From positions 2,108,001 through 2,172,000 of the forward strand of contig NZ_CP084260.1 in the NCBI RefSeq assembly GCF_022879575.1: a stretch of 64,000 nt of DNA, in the 5' to 3' direction. The stretch's first letter is position 1; each line of letters starts with the position of its first letter. Below, in pieces: positions 1-64,000 of the stretch. The notes beneath the pieces were generated by a model. It searched no databases. It was not told the origin of the DNA and saw nothing but the letters and a program-made list of their open reading frames with translations. The DNA comes from Caballeronia sp. SL2Y3 (GTDB taxonomy: Bacteria > Pseudomonadota > Gammaproteobacteria > Burkholderiales > Burkholderiaceae). The position numbers and the translations under genes were made by a program.

Positions 1-845
1 GTCGAGCAGCGCTATCCGGATAGCGTCCCACTCAATTCTTATGCAAAGGCAACCGTCTGATTTCATTGCGAAACTGCCCTGCTCCGAAACGTGCCGAATA
101 TTTACACCCCCCTTATCCGGCACGGTTTTCACGTTTTGAAACGGCGCGATCGGGTCCGCAATGCTCGGTTGCCCGTCAAGAAACAGTCCGTGCACGACAA
201 CTACGACCGGCGAAAAGACGACACGCTTCAAGGGACGCATCTGCACGCGTCTTCCCGGACGAGCACGACCATGCGATCGCATGGGTCCACACCTCATCGA
301 ACCGGCGACGACTGCGGTCATGCACTCTGCGACTACCTCGTCATTACACTCATTCACGTCCGGCGCGGACGGATTTAGATGGCTAGGCAGACCAGACTTC
401 CGACGGGCGCCGGCCTCGCCGGCGTGTTGCGTGTAGCCAAATTGCCTAGGTCGTGGCGCGCAACAACTGCGGGCCCGCGTTCTAGCGTCGAGCAACGTTC
501 ACCGGGAGATCGTCGCGTACCGTTCTACGCCCACTCAACCGCTGGATTTATATGGGAAACTGATTTGTTGCAGGACGTTCCGAAATTCACCCCCTTATTC
601 GGCATGCTTTTCATATCGTGAGATAGCGCGTTAAGGCCGGAATGTTGCATGTTTACTTGCGTAGGTCGAGGCGACCCAAGTACTGCGAACCGCACTTATA
701 GCGTGGAGCAACGCTATCCGGATAGCGTCCCTCTTCGTTCTTAGTGTGAGCCAACACCTTGATTTTTCTAGTTAATCAGCATGCTACAAAGCGTGCCGAA
801 TATTCACACCCCCCTTATTCGGCACGCTTTCCACATGGTGAAATG
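1..845. repeat. Three diverged direct repeat units with palindromes
   Basis: Three related units lie before the IS element. The anchor motif GTGCCGAATA or its variant begins at 91, 577 and 793. In units 1 and 3 it follows a GCTATCCGGATAGC palindrome (at 11 and 713) by exactly 80 bases. In unit 2 the palindrome is degenerate, but the preceding AGCAACG motif keeps the same offset of 216 bases from unit 3. Unit 3 is the best preserved: an 18-bp perfect palindrome ACGCTATCCGGATAGCGT at 711-728, then a perfect 15-bp inverted repeat (788-802 and 816-830) around a 13-base spacer rich in C. No gene is recognisable in this stretch. The function is unknown; recombinase or replication-protein sites and old mobile-element ends are all possible. 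Confidence 0.7.
788..830. repeat. Perfect 15-bp inverted repeat
   Basis: AAAGCGTGCCGAATA at 788-802 is the exact reverse complement of the bases at 816-830, with the spacer TTCACACCCCCCT between them. Versions with mismatches occupy the same place in the units near 88-127 and 575-612. There is no flanking T-tract, so it does not look like an ordinary terminator. Confidence 0.8.
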
Positions 846-985
846 CCCCCGGTCAATGGGAACGGTGGTTTCCCCTCCGTGGTGGTGCAACTCAAGCGAC
901 ACGGCGAAAGGCGACGAGCAACGCGGGTATAGGCAAGCGCACGGCTTCTTCCTCGCCTGCCTTGGGTACTGGACTGATGGCCGTC

Positions 986-990
986 CATCG
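986..990. repeat. Target site duplication, left copy (CATCG)
   Basis: CATCG directly abuts the left IS end at 991 and is repeated at 3304-3308 just outside the right end. The 5-bp length suits the IS21 family. Confidence 0.85.
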
Positions 991-1059
991 TGTCAACGTC
1001 GGACCTAGTTTCCCCAAAACTGTCGGAGTAAAAATCCCCACCCTGTATTTGCGTGGTGA

Positions 1060-3167
<2,108 letters not shown>

Positions 3168-3303
3168 CGATATCTCCCCGACGGATGCGAAGGCCTATAT
3201 GGTCGGTGATCGACGGGGCGCCACCGCTTACGCGGCGGCGCCAAACAAAAAACTGGGGAAATTTACTTCGACGAAAATGAGGAGTATCTATCCGACGCTG
3301 ACA

Positions 3304-3308
3304 CATCG
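3304..3308. repeat. Target site duplication, right copy (CATCG)
   Basis: Partner of the CATCG at 986-990. It lies immediately after the right IS end at 3303. Confidence 0.85.
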
Positions 3309-3396
3309 CGACAAGCGTCGACCATCGACTGCATCTCAGGACAAAAGCCGTCGCAGATGATTACGACTGCCACGTCGTCGGATGGCGACGGCAACC

Positions 3397-4677
3397 CTAT
3401 TCGGCGAGCAGTGAAGGCTGGTCCGGTGTGGCATTGTTGACCGTCAGAGCCAACGGTGGACCTTGGAGGACCTCCTTAGGCGCCGATGTTGCCGGTGCTC
3501 CGGTCTCGGCGGCGTTTGCAGGCGTTGCAGTCGGCAACGGGCCGCCTTTTGCAAGTATCCGATAAAACGCCTGCCTGGAGATTTTCAGGCGCTTTGCCGC
3601 CTCTGATTTGACGCCGTTCGCCGCATCAAGAGCCGCAATCGCCCGCTCGAAAGTCACCACAGGTCGCGATAGGCGCTCCGCCGTCGCGAAGGTCGAGATG
3701 TAGGCCGTCGCCTTCGCTGCAAGGCTATGCCCCGCGGCTTCGACCAGCTGTTGCATGGCCCTTTGATGGAGTTCCGGATCGGGCCGATGATCGGGCAGTT
3801 TGATCGGCGCCGGCACCCCGGTTATATCCTCGTACATCTTCTGGAGGTAAGCGTGGCGCAGTCCGTGAACTGTGACGCCCAAGCCACTACGCGTGATGCC
3901 ATCTTTCTGGAGGACGTGATAGAAATGGCGGTACCACCGCTTGAGCGACCAGGGCTCCGGAACCATTGAGCCGGTGCGCGGATTTGCGAGCCTCGCTGCA
4001 CGGATGAGGACTTCGTACTGCCATTCAGCATCGATCGGCACCAGCCGGGGCCTGCCGCCCTTCGTACCATCGATCACGTGCAGGTGGCCCGAGACGCGCA
4101 GGCACTGCAGTGGACGCAGAAGCATGCTTTCTTGGGCTCGCAAGCCGAACGTCGCTTGTAATTCGACTTGGATGGCGACCCACCGATCATGCTCGCAAAG
4201 CCGCGAGATCACTTCGTTGACGTCGACGTTAGCAGCTTCCCACGACTTATCTTCCTGCGCCACGTAATAGCGGCGATAACCGTCGGGCCGCTTGATGTAG
4301 TCATCGACGGTGCCCACGAGCTGGTGCTTTTTCATCCAGGCGGCGAGCGTGCGCCAGTAGGTCAGTTTGTTTTCGACCGTGCCCGGCGCCTGGTCTTTCT
4401 CCGCGACCCAAAGCTTGACAAGAAAGGCGATGTGCTTTTCGCAAAGATTCCAAGGCGACTGTAATGCGAAGCCGCCCTTTCGCAGTTCGCGGAAGCCGGC
4501 AATCAGATGCCGCACGCGATAGGTCTGCGTCTTGATGGAGATTGCGTTCGACGTGACGCGCGTCGTGCTATGGGGTTTTGAAAGGTGGCGATTGAAAAGT
4601 TCGGCGAGCTCTTTGGTGAGCCGCTGAGGGAGCCCCGCGTTGTCCAACAGGGGTGAGAAACTGAGTTGGATCTTCAT
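3397..4677 (-). CDS. Tyrosine recombinase/integrase with C-terminal HTH
   Basis: A 426-aa site-specific recombinase. Counting from the ATG at 4677, the catalytic residues are R180 in FGLRAQES, H271 and R274 in HGLRHAYL, H317 in AAGHS and the nucleophile Y326 in TAYIST. The first 150 residues form the SAM-like core-binding part. An unusual extra is a Fis-like helix-turn-helix after the catalytic domain (SEAAKRLKISRQAFYRIL), followed by an Ala/Pro/Thr-rich tail. An upstream TTG at 4773 would add 32 residues that do not resemble the family start (MKIQLSFSPLL), so I prefer the ATG; neither has a strong ribosome site. No excisionase, tRNA or clear att core was found beside it. It is either a mobile-element relic or a resident recombinase. 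Confidence 0.8.
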   Translation of the reverse strand: MKIQLSFSPLLDNAGLPQRLTKELAELFNRHLSKPHSTTRVTSNAISIKTQTYRVRHLIAGFRELRKGGFALQSPWNLCEKHIAFLVKLWVAEKDQAPGTVENKLTYWRTLAAWMKKHQLVGTVDDYIKRPDGYRRYYVAQEDKSWEAANVDVNEVISRLCEHDRWVAIQVELQATFGLRAQESMLLRPLQCLRVSGHLHVIDGTKGGRPRLVPIDAEWQYEVLIRAARLANPRTGSMVPEPWSLKRWYRHFYHVLQKDGITRSGLGVTVHGLRHAYLQKMYEDITGVPAPIKLPDHRPDPELHQRAMQQLVEAAGHSLAAKATAYISTFATAERLSRPVVTFERAIAALDAANGVKSEAAKRLKISRQAFYRILAKGGPLPTATPANAAETGAPATSAPKEVLQGPPLALTVNNATPDQPSLLAE

Positions 4678-6212
4678 GACCGTCGCATCAAAGGCGACGT
4701 TCTCACCTATCAGAAGAACGTCCCGGGTTGTAGAAATACTGCACGCTTTGCTTTCCGGGATCTTAGAGATCAAATTTCGATTCGCCCGGCGCAGGGAAGC
4801 ACTGCCGCCTGATGATCCATGCGTCGGATAGACCGAAGCACGGCTACTTGACCGCAGGCGTTAGCCTGTCGAGCCAAGCAATTCCTTTTGCGCTTTTTGG
4901 TATCGGCAGCGCGAGCCGACAGAATGGGATCCAGAAATCCGCACACGAGGTGCAAGTGATTTCCCGTCTTGCGAGCTTGTTCATCACGGCCGCCTCGATT
5001 TGGAACCGCGCGAATCAAGCTTGGCGAGAGTCGCCTTCGACGAAAGGCATAAGTGACGTTCGCACTGTCCGTGCGAAGTTGTTCTCAGACGATGCGAAAC
5101 TGCGTTTCGCTTGCAAAGCCAGTGCTGACGCCGTTCTCCGAGCACTCAGTTTTCGGCACGGCGCACATGGCCAGATCGCAGGGTCACTGCGCGGGCGAAG
5201 AAGGTAGCGTCCGTCGGACGCTATTCGAACAGAAATGTAGTGCGTTGCACTAAGGTCGATGCGTTGGAACGCGGATAGGTGAATTGGATGATGCGCTTTC
5301 TAGCGCCGATTTGGCGGTGGAAAGCTCACGATTTCGATACCCCTTTCGGCCTATGCGCCGGCGCGCATCCTCAAGTACGAGGAGGGCTGCCGCTATAATT
5401 CGGAACCGATGCATCGCCAGTAAACGCCCTTCCGTTCAGCCTTCGTCGCGACCGGCGCTGACTGGGACCTGCCTGGTCAGCCATATCCTGCAGACATCGG
5501 TACATCGGCCTTCAGCGCCGCTTGGTTGTCAACGGTGCTACGTCGATACGCTCCCGGGCATGATCCCAAAGCTTCGGTGCTCGCAGCTTCCGGCGGTCTG
5601 TTCGAAAGCTAGCTCGTTCCCGCATGGTCGTTCCCGTCGTACGACAGTGGTTATGGAGGATCAGTCCAAGCGGTCGACCTTGGCAAGAGCAGAAGGCAAC
5701 TGCACGCTTTCAAGTGCAGCCTTCAGCTTCTGCACATTCCCGTAGGTTAGCGCGAGCAGCACGCGGTAAATGCACTCCCTGACGCGGCAAGTTTTTGCAC
5801 ATTGGAATTATCATGATATAGGCCGATCGGCGAAAAGAAGCGCAAAAACGTTCCCTTTCCGCTGCACGACGCACCCGATTCGTGGTAGGCGATCCTGGGC
5901 GCGCCCATCCTATCTCACTGGGTCGGCATGAGCGGGGAATTGCACCGTCGGCGGTAGAACGACGATGCGAGTTCCCATTCTCATCTTGCCGGGTTTTGGA
6001 ACACCCCTTTCGCAACGGCAAGCCTTCAATAACCATTGCGGAGCTTCTTCCCGACTGTGCCCGGTGCTCGGTCTCGCTGGCTCGGCACCCCTCACCGCGA
6101 GTCGAGCGTTCGACGTGCGTGCAACGAGCCGACGGTGCGGCGATAGACGATCATCAGACGGTCATCGACTCGTGCGCGGTTGCGCTGCGTCGTTCTAATA
6201 AGTACGTCGAGT
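4678..6212. other. Gene-poor stretch between integrase and glycan locus
   Basis: About 1.5 kb with no open frame that resembles a protein family. It contains several short hairpins: TTCGCAC-TGTCC-GTGCGAA near 5059-5077, GCGAAAC-TGC-GTTTCGC near 5096-5112, and AGCGTCCG-T-CGGACGCT at 5206-5222. A short leftward frame near 5697-5830 (containing LTYGNVQKLKAAL) could be the tail of a decayed gene, but I could not name it. Base composition looks less GC-rich than the housekeeping genes further right, which fits degraded mobile DNA. Confidence 0.5.
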
Positions 6213-7649
6213 TCACTGAAGGTAGAAACGCTGAATGACCAGCGGAACAAGCGAAGCAAAGCTGAACAGCGGAAATATCGCGACTAAGAACACGATGAGC
6301 GAGCGGCACATAACAAGAACTCGTGACTGCGCGGGCGAATGCGAACGCAGTGACGGCAAGGCCAGGGCAACCAGCGGAAACACCGCGAGGAAATAACGGC
6401 CTTGCACGCCGTCCACGACTGTGCCGCCCACCGCCGTCCACGCGAGGTAAAGCGATGCGAAGATCATGACGATCGTTGCGAGCACCGCTAGAAGCGGAAC
6501 CGCTGATAGCGCCCGCTTGCCGGTCGGAGCGTCACCGTAAATCAGACCACTGACGGCCAACGCAAAACAAAGCATCACGAATGCGACGACGTAATAACCG
6601 CGGTGAAAGTAGGTATCCAGCCAACCGAGCGCGCCGACGAAGCTCTGGAAATAGAAGACTCCGTTCAGCTTCAATGTCGTGGCGGCGATTGCAAACACTT
6701 GGCCGGGATGATGGAAAAGATAGAGGAGTTGCCCCGACACCGAATGAGAAGGCCCGAAGTCGGACCACGCGTGGTATCCGAACGCAATCACCGCCAAGGC
6801 CGACAACGCGACCGTCATCGCAATGAAGGTGAGGCGGCGACTCCACTCATACTTGTCCGGCCGGCCGGACATGTTCAGTCCCGGATGCAGCACCATGACG
6901 AGCAAACCTGCAAGAGGCGGCCGCGCCGATATGCAGATCACGAGCGCCGCGACAACCAGCGCAGCGTACTTGCCGGCGAACGGGCGCTGATCGTGAATCA
7001 GTCTGTCCATCGCAGCGATGATGAGGAAACACAGCGGCAGCACAGTGACCTCCTGGCTCACCGACGAATAGATCATCATCGTGGTCGGCAATGACGCGGT
7101 CGCGAAAAGGAGAATGGAAGTGCGGCGAGAAATGGCGACAGCCAGAGCCGTCAATGCGATGCTGAACAGGAGCCCCGCTGCGCAGGCGAGCGCATATGTG
7201 CTGTGGACGCGCATGCCGGCCACGCGCCCCGCAACGATGGCAAGAGCCTGCGGCACGTAGGCGAACGCGGGATAGATCGCGGTATTCGGAAAGCCGACTC
7301 TTTCCATGCGCCCGGACCAGACGAGGTCGTCAGTGGCCTTTCGCAAAGCATTCGTCGCCTTGACGTCCGCGTGAAACGGAATCTTCGAATACGCGTTCGC
7401 AAAGGCAATAGCCGAAGCGTCGACGTCCCCGCCCGATGTATCGTCGTATCTCTGTCCGAACCAATGACCCTCCGCGATCTGCGCGGAGCGAAAGAAATGC
7501 GCGAGCGCGTCCGGCGTCTGAAACGGTGGAGTAGCCAGCAGAAGAAAGAGCCCGGATGCCAGCGAATAGACCAGTAATAGCGCGCAGAGCTTTACGGCAA
7601 GTGCTAGCCGCGCAATCTGGTGAAACGTTGAAGCGGATTCCGTCGGCAT
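6213..7649 (-). CDS. DUF2142-family polytopic membrane protein
   Basis: A 478-aa protein with about ten hydrophobic segments. After the first membrane helix comes ATPPFQTPDALAHFFRSAQI, which matches the DUF2142 signature. DUF2142 proteins resemble GT-C glycosyltransferases, which use polyprenyl-phosphate sugars on the outer face of the inner membrane, and they are common in surface-glycan loci. I chose the ATG at 7649 because the extra 53 residues of the longer frame are not membrane-like and would run into the divergent neighbour. It is read away from the GtrB-like gene, with about 260 bases of shared promoter space. The sugar it handles cannot be read from the sequence. Confidence 0.7.
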   Translation of the reverse strand: MPTESASTFHQIARLALAVKLCALLLVYSLASGLFLLLATPPFQTPDALAHFFRSAQIAEGHWFGQRYDDTSGGDVDASAIAFANAYSKIPFHADVKATNALRKATDDLVWSGRMERVGFPNTAIYPAFAYVPQALAIVAGRVAGMRVHSTYALACAAGLLFSIALTALAVAISRRTSILLFATASLPTTMMIYSSVSQEVTVLPLCFLIIAAMDRLIHDQRPFAGKYAALVVAALVICISARPPLAGLLVMVLHPGLNMSGRPDKYEWSRRLTFIAMTVALSALAVIAFGYHAWSDFGPSHSVSGQLLYLFHHPGQVFAIAATTLKLNGVFYFQSFVGALGWLDTYFHRGYYVVAFVMLCFALAVSGLIYGDAPTGKRALSAVPLLAVLATIVMIFASLYLAWTAVGGTVVDGVQGRYFLAVFPLVALALPSLRSHSPAQSRVLVMCRSLIVFLVAIFPLFSFASLVPLVIQRFYLQ

Positions 7650-7912
7650 GAGAGTTGAGTTCGATTGAGTTCGGGATCCACAGCGGCTTCGAGTCCGCGC
7701 ATGCCCGCCTATCAGGGCCGGTGGCCGGCATTCTAGCGCGCTGCTGTCCTTCGCCGGCGGTCCCGGTCGAGCGAAGCGCAGCGCATTGCCAGCCGTCGTC
7801 AGCCGCATACCCAGGCACGCCTTGTCGAGCGGCCGACCACAACGACTACAATACGCACGCCGGCGCAGCCCTCGTTCGCCAGCCGCAGCCTTGTACTCAA
7901 TGTCGAGTGTCT

Positions 7913-8866
7913 ATGCTTCAATCCACAAAACCGCTTCGCACCGCTGTCGTCATTCCTTGCTACAACGAGGCCGCTGCGATTGCGACCGTCGTGAGCGACT
8001 TTCGAACAAGTCTGCCGTACGCGGACATCGTCGTGTTCGACAACAATTCGAGCGATGACACCGCCGGCGTCGCACGGAATGCGGGCGCAAGCGTCATATC
8101 CGTCTCGCTGCAGGGAAAGGGCAACGTCGTGCGCAGGATGTTCGCAGACGTCGATGCGGACATTTACGTCATGGTAGACGGCGATGCAACCTACGATGCG
8201 TCGGCGGCACCCGCGCTGATCGAGACGCTTCTTCGCAACCGGCTCGACATGGTGGTCGGCTCTCGCTTGTCCGACGAGCAAACCGCCTATCGCCTCGGGC
8301 ACCGGTTCGGCAACGTGTTGCTGACGCAATGCGCGGCTGCCATCTTCGGCCGGACATTCAAGGACATGCTGTCGGGCTACCGGGTCTTCTCGCGGCGGTT
8401 CGCCCGGAGCTTTCCTGCCCACTCGGCGGGTTTCGAGATCGAGACCGAGTTGACGGTCCATGCGTTGGGCCTGCGCATGCCGGTTGCAGAGATCGTGACG
8501 AACTACAAGTCGCGCCCGGAAGGCTCGACGAGCAAGCTCAACACCTATCGCGACGGACTGCGGATCTTGCTCATGATCGGCAGGTTGTTCAAGTCGGAAA
8601 AGCCACGGGCTTTCTTCACGGCCGGCTTCGTCGTCTGCACGCTGATGTCGGTCGGCTTCGCGATTCCGGTGTTCGAAACCTTCGTCGAGACGGGGCTGGT
8701 ACCGAGGATTCCTACCGTGATCCTGAGCAGCGGCCTCATGCTGCTGGGCGCCATCCTGCTTATTTGCGGCATCGTGCTGGATACCGTCACACGGGGGCGC
8801 AATGAGATGAAGCACCTCGCTTATCTGTCCGTCCCCCCGCTTCCGAGTGAAATCGACAATGACTGA
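7913..8866 (+). CDS. GtrB-like polyprenyl-phosphate glycosyltransferase (GT2)
   Basis: A 317-aa family-2 glycosyltransferase. The nucleotide-sugar fold starts at TAVVIPCYNEA (residues 10-20), with the DxD-type motif DGDATYD near residue 85 and a conserved FKDMLSGYR further on. Two membrane segments close the protein at about residues 230-300. This layout matches GtrB/DPM1-like enzymes that load a sugar onto polyprenyl phosphate at the inner face of the inner membrane. The next gene, a GtrA-like flippase, overlaps its 3' end by 8 bases. The start at 7913 is the first codon that leaves only the GT2 domain; the longer frame adds 86 residues of low-complexity sequence. Confidence 0.85.
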   Translation: MLQSTKPLRTAVVIPCYNEAAAIATVVSDFRTSLPYADIVVFDNNSSDDTAGVARNAGASVISVSLQGKGNVVRRMFADVDADIYVMVDGDATYDASAAPALIETLLRNRLDMVVGSRLSDEQTAYRLGHRFGNVLLTQCAAAIFGRTFKDMLSGYRVFSRRFARSFPAHSAGFEIETELTVHALGLRMPVAEIVTNYKSRPEGSTSKLNTYRDGLRILLMIGRLFKSEKPRAFFTAGFVVCTLMSVGFAIPVFETFVETGLVPRIPTVILSSGLMLLGAILLICGIVLDTVTRGRNEMKHLAYLSVPPLPSEIDND

Positions 8867-9251
8867 CTGGCAGTCTCAGTTCGTTCGCTTCGGGGTTGCG
8901 GGAGCCATTGGCTTTCTCGTCGACGCTGGCGTGCTCTATGCGGCGTTGGGCCTTGGCGCCGGGCCGCACCTCGGACGCGTCATCTCGTTCCTTTGCGCTG
9001 CCTTCGTCACCTGGCGAATCAACCGGCGCTTTACGTTCACGGCGGACACAGGACGCTCGGCCTGGCGCGAATGGATCGAATATCTGCTCGCGATGTCGGC
9101 GGGCGGCGCGGTCAATTACGTCGCATACGCGATCGCCCTGCACTTTTTGCATGACGGCGCTTATCGCCCAGGAACGGCAGTCGCCATCGGTTCGCTTGCA
9201 GGCATGTGTGTGAATTTCGCGGCAGCCAAGTTCTGGGCCTTCAGAACCTAA
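8859..9251 (+). CDS. GtrA-family flippase-like protein
   Basis: A 130-aa protein with four predicted membrane helices and the GtrA hallmarks: an N-terminal FVRFGVAGAIGFLVDAGVLY, a central WRINRRFTF and a C-terminal NFAAAKFWAF. GtrA proteins are thought to move the polyprenyl-linked sugar made by GtrB to the periplasm. The ATG at 8859 sits inside the end of the GtrB-like gene, so the two are translationally coupled. Confidence 0.85.
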   Translation: MTDWQSQFVRFGVAGAIGFLVDAGVLYAALGLGAGPHLGRVISFLCAAFVTWRINRRFTFTADTGRSAWREWIEYLLAMSAGGAVNYVAYAIALHFLHDGAYRPGTAVAIGSLAGMCVNFAAAKFWAFRT

Positions 9252-9269
9252 GAAGCACTGCACATCTCG

Positions 9270-10946
9270 ATGGATACGACAACGGCAAGCGATCGGACGC
9301 ATAGATTCCGACGCATCGACATGAACAGCCCGCGGTCGCTCATGCGCGCGTCCTGGATCGTTCCGCTGGTTTTCGGCCTGTTCTCCGTGGCTCAGGGCGC
9401 GGACGCCAACTGGGACTTGCGCAACTATCACCTGTACAACGCTTTTGCCTTTCTTCACGGAAGGCTGTCGGTCGACCTGGCTCCTGCTGGTATGCAGAGC
9501 TATTTCAATCCGCTGCTGGACGTGCCGTATTACCTGATGACGATGCATCTGCCGGCGATGCTGGTCGGCTTCATCATGGGGGTCATGCATGGTCTGAACT
9601 TCGTCCTGCTGCTCGGAATCTGCCGTCTCACGCTGGACGATCTGCCCGAGACTGCGAAGTATCGAACGCCTTTCTGGCTCGCGATCGCCGGCTGTCTGAC
9701 GGCCAACTTCCTGTCTGGCATCGGCAACAGCATGGGCGACGACACGACGGCGCTTTTCAGCCTCGGCGCGCTGTACATGCTGCTGAAGGTGTGGCCGCGA
9801 CTGCCGCAGTCCAGCATGCGCGTCATGGCGATGGTGGTGATCGCAGGATTCGTCTCCGGAGCAGGCGCCGGCCTCAAGCTGACGACAGCCGTGTTCTCAG
9901 TCGCGCTCTGCGTCGGACTGCTCGTCGCTCCCGTCTCGTTGCCTAGGCGAGTGTTGACCGCGTTCCTGTTCGGCGTGGGCGTCCTGGCGGGACTCGCGCT
10001 CACTGGGGGATTCTGGTTCGTGGAGATGTGGCATCGGTACGGCAATCCGCTCTATCCGCAGTTCAGTTCCATCTTTCCGAGTCCGCTCACCTCATCGGTG
10101 GCGATCGTGGATACCGTCTGGTTTCCTAAGAACGTGTGGGAATCCCTCGCGTGGCCATTCATATTTTCATTTGATCCGCGCCGTGTCGGACAAGCCCGAT
10201 TGCATCAAGTGATATGGGCTTTGGCTTACGTTTGCTTCTGGTGGTGGGTGGGCGCGCGCGCACTTGGGCGGATTAGACACAAAGAGAGTCCGCCGTTGCC
10301 GTCCCGTGGCCGATACGTCATCGCGTATGTCGCAATCGGCTATGTCGTGTGGATGAAGGTCTTCAGCATTCAGCGCTACCTTGTCTCGATCGAGCTCTGT
10401 CTGCCTCTCGTTATCTATCTGATGCTTCGCCAGACGACGACCTATGAGCGAGCGACCAGGCTAGCCAAGCGAGCATTTATCGCCTGCTCCGTCCTGGTCG
10501 TGGCTGGCGGCGCGCATTCGTGGGGGCATGAACGTTGGTCGGGCAGAATGTTTTCTATCGATCTGCCTCCCCTCTCCGCTGCCGAAAGGACGACGGTCAT
10601 CCTGACCGCCGGCGACCCGCCGCTGGGGTGGCTCGTGCCCCTGTTCCCCGAATCGGTCGCATTCGCCACCATCCGATCAGCTTTTCCCCAAGCGCGGCCT
10701 GCATACGACGAACGGCTTCACGCGATGGCGCGTTCGCGCGGCGGACCGGTGTATGCGCTGATCCCGGCTTATCTGGACAAAGGCGATTACGATTCCGCGC
10801 GAAACGCGCGCGAGATAGCGGACTCGAAGACTGCTCTCGCAGACTATGGCTTCGTGCTCGACGTCGGTTCTTGCAAGCTGTACGACGCCCGGATTGGAGC
10901 GGGCGTCTATCCGTATCAGTGGTGCCGCGTCGCGAGTGCGCGGTAG
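9270..10946 (+). CDS. Polytopic membrane protein, GT-C-like, third Gtr-type component
   Basis: A 558-aa protein with ten or more membrane segments and a soluble C-terminal part of about 110 residues. An early acidic loop (GADANWDLRNYHLYNAF, ending in a QSYFNPL motif) resembles the first periplasmic loop of GT-C glycosyltransferases, where the catalytic Asp usually sits. It follows the GtrB- and GtrA-like genes by 18 bases on the same strand, the place held by the serotype-specific glucosyltransferase in phage-type gtr operons. The role is therefore inferred: transfer of the flipped sugar onto the glycan. An alternative start at 9321 would remove 17 residues. Confidence 0.55.
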   Translation: MDTTTASDRTHRFRRIDMNSPRSLMRASWIVPLVFGLFSVAQGADANWDLRNYHLYNAFAFLHGRLSVDLAPAGMQSYFNPLLDVPYYLMTMHLPAMLVGFIMGVMHGLNFVLLLGICRLTLDDLPETAKYRTPFWLAIAGCLTANFLSGIGNSMGDDTTALFSLGALYMLLKVWPRLPQSSMRVMAMVVIAGFVSGAGAGLKLTTAVFSVALCVGLLVAPVSLPRRVLTAFLFGVGVLAGLALTGGFWFVEMWHRYGNPLYPQFSSIFPSPLTSSVAIVDTVWFPKNVWESLAWPFIFSFDPRRVGQARLHQVIWALAYVCFWWWVGARALGRIRHKESPPLPSRGRYVIAYVAIGYVVWMKVFSIQRYLVSIELCLPLVIYLMLRQTTTYERATRLAKRAFIACSVLVVAGGAHSWGHERWSGRMFSIDLPPLSAAERTTVILTAGDPPLGWLVPLFPESVAFATIRSAFPQARPAYDERLHAMARSRGGPVYALIPAYLDKGDYDSARNAREIADSKTALADYGFVLDVGSCKLYDARIGAGVYPYQWCRVASAR

Positions 10947-11102
10947 TTGACCGCTCGCGAAGATAAAACGCTTCGTATCGCGAGTGGGCGCGCCAATAGC
11001 GCATGGCTTTTGCGCTTCGCTGGGCCGCCGTCGAAGATCAGATGCAGCAGCTCGGCCCGGGCCTCGCTCACGAAAGTGGACGACGCCCGGCGTTCACCCA
11101 TA

Positions 11103-11816
11103 TCAGATTCGGCGAACGTCCTTCACCCGCCCATGCTCCATCTCGACGATCATATTGCAGAGGTCGTCGATGATGTCCTTGTTATGGGACGCAAGCACCA
11201 GAATGTCCGCATTACCGACGAACTTGGTCATATGTGCTTCCGCCTTCTTCACGAACGATGCATCGCCGACGCTCAGCCATTCGTCCATGAGCAGCACATC
11301 CGCATGCATGCTCGTCACGATGGCGAAAGCCAGTCGCAGCACCATCCCGCTCGAATACGTGCGAACGGGCATCTGCAGATAATCTCCGAGTTCCGAGAAC
11401 TCCGCGATCTGCGGCGTCAGTCGCACCATCTCCGCCTTCGACGCGCCGAGAATGAGGCCGCGAAGCACGATGTTCTCGTAGCCGGTAGCTTCGTAGTCCA
11501 GCCCCAGCGTGAGGTCGAGCAGGCTGGTCACTCGGCCCTTCGAGCAAAACCGGCCCGTCGTCGGCTCGTAGATGCCCGCCAGCATGCGCAATAGCGTCGT
11601 CTTGCCCGCGCCATTATGGCCAACGAGGCCGACCCTATCGCCCGCCTTGATTTCCAGCGTTACATCCCGCAGCGCCTCGACAACTGTGAGCTTCCGGCTA
11701 TTCGCCGCGATGCGTCCGCCAGTGGCGGCGGACAGAACCATTTGTTTCAGCGATCGGTTGCTGGCTCCATAGACCGGCAGGTTAAGGCTGCAGTTACTTA
11801 AGCTAAGAAAGGCCAT
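11103..11816 (-). CDS. wzt: Polysaccharide ABC exporter ATPase, short Wzt
   Basis: A 237-aa ATPase of the Wzt/KpsT/TagH class. Walker A is GHNGAGKTT at residues 66-74, the ABC signature is YSSGMVLRLAF, and Walker B is DVLLMDEWLSVGD. The roughly 40-residue N-terminal lead before the nucleotide fold is typical of this class. It stops right after the nucleotide-binding domain and lacks the C-terminal carbohydrate-binding domain that many Wzt proteins use to recognise a capped chain end. It lies 3 bases downstream of wzm in the same operon and energises glycan export across the inner membrane. Confidence 0.9.
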   Translation of the reverse strand: MAFLSLSNCSLNLPVYGASNRSLKQMVLSAATGGRIAANSRKLTVVEALRDVTLEIKAGDRVGLVGHNGAGKTTLLRMLAGIYEPTTGRFCSKGRVTSLLDLTLGLDYEATGYENIVLRGLILGASKAEMVRLTPQIAEFSELGDYLQMPVRTYSSGMVLRLAFAIVTSMHADVLLMDEWLSVGDASFVKKAEAHMTKFVGNADILVLASHNKDIIDDLCNMIVEMEHGRVKDVRRI

Positions 11817-11819
11817 GCT

Positions 11820-12635
11820 TTAGATCCAGAAAGCGATGCGCGAGCGGAAACGGATGAACAGCGGGATGGCGATCGCGAACAGAACCGCGATGCACGCCGC
11901 TGCCCCCTCGTACAACGACGCGTCCGGCACAGGGCCATAAAGCGGTCCGCGCACGAGTTGGATAAAAATGTACAGTGGGTTCCACTCGGCGAAATAGGCG
12001 CGGTGCCCGAGCGCGTTCGGCTTCCAAAAGATTGGCGTGAGGAAGAAGGCCAGTTGAACCACGCTCCCCACGATCGGCTGCATATCCCTGAAACGTGCGC
12101 AGAAGATTCCCAGAATGAGCGAAAGCGGAACTGCGGCGATGGCGATAAGGAGCAGGCCGGGGATGGCCATGAGCCATTCGACCTTCGGAGAGATGCTGAG
12201 ATACAGCATCACCGGGATGTACGCCAATATGTTATGAGCGAAGAACAGAAAGTTGCGGTAGACACTGCGGAAGATATGCAACGTCAGCGGCAAACGCACC
12301 GACCGCACAATGCTGTCCGCGCCCGTGAAGACGATGCAACCCTCCAGAATCAACGTGGAAACGAGCCCCCACGTAATAATGCCGAGCGCGAGGTACGGCA
12401 CGAAATCTTCAGTGCTGAAGTTGAGCAGCGCACCATAAAGCGGGCCCATTGCCGCAATCGTCACGGCCATCGTCAAGGTAATCCACAATGGTCCCAGGAC
12501 CGAGCGGCGATAGCGTTGCCTGATGTCCTGCCAAGCCAAGGTCGACCAGATGGGAAAGGCCTTGATGCCGTCGACGAGGTCGCGCAGGGCGCGTGAGGCT
12601 CGACCCTCTACCGGCATGTTGGAAGTGTCTTGCAT
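11820..12635 (-). CDS. wzm: Polysaccharide ABC exporter permease Wzm
   Basis: A 271-aa ABC-2 type permease with six predicted membrane helices and the family's amphipathic N-terminus (LAWQDIRQRYRRSVLGPLW). It forms the channel for the undecaprenyl-linked glycan together with the Wzt encoded directly after it. AGGAGG lies about 11 bases before the ATG at 12635. It is read divergently from the two-domain glycosyltransferase gene. Confidence 0.9.
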   Translation of the reverse strand: MQDTSNMPVEGRASRALRDLVDGIKAFPIWSTLAWQDIRQRYRRSVLGPLWITLTMAVTIAAMGPLYGALLNFSTEDFVPYLALGIITWGLVSTLILEGCIVFTGADSIVRSVRLPLTLHIFRSVYRNFLFFAHNILAYIPVMLYLSISPKVEWLMAIPGLLLIAIAAVPLSLILGIFCARFRDMQPIVGSVVQLAFFLTPIFWKPNALGHRAYFAEWNPLYIFIQLVRGPLYGPVPDASLYEGAAACIAVLFAIAIPLFIRFRSRIAFWI

Positions 12636-12927
12636 GTGAGCCTGTTTCCTCCTGAATGCTTAAAAGTCCGCGAGCTGCGACGAACCGCGCGTGAACACGG
12701 GGTCACCTGCCTCCAGTAGCGACGTTTCGCGGATAAGGCCACACATTGTAAGTGGGGGATGGCGGTTTCCAACGACGCCGCCAACTCAAGGCGACTGAGC
12801 GACCGTCCTATGGTTGCGCAGGTTTGCTGAAACCAAAATTCTACCTCAGTCATCCGCTCGGCCGTCCGCCAAAACCTCTGAAGCTATACTACAAGGTTTG
12901 AGCCGAATTCTTCCCGGAGCGTCCCTT

Positions 12928-15093
12928 ATGCCGAAGGACAATGACAACACGTCGCGGTCGCAACCTAGCGGCGACATCGCAGCAACATCGGCAGAGCAGG
13001 TCGCCAGCCCGGAACGAGTCACGGCCGAAGGCGAATACATTGCTGGCGAACAAAAGGCCGCGAGTCGTCACGACCCGCAGAATGTGATTGCGGCCCAAGA
13101 GCGCACCATCGCGCGGCTCCAGGCCGATCTACAGGCCATGCGCGATTCGATGTCGTGGCGAGTGACGGCGCCGCTCAGGATCGGCGTGACTCGCATGCGG
13201 CGCTTGCAGCGGGCACTGAACTCCGTCTCACAGCATCTGCGCATGCGTGGAGGCGTCGGGCCCGCGCTGACACACTATCACGCGATTCTTCGAAGGGAGG
13301 GCTTCGACGGCGTGCGCCGCCGTGCTGTCCGCATCTTGCAACCTACTGCTGGGGACACGTCTCCCGAGGCGTACGCGGCATGGATCCGTCGCCATGACAG
13401 CATCGATGCGGCGAAACGAGCGGAACTAACGGCAGCCGTCGGCCAGTTGAAGTCCCAGCCGCTCATCTCCGTCCTCGTGCCGGTCTATAACAGCGACTTG
13501 CAACTCCTGACCGAGATGATTCAGTCAGTCCGCTCGCAGATCTACCCGCACTGGGAGCTTTGCCTTGCCGACGACGCTTCGACGAAACCGGAGATTCGCC
13601 CGTATCTGGAGCGACTCGCGTCCGAGGATGCGCGCATCAAAGTCGTGTTTCGCGAGCGCAATGGTCATATCTCCGAGGCAAGCAACAGCGCACTCGGCAT
13701 TGCGACCGGAGCTTTCATCGCCCTGCTCGACCATGACGATATCTTGCCCGAGCACGCCCTGTTCATGGTCGTGAAGGCGATCAACGAGCATCCCAAGGCG
13801 CGACTCTTCTATAGCGACGAAGACAAGATCGAACTCGACGGCACGCGGAAAGCGCCTTACTTCAAAAGCGACTTCAACCAGGAGCTTTTCCTCGCGCAGA
13901 ACCTTTTCTCGCATCTCGGCGTGTATGAAGCGGCACTGATCAGGCAGGTCGGCGGATTCCGGCGAGGGTTCGAGGGTAGCCAGGATCACGACCTCGCGTT
14001 GCGTTGTATCGAGGCCGCCGGAAGCGAGGCGGTTCACCACATTCCCCATGTGCTTTATCACTGGAGAGTGACGCCCGAAAGCACAGCAAGCAAGGGAGGC
14101 GCCAAGCCGTATGCGCTGGAGGCGGGGATTCGGGCGGTCAACGAACACCTGGCGCGCATCGGTATCGACGGCAAGGCGGAGCGTCAAGGGCCGGACATCG
14201 ATCTGATTCGTGTTCGCTATGGCGTGCCGACGCCGGCACCGTTGCTTTCGATCATCATCCCCACGCGGGACGGCGTGGAGTTACTTCGCCAATGCATCGA
14301 GAGCATCTTCGCCAAGAGCACCTATCCGCGCTTCGAGGTGATCGTAGTCGACAACGGCAGCGTCAAGACAGAGACCTTTCAATACTTCGATAGCCTCCGC
14401 GTCCGGCCTAACGTGCGAGTGCTCAGAGACGACCGGCCCTTCAATTTTTCGGCATTGAACAACGGAGCGGTCGCGCAGGCGAATGGCGAGTTCATCTGCC
14501 TGCTGAACAACGACATCGAAGTTCTTTCGCCCGACTGGATCGAAGAGATGGTATCGCTCGCCGCTCAGCCGGGGAACGGTGCAGTCGGTGCTTGCCTCTG
14601 GTATCCCAACGACACATTGCAACATGGCGGAATCATTCTCGGCCTCGGGGGAATCGCCGGGCATATGCATTACAAAGCCCCGCGCCATGCCTTCGGATAT
14701 TTCGGCCGCGCCGTGTCGACTCAGAATCTTTCAGCGGTCACCGCAGCCTGCCTTGTCATCCGCAAATCGATATACGAGGCCGTGGGTGGATTGGACGAGG
14801 AACTGGCGGTCGCATTCAACGATGTAGACTTTTGCATTCGAGTACGCGAAGCGGGCCATCGGAACGTATGGACGCCGCATGCATCGCTGTACCATCACGA
14901 GTCCGCTACGCGCGGCTCCGACATGGCGCCCGAGAAAGCCAAGCGTTTCATGAGCGAAATCGGGTGGATGGAAAGCCGTTGGGGAGAATTGCTACTGCGC
15001 GATCCGTTCTACAACCCGAATCTCACGCTGGAAACTTCCGGGCAGCCGTTCGAATTGGCAAGAGAGCCGCGGATCGGGCAATTCGAATGCTAA
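12928..15093 (+). CDS. Two-domain GT2 glycosyltransferase with coiled coil
   Basis: A 721-aa protein with two family-2 domains in tandem. The first begins near residue 178 (PLISVLVPVYNSD) with an aspartate-rich DHDD motif. The second begins near residue 438 (PLLSIIIPTRDG), with CLLNNDIEVL in the nucleotide-sugar site and a late FNDVDFCIRVREAG. Before them is a heptad-like stretch (ERTIARLQADLQAM) joined to SWRVTAPLR, a junction often seen in multi-domain O-antigen glycosyltransferases. The start at 12928 has GGAG nine bases upstream. It probably makes two linkages of the repeat unit or extends the chain. The donor sugars cannot be read from the sequence. Confidence 0.85.
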   Translation: MPKDNDNTSRSQPSGDIAATSAEQVASPERVTAEGEYIAGEQKAASRHDPQNVIAAQERTIARLQADLQAMRDSMSWRVTAPLRIGVTRMRRLQRALNSVSQHLRMRGGVGPALTHYHAILRREGFDGVRRRAVRILQPTAGDTSPEAYAAWIRRHDSIDAAKRAELTAAVGQLKSQPLISVLVPVYNSDLQLLTEMIQSVRSQIYPHWELCLADDASTKPEIRPYLERLASEDARIKVVFRERNGHISEASNSALGIATGAFIALLDHDDILPEHALFMVVKAINEHPKARLFYSDEDKIELDGTRKAPYFKSDFNQELFLAQNLFSHLGVYEAALIRQVGGFRRGFEGSQDHDLALRCIEAAGSEAVHHIPHVLYHWRVTPESTASKGGAKPYALEAGIRAVNEHLARIGIDGKAERQGPDIDLIRVRYGVPTPAPLLSIIIPTRDGVELLRQCIESIFAKSTYPRFEVIVVDNGSVKTETFQYFDSLRVRPNVRVLRDDRPFNFSALNNGAVAQANGEFICLLNNDIEVLSPDWIEEMVSLAAQPGNGAVGACLWYPNDTLQHGGIILGLGGIAGHMHYKAPRHAFGYFGRAVSTQNLSAVTAACLVIRKSIYEAVGGLDEELAVAFNDVDFCIRVREAGHRNVWTPHASLYHHESATRGSDMAPEKAKRFMSEIGWMESRWGELLLRDPFYNPNLTLETSGQPFELAREPRIGQFEC

Positions 15094-15207
15094 GTCACTC
15101 GATTTCCAGCATGCGATGATTGGTGTACTCAGTCGCTGCTAGGTATAACGACCGCGTGGCAAAAGGAACTCTACGTTGGTCAACATGAAATCGGTGACGA
15201 AATAACG

Positions 15208-15750
15208 ATGTTTCAAGCTAATGATTTTCCGTGTGTGTGGCTCACAGGCCTTTCGGGCGCCGGCAAGTCGACGATCGCCAATGGACTGATCGCTGTCTTG
15301 CGAGAAAGCGGCCAGGCGGCGCTTCTGCTCGATGGAGACGTATTGCGTAACGGGCTGAGCCGCGACCTGTCTTTTTCTGTGCAGGATCGCGCCGAGAACG
15401 TACGGCGCGCCGCAGAGATTGCGCGCCTCGCGGCCGATGCCGGGATCGTTCCGGTGGTTGCGCTTATTTCGCCGTTGCGGTCTGAACGCGCACGCGCAAA
15501 GGACATCGTCGGCGACAGTCGCTTTATCGAAATTTTCGTCGACACGCCGTTGACATTATGTGAGGCACGCGATCCGAAGGGTCTGTACGTGCAGGCGCGC
15601 AAAGGCGCCATCAAGGAATTCACCGGAATCAGCAGCCCCTACGAAGCGCCGGAATCCCCAGACGTACATCTGTCGACTGAGGGCTCCAGCCCCGATCAGT
15701 GCGTTCAAGCGATCATGAACCACCTGGCTCGCCGCACCCGCAAAAACTAG
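15208..15750 (+). CDS. cysC: Adenylylsulfate (APS) kinase CysC
   Basis: A 180-aa kinase that phosphorylates APS to PAPS, the sulfate donor of sulfotransferases. The P-loop GLSGAGKST lies at residues 14-22, followed by DGDVLRNGLSRDL and the C-terminal KEFTGISSPYEAPESP, all family marks. The length is that of a stand-alone CysC with no CysN fusion. It sits inside a glycan locus and converges on a sulfotransferase gene 7 bases away, not in an assimilatory cys operon, so a dedicated role in glycan sulfation is likely. Confidence 0.93.
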   Translation: MFQANDFPCVWLTGLSGAGKSTIANGLIAVLRESGQAALLLDGDVLRNGLSRDLSFSVQDRAENVRRAAEIARLAADAGIVPVVALISPLRSERARAKDIVGDSRFIEIFVDTPLTLCEARDPKGLYVQARKGAIKEFTGISSPYEAPESPDVHLSTEGSSPDQCVQAIMNHLARRTRKN

Positions 15751-15757
15751 CGCTGAA

Positions 15758-16582
15758 TCAAGCGGTCTGATTCACCGGATCCGCTTGGCGGTTCTCCTCG
15801 ACTCTTGCCTGCGTATCCGCGACGACGTCATGCAAACCGGCGGCGTCGTCTTGTGAGACTGACGTTTCGCCGGTCGTCCCGTAGAAGTTTGCCGTCGCGA
15901 GCAATCGATAGTCGTCTGCGAATCGCTTCTGGATCAGATCCACGAGGTACGGGTCGCGGAAGCTCTCGGGCGACGGATATTGACCGCAAACCATCTTGAA
16001 GCCGACGAAGGCTTCCCCAGGCACGTCGAATACGTCTTCCCCAATGTTGAGTTGTGAATGCGTCGCATGCGGCGCGAAGTTCCGCAGCTCGATGGATCGA
16101 AGCAAAGGATGCATCTTCCATTGGTCTTCGAGTCGGCGCATCTCGAGGACGACGGTGGGTTGCTCACCGCCAAGGAACGACGACTGGCTGCGCCAGTGCA
16201 TATCCAGTTGTTCGTCCGGAAAGGACGCGAGGTGCACCACGAATTCGCGGAAAGTGATGGAAGTGCGCCAATCCGGACGTTGGCGCTTTCTTTGCGCGCG
16301 CCATACGTAATCGAGCAGTTCGTGAACGAACAACTCTTCCGCAAGTATGTCCGTCAGTTTGTTCAGATACGCGGAAACCGCGCGCTCGAAAGGATCGCGC
16401 AACACTGCGATGCACGGCCAGTCTTTCGCCCCTTCTTGTGCGGCTTCGAAGCGGGCACCGAACTGATGCGGATGCGCCCCATTAATGACTGAATGCCCGA
16501 GGCTATTCATAACCGTCGAACACGCGTTTTTGGGGATGCGGATGAACCTGAGCTTGTGCTCGGGAAAGTAGAGGATAGTCAT
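15758..16582 (-). CDS. PAPS-dependent sulfotransferase family protein
   Basis: A 274-aa cytosolic protein with the two PAPS-binding marks of sulfotransferase family 2: a 5'-phosphosulfate loop IRIPKNACSTV at residues 14-24, and a 3'-phosphate motif VLRDPFERAVSAYLNK at about 60-75, where Arg and Ser contact PAPS. It is the last gene of the leftward rml-to-glf run and faces cysC. The likely role is sulfation of a sugar in the exported glycan before transport. The acceptor is unknown. Confidence 0.85.
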   Translation of the reverse strand: MTILYFPEHKLRFIRIPKNACSTVMNSLGHSVINGAHPHQFGARFEAAQEGAKDWPCIAVLRDPFERAVSAYLNKLTDILAEELFVHELLDYVWRAQRKRQRPDWRTSITFREFVVHLASFPDEQLDMHWRSQSSFLGGEQPTVVLEMRRLEDQWKMHPLLRSIELRNFAPHATHSQLNIGEDVFDVPGEAFVGFKMVCGQYPSPESFRDPYLVDLIQKRFADDYRLLATANFYGTTGETSVSQDDAAGLHDVVADTQARVEENRQADPVNQTA

Positions 16583-16616
16583 TGCCGATAGCCTTCGCGT
16601 TTTTACTAATGCGAGT

Positions 16617-17540
16617 CTACATAATCGGCGGCTTTCCTGCTTTATCAGATATTACGAAAGGGCCCATTCGCTTGGCCCATCCGTCGCGGATGCCGCGCGC
16701 GGACATTCGCACGTGGCGAGAACCGTCCGGGATAAAAAATGCGTAAATGAGCAATCTGAAAGGAAGTTTGACCGCTTCGGTCGTCTTCCATGTCAAAGGT
16801 ACGTCTCGACGGCGAAGGAGGTAGATTGCGTTACGAAACAAATAGTAATGGCGAAGCGGAGAATGCATTGGATAGTTTCGCCCGAGGACACGAACCGGCG
16901 CCTCCCCCAATTCATGAACCATTCTCACCCAGGGCAGCCCCAATAACCGGTACCCTCGCGTACGGGCGCGCATGCACCATTCCGTGTCGACGAAATCAAT
17001 AAAGAGACCGTCGTCCATTGGACCGATCTCATCCCACAGCCGCAGATTAATGCACGATCCGGAGCTTATTAAAAAATCGACATCGATTGGCGAATTACCG
17101 GCCGGCTCTACGCGCTGGAGCCTGAAATAACCAAAGCGAACGAAGGGCGCAACTCCGCGCAGGCGTGGATCTTCGTAAGCTGGGCCGACAAGCGCCACTT
17201 TGGCGTCGAGACGACGCGATGCATCCAGCGCGCGGTACAACTCGTCGATCAGTGACTCGGTGACGGAACTGTCCTGGTCAAACAGAATCGCCGCGTCGTG
17301 ACCACGCTTTTGTAATTCCGCGACGCCCTGATTGATCGCCGTCGCAATGCCGACGTTTGCACCGTTGGCCACATAGACGACGCCGGAGTGCAGCTTGGCT
17401 GCCACGTCGCCGTTCAGATCGGACAAGGGCGTGTTGTCGACGACGACGCACTCGCACCATTGCGCGATAGCATTGGCGCGTGCGATGCATTCGGAGTCGG
17501 GGTGATAGAAGACGACGACCGCGCCGCAGTGGGCGATCAT
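16617..17540 (-). CDS. Rhamnosyltransferase-like GT2 glycosyltransferase
   Basis: A 307-aa GT2 enzyme resembling dTDP-rhamnose-using transferases. Features are AVVVFYHPD at the start, VVVDNTP, ILFDQDSSV where the metal-binding acidic motif lies, and the late FIDFVDTEWCMRARTRGYRL typical of rhamnosyltransferases. Its start codon overlaps the rmlD stop (ATGA), so it is made together with the enzyme that finishes dTDP-rhamnose. The substrate is inferred from family and context. Confidence 0.8.
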   Translation of the reverse strand: MIAHCGAVVVFYHPDSECIARANAIAQWCECVVVDNTPLSDLNGDVAAKLHSGVVYVANGANVGIATAINQGVAELQKRGHDAAILFDQDSSVTESLIDELYRALDASRRLDAKVALVGPAYEDPRLRGVAPFVRFGYFRLQRVEPAGNSPIDVDFLISSGSCINLRLWDEIGPMDDGLFIDFVDTEWCMRARTRGYRLLGLPWVRMVHELGEAPVRVLGRNYPMHSPLRHYYLFRNAIYLLRRRDVPLTWKTTEAVKLPFRLLIYAFFIPDGSRHVRMSARGIRDGWAKRMGPFVISDKAGKPPIM

Positions 17541-18418
17541 CGCTGGCTTATGCAGAGCGTGAGGGCCTCCCGCCAGTCCTGTGGCACCGTGCCGAAGGTC
17601 GCGCGCAGCTTCGAGGTATCTAGCCGGGAGTTAGCAGGACGCACCGCGCGAGCGGGATATTCCGCGCTTGTGATGGGGCGCAGGCGCGCCTTATCGAGGT
17701 TCGCCAACTCGAAGATTGCCTGCGCGAAGCCGAACCACGACGTCTCGCCCGCCGCAGCGAAATGGTATAAGCCGGCGTGTTCGTCGCCCCATTCGGGACG
17801 CGAGAGTGCTTGAGCCAACACCTGGCTTGTCATTGCAGCAATCGTCGACGCGCATGTCGGCGCGCCAATCTGATCGGATACGATCGAGAGCTCGTCGCGT
17901 TCGGTCGCGAGGCGCAGCATCGTTGTGAGGAAGTTCTGGCCGCGATTGCTGTATACCCAGCTCGTACGGAAGATCAGATGGCGACACCCGCTCGCCGCGA
18001 CTGCCTGCTCCCCTTCCAGCTTGGTGCGTCCGTAGACGTTCTGCGGATTGGGCTCATCCTCTTCCGTATAGGCGCCTGCCTTCCGGCCGTCGAAGACATA
18101 ATCGGTCGAAAACTGAACCAGCAGCGCGCCGAGTTTTTTTGCCTCTTCGGCCATGACCGCCGGCGCGTGTGCATTGACGTCGGCCGCCGTCGCCGTTTCC
18201 AGTTCGGCTTTGTCGACGGCTGTATACGCTGCCGGATTGACGATCACCGCCGGGCGGAACTCGCTCACAACTTGACGAATGCTGTCAGGGTCGGACAGAT
18301 CCATTACCGATCGGTCGGCAGCGACAATCCGCCCCAATCCTTGCAGCGAACGCAGCAGCTCGAAGCCGAGCTGGCCGCGCACGCCGGTCACCAGAATCAC
18401 CCTATCCGAAGACGCCAT
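17537..18418 (-). CDS. rmlD: dTDP-4-dehydrorhamnose reductase RmlD
   Basis: A 293-aa short-chain dehydrogenase that reduces dTDP-4-keto-L-rhamnose to dTDP-L-rhamnose. The NADPH motif TGVRGQLGFELLRSL is near the N-terminus, with NPAAYTAVDKAE and STDYVFDG in the middle and the YGRTKLEGE active-site Tyr/Lys. I chose the ATG at 18418 (MASSDRV) because the 14 residues before it lie outside the family alignment. It is separated from rmlBAC by three galactofuranose-type genes, an unusual split of the rml set. Confidence 0.93.
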   Translation of the reverse strand: MASSDRVILVTGVRGQLGFELLRSLQGLGRIVAADRSVMDLSDPDSIRQVVSEFRPAVIVNPAAYTAVDKAELETATAADVNAHAPAVMAEEAKKLGALLVQFSTDYVFDGRKAGAYTEEDEPNPQNVYGRTKLEGEQAVAASGCRHLIFRTSWVYSNRGQNFLTTMLRLATERDELSIVSDQIGAPTCASTIAAMTSQVLAQALSRPEWGDEHAGLYHFAAAGETSWFGFAQAIFELANLDKARLRPITSAEYPARAVRPANSRLDTSKLRATFGTVPQDWREALTLCISQR

Positions 18419-18506
18419 TCTCTCGATCCCACAATCTAGTCTTTCACAGTTCGCATTCACTGGACACGCGGTAGCAGAACGCTACAGCCGCCTTGACCGC
18501 TTGGTC

Positions 18507-21531
<3,025 letters not shown>

Positions 21532-21598
21532 TGTTGCTTCAGAAGAACGTCGGCACTGACTGCCGTGCCGCCGGCACCGCAGGATCTAGTTATTAGGT

Positions 21599-22540
21599 TC
21601 AGCGACTCTGCAAGACTTGCGTCTGCTTTCTGGCCCATTCCAGCGTGCGGCCAATGCCCTCCGTGATGGAAACCTTCGGAGACCATCCCAGGCGCTGCTT
21701 CGCTTTCGAAATATCCAGGACATTGATGGGCTGATCGACCTTGCGCGACGGCGTGTAGTTGACCTGGAAGTCGAGGCCACACTCGTTCTTGAGCAGATCA
21801 ACGATTTGCGCGAGGCTAAGACCAACACCGGAACCGATGTTGAAGACGTCGTTGCGCGCTTCGCTCGTGGCGGCTATCCCGATCGCTCTGATCACATCGG
21901 CGATATACACATAATCCCGCACCACGGAACCGTCACCCCATATCTCCAGCGGGGCGTTCGAGAGTATCTTGCCGATGAAATTCGCAATCACGCCCTGATT
22001 GGCGTGCAGGCGCTGCCCGACGCCATAGGGATTCGCAAGGCGAATGACGTTGTATTCGAGGTCGTGGAGCTTTTGATACAGCGACAGATAATGCTCGACG
22101 GTCTTTTTGACGATACCGTAAGAGCACGAGGGAGCGCCGTGCATGTCCTCGGTGATCGGGACGGAGTGCGGGCCGCCGTAGACGGTTCCGCCCGAGGAAA
22201 GGTACACGATGCGCCCCACGCCAGATTGGCGCATGGCTTCGAGCAATTGGATGGTCCCGATGAGGTTCGTCTCGATGTCGAACGTCACCTTGTCGTTCGA
22301 GTTCGCCGGGCCGACACTCGATGCCAGATGGAAACAGACATCGACATCGACGAGGGAGTTCTGCATCACGACGGGATCGAAATACTTGCCGTAGATCGTC
22401 GTGACGTTCTCGGGTGGAAGCGGAATACAGGGCACCGCTCCCTCGATATCGACGATCTTGACGTGCCAGCCCTCAGAGACCAGATAGTTAGCCAGATGAG
22501 AGCCGATGAAGCCGAATCCGCCCGTAATGAGTGCGTTCAT
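21599..22540 (-). CDS. NAD-dependent sugar epimerase (UDP-glucose 4-epimerase-like)
   Basis: A 313-aa extended SDR enzyme. The NAD motif is GGFGFIGSHLANYL, the catalytic Ser lies in YLSSGGTVYGG and the Tyr/Lys pair in SYGIVKK, and DYVYIADVIRAI with FNIGSG follows. This pattern fits GalE-type 4-epimerases. Its place between rmlC and the DUF4422-GT8 and glf genes suggests it makes UDP-Gal for Glf. Other UDP-hexose or UDP-HexNAc epimerizations are possible. Confidence 0.85.
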   Translation of the reverse strand: MNALITGGFGFIGSHLANYLVSEGWHVKIVDIEGAVPCIPLPPENVTTIYGKYFDPVVMQNSLVDVDVCFHLASSVGPANSNDKVTFDIETNLIGTIQLLEAMRQSGVGRIVYLSSGGTVYGGPHSVPITEDMHGAPSCSYGIVKKTVEHYLSLYQKLHDLEYNVIRLANPYGVGQRLHANQGVIANFIGKILSNAPLEIWGDGSVVRDYVYIADVIRAIGIAATSEARNDVFNIGSGVGLSLAQIVDLLKNECGLDFQVNYTPSRKVDQPINVLDISKAKQRLGWSPKVSITEGIGRTLEWARKQTQVLQSR

Positions 22541-22710
22541 CTCAAGTTCCGTTTGCGCGCCTTATGGTCTGCCGCGTCGGCACGCTGTCAAAGTTCACTG
22601 CTCCCTGTTCTCATCGAAGACCAGGATCCCCGTCGAAAGACGGCCGGGTGGCTCCGCATGCCGCTTCTGTGCGCGGTCGGTGAGCATGGTAAATGCCTCA
22701 GCCAAACAGG

Positions 22711-23262
22711 TCAGTCGAAGACTTCGGCATCCAGGAACGCTTTGCCGGCTGCATCCTTGGCCGCGAGCATCGGCTCGAAGTCGATGGGCCACTCGATGCC
22801 GATAGTCGGATCGTCCCAGCGAATGCAGCGCTCGTGCTCGGGATACCAGAAATCCGTTGTCTTGTAGAGAAATTCCGCGGCTTCCGTGAGTACGACGAAC
22901 CCATGTGCGAAGCCAGGCGGAACCCACAATTGACGATGATTCTCGGCGCTGAGTCGTACTCCTGTCCATTTCCCAAAGCTTGGGGAACTGCGGCGAATGT
23001 CGACAGCAACGTCGAATACCTCTCCTTCGACTACCCGGACTAGTTTGCCTTGGGGATGCTTTATCTGGAAGTGCATGCCGCGCAACACTCCACGCGCCGA
23101 CCGCGAGTGATTGTCTTGCACGAACGTCACGCCGGGCTGGACATGCTCCGCGAACTCGCGGGCATTGAAGCTCTCGTAAAAGAAGCCGCGCGCGTCGCCG
23201 AACACTGCCGGTTCGACGATTTTGACATCCGGCAGCGACGTGGCGCTTACTGTGATGGTCAT
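22711..23262 (-). CDS. rmlC: dTDP-4-dehydrorhamnose 3,5-epimerase RmlC
   Basis: A 183-aa cupin enzyme of the dTDP-L-rhamnose pathway. Visible marks are [32 protein letters not shown] with the catalytic His, [16 protein letters not shown], and [11 protein letters not shown]. The start at 23262 overlaps the rmlA stop (ATGA). The longer frame to 23388 would only add noncoding-looking residues overlapping rmlA. Confidence 0.95.
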
Positions 23263-24140
23263 GCGACTTTGTCGGTAGAGAGGTTTCGAAGGTATTGACC
23301 GTAAGCGTTCTTCGCCAGCGGGGCCGCCAGCGCAAGTAACTGCTCCGTAGTGATCCAGTTGGATCGATAAGCAATTTCTTCTGGACACGCGACGACGAGT
23401 CCCTGACGCTTTTGCAGCGTCGCGATGAAGGTTGCCGCTTCGATCAGTGAATCATGCGTGCCCGTATCGAGCCACGCATAGCCACGTCCCATGATCTCGA
23501 CGTCTAGTTTCTGCTCTTCCAGATAGCGCAGATTGACGTCTGTTATTTCGAGTTCGCCTCGCGGCGAGGGTTTGATATCCGACGCAATGTCGCAAACCTT
23601 GTTGTCGTAGAAATACAAGCCCGTTACTGCGTAATTCGAGCGCGGCTTCGCCGGCTTCTCTTCGATCGAAAGCGCGCGAAACTGCTCGTCGAATTCGACG
23701 ACGCCGTAGCGTTCCGGATCATGCACGTGATATGCAAATACCGTTGCACCGTCTGTCCGCGCATCGGCGCTCGCCAGCTGCTTGGCGAGATCGTGACCAT
23801 AGAAAATGTTGTCGCCCAAAATGAGCGCGGAAGGATCGTTGCCCACGAATTCCTTGCCGATGATAAACGCCTGCGCCAGCCCGTCAGGCGAAGGCTGCAC
23901 GGCATACTGGATATTCATGCCCCACTGGCTGCCATCGCCGAGCATCGACTCGAAGCGGGGCGTATCCTGCGGAGTCGAGATGACGAGCACGTCCCGAATG
24001 CCCGCAATCATCAACGTCGACAGCGGGTAATAAATCATCGGCTTGTCGTACACGGGCAGCAGTTGCTTCGATACCGCATGCGTGATCGGATAGAGCCGCG
24101 TGCCGGAACCGCCGGCGAGAATAATGCCTTTGCGCGCCAT
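23259..24140 (-). CDS. rmlA: Glucose-1-phosphate thymidylyltransferase RmlA
   Basis: A 293-aa nucleotidyltransferase that makes dTDP-glucose. The signature [20 protein letters not shown] lies at the N-terminus with [14 protein letters not shown] after it, and the metal-binding [10 protein letters not shown] follows. The length is normal for the family. It begins 9 bases after rmlB and overlaps rmlC, so all three are cotranscribed. Confidence 0.97.
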
Positions 24141-24149
24141 GCCTGCTCC

Positions 24150-25211
24150 TTATGCCCGCTGCGCGTAATTCGTCTCGACCCACTTCCGGTATTCGCCGGA
24201 AGCGACTTCGTCGGCCCACGCCTGGTTGTCGAGATACCACTGAACGGTCTTCGCGAGACCCGTTTCGAACGTTTCTGCCGGCTTCCAGCCGAGTTCGCGT
24301 TCGAGCTTGCGCGCGTCGATCGCGTAACGGCGGTCGTGTCCCGGGCGATCCGTCACATACGTGATCTGATCGCGATACGAACCGCTTGCCTTGGGTTTCT
24401 TCTCGTCGAGCAGATCGCAAAGGGTGTGCACGACTTGGAGATTCTTCTTCTCGTTCCAGCCGCCGACGTTATACGTCTCGCCCGGCTTGCCTTTGGCCAA
24501 CACCTCGCGGATGGCCGCGCAGTGGTCGCCGACATAAAGCCAGTCGCGTACGTTCTGCCCGTCGCCGTACACCGGCAGCGGCTTGCCCGCGAGCGCATTT
24601 GCAATCATCAACGGGATCAGCTTTTCAGGGAACTGATACGGGCCGTAGTTGTTCGAGCAATTGGTCGTGAGAACCGGCAAGCCGTACGTGTGGTGATACG
24701 CCCGCACCAGATGGTCGGAACCCGCTTTGGTCGCGGAATACGGACTGTTCGGCGCGTAAGGCGTGGTTTCGGAGAACTGCGGATCCGTTGCTGACAGCGA
24801 ACCGAAGACCTCGTCCGTCGAAACGTGCAGGAAGCGAAACGCCTCTTTCTCCGATTCGGGGAGCGCGTTCCAATACATGCGCACAGCTTCGAGCAGCGTG
24901 AAAGTGCCGACGACGTTCGTCTGCACGAAGTCTGCCGGCCCGTGGATGGAACGATCCACATGACTTTCGGCCGCGAAGTGAACGATGGCGCGCGGCTTGT
25001 GCTTCGCGAGTAGTTCGTCCATTGCGGTGCGGTCGCAGATGTCGGCACGCACGAACACGTGACGGGCGTCGTCTTTCAGCGATTTCAAGGTGCCGAGATT
25101 CCCGGCGTACGTCAACTTGTCGACGTTGAGTACCGGTTCGTCAGAGCCTTCGAGCCAATCCAGGACAAAATTGGCGCCGATGAAACCGGCGCCGCCCGTC
25201 GTAAGAATCAT
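24150..25211 (-). CDS. rmlB: dTDP-glucose 4,6-dehydratase RmlB
   Basis: A 353-aa extended SDR enzyme. It has [12 protein letters not shown] at the N-terminus, the catalytic STDEVFGSL with Thr-Asp-Glu, and the Tyr/Lys pair in [12 protein letters not shown]. The ATG at 25211 begins directly at the Rossmann strand; the 38 extra residues of the longer frame have no family match. AGGG lies 8 bases before it. It is the first gene of the long leftward glycan run, so the promoter should lie in 25212-25534. Confidence 0.97.
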
Positions 25212-25534
25212 AAATACCCTTTGGCTGCTTTCAGTTTGTTGACTGACAGCACACGCGAATATGTGAAAAAAATGCGCATGAGGCGCAAACGCGACGCGCC
25301 TTACCGGCATGTGTGACCGACTCACAAGGCAAGGCAGACGTCTGGCAAGCCGCCATTATAAGGCCAGCGAATGCAAAAACTACATGGCTAACAACTTGAT
25401 ACAGCTAGGATTCGCCTCCGGAACGCGTCAAAACAGCGGTGCGGCGACAGGGTTCAACGCGCGCTTCATAATGTCCAGGACTACCAGCACACAGACTGTT
25501 CTTTGCGCGTCGTTCCTGCGATGCCACCCTACTG
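25212..25534. promoter_or_regulatory. Intergenic region between rmlB and apaH
   Basis: A 323-base divergent gap that must hold the promoter of the rml-to-sulfotransferase run (leftward) and of apaH (rightward). I see an A-tract near 25265 and a GC-rich inverted stretch around 25270-25300, but no clear -35/-10 pair and no JUMPstart/ops element of the GGCGGTAGC type. Confidence 0.4.
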
Positions 25535-26398
25535 ATGACCGATACACCGACACTGCCCGCGACTCATCGCCTTCCGTATTCCGCCCCCCTCGTCTTCGGC
25601 GACCTCCAAGGCTGCTGCGACCCGTTCCAGCGCCTGCTGAAGAAAGCCGCGCCCGAGCCCGACACCCCGCTCTGGTTCGCGGGCGATCTCATCAACCGCG
25701 GCCCGAAGTCGCTCGAAACGTTGCGCGAAGTCATCGCGCTGGGTTCGCGCGCGACCGTCGTGCTCGGCAATCACGATCTGAATCTGCTGTCCGTCGCCGC
25801 CGGCCTGCGCAAGCCGAAAAAAGGCGACACGCTCGAGGACATTCTCGCCGCGCCGGATTGCGCCGACCTCATCGAATGGGTGCGGCACAAGCCGGTCGGG
25901 CATTTCGAGGACGGCGCGCTGATGGTTCACGCGGGCGTGTTGCCGCAGTGGGACGTCACGATGACGCTAGAACTCGCGCACGAGCTTGAAACCGCATTGC
26001 GCGCGCCGAACTGGAAAGAGACACTGGCCGAACTCTACGGCAACGAGCCGCATCGCTGGGAAGATTCCCTGACGGGCATGGACCGGCTGCGCGTGATCTA
26101 CAACGCGCTCACGCGCATCCGCTTCTGCACGGCCGAAGGCGCGATGGAGTTCGCCGGCAACGGCGGCCCGGACACCGCGCCGCCCGGCTACATGCCCTGG
26201 TTCGACGTCCCTGGCCGCCGAACGCAGGACGTGACCATCGTCTTCGGACACTGGGCCGCGCTCGGCCTCATGATCCGCGACGACGTCCTCTGCCTGGACT
26301 CGGGCTGCGTGTGGGGCAACAAGCTCTCGGCGGTGCGGCTGACGAAAGACCCCGCACAGCGCGTCGTCACGCAGGTGAGTTGCGCGATGAAGAAGTGA
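25535..26398 (+). CDS. apaH: Diadenosine tetraphosphatase ApaH
   Basis: A 287-aa metallophosphatase that splits Ap4A into two ADP. The metal-binding blocks are GDLQGCCDPFQ, GDLINRGPKSLETLR and VLGNHDLNLL, with VHAGVLPQWD and FGHWAALG later. It is a cytosolic housekeeping enzyme for signalling dinucleotides. Its last 32 bases overlap the 3' end of plsC on the other strand. Confidence 0.96.
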   Translation: MTDTPTLPATHRLPYSAPLVFGDLQGCCDPFQRLLKKAAPEPDTPLWFAGDLINRGPKSLETLREVIALGSRATVVLGNHDLNLLSVAAGLRKPKKGDTLEDILAAPDCADLIEWVRHKPVGHFEDGALMVHAGVLPQWDVTMTLELAHELETALRAPNWKETLAELYGNEPHRWEDSLTGMDRLRVIYNALTRIRFCTAEGAMEFAGNGGPDTAPPGYMPWFDVPGRRTQDVTIVFGHWAALGLMIRDDVLCLDSGCVWGNKLSAVRLTKDPAQRVVTQVSCAMKK

Positions 26399-27170
26399 TC
26401 GGCGGGACCGGCGGCGCTTCCATGACAACGGCCGGCGCGCTCCGCATCCGGTCCAGCGCCGCCTGAACCGCCGCTTGCGCTTCGCTCGCGAGCAGCCGCC
26501 GATCCGCGCCCGGCGCGAGCGCATCGCACACGTAGAGATGCGCGGTGATCGGCCCGCCGCGCAAGAGCGCATCGAGCGAATCGCTGAGCGACATATCGCC
26601 GATATACGCGGGCGCGGTCGTCTGCATGCCGCGCGCGTCCTCGTACATCAGGCAGATGGGCTGCACGGAACTCGACGCCGACACCGCCGCCTGAAACATG
26701 TTCGCGTGGAACGGCAGCAGCGAAACGCCGTCGCTCGTCGTGCCTTCGGGAAACACACACATCATCTCGCCCGCGACGAGCCGGTCCGCCAGCTCATGCA
26801 TGATGCGCTTCGCGTCGCTGCGCTTCTCGCGCTGCACGAACACGGTGCCCAGCTGTTGCGCGAGCCAGCCGACCACCGGCCACTGGCGAATCTCGGCTTT
26901 CGATACGAACGGCGTCGGCCGCCATGCGTTGATCACGTAAATATCGATCCACGACACATGGTTGCCGACGACGAGCACGCCTGCATCGAGCCGCGCTTCG
27001 TCGTTATGCACGACGAGCTTCATGCCCGCGAGCCGCAGCATCTTGAGCGACCACGCGCGGTTCATCGCCATGCGTTCGCTTGCGGTCGCGCCGGGAAAGC
27101 GCCGCGCCACGATCCATGCGCCGTGCAGCAGATGAGCAGCGAGGCGCAGCTTGCGCAACATCAACTTCAT
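26367..27170 (-). CDS. plsC: 1-acyl-sn-glycerol-3-phosphate acyltransferase
   Basis: A 267-aa membrane-associated acyltransferase of phospholipid synthesis. The catalytic HX4D motif is NHVSWIDIY and the substrate motif is VFPEGTTSDG. A hydrophobic N-terminal stretch probably anchors it. It is the last gene of the yqgE-to-plsC run, 3 bases after pyrC', and its tail overlaps the convergent apaH. Confidence 0.92.
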   Translation of the reverse strand: MKLMLRKLRLAAHLLHGAWIVARRFPGATASERMAMNRAWSLKMLRLAGMKLVVHNDEARLDAGVLVVGNHVSWIDIYVINAWRPTPFVSKAEIRQWPVVGWLAQQLGTVFVQREKRSDAKRIMHELADRLVAGEMMCVFPEGTTSDGVSLLPFHANMFQAAVSASSSVQPICLMYEDARGMQTTAPAYIGDMSLSDSLDALLRGGPITAHLYVCDALAPGADRRLLASEAQAAVQAALDRMRSAPAVVMEAPPVPPITSSSRNSPA

Positions 27171-27173
27171 GAA

Positions 27174-28451
27174 TCAGCGGCTTTCGTAAGCGAGGTGTCC
27201 GCCGACGATGGTCGCGCGCACGCGAGCCGGCAGTTCATAACCCAAGAACGGTGAATTGCGGCCCTGGCTCTTCAGCTTGCGCGGATCGACACGCCATGAA
27301 GCACCCGCATCGAACACGCAAATGTCCGCGAGCGCGCCCACGGCGATGCGCCCCGCCGGCAGCTTCAGCACATCTGCCGGCGCGGACGTGATGCGCGCGA
27401 GCGCCTTCGCGAGCGGCAGGTTTGCTTCGCGCGCCCACTTCACCGTCAGCGAGAGCAGCAGTTCGAGACCGGTCGCGCCCGGCGTCGCTTCGGCGAACGG
27501 CAGCAGCTTCTCGTCGTCGTCGAGCGGCGTGTGATCTGAGCAGATCGCGTCGATCGTGCCGTCGTCGAGACCCGCGCGAATCGCTTCGCGGTCGCGTTGC
27601 TGGCGCAGCGGCGGATCGAGCCGGAACTGCGAATCGAAATAGCCGATGTCGACATCCGTCAAATGGACGTGGTTGATCGTGACGTCGCACGTGACGGCGA
27701 GGCCTTCGGCTTTGGCCGCGCGCACGAGCGCCACGCCCGCCGCCGACGACACGTGCGACAGATGCACGCGCGCGCCCGTCACGCGCATCAGTTCGAAAAT
27801 GGTATGCAGCGCGATGGTTTCCGCCGACACCGGCACGCCTGACAAGCCGAGCCGCGACGCCACCGCGCCGCTTGCCGCCACGCCGCCCTTCGCCATGAAT
27901 GCGTCCTGCGGGCGCAGCCACACCGTATAGCCGTAAGTCGTCGCGTATTGCAGCGCGCGCAGCAGCGTGCGGGTATCGACAATCGGGTTGTCCGCCTGCG
28001 AGAAGCCGATGCAGCCGGCCTCCGTCAGTTCCACCATCTCGGTGATGCTCTCGCCCTTCAGCCCGACGGTCAGCGCGCCGAGCGGATACATATGCGCCTG
28101 ATGCAGCTTCTGCGCGCGAAACTTGAGCATTTCGACGAGGCCCGGCTCGTCGAGCGTCGGATCAGTGTCGGGCGGGCAGACGAGGCTCGTCACGCCGCCC
28201 GCCATCGCGGCGGCCATTTCGGATTCGAGCGTCGCCTTGTGTTCGAAGCCCGGCTCGCGCAGACGCGCCGACAGGTCGACGAAGCCCGGCGCGATATGCA
28301 AGCCGTTCGCGTCGATGATCTTGGCCGCGCTGAAATCGGCGGGTGCTTCGCCAATCGCGACGATGCGTCCGGCCGCGATGAATACGTCGTTGCGCGTTTC
28401 GGTGCCTGCCGCCGGATCGATGATGGTGCCGCCTTGAATCTGGATCTTCAT
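27174..28451 (-). CDS. pyrC': Inactive dihydroorotase-like subunit (PyrC')
   Basis: A 425-aa amidohydrolase fold adjacent to pyrB. Active dihydroorotases carry the metal pair His-x-His in a DLHVHLREPG motif. Here residues 59-68 read DLSARLREPG, so both His ligands are lost (S61, R63). The later HAED-type motif is LRPQD. The HLSHVSS and CSDHTPLDDDEK segments remain. This is the pattern of the non-catalytic pseudo-dihydroorotases that assemble with aspartate transcarbamoylase in Pseudomonas and relatives. The true dihydroorotase should be encoded elsewhere. Confidence 0.9.
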   Translation of the reverse strand: MKIQIQGGTIIDPAAGTETRNDVFIAAGRIVAIGEAPADFSAAKIIDANGLHIAPGFVDLSARLREPGFEHKATLESEMAAAMAGGVTSLVCPPDTDPTLDEPGLVEMLKFRAQKLHQAHMYPLGALTVGLKGESITEMVELTEAGCIGFSQADNPIVDTRTLLRALQYATTYGYTVWLRPQDAFMAKGGVAASGAVASRLGLSGVPVSAETIALHTIFELMRVTGARVHLSHVSSAAGVALVRAAKAEGLAVTCDVTINHVHLTDVDIGYFDSQFRLDPPLRQQRDREAIRAGLDDGTIDAICSDHTPLDDDEKLLPFAEATPGATGLELLLSLTVKWAREANLPLAKALARITSAPADVLKLPAGRIAVGALADICVFDAGASWRVDPRKLKSQGRNSPFLGYELPARVRATIVGGHLAYESR

Positions 28452-28461
28452 GTCGTTTTAA

Positions 28462-29499
28462 TTAGTCGCTCTTGCCGGCCACAATGCCCATCACCGCCAT
28501 GCGCACGGCGATGCCGAAGGTCACCTGATTCAGGATCACCGACTGCGGCCCGTCGGCCACTTGCGAATCGATTTCCACGCCACGGTTCATCGGGCCGGGG
28601 TGCATCACGATGGCATCCGGCGCGGCGAGCGCAAGACGCTCGGGCGTGAGGCCCCAGCTCTTGAAGTACTCCTGCGCGGACGGCAGAAGCGCGCCGCTCA
28701 TGCGCTCGTTCTGCAGCCGCAGCATGATGATGACGTCCACGCCCTTCAGACCTTCGTCCAGGTTGTGGTAGACGTGCACGCCCATCTGATCGAGGTTGCT
28801 CGGCAACAGCGTGCGCGGGCCGATGGCGCGCACTTCCGGCACGCCCAACGTCGTAAGCGCATGAATGTCCGAGCGCGCGACGCGTGAATGCAGGATGTCG
28901 CCGACAATCGCCACGCGCAGCTTCGTGAAGTCGCGCTTGTAGTGGCGAATGGTGTACATGTCGAGCAGGCCCTGCGTCGGATGCGCATGACGGCCATCGC
29001 CCGCGTTGATCACGTGCACGTGCGGCGCGCAATGCTCGGCGATCAGATACGGCGCGCCACTCGACGCATGACGTACGACGAACATGTCGGCGTGCATCGC
29101 GGAGAGATTGTTGATGGTGTCGAGCAGCGACTCGCCCTTGCTCGTCGACGACGCGTTGATGTTCAGATTCAGCACGTCCGCCGACAGGCGCTTGGCCGCG
29201 ATCTCGAACGTGGTGCGCGTGCGCGTCGAGTTCTCGAAGAACAGGTTGAACACAGACTTGCCGCGTAGAAGCGGCACCTTCTTGACTTCGCGATCCGTGA
29301 CGCTCACGAACTGCTCGGCGGTATCGAGAATATGCGCGACGATGCTGCGCGGCAGGCCCTCGATGGTCAGCAAGTGCTTCAGCTCGCCGTTTTTCGTGAG
29401 CTGCGGGTTGCCTTTGAGAAAGCCGTAGCGGAAGGTGTCGCTGGTCGTGTCAGCTTGCTGCGCGCCCGGTTCGGCTGCGCTCTGCGTGGCGGTGTTCAT
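28462..29499 (-). CDS. pyrB: Aspartate carbamoyltransferase catalytic chain PyrB
   Basis: A 345-aa enzyme of pyrimidine synthesis joining carbamoyl phosphate and aspartate. The carbamoyl-phosphate motif [13 protein letters not shown] is intact, with [12 protein letters not shown] and [12 protein letters not shown] further on. The N-terminal extension of about 30 residues is usual for the class that forms dodecamers with PyrC'. It lies between pyrR and pyrC', and no pyrI is present in the window. Confidence 0.97.
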
Positions 29500-29565
29500 G
29501 GTGATCCAGGCGTTGCTTTGAAAAGAGGCTTGCTGCTTGGGCGTGAGACGCGTGCCGCTTAAGCG

Positions 29566-30081
29566 TCAGTGCGTGCGCGGCTCGGTCGTGAAGCCGAAGG
29601 TGCCGTCGTCGCGGCGCGCGAGCACGAGGTCTTCGTTCGCCGCGACGTCCACCATGCCGCCGGTGAAGCGCGCCGCAATCGGCATTTCGCGTCCGCCGCG
29701 GTCGGCGAGCACGGCGAAATCAATCGAAGCGGGACGGCCGTAATCGTAGAGTTCGTTGATCGCCGCGCGCACCGTGCGGCCGGTGGAGAGCACGTCGTCG
29801 ATCAGCAGAATGCGGCGGCCCTCGACGGCGAACGGCAAGGAAGTCGGGCTCGCCTGACTATGCAGGCCCTTTTTCGCGTAGTCGTCGCGATGCAGCGCCA
29901 CGTTCACCACGCCGAAATGCGGCGCGCCCAGGTCTTTCGCGAGCCGCTCGGCCAGCCACGCGCCGCCGCTGTAGATGCCCGCGAGCGCCACGCCGTCTGC
30001 TGCCGCGAGCGACGCGCCGTAAGCCGTGCGGATCTGTTCGACGAGCGCGCGATACAGCGCCTCTGCGTCAATGGAACTCAT
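29566..30081 (-). CDS. pyrR: Bifunctional pyr regulator / uracil phosphoribosyltransferase PyrR
   Basis: A 171-aa phosphoribosyltransferase. The PRPP motif is [17 protein letters not shown]. In Bacillus the family attenuates pyr mRNA; in Proteobacteria it may act mainly as an uracil phosphoribosyltransferase or a regulator. The start at 30081 ([13 protein letters not shown]) overlaps the ruvX stop by 14 bases. I see no obvious PyrR-binding leader between here and pyrB (66 bases). Confidence 0.9.
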
Positions 30082-30514
30082 GATCGTCGGGAAGTCCGTC
30101 GAGATATTGTTGGAGGATGACGCGGGCGGCTTCGGCGTCGATGCCGTCGAAGCGGCCGCGCGCATTCGGGCGCACGCCGCGCTCGCGCAAGTCGGCTTTC
30201 GCGTCGACGGACGAATATCGCTCGTCCACCCACTGCACCGGCACGTTGAAACGGCCGTTCACCTGATTGCCGAAGCGTTTCGCAAGCGCGCTCATTTCGT
30301 GCGGCGTGCCGTCCGGATGCATCGGCATGCCGACCACCACGGCGTCCGGCTTCCACTCCTGCAAGAGCTTGCCCACTTCCTGAAAGCGATAGTCACGGTC
30401 GCGGTTTTCGAGCACGGCGAGCGCGCGAGCGTTGCGCGTCAACGTATTGCCGACGGCGACACCGATGCGCTTTTCGCCATAATCGAATGCCAGCAGCGTG
30501 GCTTCGCGGCTCAT
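30068..30514 (-). CDS. ruvX: Holliday junction resolvase-like RuvX/YqgF
   Basis: A 148-aa RNase H-fold protein with the first catalytic Asp in [15 protein letters not shown], a [12 protein letters not shown] block and [11 protein letters not shown]. The family takes part in pre-16S rRNA end maturation and was first proposed as a Holliday junction resolvase. It overlaps both yqgE (4 bases) and pyrR (14 bases). Confidence 0.94.
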
Positions 30515-31089
30515 GCGTGCCCTGCTTCGCCGGAAAGCATGGAGCGCGACACGCCGAGCAGCGACAGCGCCGCCTCAAGCCGATCCTCGGCGGGCACGTC
30601 GAAAATGATGCGCGAATCTGCTTCGACCGTGAGCCAGCCGTTCTTCGAGATTTCTTCTTCGAGCTGCCCCGCGCCCCAGCCCGCGTGGCCGAGCGTCAGC
30701 AGGAAACGCTCGGGGCCCTTGCCGCTCGCGACCGCTTCCAGCACGTCTTTCGACGTGGTCATGGCAAGGCCGCCGGGCACGCTCATGGACGAGCTATACG
30801 GTTCGCCCTCGCCCGCTTCGTGCAGGACAAAGCCGCGCTCCGTCTGCACCGGACCGCCGTAATACACGGGCAAGTGAACGAGCGGCTCGATTTCGAGCTT
30901 GAGGTCGATGCGGTTGAAAAGCGATTGCAGGTCGATGTCGGTCGGCCTGTTGATGACGAGACCCAGCGCACCGCGATCGGTGTGATCGCAAAGGTAGACC
31001 ACCGTTCCGGAAAACGTCGGATCGACCATGGAGGGCATGGCGATCAGGAACTGGTTCGTCAAATTGATGCGATCGGAAGTCTTGGACAT
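30511..31089 (-). CDS. yqgE: YqgE/AlgH family protein
   Basis: A 192-aa protein of the UPF0301/AlgH family. It contains [39 protein letters not shown] and [15 protein letters not shown], all family-diagnostic. The biochemical role is not settled. It is the promoter-proximal gene of the run into ruvX and the pyr genes, with only 30 bases separating it from the divergent phrB. Confidence 0.93.
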
Positions 31090-31119
31090 AATTCAGGATT
31101 TTAACAAAGGCGCTGCGAG

Positions 31120-32625
31120 ATGGCCGACTTCGATGTGGGGCTGGTCTGGTTTCGGCGGGACCTGCGCGCGGCAGACAATGCTGCACTCTATCATGCGCTT
31201 ACACGGTGCCGTCGCGTGCTGTGCGCGTTCGTTTTCGACCGCGAAATCCTCGCTCCGCTGGCTAAAAACGATCGTCGCGTGCCCTTTATTCATGCGAGCG
31301 TGGTCGAGCTCGATCGCACGCTGCGGGCGGCCGGCGGCGCGCTACTGGTGCGGCACGCCATGCCGCTCGACGCGATTCCCGCGCTCGCCCGCGAGTGCGG
31401 CGCGAACGCCGTGTTCGTGAACCGCGACTACGAGCCGTCCGCGAAGGCGCGCGACGAAGCGGTCGCGCAAAAACTCGCGGGCGCGGGCGTCGCGTTTTTC
31501 GAGTTCAAGGATCAGGCGATCTTCGACCGCGACGACGTGCTGACGGGCAGCGCCAAGCCGTACACCGTGTTCACGCCGTACAAGCGCAAGTGGCTCGAAA
31601 CGCTCACGCCCGACGCGTTGCAGCCTTATGCGTCCGAAGACAATCTTCACGCGCTCGGCAAGCCGCCCGCGCAGGCGGATCAGGGCATTCCGTCGCTCGC
31701 CGCGCTCGGTTTCGCCGATGCAGAAGGCCCCAAGTTCCCGGCCGGCACGGTCGGCGCGTACGCGCTTTTCGACGACTTCCGCAACCGCATGGGCGATTAC
31801 GACCGCACGCGCGATTTCCCGGCGGTCAAAGGCCCGAGCTACATGGGCGTGCATCTGCGGCACGGCACGGTGTCGATCCGCGCGCTCGCCCGCGTCGCGC
31901 ACGACGCGCAGCGCCACGGCGACCGCGGCGCGCAGACGTGGCTTTCGGAGCTCATCTGGCGGGACTTCTACTTTGCGGTGCTGCACCACTTCCCGCGCGT
32001 GGGCATGCCGGGCGACCATCGCGCGTTCAAGCCGGAATACGACCGCATTCAATGGGAAACGGGCGAGGCGGCCGATGCGGACTTCGCCGCGTGGTGCGCC
32101 GGGCAGACCGGCTATCCGCTCGTGGATGCCGCCATGCGGCAACTCAACACCTCCGGCTACATGCACAACCGGCTGCGCATGGTGACGGCGAGTTTCCTGA
32201 CGAAGGATCTCGGCATCGACTGGCGGCGCGGCGAGGCGTATTTCGAGGCGCAGCTGAACGACTTCGAGCTTTCGTCGAATAGCGGCGGCTGGCAGTGGGC
32301 CGCGTCCAGCGGATGCGACGCGCAGCCGTACTTCCGCATCTTCAATCCGTTCACGCAGTCGCAGAAGTTCGATGCCGCTGGCAAGTTCATCCGCCACTAT
32401 GTGCCGGAACTGGCGGCGCTCTCCGACCGCGACATTCATGCGCCGTGGCTCGCGAAGCCCGACGCGCTGAAGGCCGCGAAAATCGCGTTGGGCGCGGATT
32501 ATCCGCCGCCGATCGTCGATCACGACGCCGCGCGCAAGCGGACACTGCTGCGTTACGACGTCGTGCGCGGGCCGGCCAAACGGGCGGCGCCCCCCGACGA
32601 GAACGACGACGACGCTATCGCGTGA
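31120..32625 (+). CDS. phrB: Deoxyribodipyrimidine photolyase PhrB
   Basis: A 501-aa class I photolyase that repairs cyclobutane pyrimidine dimers with light. The N-terminal antenna domain begins GLVWFRRDLRAADN. The FAD region has LSELIWRDFYF, QTGYPLVDAAMRQLNTSGYM and the RLRMVTASFLTKDL block, then NNGGWQW-like NSGGWQWAASSG. The 3' end overlaps the convergent HPt-like gene by 11 bases. Confidence 0.95.
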   Translation: MADFDVGLVWFRRDLRAADNAALYHALTRCRRVLCAFVFDREILAPLAKNDRRVPFIHASVVELDRTLRAAGGALLVRHAMPLDAIPALARECGANAVFVNRDYEPSAKARDEAVAQKLAGAGVAFFEFKDQAIFDRDDVLTGSAKPYTVFTPYKRKWLETLTPDALQPYASEDNLHALGKPPAQADQGIPSLAALGFADAEGPKFPAGTVGAYALFDDFRNRMGDYDRTRDFPAVKGPSYMGVHLRHGTVSIRALARVAHDAQRHGDRGAQTWLSELIWRDFYFAVLHHFPRVGMPGDHRAFKPEYDRIQWETGEAADADFAAWCAGQTGYPLVDAAMRQLNTSGYMHNRLRMVTASFLTKDLGIDWRRGEAYFEAQLNDFELSSNSGGWQWAASSGCDAQPYFRIFNPFTQSQKFDAAGKFIRHYVPELAALSDRDIHAPWLAKPDALKAAKIALGADYPPPIVDHDAARKRTLLRYDVVRGPAKRAAPPDENDDDAIA

Positions 32626-34009
32626 CGGCCGGAGGACGCTCGATCATTGCGGTCAGCGCGGCAATCGACGCGCGTCCTTCCGACGGCGCGATTCCCGCCG
32701 CCGCCTGATGCAGCATCGAACGCAGCGTCTGCGCGGCGCGCTCGGGGATGGAGGCGTCGAGGCCGCGGGCATCGCTCTCGGCCGCGCCTTCGCCCTGATG
32801 CGCGACGCGCCGCCACGCGAGACCGAGCGTATCGGCGAGCAGCGAGACGTGCCCGAGCCCGAGCGCGCATGCCGCCGCGCCCAGCCGATGCGACGCGTTC
32901 GCCGCGTGCAGCGCGGCGGCGGAATCGACGGTGCCGGTCTCGCTTGCCTGCGTGCCGCGCTCGACGAGCCCTTCGATCGACGCCTCCGCGCTTTGCAGAA
33001 AGTCTTCGTAGGCCGCTGCGTTCACGCGCAGTACGCCGAGATCCCGCGTGACGGCCTCGCGCGTGCTTTCTTCGCTCGCCTGCGCCGCGCCCTGTTCCCA
33101 CGCGGCTTCGGACGCGGGCGTCGCCGCCACGTGCCACGCCACGGTGAGGCCGTAGTCGCGCAAAACGTCGACGTGTTCGGCGTCTTCAGGCGTCGCGCCG
33201 TAGAGCGCGAAGTCGCGCCACAGCAGCGCGAGCGTCGCGCGCACCAGCGAACGCGGCGCGAAGCTCGACGCGTGCGCCTGATCCGCCAGCACGAGGTTGA
33301 AACGGGCGTAGAGGCGCTTGGCGTCCGCGTAGCTGGACAAGTCGGCATGACGGCCAGCCCGCTCGCGCAGCGCCCGCACCGTAGAGGACGCGAGCCGCCA
33401 GAAGTCGTACGGATCGGGCCCGGTGAGCTCGGCGAGACAGGCATCGAGCCGCGAGAAGGTGTCGTCGATGTCAGCTTGCGGCTGGTCGGCGCCCGCGCGC
33501 AGCAACGCGAGCAGCGCCGCCTCGTAGTGCGCCCGGACCCGCGCGAGCCTTTCCGGCGCGACGCCGCGCAGCGTCGACGGCGCAATGGCGCGCCCGGCGA
33601 GCGCGAGGTCATCGTAGGAAACCGGCGCGATGCGCGTATGCACGGCCAGAAGCGCGTGCAGCCCGCGATAGTGATCGAAAAGTTCCGTCGAACACGACAG
33701 TTCGCGCAGGTTATGGCGCTCGACGGCCGCGCGGAACGCGGACATGGCGAGCGCGATGCGGTCGTGCGTGCCCTCCGATTCGTCGCCGAGCGGCGCGACG
33801 AGCGCCAGCGCCTCGGCGAAACGTTGCGCGGGCAGCCATCCGGCCGAATGCAGCGCAGCAATCGCGCGCTTGAGCGCAGGCGCGATCTCGCCCTGCCGCT
33901 GGAACGCGTGCATGGCGTCCGTGAGCGCCATTTCGGCGAGCCGGACTGAGCCGCCGCGCGGGTTCGGCAAGGCTTCGATCGGAACGGGAAGGTCGGGACG
34001 AGATGTCAT
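32615..34009 (-). CDS. HPt-like protein, possible ChpA/PilL-type scaffold
   Basis: A 464-aa Ala-rich, almost wholly helical protein with no membrane segment. Near residue 374 the stretch SHRLGAAACALGLGHVSLLA resembles a histidine phosphotransfer motif (H-x-L-x-G/A-x6-G), with the His kept and the usual Lys replaced by Gly. The preceding YEDFLQSAEASIEGLVE resembles the first HPt helix. This is reminiscent of the N-terminal part of ChpA/PilL hybrid kinases of type IV pilus chemosensory systems. In some beta-proteobacteria those genes follow a rubredoxin gene, as here. No kinase, receiver or CheW-like gene is present. The assignment is tentative. Confidence 0.45.
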   Translation of the reverse strand: MTSRPDLPVPIEALPNPRGGSVRLAEMALTDAMHAFQRQGEIAPALKRAIAALHSAGWLPAQRFAEALALVAPLGDESEGTHDRIALAMSAFRAAVERHNLRELSCSTELFDHYRGLHALLAVHTRIAPVSYDDLALAGRAIAPSTLRGVAPERLARVRAHYEAALLALLRAGADQPQADIDDTFSRLDACLAELTGPDPYDFWRLASSTVRALRERAGRHADLSSYADAKRLYARFNLVLADQAHASSFAPRSLVRATLALLWRDFALYGATPEDAEHVDVLRDYGLTVAWHVAATPASEAAWEQGAAQASEESTREAVTRDLGVLRVNAAAYEDFLQSAEASIEGLVERGTQASETGTVDSAAALHAANASHRLGAAACALGLGHVSLLADTLGLAWRRVAHQGEGAAESDARGLDASIPERAAQTLRSMLHQAAAGIAPSEGRASIAALTAMIERPPAVTR

Positions 34010-34233
34010 AACGGGCGCTCACAAGCCAGAAACGCGCGTGGCGACGCCGCCTCGACGCGCGGTTGAACTGCATTATCGACGAGCGCGGCGGTGAAGCGCC
34101 GCCGAGCCTGTCGTGCTCCAAGCGTATGCCTTTACGAGTGCAGACGGGAACGAATGTTCCAGCCGGATCGTCGCGCAGGCGCACAACGAAGCTCGTCTGC
34201 GACGCCTGCACGAAACGCGGGTCGCAAAAAACA

Positions 34234-34263
34234 CGCGCCGCATGGCGTGAGCCATGCGGCGCG
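34234..34263 (-). terminator. Rho-independent terminator after rubredoxin
   Basis: A perfect 13-bp stem, CGCGCCGCATGGC at 34234-34246 paired with 34251-34263, with a GTGA loop. On the minus strand it is followed by a T-run (complement of AAAAAA at 34226-34231). It lies 14 bases past the rubredoxin stop codon. Confidence 0.85.
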
Positions 34264-34277
34264 GTAGAGCATGCGGA

Positions 34278-34448
34278 TCAGATCTGGACCATCTCGAAAT
34301 CTTCCTTGCGGGCTCCGCATTCGGGACAGGTCCAGTTGATCGGAACGTCCTCCCAGCGGGTACCCGGCGCGATGCCCTCTTCCGGCAATCCCGCCTCTTC
34401 GTCGTAGATCCAGCCGCAGATCAGGCACATCCAGCTTCTGTATTCCAT
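34278..34448 (-). CDS. Rubredoxin
   Basis: A 56-aa iron-binding electron carrier. The two Cys-x-x-Cys knuckles CLICG and CPECG give the FeS4 site. WIYDEEAG and APGTRWEDVP between them are characteristic. It is followed by a strong hairpin terminator. In this context it may be the small housekeeping rubredoxin next to thiD seen in Burkholderiales. Confidence 0.95.
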   Translation of the reverse strand: MEYRSWMCLICGWIYDEEAGLPEEGIAPGTRWEDVPINWTCPECGARKEDFEMVQI

Positions 34449-34684
34449 ACTTATGCCGCGTCGATTGGTCGATTGAAATTAGGCCATGATGGTACCGTGT
34501 TGCCGGGTGGATGCCTAGCAAGGCGCTGGCCCGACGTGCATCCCCACATAGCGGGACGCGCGCGCCCCGCTTCGCAAAAAGGTGCGCAAAGACCGCAGAC
34601 GGGCGGCAATAGGACGCATAATCGAACCGTGTCCGGGCGCGTGCGCGTCTTTTTCGCGTTCGCTGCAACTGAATCGTCTCACTC

Positions 34685-35593
34685 GTGCAATCCAAACCAA
34701 AAATGTCCGCTCTTGCCATGACCGGCGACTCTCCACCGATCGTTCTGACTTTCGGGCTCTCGGACCCCACGGGCGGCTCCGGCTTGCAAGCCGATTTGCT
34801 CACGCTCGCCAGCATGGGCTGCCACGGCGCAACGGTTCTTACCGGCTACGCCGTGCGCGATTCCGCAACATGCGATGAAGTCAACGGCATCGACCCGGAC
34901 GCGGTCGCCGCTCAGGCGCGCATGTTGCTGGAAGACATGCCGATCGCCGCGTTCAAGATCGGCGCGGCCACGCGGGCGGAAGTGGTCTCCGCGATCGCGG
35001 AAGTGGTGTCCGACTACGACGACGTTCCGCTGATCCTCGCGCCCGACTTCACGCTCGACGACGAACACGTGCTGTCCGCCGACGAGCTGCGCGAATCGCT
35101 CGCCGACCTGCTCGTGCCGCAGACGACCATGCTGATCGCCGATCACGCGACGCTTCTGCAGCTTGCGCAGCCGGACAGCGACGCCGAAGCGCCGACGCTC
35201 GATTCCGCGATTTCGCACATTCTCGCGCAGGGCTGCGAGTACGTGCTGGCGATGGAAACGGGCACGCATCGGCATGTGAACACGCTGTACAGCGAGGAAG
35301 GACAGGTGCGGCAGGATTTGTGGGATCGCGGGCTGCATCGCGTGATGGGGCTCACCGACACGCTCGGCGCCGCCGTTGCCGCGCTGCTCGCGAACGGCCA
35401 GGAGCCCGCCGAGGCCGCGCGCGAGGCGCAGGAGTACGTGTTTCAGGCGGCGCGCGCCGCGTTTCGTCCGGGCATGGGCGCGTATCTGCCGGATCGCTTT
35501 TTCTGGGCGCGTTCGAACGATGCGGACGACGAAACCGACGCCGCTTCGGTGCCGGACGATTCGGCCGGATTGCCCGGAGAAGCCCGGCACTAG
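34685..35593 (+). CDS. thiD: Hydroxymethylpyrimidine (phosphate) kinase-like ThiD
   Basis: A 302-aa ribokinase-fold protein. GLSDPTGGSGLQADLLTLAS and GCHGATVLTGYAVRDS match the ThiD N-terminus. The anion-hole region, which normally reads GTGCTLSAAIA, is MGLTDTLGAAVAALLANG here, so a glycine of the catalytic loop is missing. The last 40 residues are acidic and variable. It is widely annotated as ThiD in this group, but activity is less certain than fold. In-frame Met codons at 34703 and 34718 are alternative starts. Confidence 0.75.
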   Translation: MQSKPKMSALAMTGDSPPIVLTFGLSDPTGGSGLQADLLTLASMGCHGATVLTGYAVRDSATCDEVNGIDPDAVAAQARMLLEDMPIAAFKIGAATRAEVVSAIAEVVSDYDDVPLILAPDFTLDDEHVLSADELRESLADLLVPQTTMLIADHATLLQLAQPDSDAEAPTLDSAISHILAQGCEYVLAMETGTHRHVNTLYSEEGQVRQDLWDRGLHRVMGLTDTLGAAVAALLANGQEPAEAAREAQEYVFQAARAAFRPGMGAYLPDRFFWARSNDADDETDAASVPDDSAGLPGEARH

Positions 35594-35675
35594 ACGAAAT
35601 CGCGCGCCGACGATGCAGTGAACGAAGCGACACGAACGGAGTTCGGAGACCAACGAAGGGAGGCTTTGCGAGCGC

Positions 35676-36458
35676 ATGCCGTATCGACTGCCCCATTTGC
35701 ACAAGCCCGGCCCGCAAGGCGCTATCCGCGTCGGCTGCGCGGGCTGGGCGCTTTCGAGCTCGGTCCAGTCGAGCTTTCCCGACGAAGGCACGCATCTCGA
35801 ACGCTACGCACGCGTGCTGACGTGCGTCGAAATCAACTCGAGCTTCTATAAGCCGCATCGCGAGCAGACTTACGAGAAGTGGGCGCAAAGCGTGCCCGAC
35901 TCGTTTCGCTTTTCGGTGAAGCTGCCCAAGGCGATCACGCACGACGCGCGGCTCGCCGACACGAACGCCCTCATCGACGAATTTCTGGCTGCCGCCGGCA
36001 AGCTGGGCGACAAGCTCGGCTGCTGGCTCGCGCAACTGCCGCCGAGCCTCGCCTTCGAACACGATCTGGCGGATGCCTTCTTCAAGGCGCTGCGCGAGCG
36101 CACGAAGCTGCCGGTCGCGTGCGAGGCGCGCCATCCGAGCTGGTTCACCAAAGAGGCGGCGGCGCTTTTGAAAGCGCATCACATCGCATATGTGGACGCC
36201 GACCCGATTCCCGACGACTGCGAAATCAAGCATCGGGCGGACACATCTCTCGTCTACGTGCGGCTGCACGGCTCGCCGGATCTCTACAAGTCTTCGTACG
36301 ACTTTCCGTATCTCGACGATCTCGCGCGCACGCTGCAAGCCCGCGCGAAAAAGACGCCCGAGGTGTGGTGCATCTTCGACAACACCACGCTCGGCCACGC
36401 GCAGCCCAACGCGCTGCATGTGATGGAGCGTCTGCATCTTCATCATCGGAAGGCGTAG
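35676..36458 (+). CDS. DUF72 (YecE-like) TIM-barrel protein
   Basis: A 260-aa DUF72 protein. It shows IRVGCAGWALSS, the CVEINSSFYKPH block, FRFSVKLPKAITHD, CEARHPSW and LHGSPDLYKSSY, then IFDNTTLGHAQPNAL. The fold is a TIM-barrel with a likely metal- or phosphate-binding site. The function is not established. Confidence 0.9.
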   Translation: MPYRLPHLHKPGPQGAIRVGCAGWALSSSVQSSFPDEGTHLERYARVLTCVEINSSFYKPHREQTYEKWAQSVPDSFRFSVKLPKAITHDARLADTNALIDEFLAAAGKLGDKLGCWLAQLPPSLAFEHDLADAFFKALRERTKLPVACEARHPSWFTKEAAALLKAHHIAYVDADPIPDDCEIKHRADTSLVYVRLHGSPDLYKSSYDFPYLDDLARTLQARAKKTPEVWCIFDNTTLGHAQPNALHVMERLHLHHRKA

Positions 36459-36501
36459 TGCCCTTCCGCTTCTGCTCATTGCTTCCGAAGGAGATTCGCT
36501 G

Positions 36502-36927
36502 ATGCACAAGCCGGCACGACGCATCGCTCGCCTCATTCGAGCCACGATGCTCGCCACGATTGTCTCGGCGGCGCTGCCCGCCCATGCGCAGGACGCATCG
36601 CCGCCGGCCACGCCTGCGGGCGACGGCACGTTCCTGCTGACCATCTTCCTCAAGCACGACGAGTCCAAGCCGTTGCCGAAGATCAACCAGCAATTGAAGG
36701 AACAAGGCTACTTCAAGACGTTTCCGCCGCCGGGCGTGGAAGTGGTCTCGTGGTACGTGATGATGGGCATCGGGCAAGTAGTGACCTTGCGCGTGCCGGC
36801 GGACAGGCTGCGGGAAGTGAATCGCGCCATCGAGACGACCGCGTGGGGCGGATATCACACGGAGTTCTACCCGACCTACGACTACAAGGCCGCCGCGCAG
36901 AAGTTACGCGACGAGATGAATAAATAG
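36502..36927 (+). CDS. Exported small protein of unknown function
   Basis: A 141-aa protein with a signal peptide (basic N-terminus, then ATMLATIVSAALPAHAQ with cleavage likely after AHA). The mature part has a ferredoxin-like alternation: LLTIFLKHDESKPLPKINQQL, then a PPPGVEVVSWYVMMGIGQVVTLRVPADRL block. GAAGGAG stands 7 bases before the ATG. I do not recognise a named function; a periplasmic location is expected. Confidence 0.75.
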   Translation: MHKPARRIARLIRATMLATIVSAALPAHAQDASPPATPAGDGTFLLTIFLKHDESKPLPKINQQLKEQGYFKTFPPPGVEVVSWYVMMGIGQVVTLRVPADRLREVNRAIETTAWGGYHTEFYPTYDYKAAAQKLRDEMNK

Positions 36928-36942
36928 CGTGTCGATGCACGA

Positions 36943-36972
36943 AAAAAAACCTGCATCGCTGCAGGTTTTTTT
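36943..36972. terminator. Bidirectional terminator before groEL end
   Basis: AAAAAAACCTGCA at 36943-36955 pairs with the bases at 36960-36972 around a TCGC loop. A- and T-runs on the two sides make it work in both directions, ending the small exported gene on one strand and groES-groEL on the other. Confidence 0.9.
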
Positions 36973-37030
36973 CTGGCATGGCGCGAGCCCCTTGCGAGAC
37001 TCGCACCGATGTAATCGGGCCGAAGCCGTC

Positions 37031-38692
<1,662 letters not shown>

Positions 38693-38748
38693 TCAGTGTG
38701 CCGGCTCGCTGCCCTTTCGGCGCGAAGCCCGGCGTACAGGAAGAATGC

Positions 38749-39042
38749 TTACTTGTTGACCAGAACGGCCATGATGTCTTCTTCGCGCATGACGAGCAGT
38801 TCCTGCCCGTCGACCTTGACGGTCTGGCCGGCGTATTTGCCGAAGAGCACGCGGTCGCCCACCTTCACGTCGAGGGCGTTTTGCGTGCCCTTGTCATCGC
38901 GCTTGCCCGGGCCGACGGCCAGGACTTCGCCTTGATCCGGCTTTTCTGCCGCTGCTTCCGGGATCACGATGCCCGATGCGGTCTTGGTTTCCTGGTCCAG
39001 ACGTTTGACGATGACGCGATCGTGCAAAGGACGAAGGTTCAT
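38749..39042 (-). CDS. groES: 10 kDa co-chaperonin GroES
   Basis: A 97-aa co-chaperonin that caps GroEL. It starts [15 protein letters not shown], with the mobile loop around [14 protein letters not shown]. The ATG at 39042 has AGGAG five bases upstream. The longer GTG-started frame adds only two residues and ignores this site. Confidence 0.98.
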
Positions 39043-39120
39043 ACACACTCCTCTCTTGAATGAGACTGAAAACGCGGGAAAGCCCGTCTTTTGGGCTGCG
39101 CCCGCCGGACGGAAATCTTG

Positions 39121-39147
39121 TTAGCACTCTCGTGCAGTGAGTGCCAA
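39121..39147 (-). promoter_or_regulatory. CIRCE operator of groES-groEL
   Basis: TTAGCACTC-N9-GAGTGCCAA, which is the CIRCE inverted repeat with one mismatch in the second arm. It lies directly downstream of the -10 element on the leftward strand. The HrcA repressor binds this element in other bacteria. hrcA itself is not in the window. Confidence 0.93.
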
Positions 39148-39176
39148 TTATATGGACCGCATTTGACAATTTCAAG
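39147..39176 (-). promoter_or_regulatory. groES-groEL promoter, overlapping sigma70 and sigma32 motifs
   Basis: On the minus strand, TTGAAA (39170-39175), 17 bases, then TATAAT (39147-39152): a near-perfect sigma70 promoter. The same bases read CTTGAAA, 14 bases, CCATATAA, which fits the sigma32 heat-shock consensus. The CIRCE starts where the -10 ends. Confidence 0.8.
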
Positions 39177-39415
39177 GAGGGAGCGAAAGTGGGGTCGAGA
39201 TTGGCGTGGTTTTGGGGATTAACTTGCGATCAGTGCGGCGAACGCACGGACGAGCCGATGCCGCGGTTTAGGCGGCGGTCCGCGCAAACGTCGCGTCACG
39301 ATCGACGGGAGGGTAAACGCGGGTATTGATAAGCACCGTCCACTTGCCTGCCGCGCATCCCGGCGGAAGCGAAGTCCGCGCCGAGACAGCTTGCTCGCCA
39401 GACCGAGCGACACGT

Positions 39416-39862
39416 TCAGCTCGGATTGCCCCAAAGATCGTCAACCGCGCGGATCGCCAGCAAGTAGCCGTTCGCGCCCGCCCCGCAGAACACCGCAGTA
39501 GCCGCCACCGAGATTGTCGAGTGACGGTATTCCTCCGAGCGCCGGTGAATGTTCGTTATGTGCACTTCCACGACCGGGCGGCTAATCAGCTTGACCGCGT
39601 CGAGCACCGGAATTCGCCCGAACGAGAAGCCGGCCGGGTTGATGACGAGCGCCGCGTCCTGCAGGAAGGCTTCCTGAATCCAGTCGATCAACTGGCTCTC
39701 GCTGTTGGTCTGACGGAACACGCAATCCAGCTTCAGTTCTTCAGCGAGCGTAAGACAGTTCTTTTCGATGTCCTTCAGCGTCGTATGTCCGTAAAGGTGC
39801 GGCTCGCGCGCGCCCAGCATGTTCAGGTTCGAGCCGTTGAGAATGTAGAGTTTGCGAGTCAT
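39416..39862 (-). CDS. aroQ: Type II 3-dehydroquinate dehydratase-like protein
   Basis: A 148-aa type II dehydroquinase fold that interconverts 3-dehydroquinate and 3-dehydroshikimate. NGSNLNMLGAREPHLYG carries the catalytic Arg/Tyr loop (Y24), N75 lies in INPAG, and H101 in VEVHITNIH. The normally conserved His of the INPAAYTHTS segment is replaced: here it reads INPAGFSFGR, with Phe at 81. It is translated just after the MHS transporter (4-base gap), so it is more likely catabolic or specialised than the biosynthetic AroQ. Confidence 0.8.
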   Translation of the reverse strand: MTRKLYILNGSNLNMLGAREPHLYGHTTLKDIEKNCLTLAEELKLDCVFRQTNSESQLIDWIQEAFLQDAALVINPAGFSFGRIPVLDAVKLISRPVVEVHITNIHRRSEEYRHSTISVAATAVFCGAGANGYLLAIRAVDDLWGNPS

Positions 39863-39866
39863 GGTT

Positions 39867-41210
39867 TCAGTGTGTGGCGCTACGTTCGAGGGCGGTGTCT
39901 TTGGTTTCCCGCGACGTCGCGATCATGAGGAAGGAGAGCAGATTCAACGAGCCGCAGACCGCGACGATCGCCCAAGGCGAACCATGAAAGGCATTGAGCA
40001 GCGCGACGGCGACGATCGGCATCGGTCCACCGGTGAGCAGATTGGCCCCCGAGTAAGACAGAGCGGAGCCCGTGTAGCGCGCTTCGGTCGGGAACGATTC
40101 GGCGAACCACACCGGCTGAATGCCGCTTTGAAACTGCGTGAAGCCCAGGAAGGCGCCCATCACGGCCATCGTCAACGCGACCGAGTGCTGGTTGAGGATC
40201 GGAAAGTAGATGAGGCAGCAGACCAGCGTGCAGAACGAGCCGATCATCAGCGCGCGCTTGCGTCCGATCCGGTCGCTCAGATAGCCACCGGCCAGCGCGC
40301 CCCCAATGGCACAGACGTTCGCCACCATCAGCAGCATGAAGCCGGTCTGCTTCGGCACGCCGAGGTTCTTCGTGAGATAGCTGAGCGAGAACACCACGAT
40401 CAGATAGAAAAGCGCCGCCGGGCCGCAGAAGAACAGCGTCAGGCGAAGCGCGGTCCGCCAGTGAAACTTGAAGACGATGCCGAGCGGGTTGGCCGAACGC
40501 GCGCCTTCGCCCTTCTTTTTGAGCGCCTCGAAGGCCGGCGTTTCGCTCACCTTCATGCGGATATAGATGCCGAGCAGCACGAGCACGAAGCTGGCAAGAA
40601 AAGGAATCCTCCATCCGAACGATTCGAAGTCATCGGCCGAAAGGAGCGCGGAAAGTGCGAACAGCGCGAAATTCGCGAGGATCTGGCTGAGCGGCGAACA
40701 GATGCCGAGCAGGCCCGAATACAGCCCGCGCTTGTTCGCGGACGCGTGTTCGACCGCCATCAGTTGCGCGCCGGTCGATTCGCCGCCGAGCGCAAAACCC
40801 TGAACGATGCGCAGCGAAACCAGCAAGGTCGGCGCGAGAATGCCGACCTGCTGATACGTGGGCAGCAAACCCATCAGGAACGACGACGCGCCCATCACCG
40901 AAACCGTAACGAGCATCAGGTTACGGCGTCCCCAGCGGTCGCCGAGCATGCCGCAGATCACCGCGCCGAGCGGACGGGCGGCGAGTCCCGCCCAGAAACT
41001 CGCCAGCGAGGCCAAAAGCGAAGCGGTCGGGTCGAGCGACGGGAAGAAGAGCTTCGGGAAGATCGTGGCCGCGACCACGCCGTACAGCGCGAAGTCGAAC
41101 CATTCCAGCGCCGTGCCGACAGTGGCGCCCGCCACTGCGCGACGCGCCATCAGATGAGCCTGCGGCGAGCGCTCGCTCGCAGCCGAGTTCGGGTCAGCGG
41201 TAACTGCCAT
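39867..41210 (-). CDS. MHS-family (MFS) transporter, shikimate/aromatic-acid type
   Basis: A 447-aa, 12-helix MFS protein of the metabolite:H+ symporter family. It starts with GTALEWFDFALYGVVAATIF and has the signature loops GDRWGRRNLM and SDRIGRKRALM, and GFALGGESTGAQ. The pairing with a dehydroquinase and a divergent IclR regulator suggests uptake of quinate, shikimate or a related acid. The substrate is inferred. Confidence 0.85.
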   Translation of the reverse strand: MAVTADPNSAASERSPQAHLMARRAVAGATVGTALEWFDFALYGVVAATIFPKLFFPSLDPTASLLASLASFWAGLAARPLGAVICGMLGDRWGRRNLMLVTVSVMGASSFLMGLLPTYQQVGILAPTLLVSLRIVQGFALGGESTGAQLMAVEHASANKRGLYSGLLGICSPLSQILANFALFALSALLSADDFESFGWRIPFLASFVLVLLGIYIRMKVSETPAFEALKKKGEGARSANPLGIVFKFHWRTALRLTLFFCGPAALFYLIVVFSLSYLTKNLGVPKQTGFMLLMVANVCAIGGALAGGYLSDRIGRKRALMIGSFCTLVCCLIYFPILNQHSVALTMAVMGAFLGFTQFQSGIQPVWFAESFPTEARYTGSALSYSGANLLTGGPMPIVAVALLNAFHGSPWAIVAVCGSLNLLSFLMIATSRETKDTALERSATH

Positions 41211-41338
41211 GGGTGTCTCCTGAATATTTTCGTGTCTATGCCGTGCGCTTCTCGCGACGAACAGGTGTTATTGTTTGCGCTGCGAAAGCCCGGCGTTCCG
41301 CACCGGAACTGCATTTCACATCACAAAACCGACGAGCG
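41211..41338. promoter_or_regulatory. Divergent control region of MHS-aroQ and iclR-type genes
   Basis: A 128-base gap between the two start codons. IclR regulators usually bind between themselves and the divergent target operon, so this is where the operator should lie. I could not pick a specific palindrome with confidence. Confidence 0.5.
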
Positions 41339-42124
41339 ATGTCGCTGAAAAACGGCCTGAGAGTGCTGGATTTCCTCGCGTCGCAAGGCGAGGGCGCGGG
41401 ACTCGTCGAGATCGCCGATGCGCTCGGCATGCCGCGCAGCTCGTGTCATCGCGTGCTGACCGAACTCGTCGAGAGCGGCTATGTGCGGCAACTGACCGAG
41501 CACAGCCGCTATATCCTGACTATGCGCATGACGTCGAATGGCCTGGAATTCCTGAGCCTGACGGGTATCGCCGATATCGCGCAGCCGATCATCGAACGCG
41601 TCGCGGCGCAAACCGGCGAACTCGCGCGGCTATCGCTCGTGGACGGCGATGCGATCATCTGGGTCGGCAAGGCCGACGGTCAGCGGTCCGGCTTTCGTTA
41701 CGATCCCGACATGGGACAGACGGCGCAGCTTTCGTGCACATCGACCGGTCACGCATGGCTCATGACGATGTCCGATGAACAAGCGGCTGCGCTCGTTCTC
41801 AAGCAGGGCTTCGGTCAGCCGAACGAGTTCGGCCCTCATGCGCCGACCACGCTAAAGGCGCTGCTCGGGTTTCTGCACGCTGCGCGGGTGCGCGGTTACG
41901 CGATGATCGACGAAGTGTTCGCGCCGAAAATGTCGGCGGTCGCGGCGCCTGTCGTGAGCGGCTCGCGTTGCGTCGGCGTCATCAGCCTGGCGGGTCCGCG
42001 CGTGCGGCTGACGGCCGAAAGGATTCACCAGTATTCGGTGCTGTTGCGCGAAGCGGCCAATGAACTCGCGCAATTGAGCAATATGGCTGGATTCCCTACT
42101 CGACCGCCGCTCGGCAAAGGATGA
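41339..42124 (+). CDS. IclR-family transcriptional regulator
   Basis: A 261-aa regulator. A winged helix is at residues 1-65 (LVEIADALGMPRSSCHRVLTEL), and the IclR effector domain after it contains ELARLSLVDGDAIIWVGKAD and a CTSTGHAWL motif. The start at 41339 (MSLKNGLRVL) fits the family; the longer frame adds 42 residues over the promoter region. It probably controls the divergent transporter and dehydroquinase genes. Confidence 0.9.
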   Translation: MSLKNGLRVLDFLASQGEGAGLVEIADALGMPRSSCHRVLTELVESGYVRQLTEHSRYILTMRMTSNGLEFLSLTGIADIAQPIIERVAAQTGELARLSLVDGDAIIWVGKADGQRSGFRYDPDMGQTAQLSCTSTGHAWLMTMSDEQAAALVLKQGFGQPNEFGPHAPTTLKALLGFLHAARVRGYAMIDEVFAPKMSAVAAPVVSGSRCVGVISLAGPRVRLTAERIHQYSVLLREAANELAQLSNMAGFPTRPPLGKG

Positions 42125-42311
42125 GCAGGAACGAGTCGACCGAGCTCCGGCCGGCGAATCGGTGCTTCGAAGGAACTCTTTCAATGTGTCGGCGCGGACG
42201 GCCGGGCCACCCTCGCCCTTTCCGATCGAGAGCACGGCCCTATCCACGCAAAATGGACACGCCGTCTTCGTCATGCACAATATCCGCGCCTAAGAACGCG
42301 GAGAATGGCCC

Positions 42312-43277
42312 GTGGGCGTCAACTTCGACCTCAACGACTTGCAGGCATTCAGAGCTGTGGTGGAACTGGGCAGCTTTCGAAAAGCAGCCGAGGCGGTGAA
42401 CATTTCCCAGCCAGCGCTGAGCCGCCGGATCGACAAGCTGGAGGAAGCGCTCGGCGTACGTCTTTTCGAACGCACCACGCGCAGCGTGACGCTCACGACT
42501 GTCGGCCGGGCATTCGCGCCGAGCGCGGAGCAGTTGCTGGACGATCTCGATGTCGCCCTGCTCGGCATCCGCGATGTCTCATCGAGCCGATTGGGTCATG
42601 TCACCATTGCCTGCGTGCCATCCGTGGCCTACTACTTTCTCCCGAGCGCGGTTGCGAGCTTCCATCGCCGTTTCCCGCGCATCAGGGTCAAACTGCTCGA
42701 CGCGAGCGCGAACGAGGTGCTCTCCGCCGTTATCAGCGGCGAGGCTGATTTCGGCGTCAGCTTCATGGGAAGCCAGGAGTCCGAGGTCGACTTCAACGTG
42801 CTGCTGGAGGAGCAGTTCGTTGCGGCGTGCCGTCGTGACCACCCGCTCGCGCGCAAGAAAAACGTGACCTGGAACGAACTGTACGAGCACGACTACGTTT
42901 CCGTGGACAAGACGTCGGGCAATCGTCTGTTGCTCGATCAGGCTCTTTCGGCCGTGTCGCCGCGCGCGCCCAGCGTATGCGAAACGCGTCACGTCACGAC
43001 CATGCTGGGTCTGGTGGAAGCGGGCCTCGGCGTGGCCGCCGTACCGTCGATGGCCATGCCGGGACGCAATCATCACATCCTCACGAGTGTGCCGCTGGTG
43101 GACCCTGTCGTGAAGCGACGCGTAGGCATCGTGAGGCGCCGCGGACGTACGCTCACGCCGGCCGCGCAGGAGTTTCATCAAACGATTCTGGATATGAGAG
43201 GCGATGCCAGGAACAGCGGCGCATCAACCGACGACGTCGCCCGACAAGCGCGCCCGAGCAGGAAGCCCGCGTCGTGA
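42312..43277 (+). CDS. LysR-family transcriptional regulator
   Basis: A 321-aa LTTR with an N-terminal HTH (FRKAAEAVNISQPALSRRID) and a substrate-binding domain (HVTIACVPSVAYYFLP onwards). The start is GTG at 42312. It lies on the same strand as the DctA-like gene, and its TGA overlaps that gene's GTG start (GTGA). Most LTTRs are divergent from their targets, so this coupling is unusual. It probably responds to the transported acid. Confidence 0.9.
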   Translation: MGVNFDLNDLQAFRAVVELGSFRKAAEAVNISQPALSRRIDKLEEALGVRLFERTTRSVTLTTVGRAFAPSAEQLLDDLDVALLGIRDVSSSRLGHVTIACVPSVAYYFLPSAVASFHRRFPRIRVKLLDASANEVLSAVISGEADFGVSFMGSQESEVDFNVLLEEQFVAACRRDHPLARKKNVTWNELYEHDYVSVDKTSGNRLLLDQALSAVSPRAPSVCETRHVTTMLGLVEAGLGVAAVPSMAMPGRNHHILTSVPLVDPVVKRRVGIVRRRGRTLTPAAQEFHQTILDMRGDARNSGASTDDVARQARPSRKPAS

Positions 43278-44584
43278 GGGTGGCAAGAACGCTTCGTCTG
43301 CTCTATGTGCAGGTCGTGCTGGGCATGGTGCTCGGCATGGCGCTCGGGCACTTCTGGCCGCAAGCCGGCTCGCATCTCAAGCCTGTCAGCGACGGCTTCG
43401 TCGGCCTCGTCAGGATGATGATTTCGCCCATCGTCTTCTGCACGATCGTCTCCGGGATCACGTCTGTCGCGAGCGGAAAGGCAATCGGTCGCGTGATCTT
43501 CCGGGCGCTGGGACTCTTTTATTTCCTGACTGCCGTGGCGCTCGCGCTGGGACTCGTCACGGCCTTTCTGATACGGCCCGGCGCGGGCATGCATATCGAC
43601 GCCCGAAGTCTCGATACGACGATCCTCGCGCAGTATGTGAAGCAGGCGCATCCGGATGGCTTCGTCGCCTTCGCGCTGAACGTCATCCCCGAAACGATGC
43701 TTGGCGCGTTCGACAAGGGCGAGGTGCTGCCGGTGCTGCTGCTTTCGCTGCTATTCGGCTTCGCGCTGAATCTGCATCCGGGTGCGGGCCGGCCTGTGCT
43801 CGCGCTCATCGATGGCATCGCGCAAGCGCTGTTTCGCATCCTCGCGATGATCATGCGGCTCGCGCCGCTCGGCGCATTCGGCGCGATGGCTTTCACAGTG
43901 GGCCGCTTCGGGATTCACTCGGTCGGCTCCCTCGGCATGTTGATGGTGTCGTTCTACGTGGCGTGCGTGCTGTTCGTCGCGCTCGTCCTCGCTCCGCTTG
44001 CGCGCCTGCACGGCTTCGCGCTGTGGCGGCTCTTGCGTTATCTGCGCGAGGAATTGCTCATCGTCCTGGCGACTTCGTCGACGGAACCGGTGTTGCCGCG
44101 CCTCATCACGAAGCTGGAGATGCTCGGCTGCGACAAGGGCGTCGTCGGACTCGTGCTGCCCGCAGGCTATTCGTTCAATCTCGACGGCACCGCGATCTAT
44201 CTCACGCTTGCTTCGATGTTCATCGCGCAGGCGTGCGACGTCTCGCTATCCGCGTCGCAGATCGCGATGATGCTCGCGGTCATGCTGCTGACGTCCAAAG
44301 GAGCGGCGGGCGTGGCCGGGAGCGGCCTGGTCGCGCTCGTCGCGACGCTGACCGTGATTCCGGATCTCCCTTTCGCGGGCGTGGCGCTACTGGTGGGTAT
44401 CGACCGCTTCATGTCCGAAGCGCGGGCGCTCACGAGCGTAATCAGCAACGCGTGCGCGGTGATCTTCGTTTCGATGTGGGATGGCGCCTGCGATCGCGCG
44501 CGTCTTGCGCAAATGCTGCGCGCGCCGGCGCCGGGCGACGCCGACGGCGCAAAGGACCACGCGAGCAGTACCTCGGGACGTTGA
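43274..44584 (+). CDS. DctA/GltP-type dicarboxylate:cation symporter
   Basis: A 436-aa DAACS-family transporter of C4-dicarboxylates or similar acids. It has the TSSTEPVLPRLITKLE loop, PAGYSFNLDGTAIYLTLA, LTSKGAAGVAGSG and IDRFMSEARALTSVISN, which form the substrate and ion sites. The GTG start at 43274 overlaps the LysR stop. The C-terminal tail is short and polar. Confidence 0.9.
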   Translation: MRVARTLRLLYVQVVLGMVLGMALGHFWPQAGSHLKPVSDGFVGLVRMMISPIVFCTIVSGITSVASGKAIGRVIFRALGLFYFLTAVALALGLVTAFLIRPGAGMHIDARSLDTTILAQYVKQAHPDGFVAFALNVIPETMLGAFDKGEVLPVLLLSLLFGFALNLHPGAGRPVLALIDGIAQALFRILAMIMRLAPLGAFGAMAFTVGRFGIHSVGSLGMLMVSFYVACVLFVALVLAPLARLHGFALWRLLRYLREELLIVLATSSTEPVLPRLITKLEMLGCDKGVVGLVLPAGYSFNLDGTAIYLTLASMFIAQACDVSLSASQIAMMLAVMLLTSKGAAGVAGSGLVALVATLTVIPDLPFAGVALLVGIDRFMSEARALTSVISNACAVIFVSMWDGACDRARLAQMLRAPAPGDADGAKDHASSTSGR

Positions 44585-44609
44585 CCGCGCAGCTAGATCA
44601 ATGCGCGGT
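44584..44609. terminator. Possible terminator between convergent genes
   Basis: ACCGCGCA at 44584-44591 and TGCGCGGT at 44602-44609 form an 8-bp stem with a 10-base loop between the DctA-like and ModA-like gene ends. There is no T-run, so it is only a candidate. Confidence 0.35.
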
Positions 44610-45380
44610 GACGCTATCGAGCCCGGTCGATTTCACATCGGCCTGCACGCCGGGCGATGCCAGATAATCGAGAAGCGCCTTCGCTTCCTTCGGATGCTGC
44701 GCGCTCACCGGAATGCCGGCGGCAAAACGCGTGACGGACTGCAAAGACTCCGGAATCTTTCCGACGAACGTCGCGCCTTTGACCGGCAGCAACTCGCTCA
44801 CCTGCTGAAAGCCGATCTCGTAGTCGCCGTTCGCGACGACGGAGGCCACCGGTATGCGCGGAATCATCTTCGCCTTGGGCTTGACCTGATCCTCGATGCC
44901 GAGCTTCGTGAACAGTTCGCGCTCGATATAGACACCGCTCGCGCTGTCGGAGTAGGCGATCGACTTGGCATGCAGCAGAGTCTGCCGCAGGCCTTCCGCC
45001 GAGCTGATGTCGGGCTTCGCCGCCCCGTCGCGCACGACCATGCCGATGCGCGAGTCCGCCAGTTCCACGCGCGATCCGGGCACGACCTTGCCTTGCTTGA
45101 TCAGCTCGTCGAGCGCATAACCGACCATGATGACGGCGTCGGCCGGCTCGCCCCGTTCGAGGCGGTTGGGAATGGCTTCGGGCGATTTACCCATCGACGG
45201 ACCCAGCGCGGTGTCGAGCGTGTTGCCCGTCTCGGAAGCGAACCTGGGACCGAGCACCTTGTATGCCGCGGTGAAGCCACCCGAACTCATGACGTGCAGG
45301 TCGGCGGCCTGTACGCTGGACGCAACGGCCGAGGCGGCGATGAGCGCCGCCGCGTAGAGTTTCGAAAGCACATTCTTCAT
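44598..45380 (-). CDS. ModA-like periplasmic substrate-binding protein
   Basis: A 260-aa exported binding protein. The signal peptide ends near SSVQA-ADLHV, followed by a ModA/PBP2-type fold with SSGGFTAAYKVLGPRFASET and a late AAGIPVSAQHPKEAKALLDYL. Such proteins next to MFS genes often bind small acids, not molybdate. No ABC transporter subunits are nearby. It shares its direction with the transporter gene that begins upstream at 46728. Confidence 0.75.
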   Translation of the reverse strand: MKNVLSKLYAAALIAASAVASSVQAADLHVMSSGGFTAAYKVLGPRFASETGNTLDTALGPSMGKSPEAIPNRLERGEPADAVIMVGYALDELIKQGKVVPGSRVELADSRIGMVVRDGAAKPDISSAEGLRQTLLHAKSIAYSDSASGVYIERELFTKLGIEDQVKPKAKMIPRIPVASVVANGDYEIGFQQVSELLPVKGATFVGKIPESLQSVTRFAAGIPVSAQHPKEAKALLDYLASPGVQADVKSTGLDSVTAH

Positions 45381-45429
45381 GATGACGTCGTGTAGGGTTC
45401 GATAGGCGCTTGTCGCAACGAGCGTCGCA

Positions 45430-46728
45430 TCAGTGCGCCGGAGTCAGCGTTGCTGCGCGCCGGCGATAGAGCGCGAACGTCGCGAGAAGCGCGCAGCCGG
45501 CGGCGAAGCTCATCCAGTATCCGGGTGCCGCCTTGTCGCCGGTCATGTGAATGAGCGCCGTCGAGATGGCGGGCGTGAAGCCGCCGAACACCGCCGTCGC
45601 AAGGCTGTATGCGAGCGAGAAACCCGCCACGCGCACTTCGACCGGCATCACCTCGGTCAGCGCGACGACCATCGCGCCGTTATACATGCCGTACATGAAC
45701 GAGAGCCACAGCAGCACGAGCAGCATGTTGATGAAGCTCGGCGCGTGAGCGAGTATCGACAGTGCCGGGTATGCAGTTGCGATAGCGAGCACCGTCATGC
45801 CGACGAGCAGCGGCCTGCGGCCGATCTTGTCCGAGAGCGCCCCGCCGATCGGCAGCCACACGAAGTTCGACACGGCTACACACAAAGTCACGAGCAGACT
45901 GTCCGCAGTGCTCAGGTGCAGAACCGTCTTGCCGAACGTCGGCGCATAGACCGTGATGAGATAGAAGCTCGAGGTGGTCATTGCCACCAGCATCATGCCG
46001 GCGATCACGACGGCCCAGTTCTGGGCGAGCGTGCGAAACACTTCCTTCATGGTCGGGCGATGCTGGCGTGCCTTGAACTCTCGCGTTTCTTCCAGATTGC
46101 GACGCAGCATGAAGATGAACGGCACGATCATGCAGCCGACGAAGAACGGCACGCGCCATCCCCAGCTCGCGATGGCCGCGGTGTCGAGCGACTGGTTGAG
46201 CATGAAGCCAAGCGCCGCGGCAACGACGATCGCAACCTGCTGGCTCGCCGACTGCCAGCTCGTGAAGAAGCCCTTGCGGCCAGGCGTGGCCATCTCGGCG
46301 AGATAGACCGACACGCCACCGAGTTCAGCGCCTGCGGAGAACCCCTGCAGCAAACGTCCGACGAGCACGAGCGCGGGTGCCAGAAGACCGATCGTCGCGT
46401 AGCCCGGCACGAATGCGATCAGGATGGTGCCGCTCGCCATGATGGAAAGCGTGACGATCAGGCCCTTGCGTCGGCCGACATCGTCGATGTATGCGCCAAG
46501 CACGATCGCGCCCAGCGGACGCATCAAAAAGCCGGCGCCGAAGACGGCGAACGTCATCATCAGCGAAGCGAATTCACTCGATGCCGGAAAGAACACGCCG
46601 GCGATTTGCGTCGCGTAGAAGCCGAACAGAAAGAAGTCGAACTGCTCCAGGAAATTGCCGGCCGTTACGCGGAAAACCGCCGCAGCCTTTGAATGTCCCG
46701 GCGAGAGGGCTGAAGGTGAGGGATGCAT
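45430..46728 (-). CDS. MHS-type transporter, citrate/tricarballylate:H+ symporter-like
   Basis: A 432-aa, 12-helix MFS protein. It starts [21 protein letters not shown], with [11 protein letters not shown] and [11 protein letters not shown] loops, and [17 protein letters not shown]. This N-terminal pattern is that of citrate/tricarballylate symporters (CitA/TcuC). It is followed 49 bases later by the ModA-like gene, so the two may act as one unit. The substrate is inferred. Confidence 0.8.
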
Positions 46729-47057
46729 CGATGTGTCTCCTGAAGTCCCGAATGTTGCGGTCTATCCGCTTTTTGTCTTTCGGGGATGATGGACCGTCGC
46801 CATCAAAACGATAAGTGCAATCTTCTCAACGATTGATGTTCGGTGGTTATCAATCGGGATGGCCGCGAGCAGCGCCGCCAATGAACGACGAACGCTGTTT
46901 TCGCCATTTGCGGCGTATGAAGCGTCTTTACGCGGGCCGTCAACGATAACCGTTTCGTTGTCCGAATGAATTTGCGGGCGCTACGCGGGGCGGTGGAATC
47001 GAATGGCGTTCGCGCTCGGCAGGCGCGCTGATCCGCAGTTCAGCGCAAAAGGAGCGT
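46729..47057. other. Intergenic stretch, promoter side of MHS transporter
   Basis: A 329-base gap between the MHS-type gene start and the end of the first paralogue of the exported triplet. No open frame or clear terminator was seen. The AT-richer part near 46800-46860 is the likely promoter. Confidence 0.4.
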
Positions 47058-47627
47058 TCAGGGCCCGATGGTCAGCGGCTCGGGGTACTCGTCGGACAGG
47101 TTGATAGAGTCCCCAATGAGCCACACAGGGCGGGCGGGGCCGGCGAAGAAATCTTCGCAGCCATCCGGGTGGGCTTGCGAGCCGACGTTCTCGTACTGCT
47201 CCGGTTGATCCTTCGCGACATACAGCACCGCCTTGCCGCCCTTGCGTTCTATGGCCGCCGGTCGCAAGGGGCCAAGTGTGAAGGCTATGTATGGCGTACC
47301 TGTGCAGCGTGGGCTGGAATAAGCCGGCCGGTTTGCGCTCCAGATCCACGCGTTTGCAGACCGAACGCCGTCCGCCTTCTGGCGGCGGCTGAAGCCGACG
47401 AAAACAGGCGCGCCCTTGACATCCATGATGACCCCGCCATCGGATACGAAGTCCGAAGAACTGGATTGCATCGAAGCATCCACGACTGTTCCGACGAGCC
47501 TGCCTCGCGCGTCGTACAACCTCGCGGTATGGTCGTGCCTTCCCCTGTAGCCCGGACCCTCGGCAAGCGCCACTGAGGCGCTCGCGGCAAACATCGCGAT
47601 GACGATCGCACTGCGAGAATTGAACAT
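47058..47627 (-). CDS. Exported protein of unknown family, paralogue 1 of 3
   Basis: A 189-aa protein with a signal peptide ending near ASVALA-EGPG. The mature part begins with a His-containing segment (RGRHDHTARLYDARG), then IMDVKGAPVFVGFSR, a first Cys in CTGTPYIA and a second Cys in HPDGCEDFF, and the ending SDEYPEPLTIGP. I chose the ATG at 47627 because GAGG lies 5 bases upstream of it; a GTG two codons earlier is possible. It belongs to one family with the next two genes, and no function is recognised. Confidence 0.8.
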   Translation of the reverse strand: MFNSRSAIVIAMFAASASVALAEGPGYRGRHDHTARLYDARGRLVGTVVDASMQSSSSDFVSDGGVIMDVKGAPVFVGFSRRQKADGVRSANAWIWSANRPAYSSPRCTGTPYIAFTLGPLRPAAIERKGGKAVLYVAKDQPEQYENVGSQAHPDGCEDFFAGPARPVWLIGDSINLSDEYPEPLTIGP

Positions 47628-47658
47628 ACTCACCTCGTCGCTGGCACAGGCATCACGG

Positions 47659-48246
47659 TCACCGGCCTGTCCGCAGTGGTTCGGGATAGAGCTGAGTCAA
47701 GTCGATCGTGCTCTCGACCGGCCATGCCCCGTCGTATCTCCGCGGCGTTCCATCGAAACAGCGCGGGGGGGCATCCCCGCTTTCATAGGAGCCGACCGGC
47801 ACGGCTTCGGAAGTCGTGTCCCGAGCAATAAATAACGTTGCCGTTGTTCCTCTGCGCTCGATCGCGCTCGGGCGAAAGGCACCCTGTTCATAGAAGACGT
47901 ACGGCGTCCCGCTGCAGTTCTTGCCCGAGTAGGCAAGGCGTGGATACTGCCAGATCCACTCGTTCGAAACTGCGCGTCCACCCGTTGGGGAAGTTTCACT
48001 GCTAGAGAAGCCCGCGAATACGAACACGCCCTTCACGTTAAGGACTACCCCGGCCGCGTAGTCGGAGCCCGAGATGTACACCACGTCGCCGACGACGTCA
48101 CCTCGTGCATCGTAGAGGCGCGCCCGGCCGCTTTGCTGAGCGTGGTGGTGGCCCTCGCCGCGGCGTCCATCGTCCGCCGATGCGTCCAGAGCAACTAGAA
48201 CAAGAAGGAGCGCCCCTATGAAGACGCGCAGATTTGAACGGGTCAC
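47659..48246 (-). CDS. Exported protein of unknown family, paralogue 2 of 3
   Basis: A 195-aa protein of the same family. The signal peptide ends near LDASA-DDGR. The His-rich segment reads GEGHHHAQQSGRARLYDARG, then VVLNVKGVFVFAGFSS, the first Cys in CSGTPYVF, the second in PPRCFDGT, and the end LTQLYPEPLRTGR. The start is GTG at 48246 with GAGG 7 bases upstream. It is spaced 31 bases from paralogue 1 and 40 from paralogue 3, as in one operon. Confidence 0.8.
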   Translation of the reverse strand: MTRSNLRVFIGALLLVLVALDASADDGRRGEGHHHAQQSGRARLYDARGDVVGDVVYISGSDYAAGVVLNVKGVFVFAGFSSSETSPTGGRAVSNEWIWQYPRLAYSGKNCSGTPYVFYEQGAFRPSAIERRGTTATLFIARDTTSEAVPVGSYESGDAPPRCFDGTPRRYDGAWPVESTIDLTQLYPEPLRTGR

Positions 48247-48286
48247 GTAGCCACCTCACTGCGTAAGAAACGCTTCACGTTTTTCA

Positions 48287-48892
48287 CTAGAAGCCGACGC
48301 GCAAAGGTTCCGGATATTTACCGGTCAAGTCGAGGGTAGTCTCCACTCGCCACACCGCAAAAACATAGGGATCGCGGCCGACGCACTGTCCGTCGATAAA
48401 GCTGGACCGGATGGTATGGTCCTCGGCGCGCCCTTCCGCTCCGACGAAAAGAGTCGCCTTGGCGCCTTCCCTGACGAGCGCGGCTGGCCGCAGAACCGAG
48501 TTGGCGAAAACGTACGCGGTGCCCGTGCAATTGCGGCCATCGAAGACAGGCCCCGACGAATCGTCATTCCAAACCATCCGGCTCGCCGAGCGCGGGAAGC
48601 CGATCCCTTGAGACACGCGACTGAACTTCACGTAGATCAATGCGCCGTTGACATCGACAACGACCGCGCCGGTGTCGTTGATTGTGCGGCCAATGACGAC
48701 CTCGCCGACAAGATTTCCTCGCGCATCGTAAAGCTTGGGGATGAGGTGGTGTTCGCTGTGGCGTGTCTCGCGCTCGCCCAGCGCGCGTGGCGCGATTGGT
48801 TCGTTCTCGCCGTAGCTAAGCGAGATTCCCACTGTTGCGGAAGCTCCCAGCAAGAACGCGGCGAACAGCCATTTCAATAGGCGTTTATCCAC
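48287..48892 (-). CDS. Exported protein of unknown family, paralogue 3 of 3
   Basis: A 201-aa protein with an N-terminal hydrophobic helix (LLKWLFAAFLLGASATVGIS) that may be a signal or an anchor. After it come RHSEHHLIPKLYDARG, VVVDVNGALIYVKFSR, the first Cys in CTGTAYVF, the second in DGQCVGRDP, and the end LTGKYPEPLRVGF. I chose the GTG at 48892 since GAGGGG precedes it and the 38 residues upstream do not fit the family. It is the promoter-proximal member of the triplet. Confidence 0.75.
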   Translation of the reverse strand: MDKRLLKWLFAAFLLGASATVGISLSYGENEPIAPRALGERETRHSEHHLIPKLYDARGNLVGEVVIGRTINDTGAVVVDVNGALIYVKFSRVSQGIGFPRSASRMVWNDDSSGPVFDGRNCTGTAYVFANSVLRPAALVREGAKATLFVGAEGRAEDHTIRSSFIDGQCVGRDPYVFAVWRVETTLDLTGKYPEPLRVGF

Positions 48893-49213
48893 ATTGTCCC
48901 CTCTGGCTTCTGGGCGGCTAGCCCGCGCTCTCATGATATGCACAACTAGATAAATCTCCAAGCTGTTGACGTGCGCTGAGTCGGCATCGCGTGGTTGGGA
49001 GCGCACTCATTGATGTGGATCAAGCCGGCGAGATATCAACGCCCGGCTCTGTGCACGCGATATCGATAAAAGGGCCCATCCGCCTGATGAAAGAGCCTGG
49101 AGGGGGACATGCGTTCGCGCGGCACGCTCGCTCCCGTCTTTGCCCTCCCGACAACTGCGGTAGCATAGGCACCTTGCCTCTTCTATGCTGTTCTTAACGA
49201 ACGCGTTCCCACA
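48893..49213. promoter_or_regulatory. Divergent intergenic region, triplet versus GT4
   Basis: A 321-base gap between the triplet start and the GT4 start. It must hold promoters in both directions, but I see no clear operator, terminator or small gene. Confidence 0.4.
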
Positions 49214-50479
49214 GTGCCGACTGCCGCTCTTTCCACAAGCCCAATCGCAAGCCGAGCCGACTCCGAAACATACGCAACGCCCCCGGCGAACGAACGCGTG
49301 TCGGTGCTTTTCCATATCGTCGACTTCAACGACGGCGGGATCGAATCGTCACTCATCCAGTGGCTGCGCGTCTTCGATCGCGAACGCTTCCGCGTCACCC
49401 TCTCGGTGATGCATTCCTCGCCCGCGTTCGAAAGTCGCTTTCGGGCGCTCGTGCCGCCGGATGTCAGCATCGAGATCCTCGCTGATAAGCAGTGGCTCAA
49501 TTACTTCCAGACCCGCCGTTACGCACAAAAGCTGAGCAAGCTCGGGCGCGTCGGGCGCGATGTCTTCAACACGCTCGCCGTCCGGCCGTACGTGAAGCGA
49601 CGCGTCGAAGCGCTCGCACGCCGGCACGCGCTGATCGTCGATTTCGATATGTCACTGCGCCGCCTCGCCGGCCAGTTCGGCACGGCGTGGCTCGGGGTCA
49701 ATCACTTCAGCTTCGATGCCCGGCTTGGCGCGCGACCGCGCAAGAAGCGCCGGCTCGCGGCGCAGTTCGCACGTTACGACGGCGTAGCCGCGCTCAATCA
49801 GCATATGGCCGATGAAGCGCGCCGCATGTTCGGCGACGGCTTGCAGCGACTGTTCGTGCTGCCGAACGCCATCGATATCGAACGCATTCGGCGTGACGCG
49901 CTGGTGACCGAAGCGCCAATTTGCGATGCCCCGTACATCGTATCCGTGGCGCGGCTCGATGAGATTCAGAAGGACCATCGGACATTGCTGCGGGCTTACG
50001 CGCGGCTCGTGAGTGCCGGCGACGTGGCGGAGCATCTCGTGATTGTCGGCGATGGCGCGTTTCGCGGCGAACTGGAAGCGCTCGCGAAAGAACTCGGCAT
50101 CGCTGGGCGCGTGCACTTCGCGGGCTATCGCAATAACCCGCATGCGCTGGTCGCCGGCGCACGGCTTCAGGTGCTGAGTTCGCGTTACGAAGGTATGCCG
50201 ATGGTCCTGCTGGAGGCGCTCGCAGTGGGCATGCCCGTGATTGCGAGCGATTGCCCGACCGGCCCGCGCGAGATCCTTGGCGATGGCCGCTTCGGCATTC
50301 TGTTCACGGTCGGAGCGGACGAGGAACTCGCCGAGGCCATGCGCCGCCTGATTACCGACGACGCGTTGAGGCATGACATGCGCTCACGCGCGCTAGAGCG
50401 CGCTGAGGAATACGGCATTGCAGCCAGCAACGAGCGTTTTGCAAGATGCGTGTCCGAGCTGAAGAAGGCCAGACGCTAA
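49214..50479 (+). CDS. GT4-family glycosyltransferase
   Basis: A 421-aa GT-B glycosyltransferase. The N-terminal half starts LFHIVDFNDGGIESSLIQWL. The C-terminal half has SVARLDEIQKDHRTLLRAY and the nucleotide-sugar motif SSRYEGMPMVLLEALAVGMP. The GTG at 49214 has no good ribosome site; a later start around residue 30 is possible. It stands alone, away from the main glycan locus. It may act on LPS core or another surface glycan. Confidence 0.85.
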   Translation: MPTAALSTSPIASRADSETYATPPANERVSVLFHIVDFNDGGIESSLIQWLRVFDRERFRVTLSVMHSSPAFESRFRALVPPDVSIEILADKQWLNYFQTRRYAQKLSKLGRVGRDVFNTLAVRPYVKRRVEALARRHALIVDFDMSLRRLAGQFGTAWLGVNHFSFDARLGARPRKKRRLAAQFARYDGVAALNQHMADEARRMFGDGLQRLFVLPNAIDIERIRRDALVTEAPICDAPYIVSVARLDEIQKDHRTLLRAYARLVSAGDVAEHLVIVGDGAFRGELEALAKELGIAGRVHFAGYRNNPHALVAGARLQVLSSRYEGMPMVLLEALAVGMPVIASDCPTGPREILGDGRFGILFTVGADEELAEAMRRLITDDALRHDMRSRALERAEEYGIAASNERFARCVSELKKARR

Positions 50480-50810
50480 ACGGCCGTTCGGCTTTTTTTC
50501 TTCGCGGTTGCGTGACTTCTTTGCGGCCGCGATGCCCAACTCCGGAAAGAAGTACTCCGCCGCCCGCAATGCGGGCTTCACATGTATAGCCTTTGCCACA
50601 CGACAGGCGCTCGGGGGACCGTCGCCGACCTTCCTGGCTCAAATCACACTCAGTTTGGTGGTACTCCTCCTTCGTTGGCGCAGGGCGACCGCGCGCCCGT
50701 CGTGCGCACTGGCGCGTGGCGATTCCATACAAAAAAACGGTCGCCTCCCTTGAAACCCGCCCTTCACCATCCACATAGATGGCGATAGGATGGAAAAGGA
50801 ATGAGACCAC
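50480..50810. other. Intergenic stretch after GT4
   Basis: A 331-base gap. Right after the GT4 stop, GCCG-TT-CGGC plus a run of seven T (50483-50499) could be a weak terminator. The rest has no family-matching frame. Confidence 0.4.
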
Positions 50811-51233
50811 ATGCCAGCGCAGCCCACCGACCTCGCCCGCTCCAAAGGCGGCGACACCGAAAAAATCACGATCAACCTCGGGCCCGTCGACCTCGGCCAG
50901 ATCGACCTGCTCGTGGAAGAAGGCTTTTACTCAAACCGCACGGACCTGATCCGCACGGCGATCCGCAACCAGCTCGCGGTGCACGCGTCCGTCGTCAGCG
51001 AAACGGCGACCCGGCGTGCGCTCGTGCTCGGGCTTCAACATTTCTCCAGACAGGACCTGGAAGCGGTGCGCGCAGCCAATGAGCGGCTCAAGATTCAGGT
51101 GCTCGGCCTCGCGAGCATCGCCGCCGACGTTTCACCCGAACTTGCTCTCGCCACCATCGAATCGATTCTGGTTCGAGGCGCCCTCCACGCATCGCCGGCC
51201 GTCAAGGCCGCGCTTGCAGACCGGATCCGCTGA
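50811..51233 (+). CDS. Ribbon-helix-helix (CopG/Arc-type) regulator
   Basis: A 140-aa protein. Residues 15-50 form an RHH fold: EKITINLGPVDLGQIDLLVE as the strand and first helix, then EGFYSNRTDLIRTAIRNQL. The C-terminal two thirds are helical and may give oligomerization or effector sensing. It is 39 bases upstream of the PHB-depolymerase-type gene and probably regulates it and itself. Confidence 0.75.
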   Translation: MPAQPTDLARSKGGDTEKITINLGPVDLGQIDLLVEEGFYSNRTDLIRTAIRNQLAVHASVVSETATRRALVLGLQHFSRQDLEAVRAANERLKIQVLGLASIAADVSPELALATIESILVRGALHASPAVKAALADRIR

Positions 51234-51272
51234 TTGCGGCTCGACCGCCGCGCATCCGAAACCGGATAAGAC

Positions 51273-52316
51273 ATGAAACTGAACGAAGGTTTTCTCGACT
51301 CGATGAAAGAGGCTTTTCAGCGCTTTCAGGACGGCAACAGCGACGCTGCCACCGACATCGTCAAGCGCGCGATGCGCGGGGACACTGCGCACGCAGACCC
51401 CGCCGCGCACGAATCACGGCCCTCGCGCCTCGCCGAACTCTTCAAGACGCCCACGCGCGCCGATCCGCAGCAGGACGTCGAAGATCGCGGGCACTTCAGC
51501 ACGCGCCGCTACGCCAATGCCGCCGGCCAGCGCGAGTACAAGCTGTATGTGCCGAGCGCTTATGGCGACGAGCCGTTGCCGCTTGTCGTGATGCTGCACG
51601 GCTGCACGCAAAACGCCGACGACTTCGCGGCCGGCACGCAAATGAACGCGCTCGCGGAACGGCAGCCGTGCATCGTTGCGTACCCGATTCAGCCGCAGAC
51701 CGCGAACGCATCCAAGTGCTGGAACTGGTTCAAGCCGTCGGATCAGCAGCGCGACGCCGGCGAGCCGGCGCTCATAGCCGGCATCACGCGCGAGATCATC
51801 GCCAGTCACAACGTGGACGCGAAGCGCGTCTACATCGCCGGACTGTCGGCGGGCGGCGCGATGGCGGCGGTCATGGCGCAACGCTACCCCGACCTGTATG
51901 CGGCGGCCGGCGTTCACTCGGGACTGCCCGCCGGACGCGCGCACGATCTGCCGTCGGCACTCGCGCTCATGCGCGGCGGCGAAGGTAAGCGCGCGTCGTC
52001 GAGCGCCGTGCGTTGTCCGCTGATCGTCTTTCACGGCGATGCGGACGCCACCGTGAACCACGTCAACGCGCGCAGAGTCGTCGAAGGCTTTCGCACAAGC
52101 GGGCCGGTGCGCCGCGTATCCGGCGCGCCGGGAACCCGCGAGCATTCGGTGCAGCAGTTCGTATCGCCCGATGGCGTCTCCGCGGAACTGTGGACGCTTC
52201 ACGGGGCGCCGCACGCGTGGTCCGGCGGCAGCGCGCGCGGCACCAACACCGACCCCAGCGGCCCCGATGCCAGCGCAGAGATGCTGCGCTTCTTTTTCGC
52301 ACATCCGAGGGACTAG
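51273..52316 (+). CDS. PHB-depolymerase-family esterase
   Basis: A 347-aa alpha/beta hydrolase of the esterase PHB depolymerase family. The nucleophile elbow is GLSAGGAM, the oxyanion region MLHGCTQNADDFAAGTQM, the acid IVFHGDADATVNHVNA, and the His lies in GAPHAWSGG. No signal peptide is seen, so it would act in the cytosol or be exported in another way. The first 75 residues are a helical extension. The RHH regulator gene precedes it. Confidence 0.85.
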   Translation: MKLNEGFLDSMKEAFQRFQDGNSDAATDIVKRAMRGDTAHADPAAHESRPSRLAELFKTPTRADPQQDVEDRGHFSTRRYANAAGQREYKLYVPSAYGDEPLPLVVMLHGCTQNADDFAAGTQMNALAERQPCIVAYPIQPQTANASKCWNWFKPSDQQRDAGEPALIAGITREIIASHNVDAKRVYIAGLSAGGAMAAVMAQRYPDLYAAAGVHSGLPAGRAHDLPSALALMRGGEGKRASSSAVRCPLIVFHGDADATVNHVNARRVVEGFRTSGPVRRVSGAPGTREHSVQQFVSPDGVSAELWTLHGAPHAWSGGSARGTNTDPSGPDASAEMLRFFFAHPRD

Positions 52317-52688
52317 CCGCTTGTGGATCGCGGCGAGTTATCACCGAGAGCCTGTACGCGAGATCGCAACTCACGCGGACGAAGCGCGCTCGGTTGTGCG
52401 GGTCGTGAGGCCCGGCATGCCGCCGCGCTGCATTCAGTGGCTCTCGCAGCGTGCTCGGATGTCGGCCAGCACAGCATGGCCGTCCCCGCCGAGTCGTTCA
52501 TCGCTGTAAGGACCGTCAATCGCCCTGCCACTACCGATTGAGCGGATTAATGCCGTTTCGTCAATTCAGACTTCGCTTAATTAGGGTTTATACCTATAAG
52601 CGACAGACGTACACTGCTTCTCAACGACAACGCAGTGCGAGCCCCAAGCTCCTGCGGGGTCCCGCTCAACGAGACACGGAGGTTCATC
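52317..52688. other. Intergenic region before DUF4148 gene
   Basis: A 372-base gap. The AT-richer stretch near 52575-52600 (TTAATTAGGGTTTATACC, then TATAAG) is the best promoter candidate for the DUF4148 gene. No other feature is clear. Confidence 0.4.
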
Positions 52689-53006
52689 ATGTTCAAGTCA
52701 ATCGTTCCCGCCATCGTCATCGCGTCCGCGCTGGCTGCTCCTGCTTTCGCGCACGCAGGCGAAAACGGCGCCCTGACCCGCGCGGAAGTGAAGGCGCAAC
52801 TGGTCGAACTGCAGCGCGCGGGCTACAACCCTTCCAGCGACCGCACGACCTACCCGGCCGCCATCCAGGCGGCGGAAGCCCGCATCCAGTCGGCGCAAGG
52901 CGTCGCAGCGACGTCGTTCGGCGGCTCGGCGGACGGCGCGTCGGTGTCCGGCCGCGCGAATCGCCCGGCTGGCGATGTCAACGCGGTCGACTTCAATCGT
53001 CCGTAA
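52689..53006 (+). CDS. DUF4148 exported small protein
   Basis: A 105-aa protein with a signal peptide (IVPAIVIASALAAPAFAHA) and the DUF4148 core LTRAEVKAQLVELQRAGYNP, then YPAAIQAAEARI. DUF4148 is largely restricted to Burkholderiales and its role is unknown. GGAGG stands 6 bases before the ATG at 52689. Confidence 0.9.
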   Translation: MFKSIVPAIVIASALAAPAFAHAGENGALTRAEVKAQLVELQRAGYNPSSDRTTYPAAIQAAEARIQSAQGVAATSFGGSADGASVSGRANRPAGDVNAVDFNRP

Positions 53007-53032
53007 GCCGTATTGACCTATTGACCGATGCG

Positions 53033-53058
53033 AAGCCCGGCCCCGCGCCGGGCTTTTT
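53033..53058 (+). terminator. Rho-independent terminator after DUF4148 gene
   Basis: AAGCCCGGC at 53033-53041 pairs with GCCGGGCTT at 53047-53055, loop of 5, followed by T residues. It lies 26 bases past the stop codon. Confidence 0.85.
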
Positions 53059-53226
53059 CGCGTTCGCGTCCGCATCTCGTAAGCGCCTAGACAAGCGCCT
53101 TACGACGGTCATCTCACTGTAAGCCTCGGATTTTTCGACGTTTTTCGATTCGGTTTTTTCATCGGAGGCTCAGACCGCACTAAAATGTGTGTCTGCTTGT
53201 CACACGTTTCGTTTCTGCCGCCTGCC

Positions 53227-54006
53227 ATGCCTATCCCGTCGTCGTTGCGCCTCGTTTTCGTTTCACTCGGTTTTCTCGCGCTCGCTGCCTGCGGTGGCCG
53301 CACCGCCACCACGCCCAGCTATCAGCAGGAGTTGTTCAACACCGGCGCGAGTCCCTACGCGCATAACTTCGACGCCACCGTAAAGGAAACCTGCGAGGCC
53401 GCGCGCCGCGCGTTGCTCTCGCAAGGCTTTCTCACGACGATGGCGCAGGCCGACAGCGTCGACGCCACGAAGAACTTCCAGCCGTCTGCCGAGACGCATG
53501 TCGTCGTGTCGTTCCATGTCGTCTGCACGCCCGGCGAGAACGCGACGAACCAGAGCATCGCCTATGTGAACGCCGTGCAGGACGGCTACGCGCTTAAAAA
53601 GAGCGACACGTCCGCGAGCGTCGGCCTGAGCGTGCTCGGCTCGCTTTCGCTGCCGATCCGCTCGAACAGCGACGCAATGGTCAAGATTTCCAGCGAAACC
53701 GTGCCGGCGGGCAAGTTCTATGACCGCTTCTTCGGCTTGATGGGCCACTATCTGACGACGGTGCCGCGCAGTTCGCCCATTGCGTCCGATGAAGTCGAGA
53801 GCAAGCCGCTCGCGCCCTCGCTGATCGTCAGTTCGCCGGAGCTGACGCCGACGCCGATCGTCGTGCAGGCGCCCGCCGCAGCCGCGACCGCGATTCAGAC
53901 GCCGGAGGCCGCGGCGGTCACTAAGCAGGAAGCGCAGGCTGCCGCCAGTACGGTGACGGCATCGGCGCCGGTTGCGGCGTCCGCGATGCCCGCAGCGGCC
54001 CGTTGA
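53227..54006 (+). CDS. DUF2242-type lipoprotein
   Basis: A 259-aa lipoprotein with the lipobox LALAAC at the end of a hydrophobic signal. The core has TVKETCEAARRALLSQGF, NFQPSAETHVVVSFHVVC and GLSVLGSLSLPIRSNSD, in line with DUF2242. The C-terminal 80 residues are an Ala/Pro/Val-rich tail. I chose the ATG at 53227, directly before the signal peptide. The function is unknown. Confidence 0.75.
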   Translation: MPIPSSLRLVFVSLGFLALAACGGRTATTPSYQQELFNTGASPYAHNFDATVKETCEAARRALLSQGFLTTMAQADSVDATKNFQPSAETHVVVSFHVVCTPGENATNQSIAYVNAVQDGYALKKSDTSASVGLSVLGSLSLPIRSNSDAMVKISSETVPAGKFYDRFFGLMGHYLTTVPRSSPIASDEVESKPLAPSLIVSSPELTPTPIVVQAPAAAATAIQTPEAAAVTKQEAQAAASTVTASAPVAASAMPAAAR

Positions 54007-54176
54007 AGATTGCCGGTTCGCGCGTAACCGACGGCGGACTGCTCCGGCAGTGGTGCGCTCGCCGCAGAGTCGCGGTCGCGGCCCACGCCCGCGCGATGCG
54101 CTTGGTCCCGATGCGCACCCCACGGCCACGCGAACAAGCGGAGCCGGTCCGTGACGTTTCCGTCGCACAAAACAAA

Positions 54177-54206
54177 AACGGGCTCCGGCCGAAGCCGGAG
54201 CCCGTT
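54177..54206 (-). terminator. Rho-independent terminator after BON-domain gene
   Basis: AACGGGCTCCGGC at 54177-54189 pairs with 54194-54206 in a perfect 13-bp stem, loop CGAA. The T-run lies on the minus strand (complement of AAAAA just left of it), so it ends the leftward BON gene 35 bases upstream of it. Confidence 0.88.
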
Positions 54207-54241
54207 CGCGCGCCTCGCCTTGAACGGCTGAGGCTCGCCGC

Positions 54242-54616
54242 TTATTTGCCGCCGTTTTGCGGGCTCAGCGTGAGCTTGTTCGAGACCGACTGCACGCCCG
54301 TCACGCCCTTCGCCACTTCTTCGGCCTGAGAGATCTGCGCGCCTTCCGGCACGGTGCCGGTCAGCGTAACCGCGCCGCCGCGTGCGCGGACGAACACGTT
54401 CGACACATCGAAGCCCTGCGCCTTCGACAGCGCGCGGCGCACGTCGTAGCCGAGCTTGCGATCCGTCTTCTTGGTCGCGGCCTTCTGCGCCTTGGTCGGC
54501 GCGGCGGATTCGGTGCCGGTGGTGGCCGCCGCATCGCTGGATTGGGCATAGGCGCTCGACGCGACCGCCACGCACACTACGACGCCCAGCGCCTTCAACA
54601 TATCGACAACTTTCAT
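54242..54616 (-). CDS. BON-domain periplasmic protein
   Basis: A 124-aa protein with a signal peptide ending near SSAYA-QSSD, an Ala/Thr/Lys-rich linker, and a BON domain (LGYDVRRALSKAQGFDVSNV, then GGAVTLTGTVPEGAQISQAE). BON domains bind membranes or phospholipids in OsmY-like proteins. A role in envelope stress is possible. Confidence 0.85.
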   Translation of the reverse strand: MKVVDMLKALGVVVCVAVASSAYAQSSDAAATTGTESAAPTKAQKAATKKTDRKLGYDVRRALSKAQGFDVSNVFVRARGGAVTLTGTVPEGAQISQAEEVAKGVTGVQSVSNKLTLSPQNGGK

Positions 54617-55174
54617 GGTTTCTCCTTTTGTTTCGCTTGTTGACTTCGCACAGTTGCTGCTTCGCTCGTTTGCACTTCAAGCCGGACAGCGTGGACCGGC
54701 CTAAGGCGTACGGCACCGCGCATGCCCGTGGCCGCGCGGCCGGCGGTCCAGGTGGACCGGCGAACCGGCGGCGACGTGCCGCGGATGCTGTCATGCAATG
54801 CTGCGAGAGGCTGGCGAAGAAACGAACTCGGCCGTTATTCGGGCGAATGGCCCGTCGGCTCGTCTATGTGTTGTCCTGACGCACGGCGCTGCAGGCGCCC
54901 GATGCTGCGGCGCGCGCCCGCCCGACCCAAATAACGGGTTTTCGGGCGGAAGTCCTTGCCGTGCGGCGGCGAACGTCAATTTAGCCCAGCGCGGCCATTA
55001 GCGCAAAACATTTAACGACGCGAGGCGCCCGCACGCGACACACGCTTGTCACACGCATGCCGCCGCCGCGACGACAGCCGGGTCGCGGGGGCGTTCGCGT
55101 CGCGCGTTCGGGTAAGCTCTCGGGCACGAAGTCGACAGTAGGCACGTGCTTTGGCACCGAGATTTGGCACCAAG
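54617..55174. other. Gene-free interval upstream of TAXI gene
   Basis: A 558-base, mostly GC-rich stretch. An imperfect inverted repeat (CGCCCG near 54919 with CGGGCG near 54943) lies in it, but it has no T-run. It must hold the promoters of the BON gene and the TAXI gene. No protein family was seen. Confidence 0.4.
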
Positions 55175-56611
55175 ATGATTCAATCAGACGGCAACCCCCA
55201 AAAGGAACGCCCGCGACGCAGGCCGCAACCGAAAATCGTCGCGCGTTTCGTCGCGGTGTCGTGGCGCGACCTCGCGCTGACGTTCGGCCCGATTCTCGTC
55301 GTGGCCGTCGCCGCGCTTTACCTCGCTGTGCGGCTCATTCAGCCCGCGCCGCCGAACACGCTCACCATTGCGGCGGGGCCGAAGGGCAGTTCGTTCTGGA
55401 ACAGCGCGCAAAAGTACAAGGCGATCCTCGCGCGCAACCGCGTGACGCTCAACGTGCTGGAGACGCAAGGCTCGCTCGACAATCTCACGCGGCTGGAAAA
55501 GCCGGATTCGGGCGTCGATGTCGGTTTCGTGCAGGGCGGCATGATGCCGCCGGGCGCGGTGCACGACGACCTCGAATCGCTCGGCAGCGTCGCGTATGTG
55601 CCGCTCGCCGTGTTCTATCGCGGACCGGTGGTTTCGCGGCTGTCGGAATTCCGTGGAAAGCGGCTCGGCATCGGCGCGGAGGGCAGCGGCACGCGCGCGC
55701 TTGCGCTGACGCTCCTGAAGGCGAACGGCATCGAGCCCGGCGGGGACACGCAGTTGCTGCCGCTGTCCGGGGACGCCGCGGCCAAGGCGCTCGAAGGCGG
55801 CCAGATCGACGCCGCGCTTCTGACGGGCGATTCCGCGCAGCCGCCGACCATGGCGAAGCTGTTGCGCACGCCGGGCGTGCGCTTCATGGACTTCGCGCAG
55901 GCGGACGCCTACGCGCGCCGCTTCCCTTACCTCACCGAGATCGAATTGCCGATGGGCGCGTTCGATTTCGCCAACAATCTGCCGCCGCGCCCGGTCCACA
56001 TGATCGCGCCGACCGCCGAGCTCGTCGCCCGCGACAGCCTGCATCCCGCGCTCTCGGACCTGCTCATCGAGGCGGCGCGCGAAGTCCACAGCCGCGCCAA
56101 CCTGATGCAGCGCGCGAACGAATTTCCCGCGCCGCTCGCGCACGAATTCCGCATCAGCGACGACGCCGAGCGTTATTACAAGTCGGGCAAGAGTTTTCTG
56201 TACCGCGTGCTGCCGTTCTGGATCGCGAGTCTCGCCGATCGCGTGCTCGTCGTCCTCGTGCCGCTCGTCGTCGTGCTCATTCCGGCGCTGCGGCTCGTGC
56301 CGGGGCTGTATCGCTGGCGCGTGAAGTCGCGCATCTATCGCTGGTATGGCGCGTTGATTGCAATCGAACGGGAGGCGATCAGCGGCCCCGACACCGCGCA
56401 GCGCGACGCCCTCCTCGACCGCATCGACGCGATCGAATCGGCGGTCAACCGGATGAAGATGCCGCTCGCGTTCGCGGACCAGTTCTATGTGTTGCGCGAG
56501 CACATCGGTTTCGTGCGCGAGCGGCTCGCCGCCGAGGCCGGCGCGAACGCGCAGGCGCCTTCGCGCCGGCAAGTCGCGTCGCGTGAAGACACGGAGCAGC
56601 GCAGCACGTAA
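55175..56611 (+). CDS. Membrane-anchored TAXI-family solute receptor
   Basis: A 478-aa protein. After an N-terminal membrane helix (LTFGPILVVAVAALYLAVRL) comes a TAXI-type receptor: TIAAGPKGSSFWNSAQKYK, GVDVGFVQGGM and GKRLGIGAEGSGTRALAL. A second membrane helix follows near residue 350 (VLVVLVPLVVVLIPALRL) with about 100 residues after it. TAXI receptors normally feed TRAP permeases, but none is encoded here. This anchored form with a cytosolic tail may be a sensor or scaffold. Confidence 0.75.
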   Translation: MIQSDGNPQKERPRRRPQPKIVARFVAVSWRDLALTFGPILVVAVAALYLAVRLIQPAPPNTLTIAAGPKGSSFWNSAQKYKAILARNRVTLNVLETQGSLDNLTRLEKPDSGVDVGFVQGGMMPPGAVHDDLESLGSVAYVPLAVFYRGPVVSRLSEFRGKRLGIGAEGSGTRALALTLLKANGIEPGGDTQLLPLSGDAAAKALEGGQIDAALLTGDSAQPPTMAKLLRTPGVRFMDFAQADAYARRFPYLTEIELPMGAFDFANNLPPRPVHMIAPTAELVARDSLHPALSDLLIEAAREVHSRANLMQRANEFPAPLAHEFRISDDAERYYKSGKSFLYRVLPFWIASLADRVLVVLVPLVVVLIPALRLVPGLYRWRVKSRIYRWYGALIAIEREAISGPDTAQRDALLDRIDAIESAVNRMKMPLAFADQFYVLREHIGFVRERLAAEAGANAQAPSRRQVASREDTEQRST

Positions 56612-56788
56612 TATCGAATGATTCGATCGCGATAAGCGGTCGGGAGATACGCGGCGCGCGTTCGCCGCACCGGATGCAGGACACGGCGCGATCCGACGAA
56701 TGCCGATGCGCGAGCGCCGCAGCAACCGAACAGGAACTGAGCGAACGACGAGGCCAGCGCGAGCGCGCCAAAAGCAAGGAGAAACGAC

Positions 56789-57469
56789 ATGAGTGCCCCG
56801 CATTCGACCGCCGACGGTCGCCCGTACTTTTTTTTCGACTTCATCTCGCCGTTCTCGTATCTGCTTCTCGAGCAGCACGACAAATGGCCCGACATGCCGT
56901 TCGAATTCGTGCCCGTGCAACTGCTCAAGCTGCTCGACCGCTGGAAGCAGCCGCACGCGGCCACCATTCCGTCCAAGCGCGTGTTCACGTACCGCCACGC
57001 GCTCTTTCGGGCCGAACAGCTCGGCATTCCGTTTCGCATGCCGCCGGCGCATCCGTTCGATCCGGTGAAGGCGCTGCGGCTCGCCGTGATCGCAAACGGC
57101 GACATGACGCGCGTGCGCGACATTTTTCGCTTCATCTGGCGCGAGGGGCGCGATCCTTCTTCGCCGGACGGCTTTCGCGCGCTGTGCGAATACGTGGGCA
57201 TGCCGGAGGCGGAATCGCGCATCGACGACGAAGACGTGAAGGCGAAGCTGCGCGACAACAATGACCGCGCCGTCGCGATGGGCGTGTTCGGCGTGCCGAC
57301 CTTCGTCGTGAACGATCAGATCTTCTGGGGCGAGGACACGCTGCCGATGGTGCTCTACGTCGCCCGCTCGCCCAACTGGCTGGACGCGGCCGAGGTCAAA
57401 CGCATCAGCACGTTGCCGATGGCCCGCCCGGAAGCCGATCCGGGCGACACGGCGGAAGTCGGCGGCTGA
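56789..57469 (+). CDS. DsbA-family 2-hydroxychromene-2-carboxylate isomerase-like
   Basis: A 226-aa thioredoxin-fold protein of the HCCA isomerase/GST-kappa group. The active-site region YFFFDFISPFSYLLLEQH has Ser in place of the DsbA Cys pair, and GVFGVPTFVVNDQIFWGEDT forms the cis-Pro loop. HCCA isomerases act in naphthalene breakdown, but many homologues work on other aromatics or glutathione adducts. No other aromatic-degradation gene is nearby. Confidence 0.8.
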   Translation: MSAPHSTADGRPYFFFDFISPFSYLLLEQHDKWPDMPFEFVPVQLLKLLDRWKQPHAATIPSKRVFTYRHALFRAEQLGIPFRMPPAHPFDPVKALRLAVIANGDMTRVRDIFRFIWREGRDPSSPDGFRALCEYVGMPEAESRIDDEDVKAKLRDNNDRAVAMGVFGVPTFVVNDQIFWGEDTLPMVLYVARSPNWLDAAEVKRISTLPMARPEADPGDTAEVGG

Positions 57470-57510
57470 ATCTGACGGCGAACGCGTTGGCGATCTTCGC
57501 CTATGCCGCG

Positions 57511-57527
57511 CCTATGCCGCGCATAGG
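57511..57527. promoter_or_regulatory. Inverted repeat upstream of LysR gene
   Basis: CCTATGC-CGC-GCATAGG, a perfect 7-bp-arm inverted repeat, preceded by a direct repeat of CCTATGCCGCG. It lies 126 bases before the LysR start. It could be an operator; there is no T-run to support a terminator. Confidence 0.4.
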
Positions 57528-57652
57528 GCATGCGCTATGGCGTCAAAAATCGGAACAGGGTTAACTTCGGTTGCGGCCGTGCGCCGCGCCGTCCGTTTTT
57601 AACCGTTGCCGCACCGACACGGCGCTTCGGCCTCCGGTCTTACGCAAAGCCC

Positions 57653-58621
57653 ATGAACGAACCCGCCGATTCCCTCGACATCTGGCTGATCCGCGTGCTG
57701 CGCACGCTGCTTCTGGAACGCAGCGTCACGCAGACCGCGCAGCGCCTGAACCAGACGCAGCCGGCCATCAGCACGGCGCTGCGCCGCCTGCGCGAAATCC
57801 TGAACGATCCGATTCTCGTGCGCGGCAAGCAGGGCATGGTGCCGACCGAATACGGCGAGACGCTGCTCGCGCCCGCGCAGCGCGCGCTGCGCGAGGTGGA
57901 ATTCGTCGCGACGCCGCACGGCGATTTCGATCCCGCCCATTCGCGCCGCACCTTCCGGCTCGCCGCGCCGGATTATCTGAACGATTTCTTCATGCCGACG
58001 CTCGTCGCCGCGTTTCGCGACGCCGCGCCCAATGCGCGCCTCGAAATCGAATCGCTGAACCCGATGCGCGATCACGAGCGCGCGCTCGACGAAGGCGAGA
58101 TCGACCTGATGGTCGCCAACTGGACGAAGCCCGAGCCGCGCTTCGAGCGACAGGACCTCTTCTCCGACGTGTTCGTCTGCCTGATGCGCGCGAACCATCC
58201 GCTCGCGCGCGAGCCGCTGACGGTGGAACGCTATGCGCGCGCCGCGCACCTCGCGCCGACGCCGTACAGCGGCGCGAAGCGTCATCCGATCGACATCGGG
58301 CTAGCGCGGGCCGGCATTCGCCGGAGAATCGTCACGACGATTCCGTATTTTGGTCTCGTGCCGCAGGTGCTGCTGCAATCGGACCTGATCTTCACCGCGC
58401 CGCGCCGTTTCGCGCAACACTATGCCGCGATGCTGCCGCTCGCGGTACTGGATTCGCCGGTGCCGTTTCCGCGCATCAAGTGCTATCGGCTGTCGCAGCC
58501 GCAGTCCGATCAATCGACCGATGTGGCGTGGCTCTGCGCGCTGATGTCGCGCGTGTCGGACTCGCTCATCGGCCGAAAGACCGCGCCGGTGCATGACTTC
58601 GCTTCGGCCGTCGCCAAATAA
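57653..58621 (+). CDS. LysR-family regulator, NodD/NahR-like
   Basis: A 322-aa LTTR. The N-terminal HTH (SVTQTAQRLNQTQPAISTAL) and a PILVRGKQGMVPTEYGE stretch fit the NodD/NahR subgroup. The ligand domain starts near residue 95. The ATG at 57653 begins the family; the longer frame adds 41 unrelated residues. The target may be the preceding isomerase gene. Confidence 0.88.
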   Translation: MNEPADSLDIWLIRVLRTLLLERSVTQTAQRLNQTQPAISTALRRLREILNDPILVRGKQGMVPTEYGETLLAPAQRALREVEFVATPHGDFDPAHSRRTFRLAAPDYLNDFFMPTLVAAFRDAAPNARLEIESLNPMRDHERALDEGEIDLMVANWTKPEPRFERQDLFSDVFVCLMRANHPLAREPLTVERYARAAHLAPTPYSGAKRHPIDIGLARAGIRRRIVTTIPYFGLVPQVLLQSDLIFTAPRRFAQHYAAMLPLAVLDSPVPFPRIKCYRLSQPQSDQSTDVAWLCALMSRVSDSLIGRKTAPVHDFASAVAK

Positions 58622-58633
58622 CGTGCTCACGAC

Positions 58634-59551
58634 ATGGACGCTCTCGACCGCTTGATTCAACTCGCGCAGCTTTCCGGCGCGCTCGATTTGCGTTGTCTCC
58701 TGCGCGGTCCGCTCGAAGTGGATCACGCGCCCGCGCCGGCCGGCGAGGCGGCGTATCACGTCGTCCTGGACGGCGCGTGCACGGTGTCGCGCAAGGGCCA
58801 TGCGCCGATCGGCCTGAAAGCGGGCGATATTGTCTTTCTGCCGCGCGGCGACGCGCACGTGCTTCACGTCACGGATGGCGACACACGCGCCGGCGAAATG
58901 CAGGCGCGCGACAACGGCGCGGTCACGGTGCGCAGCAATTGCGGCGAAGCGCAGCCGGCGGTGGATTTGCTGTGCGGACGCTTCACCTATGCGCCGCGCG
59001 CGCTTCTGATCGACGTGTTGCCGGACGCGGTGCACGTGTCGTTCACGCGCGCGTCCGCGCCGTATCTCGGCCCGCTCGTTGCGGCGATGCGTCGCGAAGC
59101 GGAGGAAGCGCAACTCGGCGCGCCATCGATTGTTGCGGCGCTTTCCACCGCTCTCTTTGCGATGGTGCTGCGCGCGTGGCTCGCCGAGCAGCCGTCGCTT
59201 TCGGGCGTGCTCGCGCTGTTGGCGCACCGGCGGCTGGGCGCGTCCGTGATCGCGATGCTCGAACGCCCCGCCGATCCGTGGACGCTCGAAATGCTCGCGA
59301 AGGAAGCAGCGATGTCGCGCGCCACGTTCATGCGCGCGTTCTCGGCGCATTCGGAAAGCTCGCCGCTCGCGCTGTTGGGCCATGTGCGCATGCAACTCGC
59401 GAGCACCATGCTCACGCACACCAAGAAGAGCATCGCGGATGTCGCGGCGAACGTCGGCTATCAGTCGGAAGCGGCGTTCAGCAAGCGGTTCAAGGAAGTG
59501 TACGGCGTCGCGCCGGGGAAGTTTCGGGCGGAGCGGGGGTTCGGGGCGTGA
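58634..59551 (+). CDS. AraC-family regulator with cupin domain
   Basis: A 305-aa regulator. The N-terminal cupin part (about residues 1-180) has a short barrel around GLKAGDIVFLPRGDAHVLHV. The C-terminal HTH pair includes MLAKEAAMSRATFMRAFSAH and ADVAANVGYQSEAAFSKRFK. It begins 12 bases after the LysR stop, so the two may be cotranscribed. It converges on xdhC. Confidence 0.88.
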   Translation: MDALDRLIQLAQLSGALDLRCLLRGPLEVDHAPAPAGEAAYHVVLDGACTVSRKGHAPIGLKAGDIVFLPRGDAHVLHVTDGDTRAGEMQARDNGAVTVRSNCGEAQPAVDLLCGRFTYAPRALLIDVLPDAVHVSFTRASAPYLGPLVAAMRREAEEAQLGAPSIVAALSTALFAMVLRAWLAEQPSLSGVLALLAHRRLGASVIAMLERPADPWTLEMLAKEAAMSRATFMRAFSAHSESSPLALLGHVRMQLASTMLTHTKKSIADVAANVGYQSEAAFSKRFKEVYGVAPGKFRAERGFGA

Positions 59552-59558
59552 GGGGCGC

Positions 59559-60065
59559 TTAGGCCATTGCGCGTTTCGCGCCCGGCACCGAAGCATTCGA
59601 CCGCGCCCGTTCTTCCCGCACCCGCAACACCTGCGCCGCGACCGCCAGCGCGATCGACGCCGGCGCTTTATCCGCGATTCCTTCAACGCCGATCGGGCAC
59701 GTCATCTCGACGAGCCGCGCCTGCGGCAACCCGCGCTCCATCAATCGCCGCTCGAACTTCACGCGCTTCGTCTTCGAACCGATCAGCCCGAAATAAGCGA
59801 AGTCGTCGCGCCGCATGATGCGCTGCGTGAGCGCGAAGTCGAGCGAATGATCGTGCGTCATCACGATGAAATACGCCCCGGCGGGCGCTTCATCGACGAT
59901 CGCGTCGTGCACATCCGTCGCTTCGATCTGCACGTTCGCGGGCACTTCGTCGGGGAAAAGCTCGTCGCGCGCATCGACCCATTGGACGACGCACGGCAGC
60001 GTGCCCAGCACCTTCACGAGCGCATGGCCGACGTGGCCCGCGCCGAACACGACGACGTGCATCAT
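59559..60065 (-). CDS. xdhC: Truncated XdhC, Rossmann domain only
   Basis: A 168-aa protein covering only the C-terminal Rossmann half of XdhC (VVVFGAGHVGHALVKVLG at residues 4-21, later YFGLIGSKTKRVKFE and EMTCPIGVEGI). The N-terminal XdhC/CoxI domain, which helps deliver molybdenum cofactor to xanthine dehydrogenase and is normally about 150-180 residues, is missing; the DNA upstream is already the end of xdhB. The ATG at 60065 overlaps the xdhB stop (ATGA); a second ATG follows at 60062. Either a deletion fused this half to xdhB, or the missing part is supplied by another gene. Confidence 0.8.
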   Translation of the reverse strand: MMHVVVFGAGHVGHALVKVLGTLPCVVQWVDARDELFPDEVPANVQIEATDVHDAIVDEAPAGAYFIVMTHDHSLDFALTQRIMRRDDFAYFGLIGSKTKRVKFERRLMERGLPQARLVEMTCPIGVEGIADKAPASIALAVAAQVLRVREERARSNASVPGAKRAMA

Positions 60066-62425
60066 GACCGCGCGCTCCTCACCGCGTTGACCGCGCGCAA
60101 AATCTCTTCGGACGTCGCGGGCGCATTCAGCGGCGGATTCACCTTGTGGTCGCCGACTGCCGAGACCGCATCGCGGATCGCGAAGAAGACCGAAAACGGC
60201 AGCAGCAGCGGCGGCTCTCCCACCGCCTTCGAGCGATGAATGCTGTCCTCCGCGTTGCGATTCTTGAAGAGCGACACGCGGAAATCGGCGGGCATGTCGT
60301 TGACCGTCGGAATCTTGTAGGTCGACGGCGCGTGCGTCATCAGCTTGCCGTCCTTGTTCCACCAGAGTTCTTCCGTCGTGAGCCAGCCCATGCCCTGCAC
60401 GAACGCGCCTTCCACCTGTCCGATGTCGAGCGCCGGATTCAGCGACGCGCCCACGTCATGCAGCGCATCCGCGCGCAGCACACGCATTTCGCCGGTGAGC
60501 GTGTCGATCACCACTTCCGACACCGCCGCGCCGTAGGAGTAATAGAAGAACGGGCGGCCCTGCATCGTCGCCTGATCCCAGTACAGCTTGGGCGTCGCAT
60601 AGAAGCCGTCGGACCACAGCTGCACGCGCGCGAGATACGCCTTCGCGACGACTTCGCCGAACGGAATCGCATCATCTCCGACGATCACGCAGTCGTTCGC
60701 AAAGCGCACGCTCGCCGCCGGCACCGTGCCCGCGCCGAACTTCTCCGCCGCGAATGCCGCGAGCCGCTCGCGCAACTGGCGCGCGGCGTCCTGCGCGGCC
60801 TTGCCGTTCAAATCCGTTCCGGTCGATGCCGCCGTCGCCGACGTATTCGCCACCTTGCTCGTGTCCGTCGCCGTCACGCGCACGCGGCCGAAGTCGATGC
60901 CGAGTTCGTGCGCCACGACCTGCGCCACCTTTGTGTTGAGGCCCTGGCCCATTTCGGTGCCGCCGTGGTTCACGAGAATCGAGCCGTCGGTATAGATATG
61001 GACGAGCGCGCCCGCCTGATTGAAATGCGTGACGTTGAACGCGATGCCGAACTTCACCGGCGTGAGCGCCAGTCCCTTCTTCAGAATCTCGTTGTTCGCG
61101 TTGAACTCGCGCACGGCTTCCCGGCGGCGGCGATAGTCGCTCGTCGCGGCCAGTTCGCCGATGAGCTCGTGCAGCACGTTGTCCTCGACCGTCTGGCCGT
61201 ACGGCGTGCGGTTGTTCTCCGTCTTGCCGTACAGATTCGCGACGCGGACATCGAGCGGATCGCGGCCCACCGAACGCGCGATGTTGTCCATGATGTACTC
61301 GATCGCGAACGCGCCCTGCGGTCCGCCGAAGCCGCGAAACGCGGTGTTCGACTGCGTGTTGGTCTTGCCGCAATAGCCTTCGATGGCGACGTTCGGCAGC
61401 CAGTACGCGTTGTCGAAGTGGCAGACGGCGCGCGTCATCACCGGTCCCGAAAGATCGGCGGAAAAGCCGCAGCGCGAAGTCATGTCGACGGCCACGCCCT
61501 CGATCACGCCTTCATCGTCGTAGCCCACTTCGAAGTCGTACACGAAGTCGTGGCGCTTGCCGGTGATCATCATGTCGTCGTCGCGATCGGGACGCAGCTT
61601 CACCGGACACAAGAGCTTCCACGCCGCGAGCGACGCGCAGCACGCGAAGATGCCCGACTGCGATTCCTTGCCGCCGAATCCGCCGCCCATGCGCCGGCAT
61701 TCGACGAGCACGTTATGCGAATGCACGCCGAGCACATGCGCGACGAGATGCTGCATTTCCGTCGGATGCTGCGTCGAGCAGTAGACGTGCATGCCGTCGT
61801 CGTCCTTCGGCACGGCGTACGCAATCTGGCCTTCGAGATAGAACTGCTCCTGGCCGCCGAGCTTCATCGCGCCGCGTTCGTGATGCGCGGCCTTCGACAT
61901 GGCGCTGTCTGCATCGCCGCGAGCGAGCTTCAGCGGATTGAGCACGTACGATTCGGCGCGGCGCGCGTCCTCGGCCGTGAGCACGGCCGGCAAGTCTTCG
62001 AATTCGATCGACGCGCGGCGCGCCGCGAGCCGCGCGGTGTCGTGCGACGTCGCGACCACGATGAACATCGGCTGGCCGACGTACTGCACGACGCCCGACG
62101 CGAGAATCGGATCGTCGTGGATGATCGGGCCGCAGTCGTTCACGCCGGGAATGTCGTCGGCGGTGAAGACGGCGACCACGCCTGGCGTCGCGCGCACGGC
62201 GTCGAAGTTCATCGACACGATCTTCGCGTGCGCTTTCGGGCTCAGCCCGAGCGCGGCGTGCAGCGTGCCCGCGACGGGGGGAATGTCGTCGGTATAGCTC
62301 GCGCGACCGCTCACGTGCAGATTCGCGGATTCATGCGGCCGCGAGACGTGGACCTGCTTGAACGCGTCGGCGTCGTTGACGAGGGACTGCGCGTCGGCGA
62401 GAAAGGCTTCGGCTTGCTGATTCAT
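60062..62425 (-). CDS. xdhB: Xanthine dehydrogenase molybdopterin subunit XdhB
   Basis: A 787-aa large subunit. Molybdenum cofactor motifs are RRMGGGFGGKE, AFRGFGGPQGAFA, GTEMGQGLNTK and SKAVGEPPLLLP, with the catalytic Glu in the last. It oxidises hypoxanthine and xanthine to urate, together with XdhA. It begins 12 bases after xdhA and overlaps the truncated xdhC. Confidence 0.96.
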   Translation of the reverse strand: MNQQAEAFLADAQSLVNDADAFKQVHVSRPHESANLHVSGRASYTDDIPPVAGTLHAALGLSPKAHAKIVSMNFDAVRATPGVVAVFTADDIPGVNDCGPIIHDDPILASGVVQYVGQPMFIVVATSHDTARLAARRASIEFEDLPAVLTAEDARRAESYVLNPLKLARGDADSAMSKAAHHERGAMKLGGQEQFYLEGQIAYAVPKDDDGMHVYCSTQHPTEMQHLVAHVLGVHSHNVLVECRRMGGGFGGKESQSGIFACCASLAAWKLLCPVKLRPDRDDDMMITGKRHDFVYDFEVGYDDEGVIEGVAVDMTSRCGFSADLSGPVMTRAVCHFDNAYWLPNVAIEGYCGKTNTQSNTAFRGFGGPQGAFAIEYIMDNIARSVGRDPLDVRVANLYGKTENNRTPYGQTVEDNVLHELIGELAATSDYRRRREAVREFNANNEILKKGLALTPVKFGIAFNVTHFNQAGALVHIYTDGSILVNHGGTEMGQGLNTKVAQVVAHELGIDFGRVRVTATDTSKVANTSATAASTGTDLNGKAAQDAARQLRERLAAFAAEKFGAGTVPAASVRFANDCVIVGDDAIPFGEVVAKAYLARVQLWSDGFYATPKLYWDQATMQGRPFFYYSYGAAVSEVVIDTLTGEMRVLRADALHDVGASLNPALDIGQVEGAFVQGMGWLTTEELWWNKDGKLMTHAPSTYKIPTVNDMPADFRVSLFKNRNAEDSIHRSKAVGEPPLLLPFSVFFAIRDAVSAVGDHKVNPPLNAPATSEEILRAVNAVRSARS

Positions 62426-62437
62426 GTTCGTGTGTCC

Positions 62438-63952
62438 TTATTTCGCTTCGACGAGTTCGATCGCGCGCACATCCAGCTTCGATTTCGGCACCGGATCGTG
62501 CGGGCGCGTCTCCAGCCAGAAGCGGTACAGCAGGCTCTTCGCCGTCTCCAGCCGATAGCTGCTGCTCGCGCGCATGTCGGTGAGCGGCGCGTAGTCCTCG
62601 CCGAGCGCGCGCATCGCGGCCTGCGCCGTCGCTTCGTGCCACTGGGCGTCGGCGAGCGCGGCTTCGGCGCGCGCGGCGCGCTTGGGCGTCGCGGCCATGC
62701 CGCCGAACGCGATGCGCGGCTCGCGGATCACGTCGCCCTCCGCGATATATGCGAACGCGGCGCACACGGCGGAGATGTCGGAGTCGAAGCGTTTGGACAG
62801 CTTGTAGGTCCGAAAGCGCAGATTCGCGCGTTTTCCGTTGCGCGTCGGCACGCGCACCGCCGCGACGAATTCATGCTCGGCCATGTCCTTCTTCTGATAC
62901 GCGAGGTACAGGTCTTCGAGCGGCATCTCGCGCGTGCCGTCGATGCTCGCCAGCACGACGCGCGCGTTCAGCGCGATGAGCCCAGGCATCGAATCGCCGA
63001 TGGGCGAGCCGTTTGCCACGTTGCCGCCGAGCGTGCCCGCGTTGCGGATCGGCAGCGACGCGAACCGCTGCCACATCTCTTCCAGCTCCGGATAAGTCTT
63101 CGCGAGTTCCGCATACGCGCGCTCGACGCTCACGCCCGCGCCGATCTCGATCCACTCGTTGGTCGTCTCGACGCGCCTGAACGCATCGATCTGCCCGACA
63201 TAGACGATGTCGCCGATATCGCGCAACTGCTTCGTCACCCACAGGCCGACGTCCGTGCTGCCCGCGAGAATGCGCGCTTCCGGCTTCTCGGCCTTGATCT
63301 TCGCGAGCGCCTCGACCGTGCGCGGCGCGTCGAACTGGCGGCCGGCGTGCTCGTAGTGGAAGGTGTCGTCGCGGGCGATGGCGTCGAGCGTGCGGGCGAG
63401 CGACTGCACATCGACGGGCGAAAGCGGCGCGTGATCGAACATGCGCTCGGCCGCGTCGATGATCGGCCGGTAGCCCGTGCAGCGGCACAGGTTGCCGGTC
63501 AGCGCGTTGCTGATTTCCTCGCGCGACGGCGTCGTGCGGTGCGCGCAGCCGGTAGTCGCGTGGCCGTGCTTCTCAAAGAGCGCGAACATCGACATGGCGA
63601 ATCCCGGCGTGCAAAAGCCGCACTGCGACCCGTGGCAATCGACGAGCGCCTGCTGCACCGGATGCAGCGAGCCGTCGGGCTGGCGCAGGTCTTCGACGGT
63701 GAAGAGCGCGCGGCCGTCGAGCGTCGGCAGGAACTGCACGCACGCGTTGACCGCCTTGAACGCGACACCGCCCGCGCCGTCCGGCTCGCCGACGACGACG
63801 GTGCACGCGCCGCAATCGCCTTCAGCGCAGCCTTCCTTCGTGCCGGTGCAGCGAGCGTCTTCGCGCAGATATTGAAGAACGGTGCGCGTGGGCGACGCGC
63901 CGCTCACTTCGCGGATCGCGTTGCGGTGATAAAAGCGGATCGGCTGGGTCAT
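62438..63952 (-). CDS. xdhA: Xanthine dehydrogenase FeS/FAD subunit XdhA
   Basis: A 504-aa small subunit. The first [2Fe-2S] site is GCAEGDCGACTVVVGE, the second is GSQCGFCTPGF with CRCTGY. The FAD domain has ILAGSTDVGLWVTKQLRDIG and LGGNVANGSPIGDS. The start at 63952 (MTQPIRFYHRN) matches the family; a further ATG at 63976 is possible. The promoter lies at or beyond the window edge. Confidence 0.95.
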   Translation of the reverse strand: MTQPIRFYHRNAIREVSGASPTRTVLQYLREDARCTGTKEGCAEGDCGACTVVVGEPDGAGGVAFKAVNACVQFLPTLDGRALFTVEDLRQPDGSLHPVQQALVDCHGSQCGFCTPGFAMSMFALFEKHGHATTGCAHRTTPSREEISNALTGNLCRCTGYRPIIDAAERMFDHAPLSPVDVQSLARTLDAIARDDTFHYEHAGRQFDAPRTVEALAKIKAEKPEARILAGSTDVGLWVTKQLRDIGDIVYVGQIDAFRRVETTNEWIEIGAGVSVERAYAELAKTYPELEEMWQRFASLPIRNAGTLGGNVANGSPIGDSMPGLIALNARVVLASIDGTREMPLEDLYLAYQKKDMAEHEFVAAVRVPTRNGKRANLRFRTYKLSKRFDSDISAVCAAFAYIAEGDVIREPRIAFGGMAATPKRAARAEAALADAQWHEATAQAAMRALGEDYAPLTDMRASSSYRLETAKSLLYRFWLETRPHDPVPKSKLDVRAIELVEAK

Positions 63953-64000
63953 GACGAGTGTCTCGCGGGGCTTCATGGCTTCTTGCTGGTTGCGCGGGGT

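Follow-up and report, generated by a model that had tools for sequence, protein, structure and literature searches.

Conserved gene company of a predicted sulfotransferase points to a probable sulfated D-galactan-I-like O-antigen in Caballeronia

Background

Does an O-polysaccharide locus of Caballeronia sp. SL2Y3 make a sulfated glycan, and if so, which of its genes belong to the sulfating unit and which sugar would receive the sulfate? We addressed this question in a stretch of 64,000 nucleotides (contig NZ_CP084260.1, positions 2,108,001 to 2,172,000), which we call the window and by whose positions all features are given. Sulfated polysaccharides of marine bacteria, as the accessible portions of two reports describe them, come from clusters that hold PAPS and sulfotransferase genes (PMC11641403, PMC11766843). 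The window has this pattern of PAPS-synthesis and sulfotransferase genes, with an APS kinase as the only PAPS-synthesis step in the locus.

Results

A predicted stand-alone, PAPS-making APS kinase of the CysC type (15208–15750, plus strand; 180 aa, ATG start) lies tail to tail with a predicted PAPS-dependent sulfotransferase (15758–16582, minus strand; 274 aa, ATG start), both reading frames being intact and the gap between them 7 bp. The pair is flanked by a GT2 glycosyltransferase gene with two stretches matching PF00535 (12814–15093, plus strand), 114 bp upstream of the kinase on the same strand, and by a TIGR01556 rhamnosyltransferase gene (16617–17540, minus strand; 202.9 bits, cut-off 200.55), 34 bp upstream of the sulfotransferase gene. 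Open reading frames, profiles and flanks therefore agree with the original prediction of a kinase and a sulfotransferase tail to tail, 7 bases apart, amid glycosyltransferase genes. The kinase scored 197.7 bits against PF01583 (cut-off 21.1) and 212.5 bits against TIGR00455 (cut-off 138.7), and in alignment with the solved APS kinases 3uie and 2pey it has the P-loop and the other motifs of the solved enzymes. Its best plasmid matches, among those listed, include NodQ and CysN records at 54–57% identity. Rhizobial NodQ and related kinases are APS kinases that serve a sulfated glycan, the Nod factor, NodQ's acceptor being a lipo-chitooligosaccharide; NodQ is annotated as a sulfate adenylyltransferase fusion, whereas the kinase of the window stands alone.

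The sulfotransferase scored 57.6 bits against PF03567 (gathering score 22) and had no NCBIfam match in the profile search. Its motifs PKNACS and RxPxxRxxS, which we take to be PAPS-binding, are invariant in all 20 aligned rows. Compared by sequence with solved structures it gave a single, uninformative match (E 0.63), and in a structural comparison its top-ranked neighbours were glycan O-sulfotransferases. On plasmids, eight records matched, every one below 34% identity. Relative to the copies in Caballeronia sp. GAFFF1, dN/dS was 0.114 for the sulfotransferase and 0.116 for the kinase, and both genes look to be under purifying selection; constraint is nevertheless weaker on these two and on the rhamnosyltransferase (0.087) than on the rest of the 11 genes compared.

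The genome (5.51 Mb, 5 contigs) contains one PF01583 match and one PF03567 match, which are this pair, and PF13469 and PF00685 have no match anywhere in it. Its two PF01507 matches lie on contig 1 at 592.6–594.2 kb, some 1.5 Mb away from the pair, which is at 2.12 Mb; this agrees with the original statement that assimilatory cys genes are absent nearby. One of the two, CysH, exceeds the cut-off of the thioredoxin-dependent APS reductase profile (TIGR02055, 293.1 bits, cut-off 235.3), falls under that of the PAPS reductase profile (TIGR02057, 143.9 bits, cut-off 254.2), and has a CC and CxxC pair; the other is probably CysD, and CysN is a stand-alone protein. APS reductases bypass PAPS, so with a CysH of this type assimilation should have no use for PAPS, and the best reading of the kinase is that it serves sulfation alone. 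A single CysQ-like PAP phosphatase match (90.8 bits) fell under the TIGR01331 cut-off of 228.8, as it did in 12 of 14 control genomes.

Assimilation was rejected as the role of the kinase on the type of CysH and on the kinase's distance of about 1.5 Mb from the assimilation genes, beside which no kinase lies. That an assimilatory kinase stands next to the sulfotransferase by chance is accordingly very improbable. APS kinases are common, as 204 of the 398 genomes sampled from the GTDB family have one at E≤1e-20, which would favour such a coincidence; against it, they are present in all 30 of the family genomes with a PF03567 match (hypergeometric 6.4e-10, a value not corrected for kinship).

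These 30 of 398 genomes (E≤1e-3, many of the matches weak) also bear on how unusual the machinery is. In at least 8 of the 30, a PF03567 match and an APS kinase lie no more than 30 kb apart, a lower bound because kinase positions are not listed for all 30. The sulfotransferase subfamily of the window is rare in the family (4/398) and APS kinases are not, so that the supposed rarity in Burkholderiaceae holds for this enzyme but not for sulfation machinery in general. An APS kinase (E≤1e-25) occurs in 21 of 58 genomes of the genus. Both of the genomes that carry this sulfotransferase have the kinase of the window (100 and 91% identity), and the remaining kinases are 45–56% identical. Separately, weak PF03567 matches lie about 0.1 kb from an APS kinase in one family genome (G238, contig C19, ~50.7–51.6 kb) and about 1 kb from one in another (G370, contig C7, ~17.5–19.3 kb), an arrangement that hints at additional sulfated products in Burkholderiaceae.

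The sulfotransferase gene is the last of a minus-strand run ordered rmlB, rmlA, rmlC, galE-like, wbbM, glf, rmlD, rhamnosyltransferase and sulfotransferase. The rml genes all exceed their profile cut-offs: RmlB (24150–25325; TIGR01181), RmlA (23259–24140; TIGR01207), the dTDP-4-dehydrorhamnose 3,5-epimerase RmlC (22711–23388; TIGR01221) and the dTDP-4-dehydrorhamnose reductase RmlD (17537–18460; TIGR01214), all on the minus strand, as are the three genes between rmlC and rmlD. The rhamnosyltransferase is probably an adaptor glycosyltransferase. The GalE-like protein (21599–22540), a probable UDP-Glc/UDP-Gal 4-epimerase, has the UDP-glucose 4-epimerase 4zrm as its closest solved relative (E=4.3e-58) and scored 144.5 bits against TIGR01179, under the cut-off of 262.3. 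The WbbM homologue (19675–21531; 618 aa) joins DUF4422 (PF14393) to a GT8 domain (PF01501) and aligns over residues 3–573 of 618 with the solved "WbbM protein" 6u4b (E=1.1e-110). WbbM polymerizes Klebsiella D-galactan I with two domains, of which DUF4422 is the Galf transferase and GT8 the Galp transferase. Glf, the UDP-galactopyranose mutase that makes UDP-Galf (18507–19841; TIGR00031, 310.1 bits, cut-off 303.75), overlaps wbbM by 167 bp in its longest open reading frame; since its TIGR00031 match begins only at residue 65, the true start probably lies further downstream within the frame.

Export would be by a Wzm-type ABC permease (11820–12635, minus strand; PF01061) and a Wzt-type ABC ATPase of 237 aa (11103–11816, minus strand; PF00005). 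The sole NCBIfam match of Wzm is the galactan export permease NF050109 (251.7 bits, under the cut-off of 380), and the best of Wzt is galactan export NF050108 (279.5 bits, under the cut-off of 400). A galactan-I-like O-antigen fits the WbbM homologue, Glf, the GalE-like protein and a Wzm/Wzt pair closest, under cut-off, to galactan exporters. The locus resembles that of Klebsiella pneumoniae O2a D-galactan I in its nearly full-length WbbM, its UDP-galactopyranose mutase and a Wzm/Wzt pair in which no further domain was seen; its sulfotransferase, GalE-like gene, APS kinase and rml set are additions to the Klebsiella pattern.

The same exporter bears on whether the sulfotransferase might cap the non-reducing end and stop elongation instead of decorating the repeats. 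In favour of a cap, this export pathway completes its polymer before the chain leaves the cytoplasm. A terminal modification before export is known from Klebsiella O1, where it is a terminating pyruvate, according to the part of the source available (PMC11231755). A sulfate cap is nonetheless unlikely here, for the Pfam search found no Wzt domain besides PF00005 and the protein seems to lack a C-terminal module. In known systems it is the C-terminal module of Wzt that reads caps.

Two further regions of the window deserve mention. At 6213–10946 there may be a second glycan modification set, comprising a DUF2142 membrane protein gene (minus strand), a GT2 gene (7655–8866, plus strand) resembling polyprenyl-phosphate sugar transferases and a 558-aa open reading frame without a family (9270–10946, plus strand); all three have relatives in Caballeronia sp. 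GAFFF1 at 80–94% identity. Beside the locus, at 1060–4773, lie IS21-type genes, one IstB-like (1060–1926) and one transposase-like (1923–3167), and an integrase-like open reading frame (3397–4773).

A pattern scan of a collection of species genomes returned 57 stretches; a relative of the sulfotransferase is encoded in 13 of them. Six relatives are close (45–90% identity): those of Caballeronia sp. GAFFF1, Paraburkholderia sp. DHOC27, Burkholderia sp. MS389 (GAFFF1, DHOC27 and MS389 below), Jannaschia pohangensis, Pacificibacter maritimus and Paracoccus sp. M683. With the window and genome G279 they make up the eight loci compared, five from Burkholderiaceae (the window included) and three from Rhodobacterales; relatives such as those of Caballeronia sp. 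LZ025 and Paraburkholderia sp. HC6.4b lie outside this set. In all eight, a GalE-like gene, a full-length WbbM homologue and Glf lie no more than about 6 kb from the sulfotransferase, and as the eight include two near pairs they amount to about six independent cases. The conserved unit is thus the sulfotransferase with GalE-like, WbbM and Glf. The remote relatives in the other seven of the 13 loci (23–29% identity; 7.5 to 20.8 kb each) gave no tblastn match (E≤1e-8) to wbbM, glf or the GalE-like gene and were left out of the count for that reason.

The kinase–sulfotransferase pair was itself a candidate for the conserved unit and was rejected: the two genes adjoin in 2/8 loci, the window and GAFFF1. 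Looking for the pair in other glycan loci, as the original prediction had proposed, thus recovered it in GAFFF1 but found the kinase apart in the six others. Kinase and sulfotransferase are about 31 kb apart in DHOC27, 80 kb in G279 and 90 kb in MS389, and among the 10 of 47 open reading frames near these distant kinases that were given to Pfam, 4 of them matchless, there was no sulfotransferase or glycan gene. In the three Rhodobacterales the kinase is on a contig other than that of the sulfotransferase, and the open frames that encode it, 598 to 637 codons long, suggest CysN–CysC fusions; Paracoccus sp. M683 has a second, weak APS kinase match.

This gene company helps to distinguish among possible acceptors. 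Sulfotransferases have varied acceptors, and this one might act on a small molecule, a glycolipid or another acceptor outside the O-polysaccharide. We consider this improbable, given its place with O-polysaccharide genes in 8/8 loci and the first rank of glycan O-sulfotransferases in the structural comparison. Among the other acceptors, the least unlikely, though still a doubtful one, is another residue of the O-polysaccharide itself, with rhamnose in the adaptor or in a side chain as the likeliest. The closeness of the rhamnosyltransferase gene in the window is in its favour, and sulfated rhamnose has precedents in the Cobetia marina KMM 1449 capsule (Rhap2S) and the Vibrio sp. KMM 8419 model, as given in the portions available of PMC11766843 and PMC11641403. 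However, the rhamnosyltransferase is not common to all eight loci, having no tblastn match (E≤1e-8) in those of Jannaschia, Pacificibacter and Paracoccus, and in two Burkholderia loci wzm-wzt separates it from the sulfotransferase, which sits beside galE-wbbM-glf.

WbbM loci with and without the sulfotransferase were compared in the 398 family genomes. WbbM (E≤1e-60) was found in 11 and the sulfotransferase (E≤1e-20) in four, all four within those 11. The four linked WbbM proteins are 60–100% identical to the query and the seven unlinked ones 33–41%. The seven unlinked loci (19.5 kb each) gave no sulfotransferase match. Klebsiella has the gene order wzm-wzt-wbbM-glf; six of the seven unlinked loci share it and the window does not keep it, while the seventh (G048) has a remote WbbM protein and is without a glf match. 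As a side observation, a small family genome of 1.2 Mb (G034, locus L050) still keeps the wzm-wzt-wbbM-glf set. The GalE-like gene also tracks the sulfotransferase, being present in 8/8 of its loci and matched at above 25% identity in none of the seven unlinked loci (19.5 kb each), and the enzyme that it encodes may produce another sugar.

When 28 WbbM proteins were placed in a tree, the eight linked and the seven unlinked ones fell on opposite sides of a starred branch (98/97). Five alphaproteobacterial proteins assigned to neither set (two from Brucella and one each from Rhodobacter capsulatus, Paenirhodobacter and Acetobacter syzygii) lie on the same side as the linked ones, and a clade made up of the eight linked proteins alone was rejected (p-AU 4.6e-5). 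Plausibly, a galactan-sulfation cassette passed in either direction between Alphaproteobacteria and Burkholderiaceae, and the sulfotransferase was lost or separately gained.

Discussion

We propose, with a probability of roughly 60%, that the locus makes a D-galactan-I-like O-antigen that is sulfated in the cytoplasm from PAPS and exported by Wzm/Wzt. The WbbM homologue would build an alternating Galf/Galp backbone from UDP-Gal and the UDP-Galf made by Glf, on a chain probably started on a rhamnose-containing adaptor. Core ATP sulfurylase would supply APS, which the neighbouring kinase would turn into PAPS, and the sulfotransferase would place the sulfate on a galactose hydroxyl while the chain is still cytoplasmic on its lipid carrier. 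The sulfated chain would then be exported by Wzm/Wzt and presumably ligated to the LPS core.

A sulfated O-antigen or capsule, as originally predicted, remains the best reading, although the kinase does not belong to the conserved unit. It is supported by the sole APS kinase and sole PF03567 protein of the genome being this pair, by the APS-reductase type of CysH, by structural neighbours that are glycan O-sulfotransferases and by a sulfotransferase kept with O-polysaccharide genes in two bacterial classes. The sulfated-glycan reading is thus well supported as genomics and, as chemistry, still a prediction. More tentatively, at a little under even odds, the sulfotransferase, GalE-like, WbbM and Glf genes would be a mobile cassette of Burkholderiaceae and Rhodobacterales for a Galf O-antigen in which the galactan itself is sulfated by an enzyme forming its own galactan-specific subfamily.

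Parts of this proposal have precedents. In the available portions of their reports, the glycans of Vibrio sp. KMM 8419 and Cobetia marina KMM 1449 are capsules of rhamnose with glucose or mannose and their clusters include cysD and cysN, whereas the locus described here has the kinase alone of the PAPS genes and backbone genes of the galactan type. The O-antigen of Plesiomonas shigelloides O12, by the part of its report available, has a D-galactan I backbone with Galf2OAc (PMC5751175); it is likewise a substituted D-galactan I, but carries O-acetyl and not sulfate, and the comparison is one of structure. The "sulfotransferase" of PMC10269572 is a phage CysH-family gene. Among the records listed from the open-access literature searched, which is mostly without subscription papers, no sulfated D-galactan I appeared by title or start of abstract. 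Sulfated marine glycans and O-acetylated D-galactan I are already known; the present analysis adds the likely galactan backbone and the true conserved unit.

If the proposal is true, a negative charge would be added to one of the best-studied O-antigen backbones, with the responsible gene named, and the enzyme would be a candidate for sulfating galactofuranose-containing glycans. The gene signature would also predict sulfated galactans in some Rhodobacterales. In the symbiosis of bugs with Caballeronia, LPS and O-antigen help the bacteria to withstand antimicrobial peptides of the gut when they first colonize, and the O-antigen disappears after the symbiont is established, according to the available part of one report (PMC11893276). 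Close relatives of the sulfotransferase come from Caballeronia sp. LZ025 and GAFFF1; the leaf-footed bug symbiont tests in that part of the report used other LZ-numbered Caballeronia strains and do not name these two (PMC11893276), and neither name turned up in PMC13403611. O-antigen is important to symbiosis in this group, to which the proposal would add a sulfated form.
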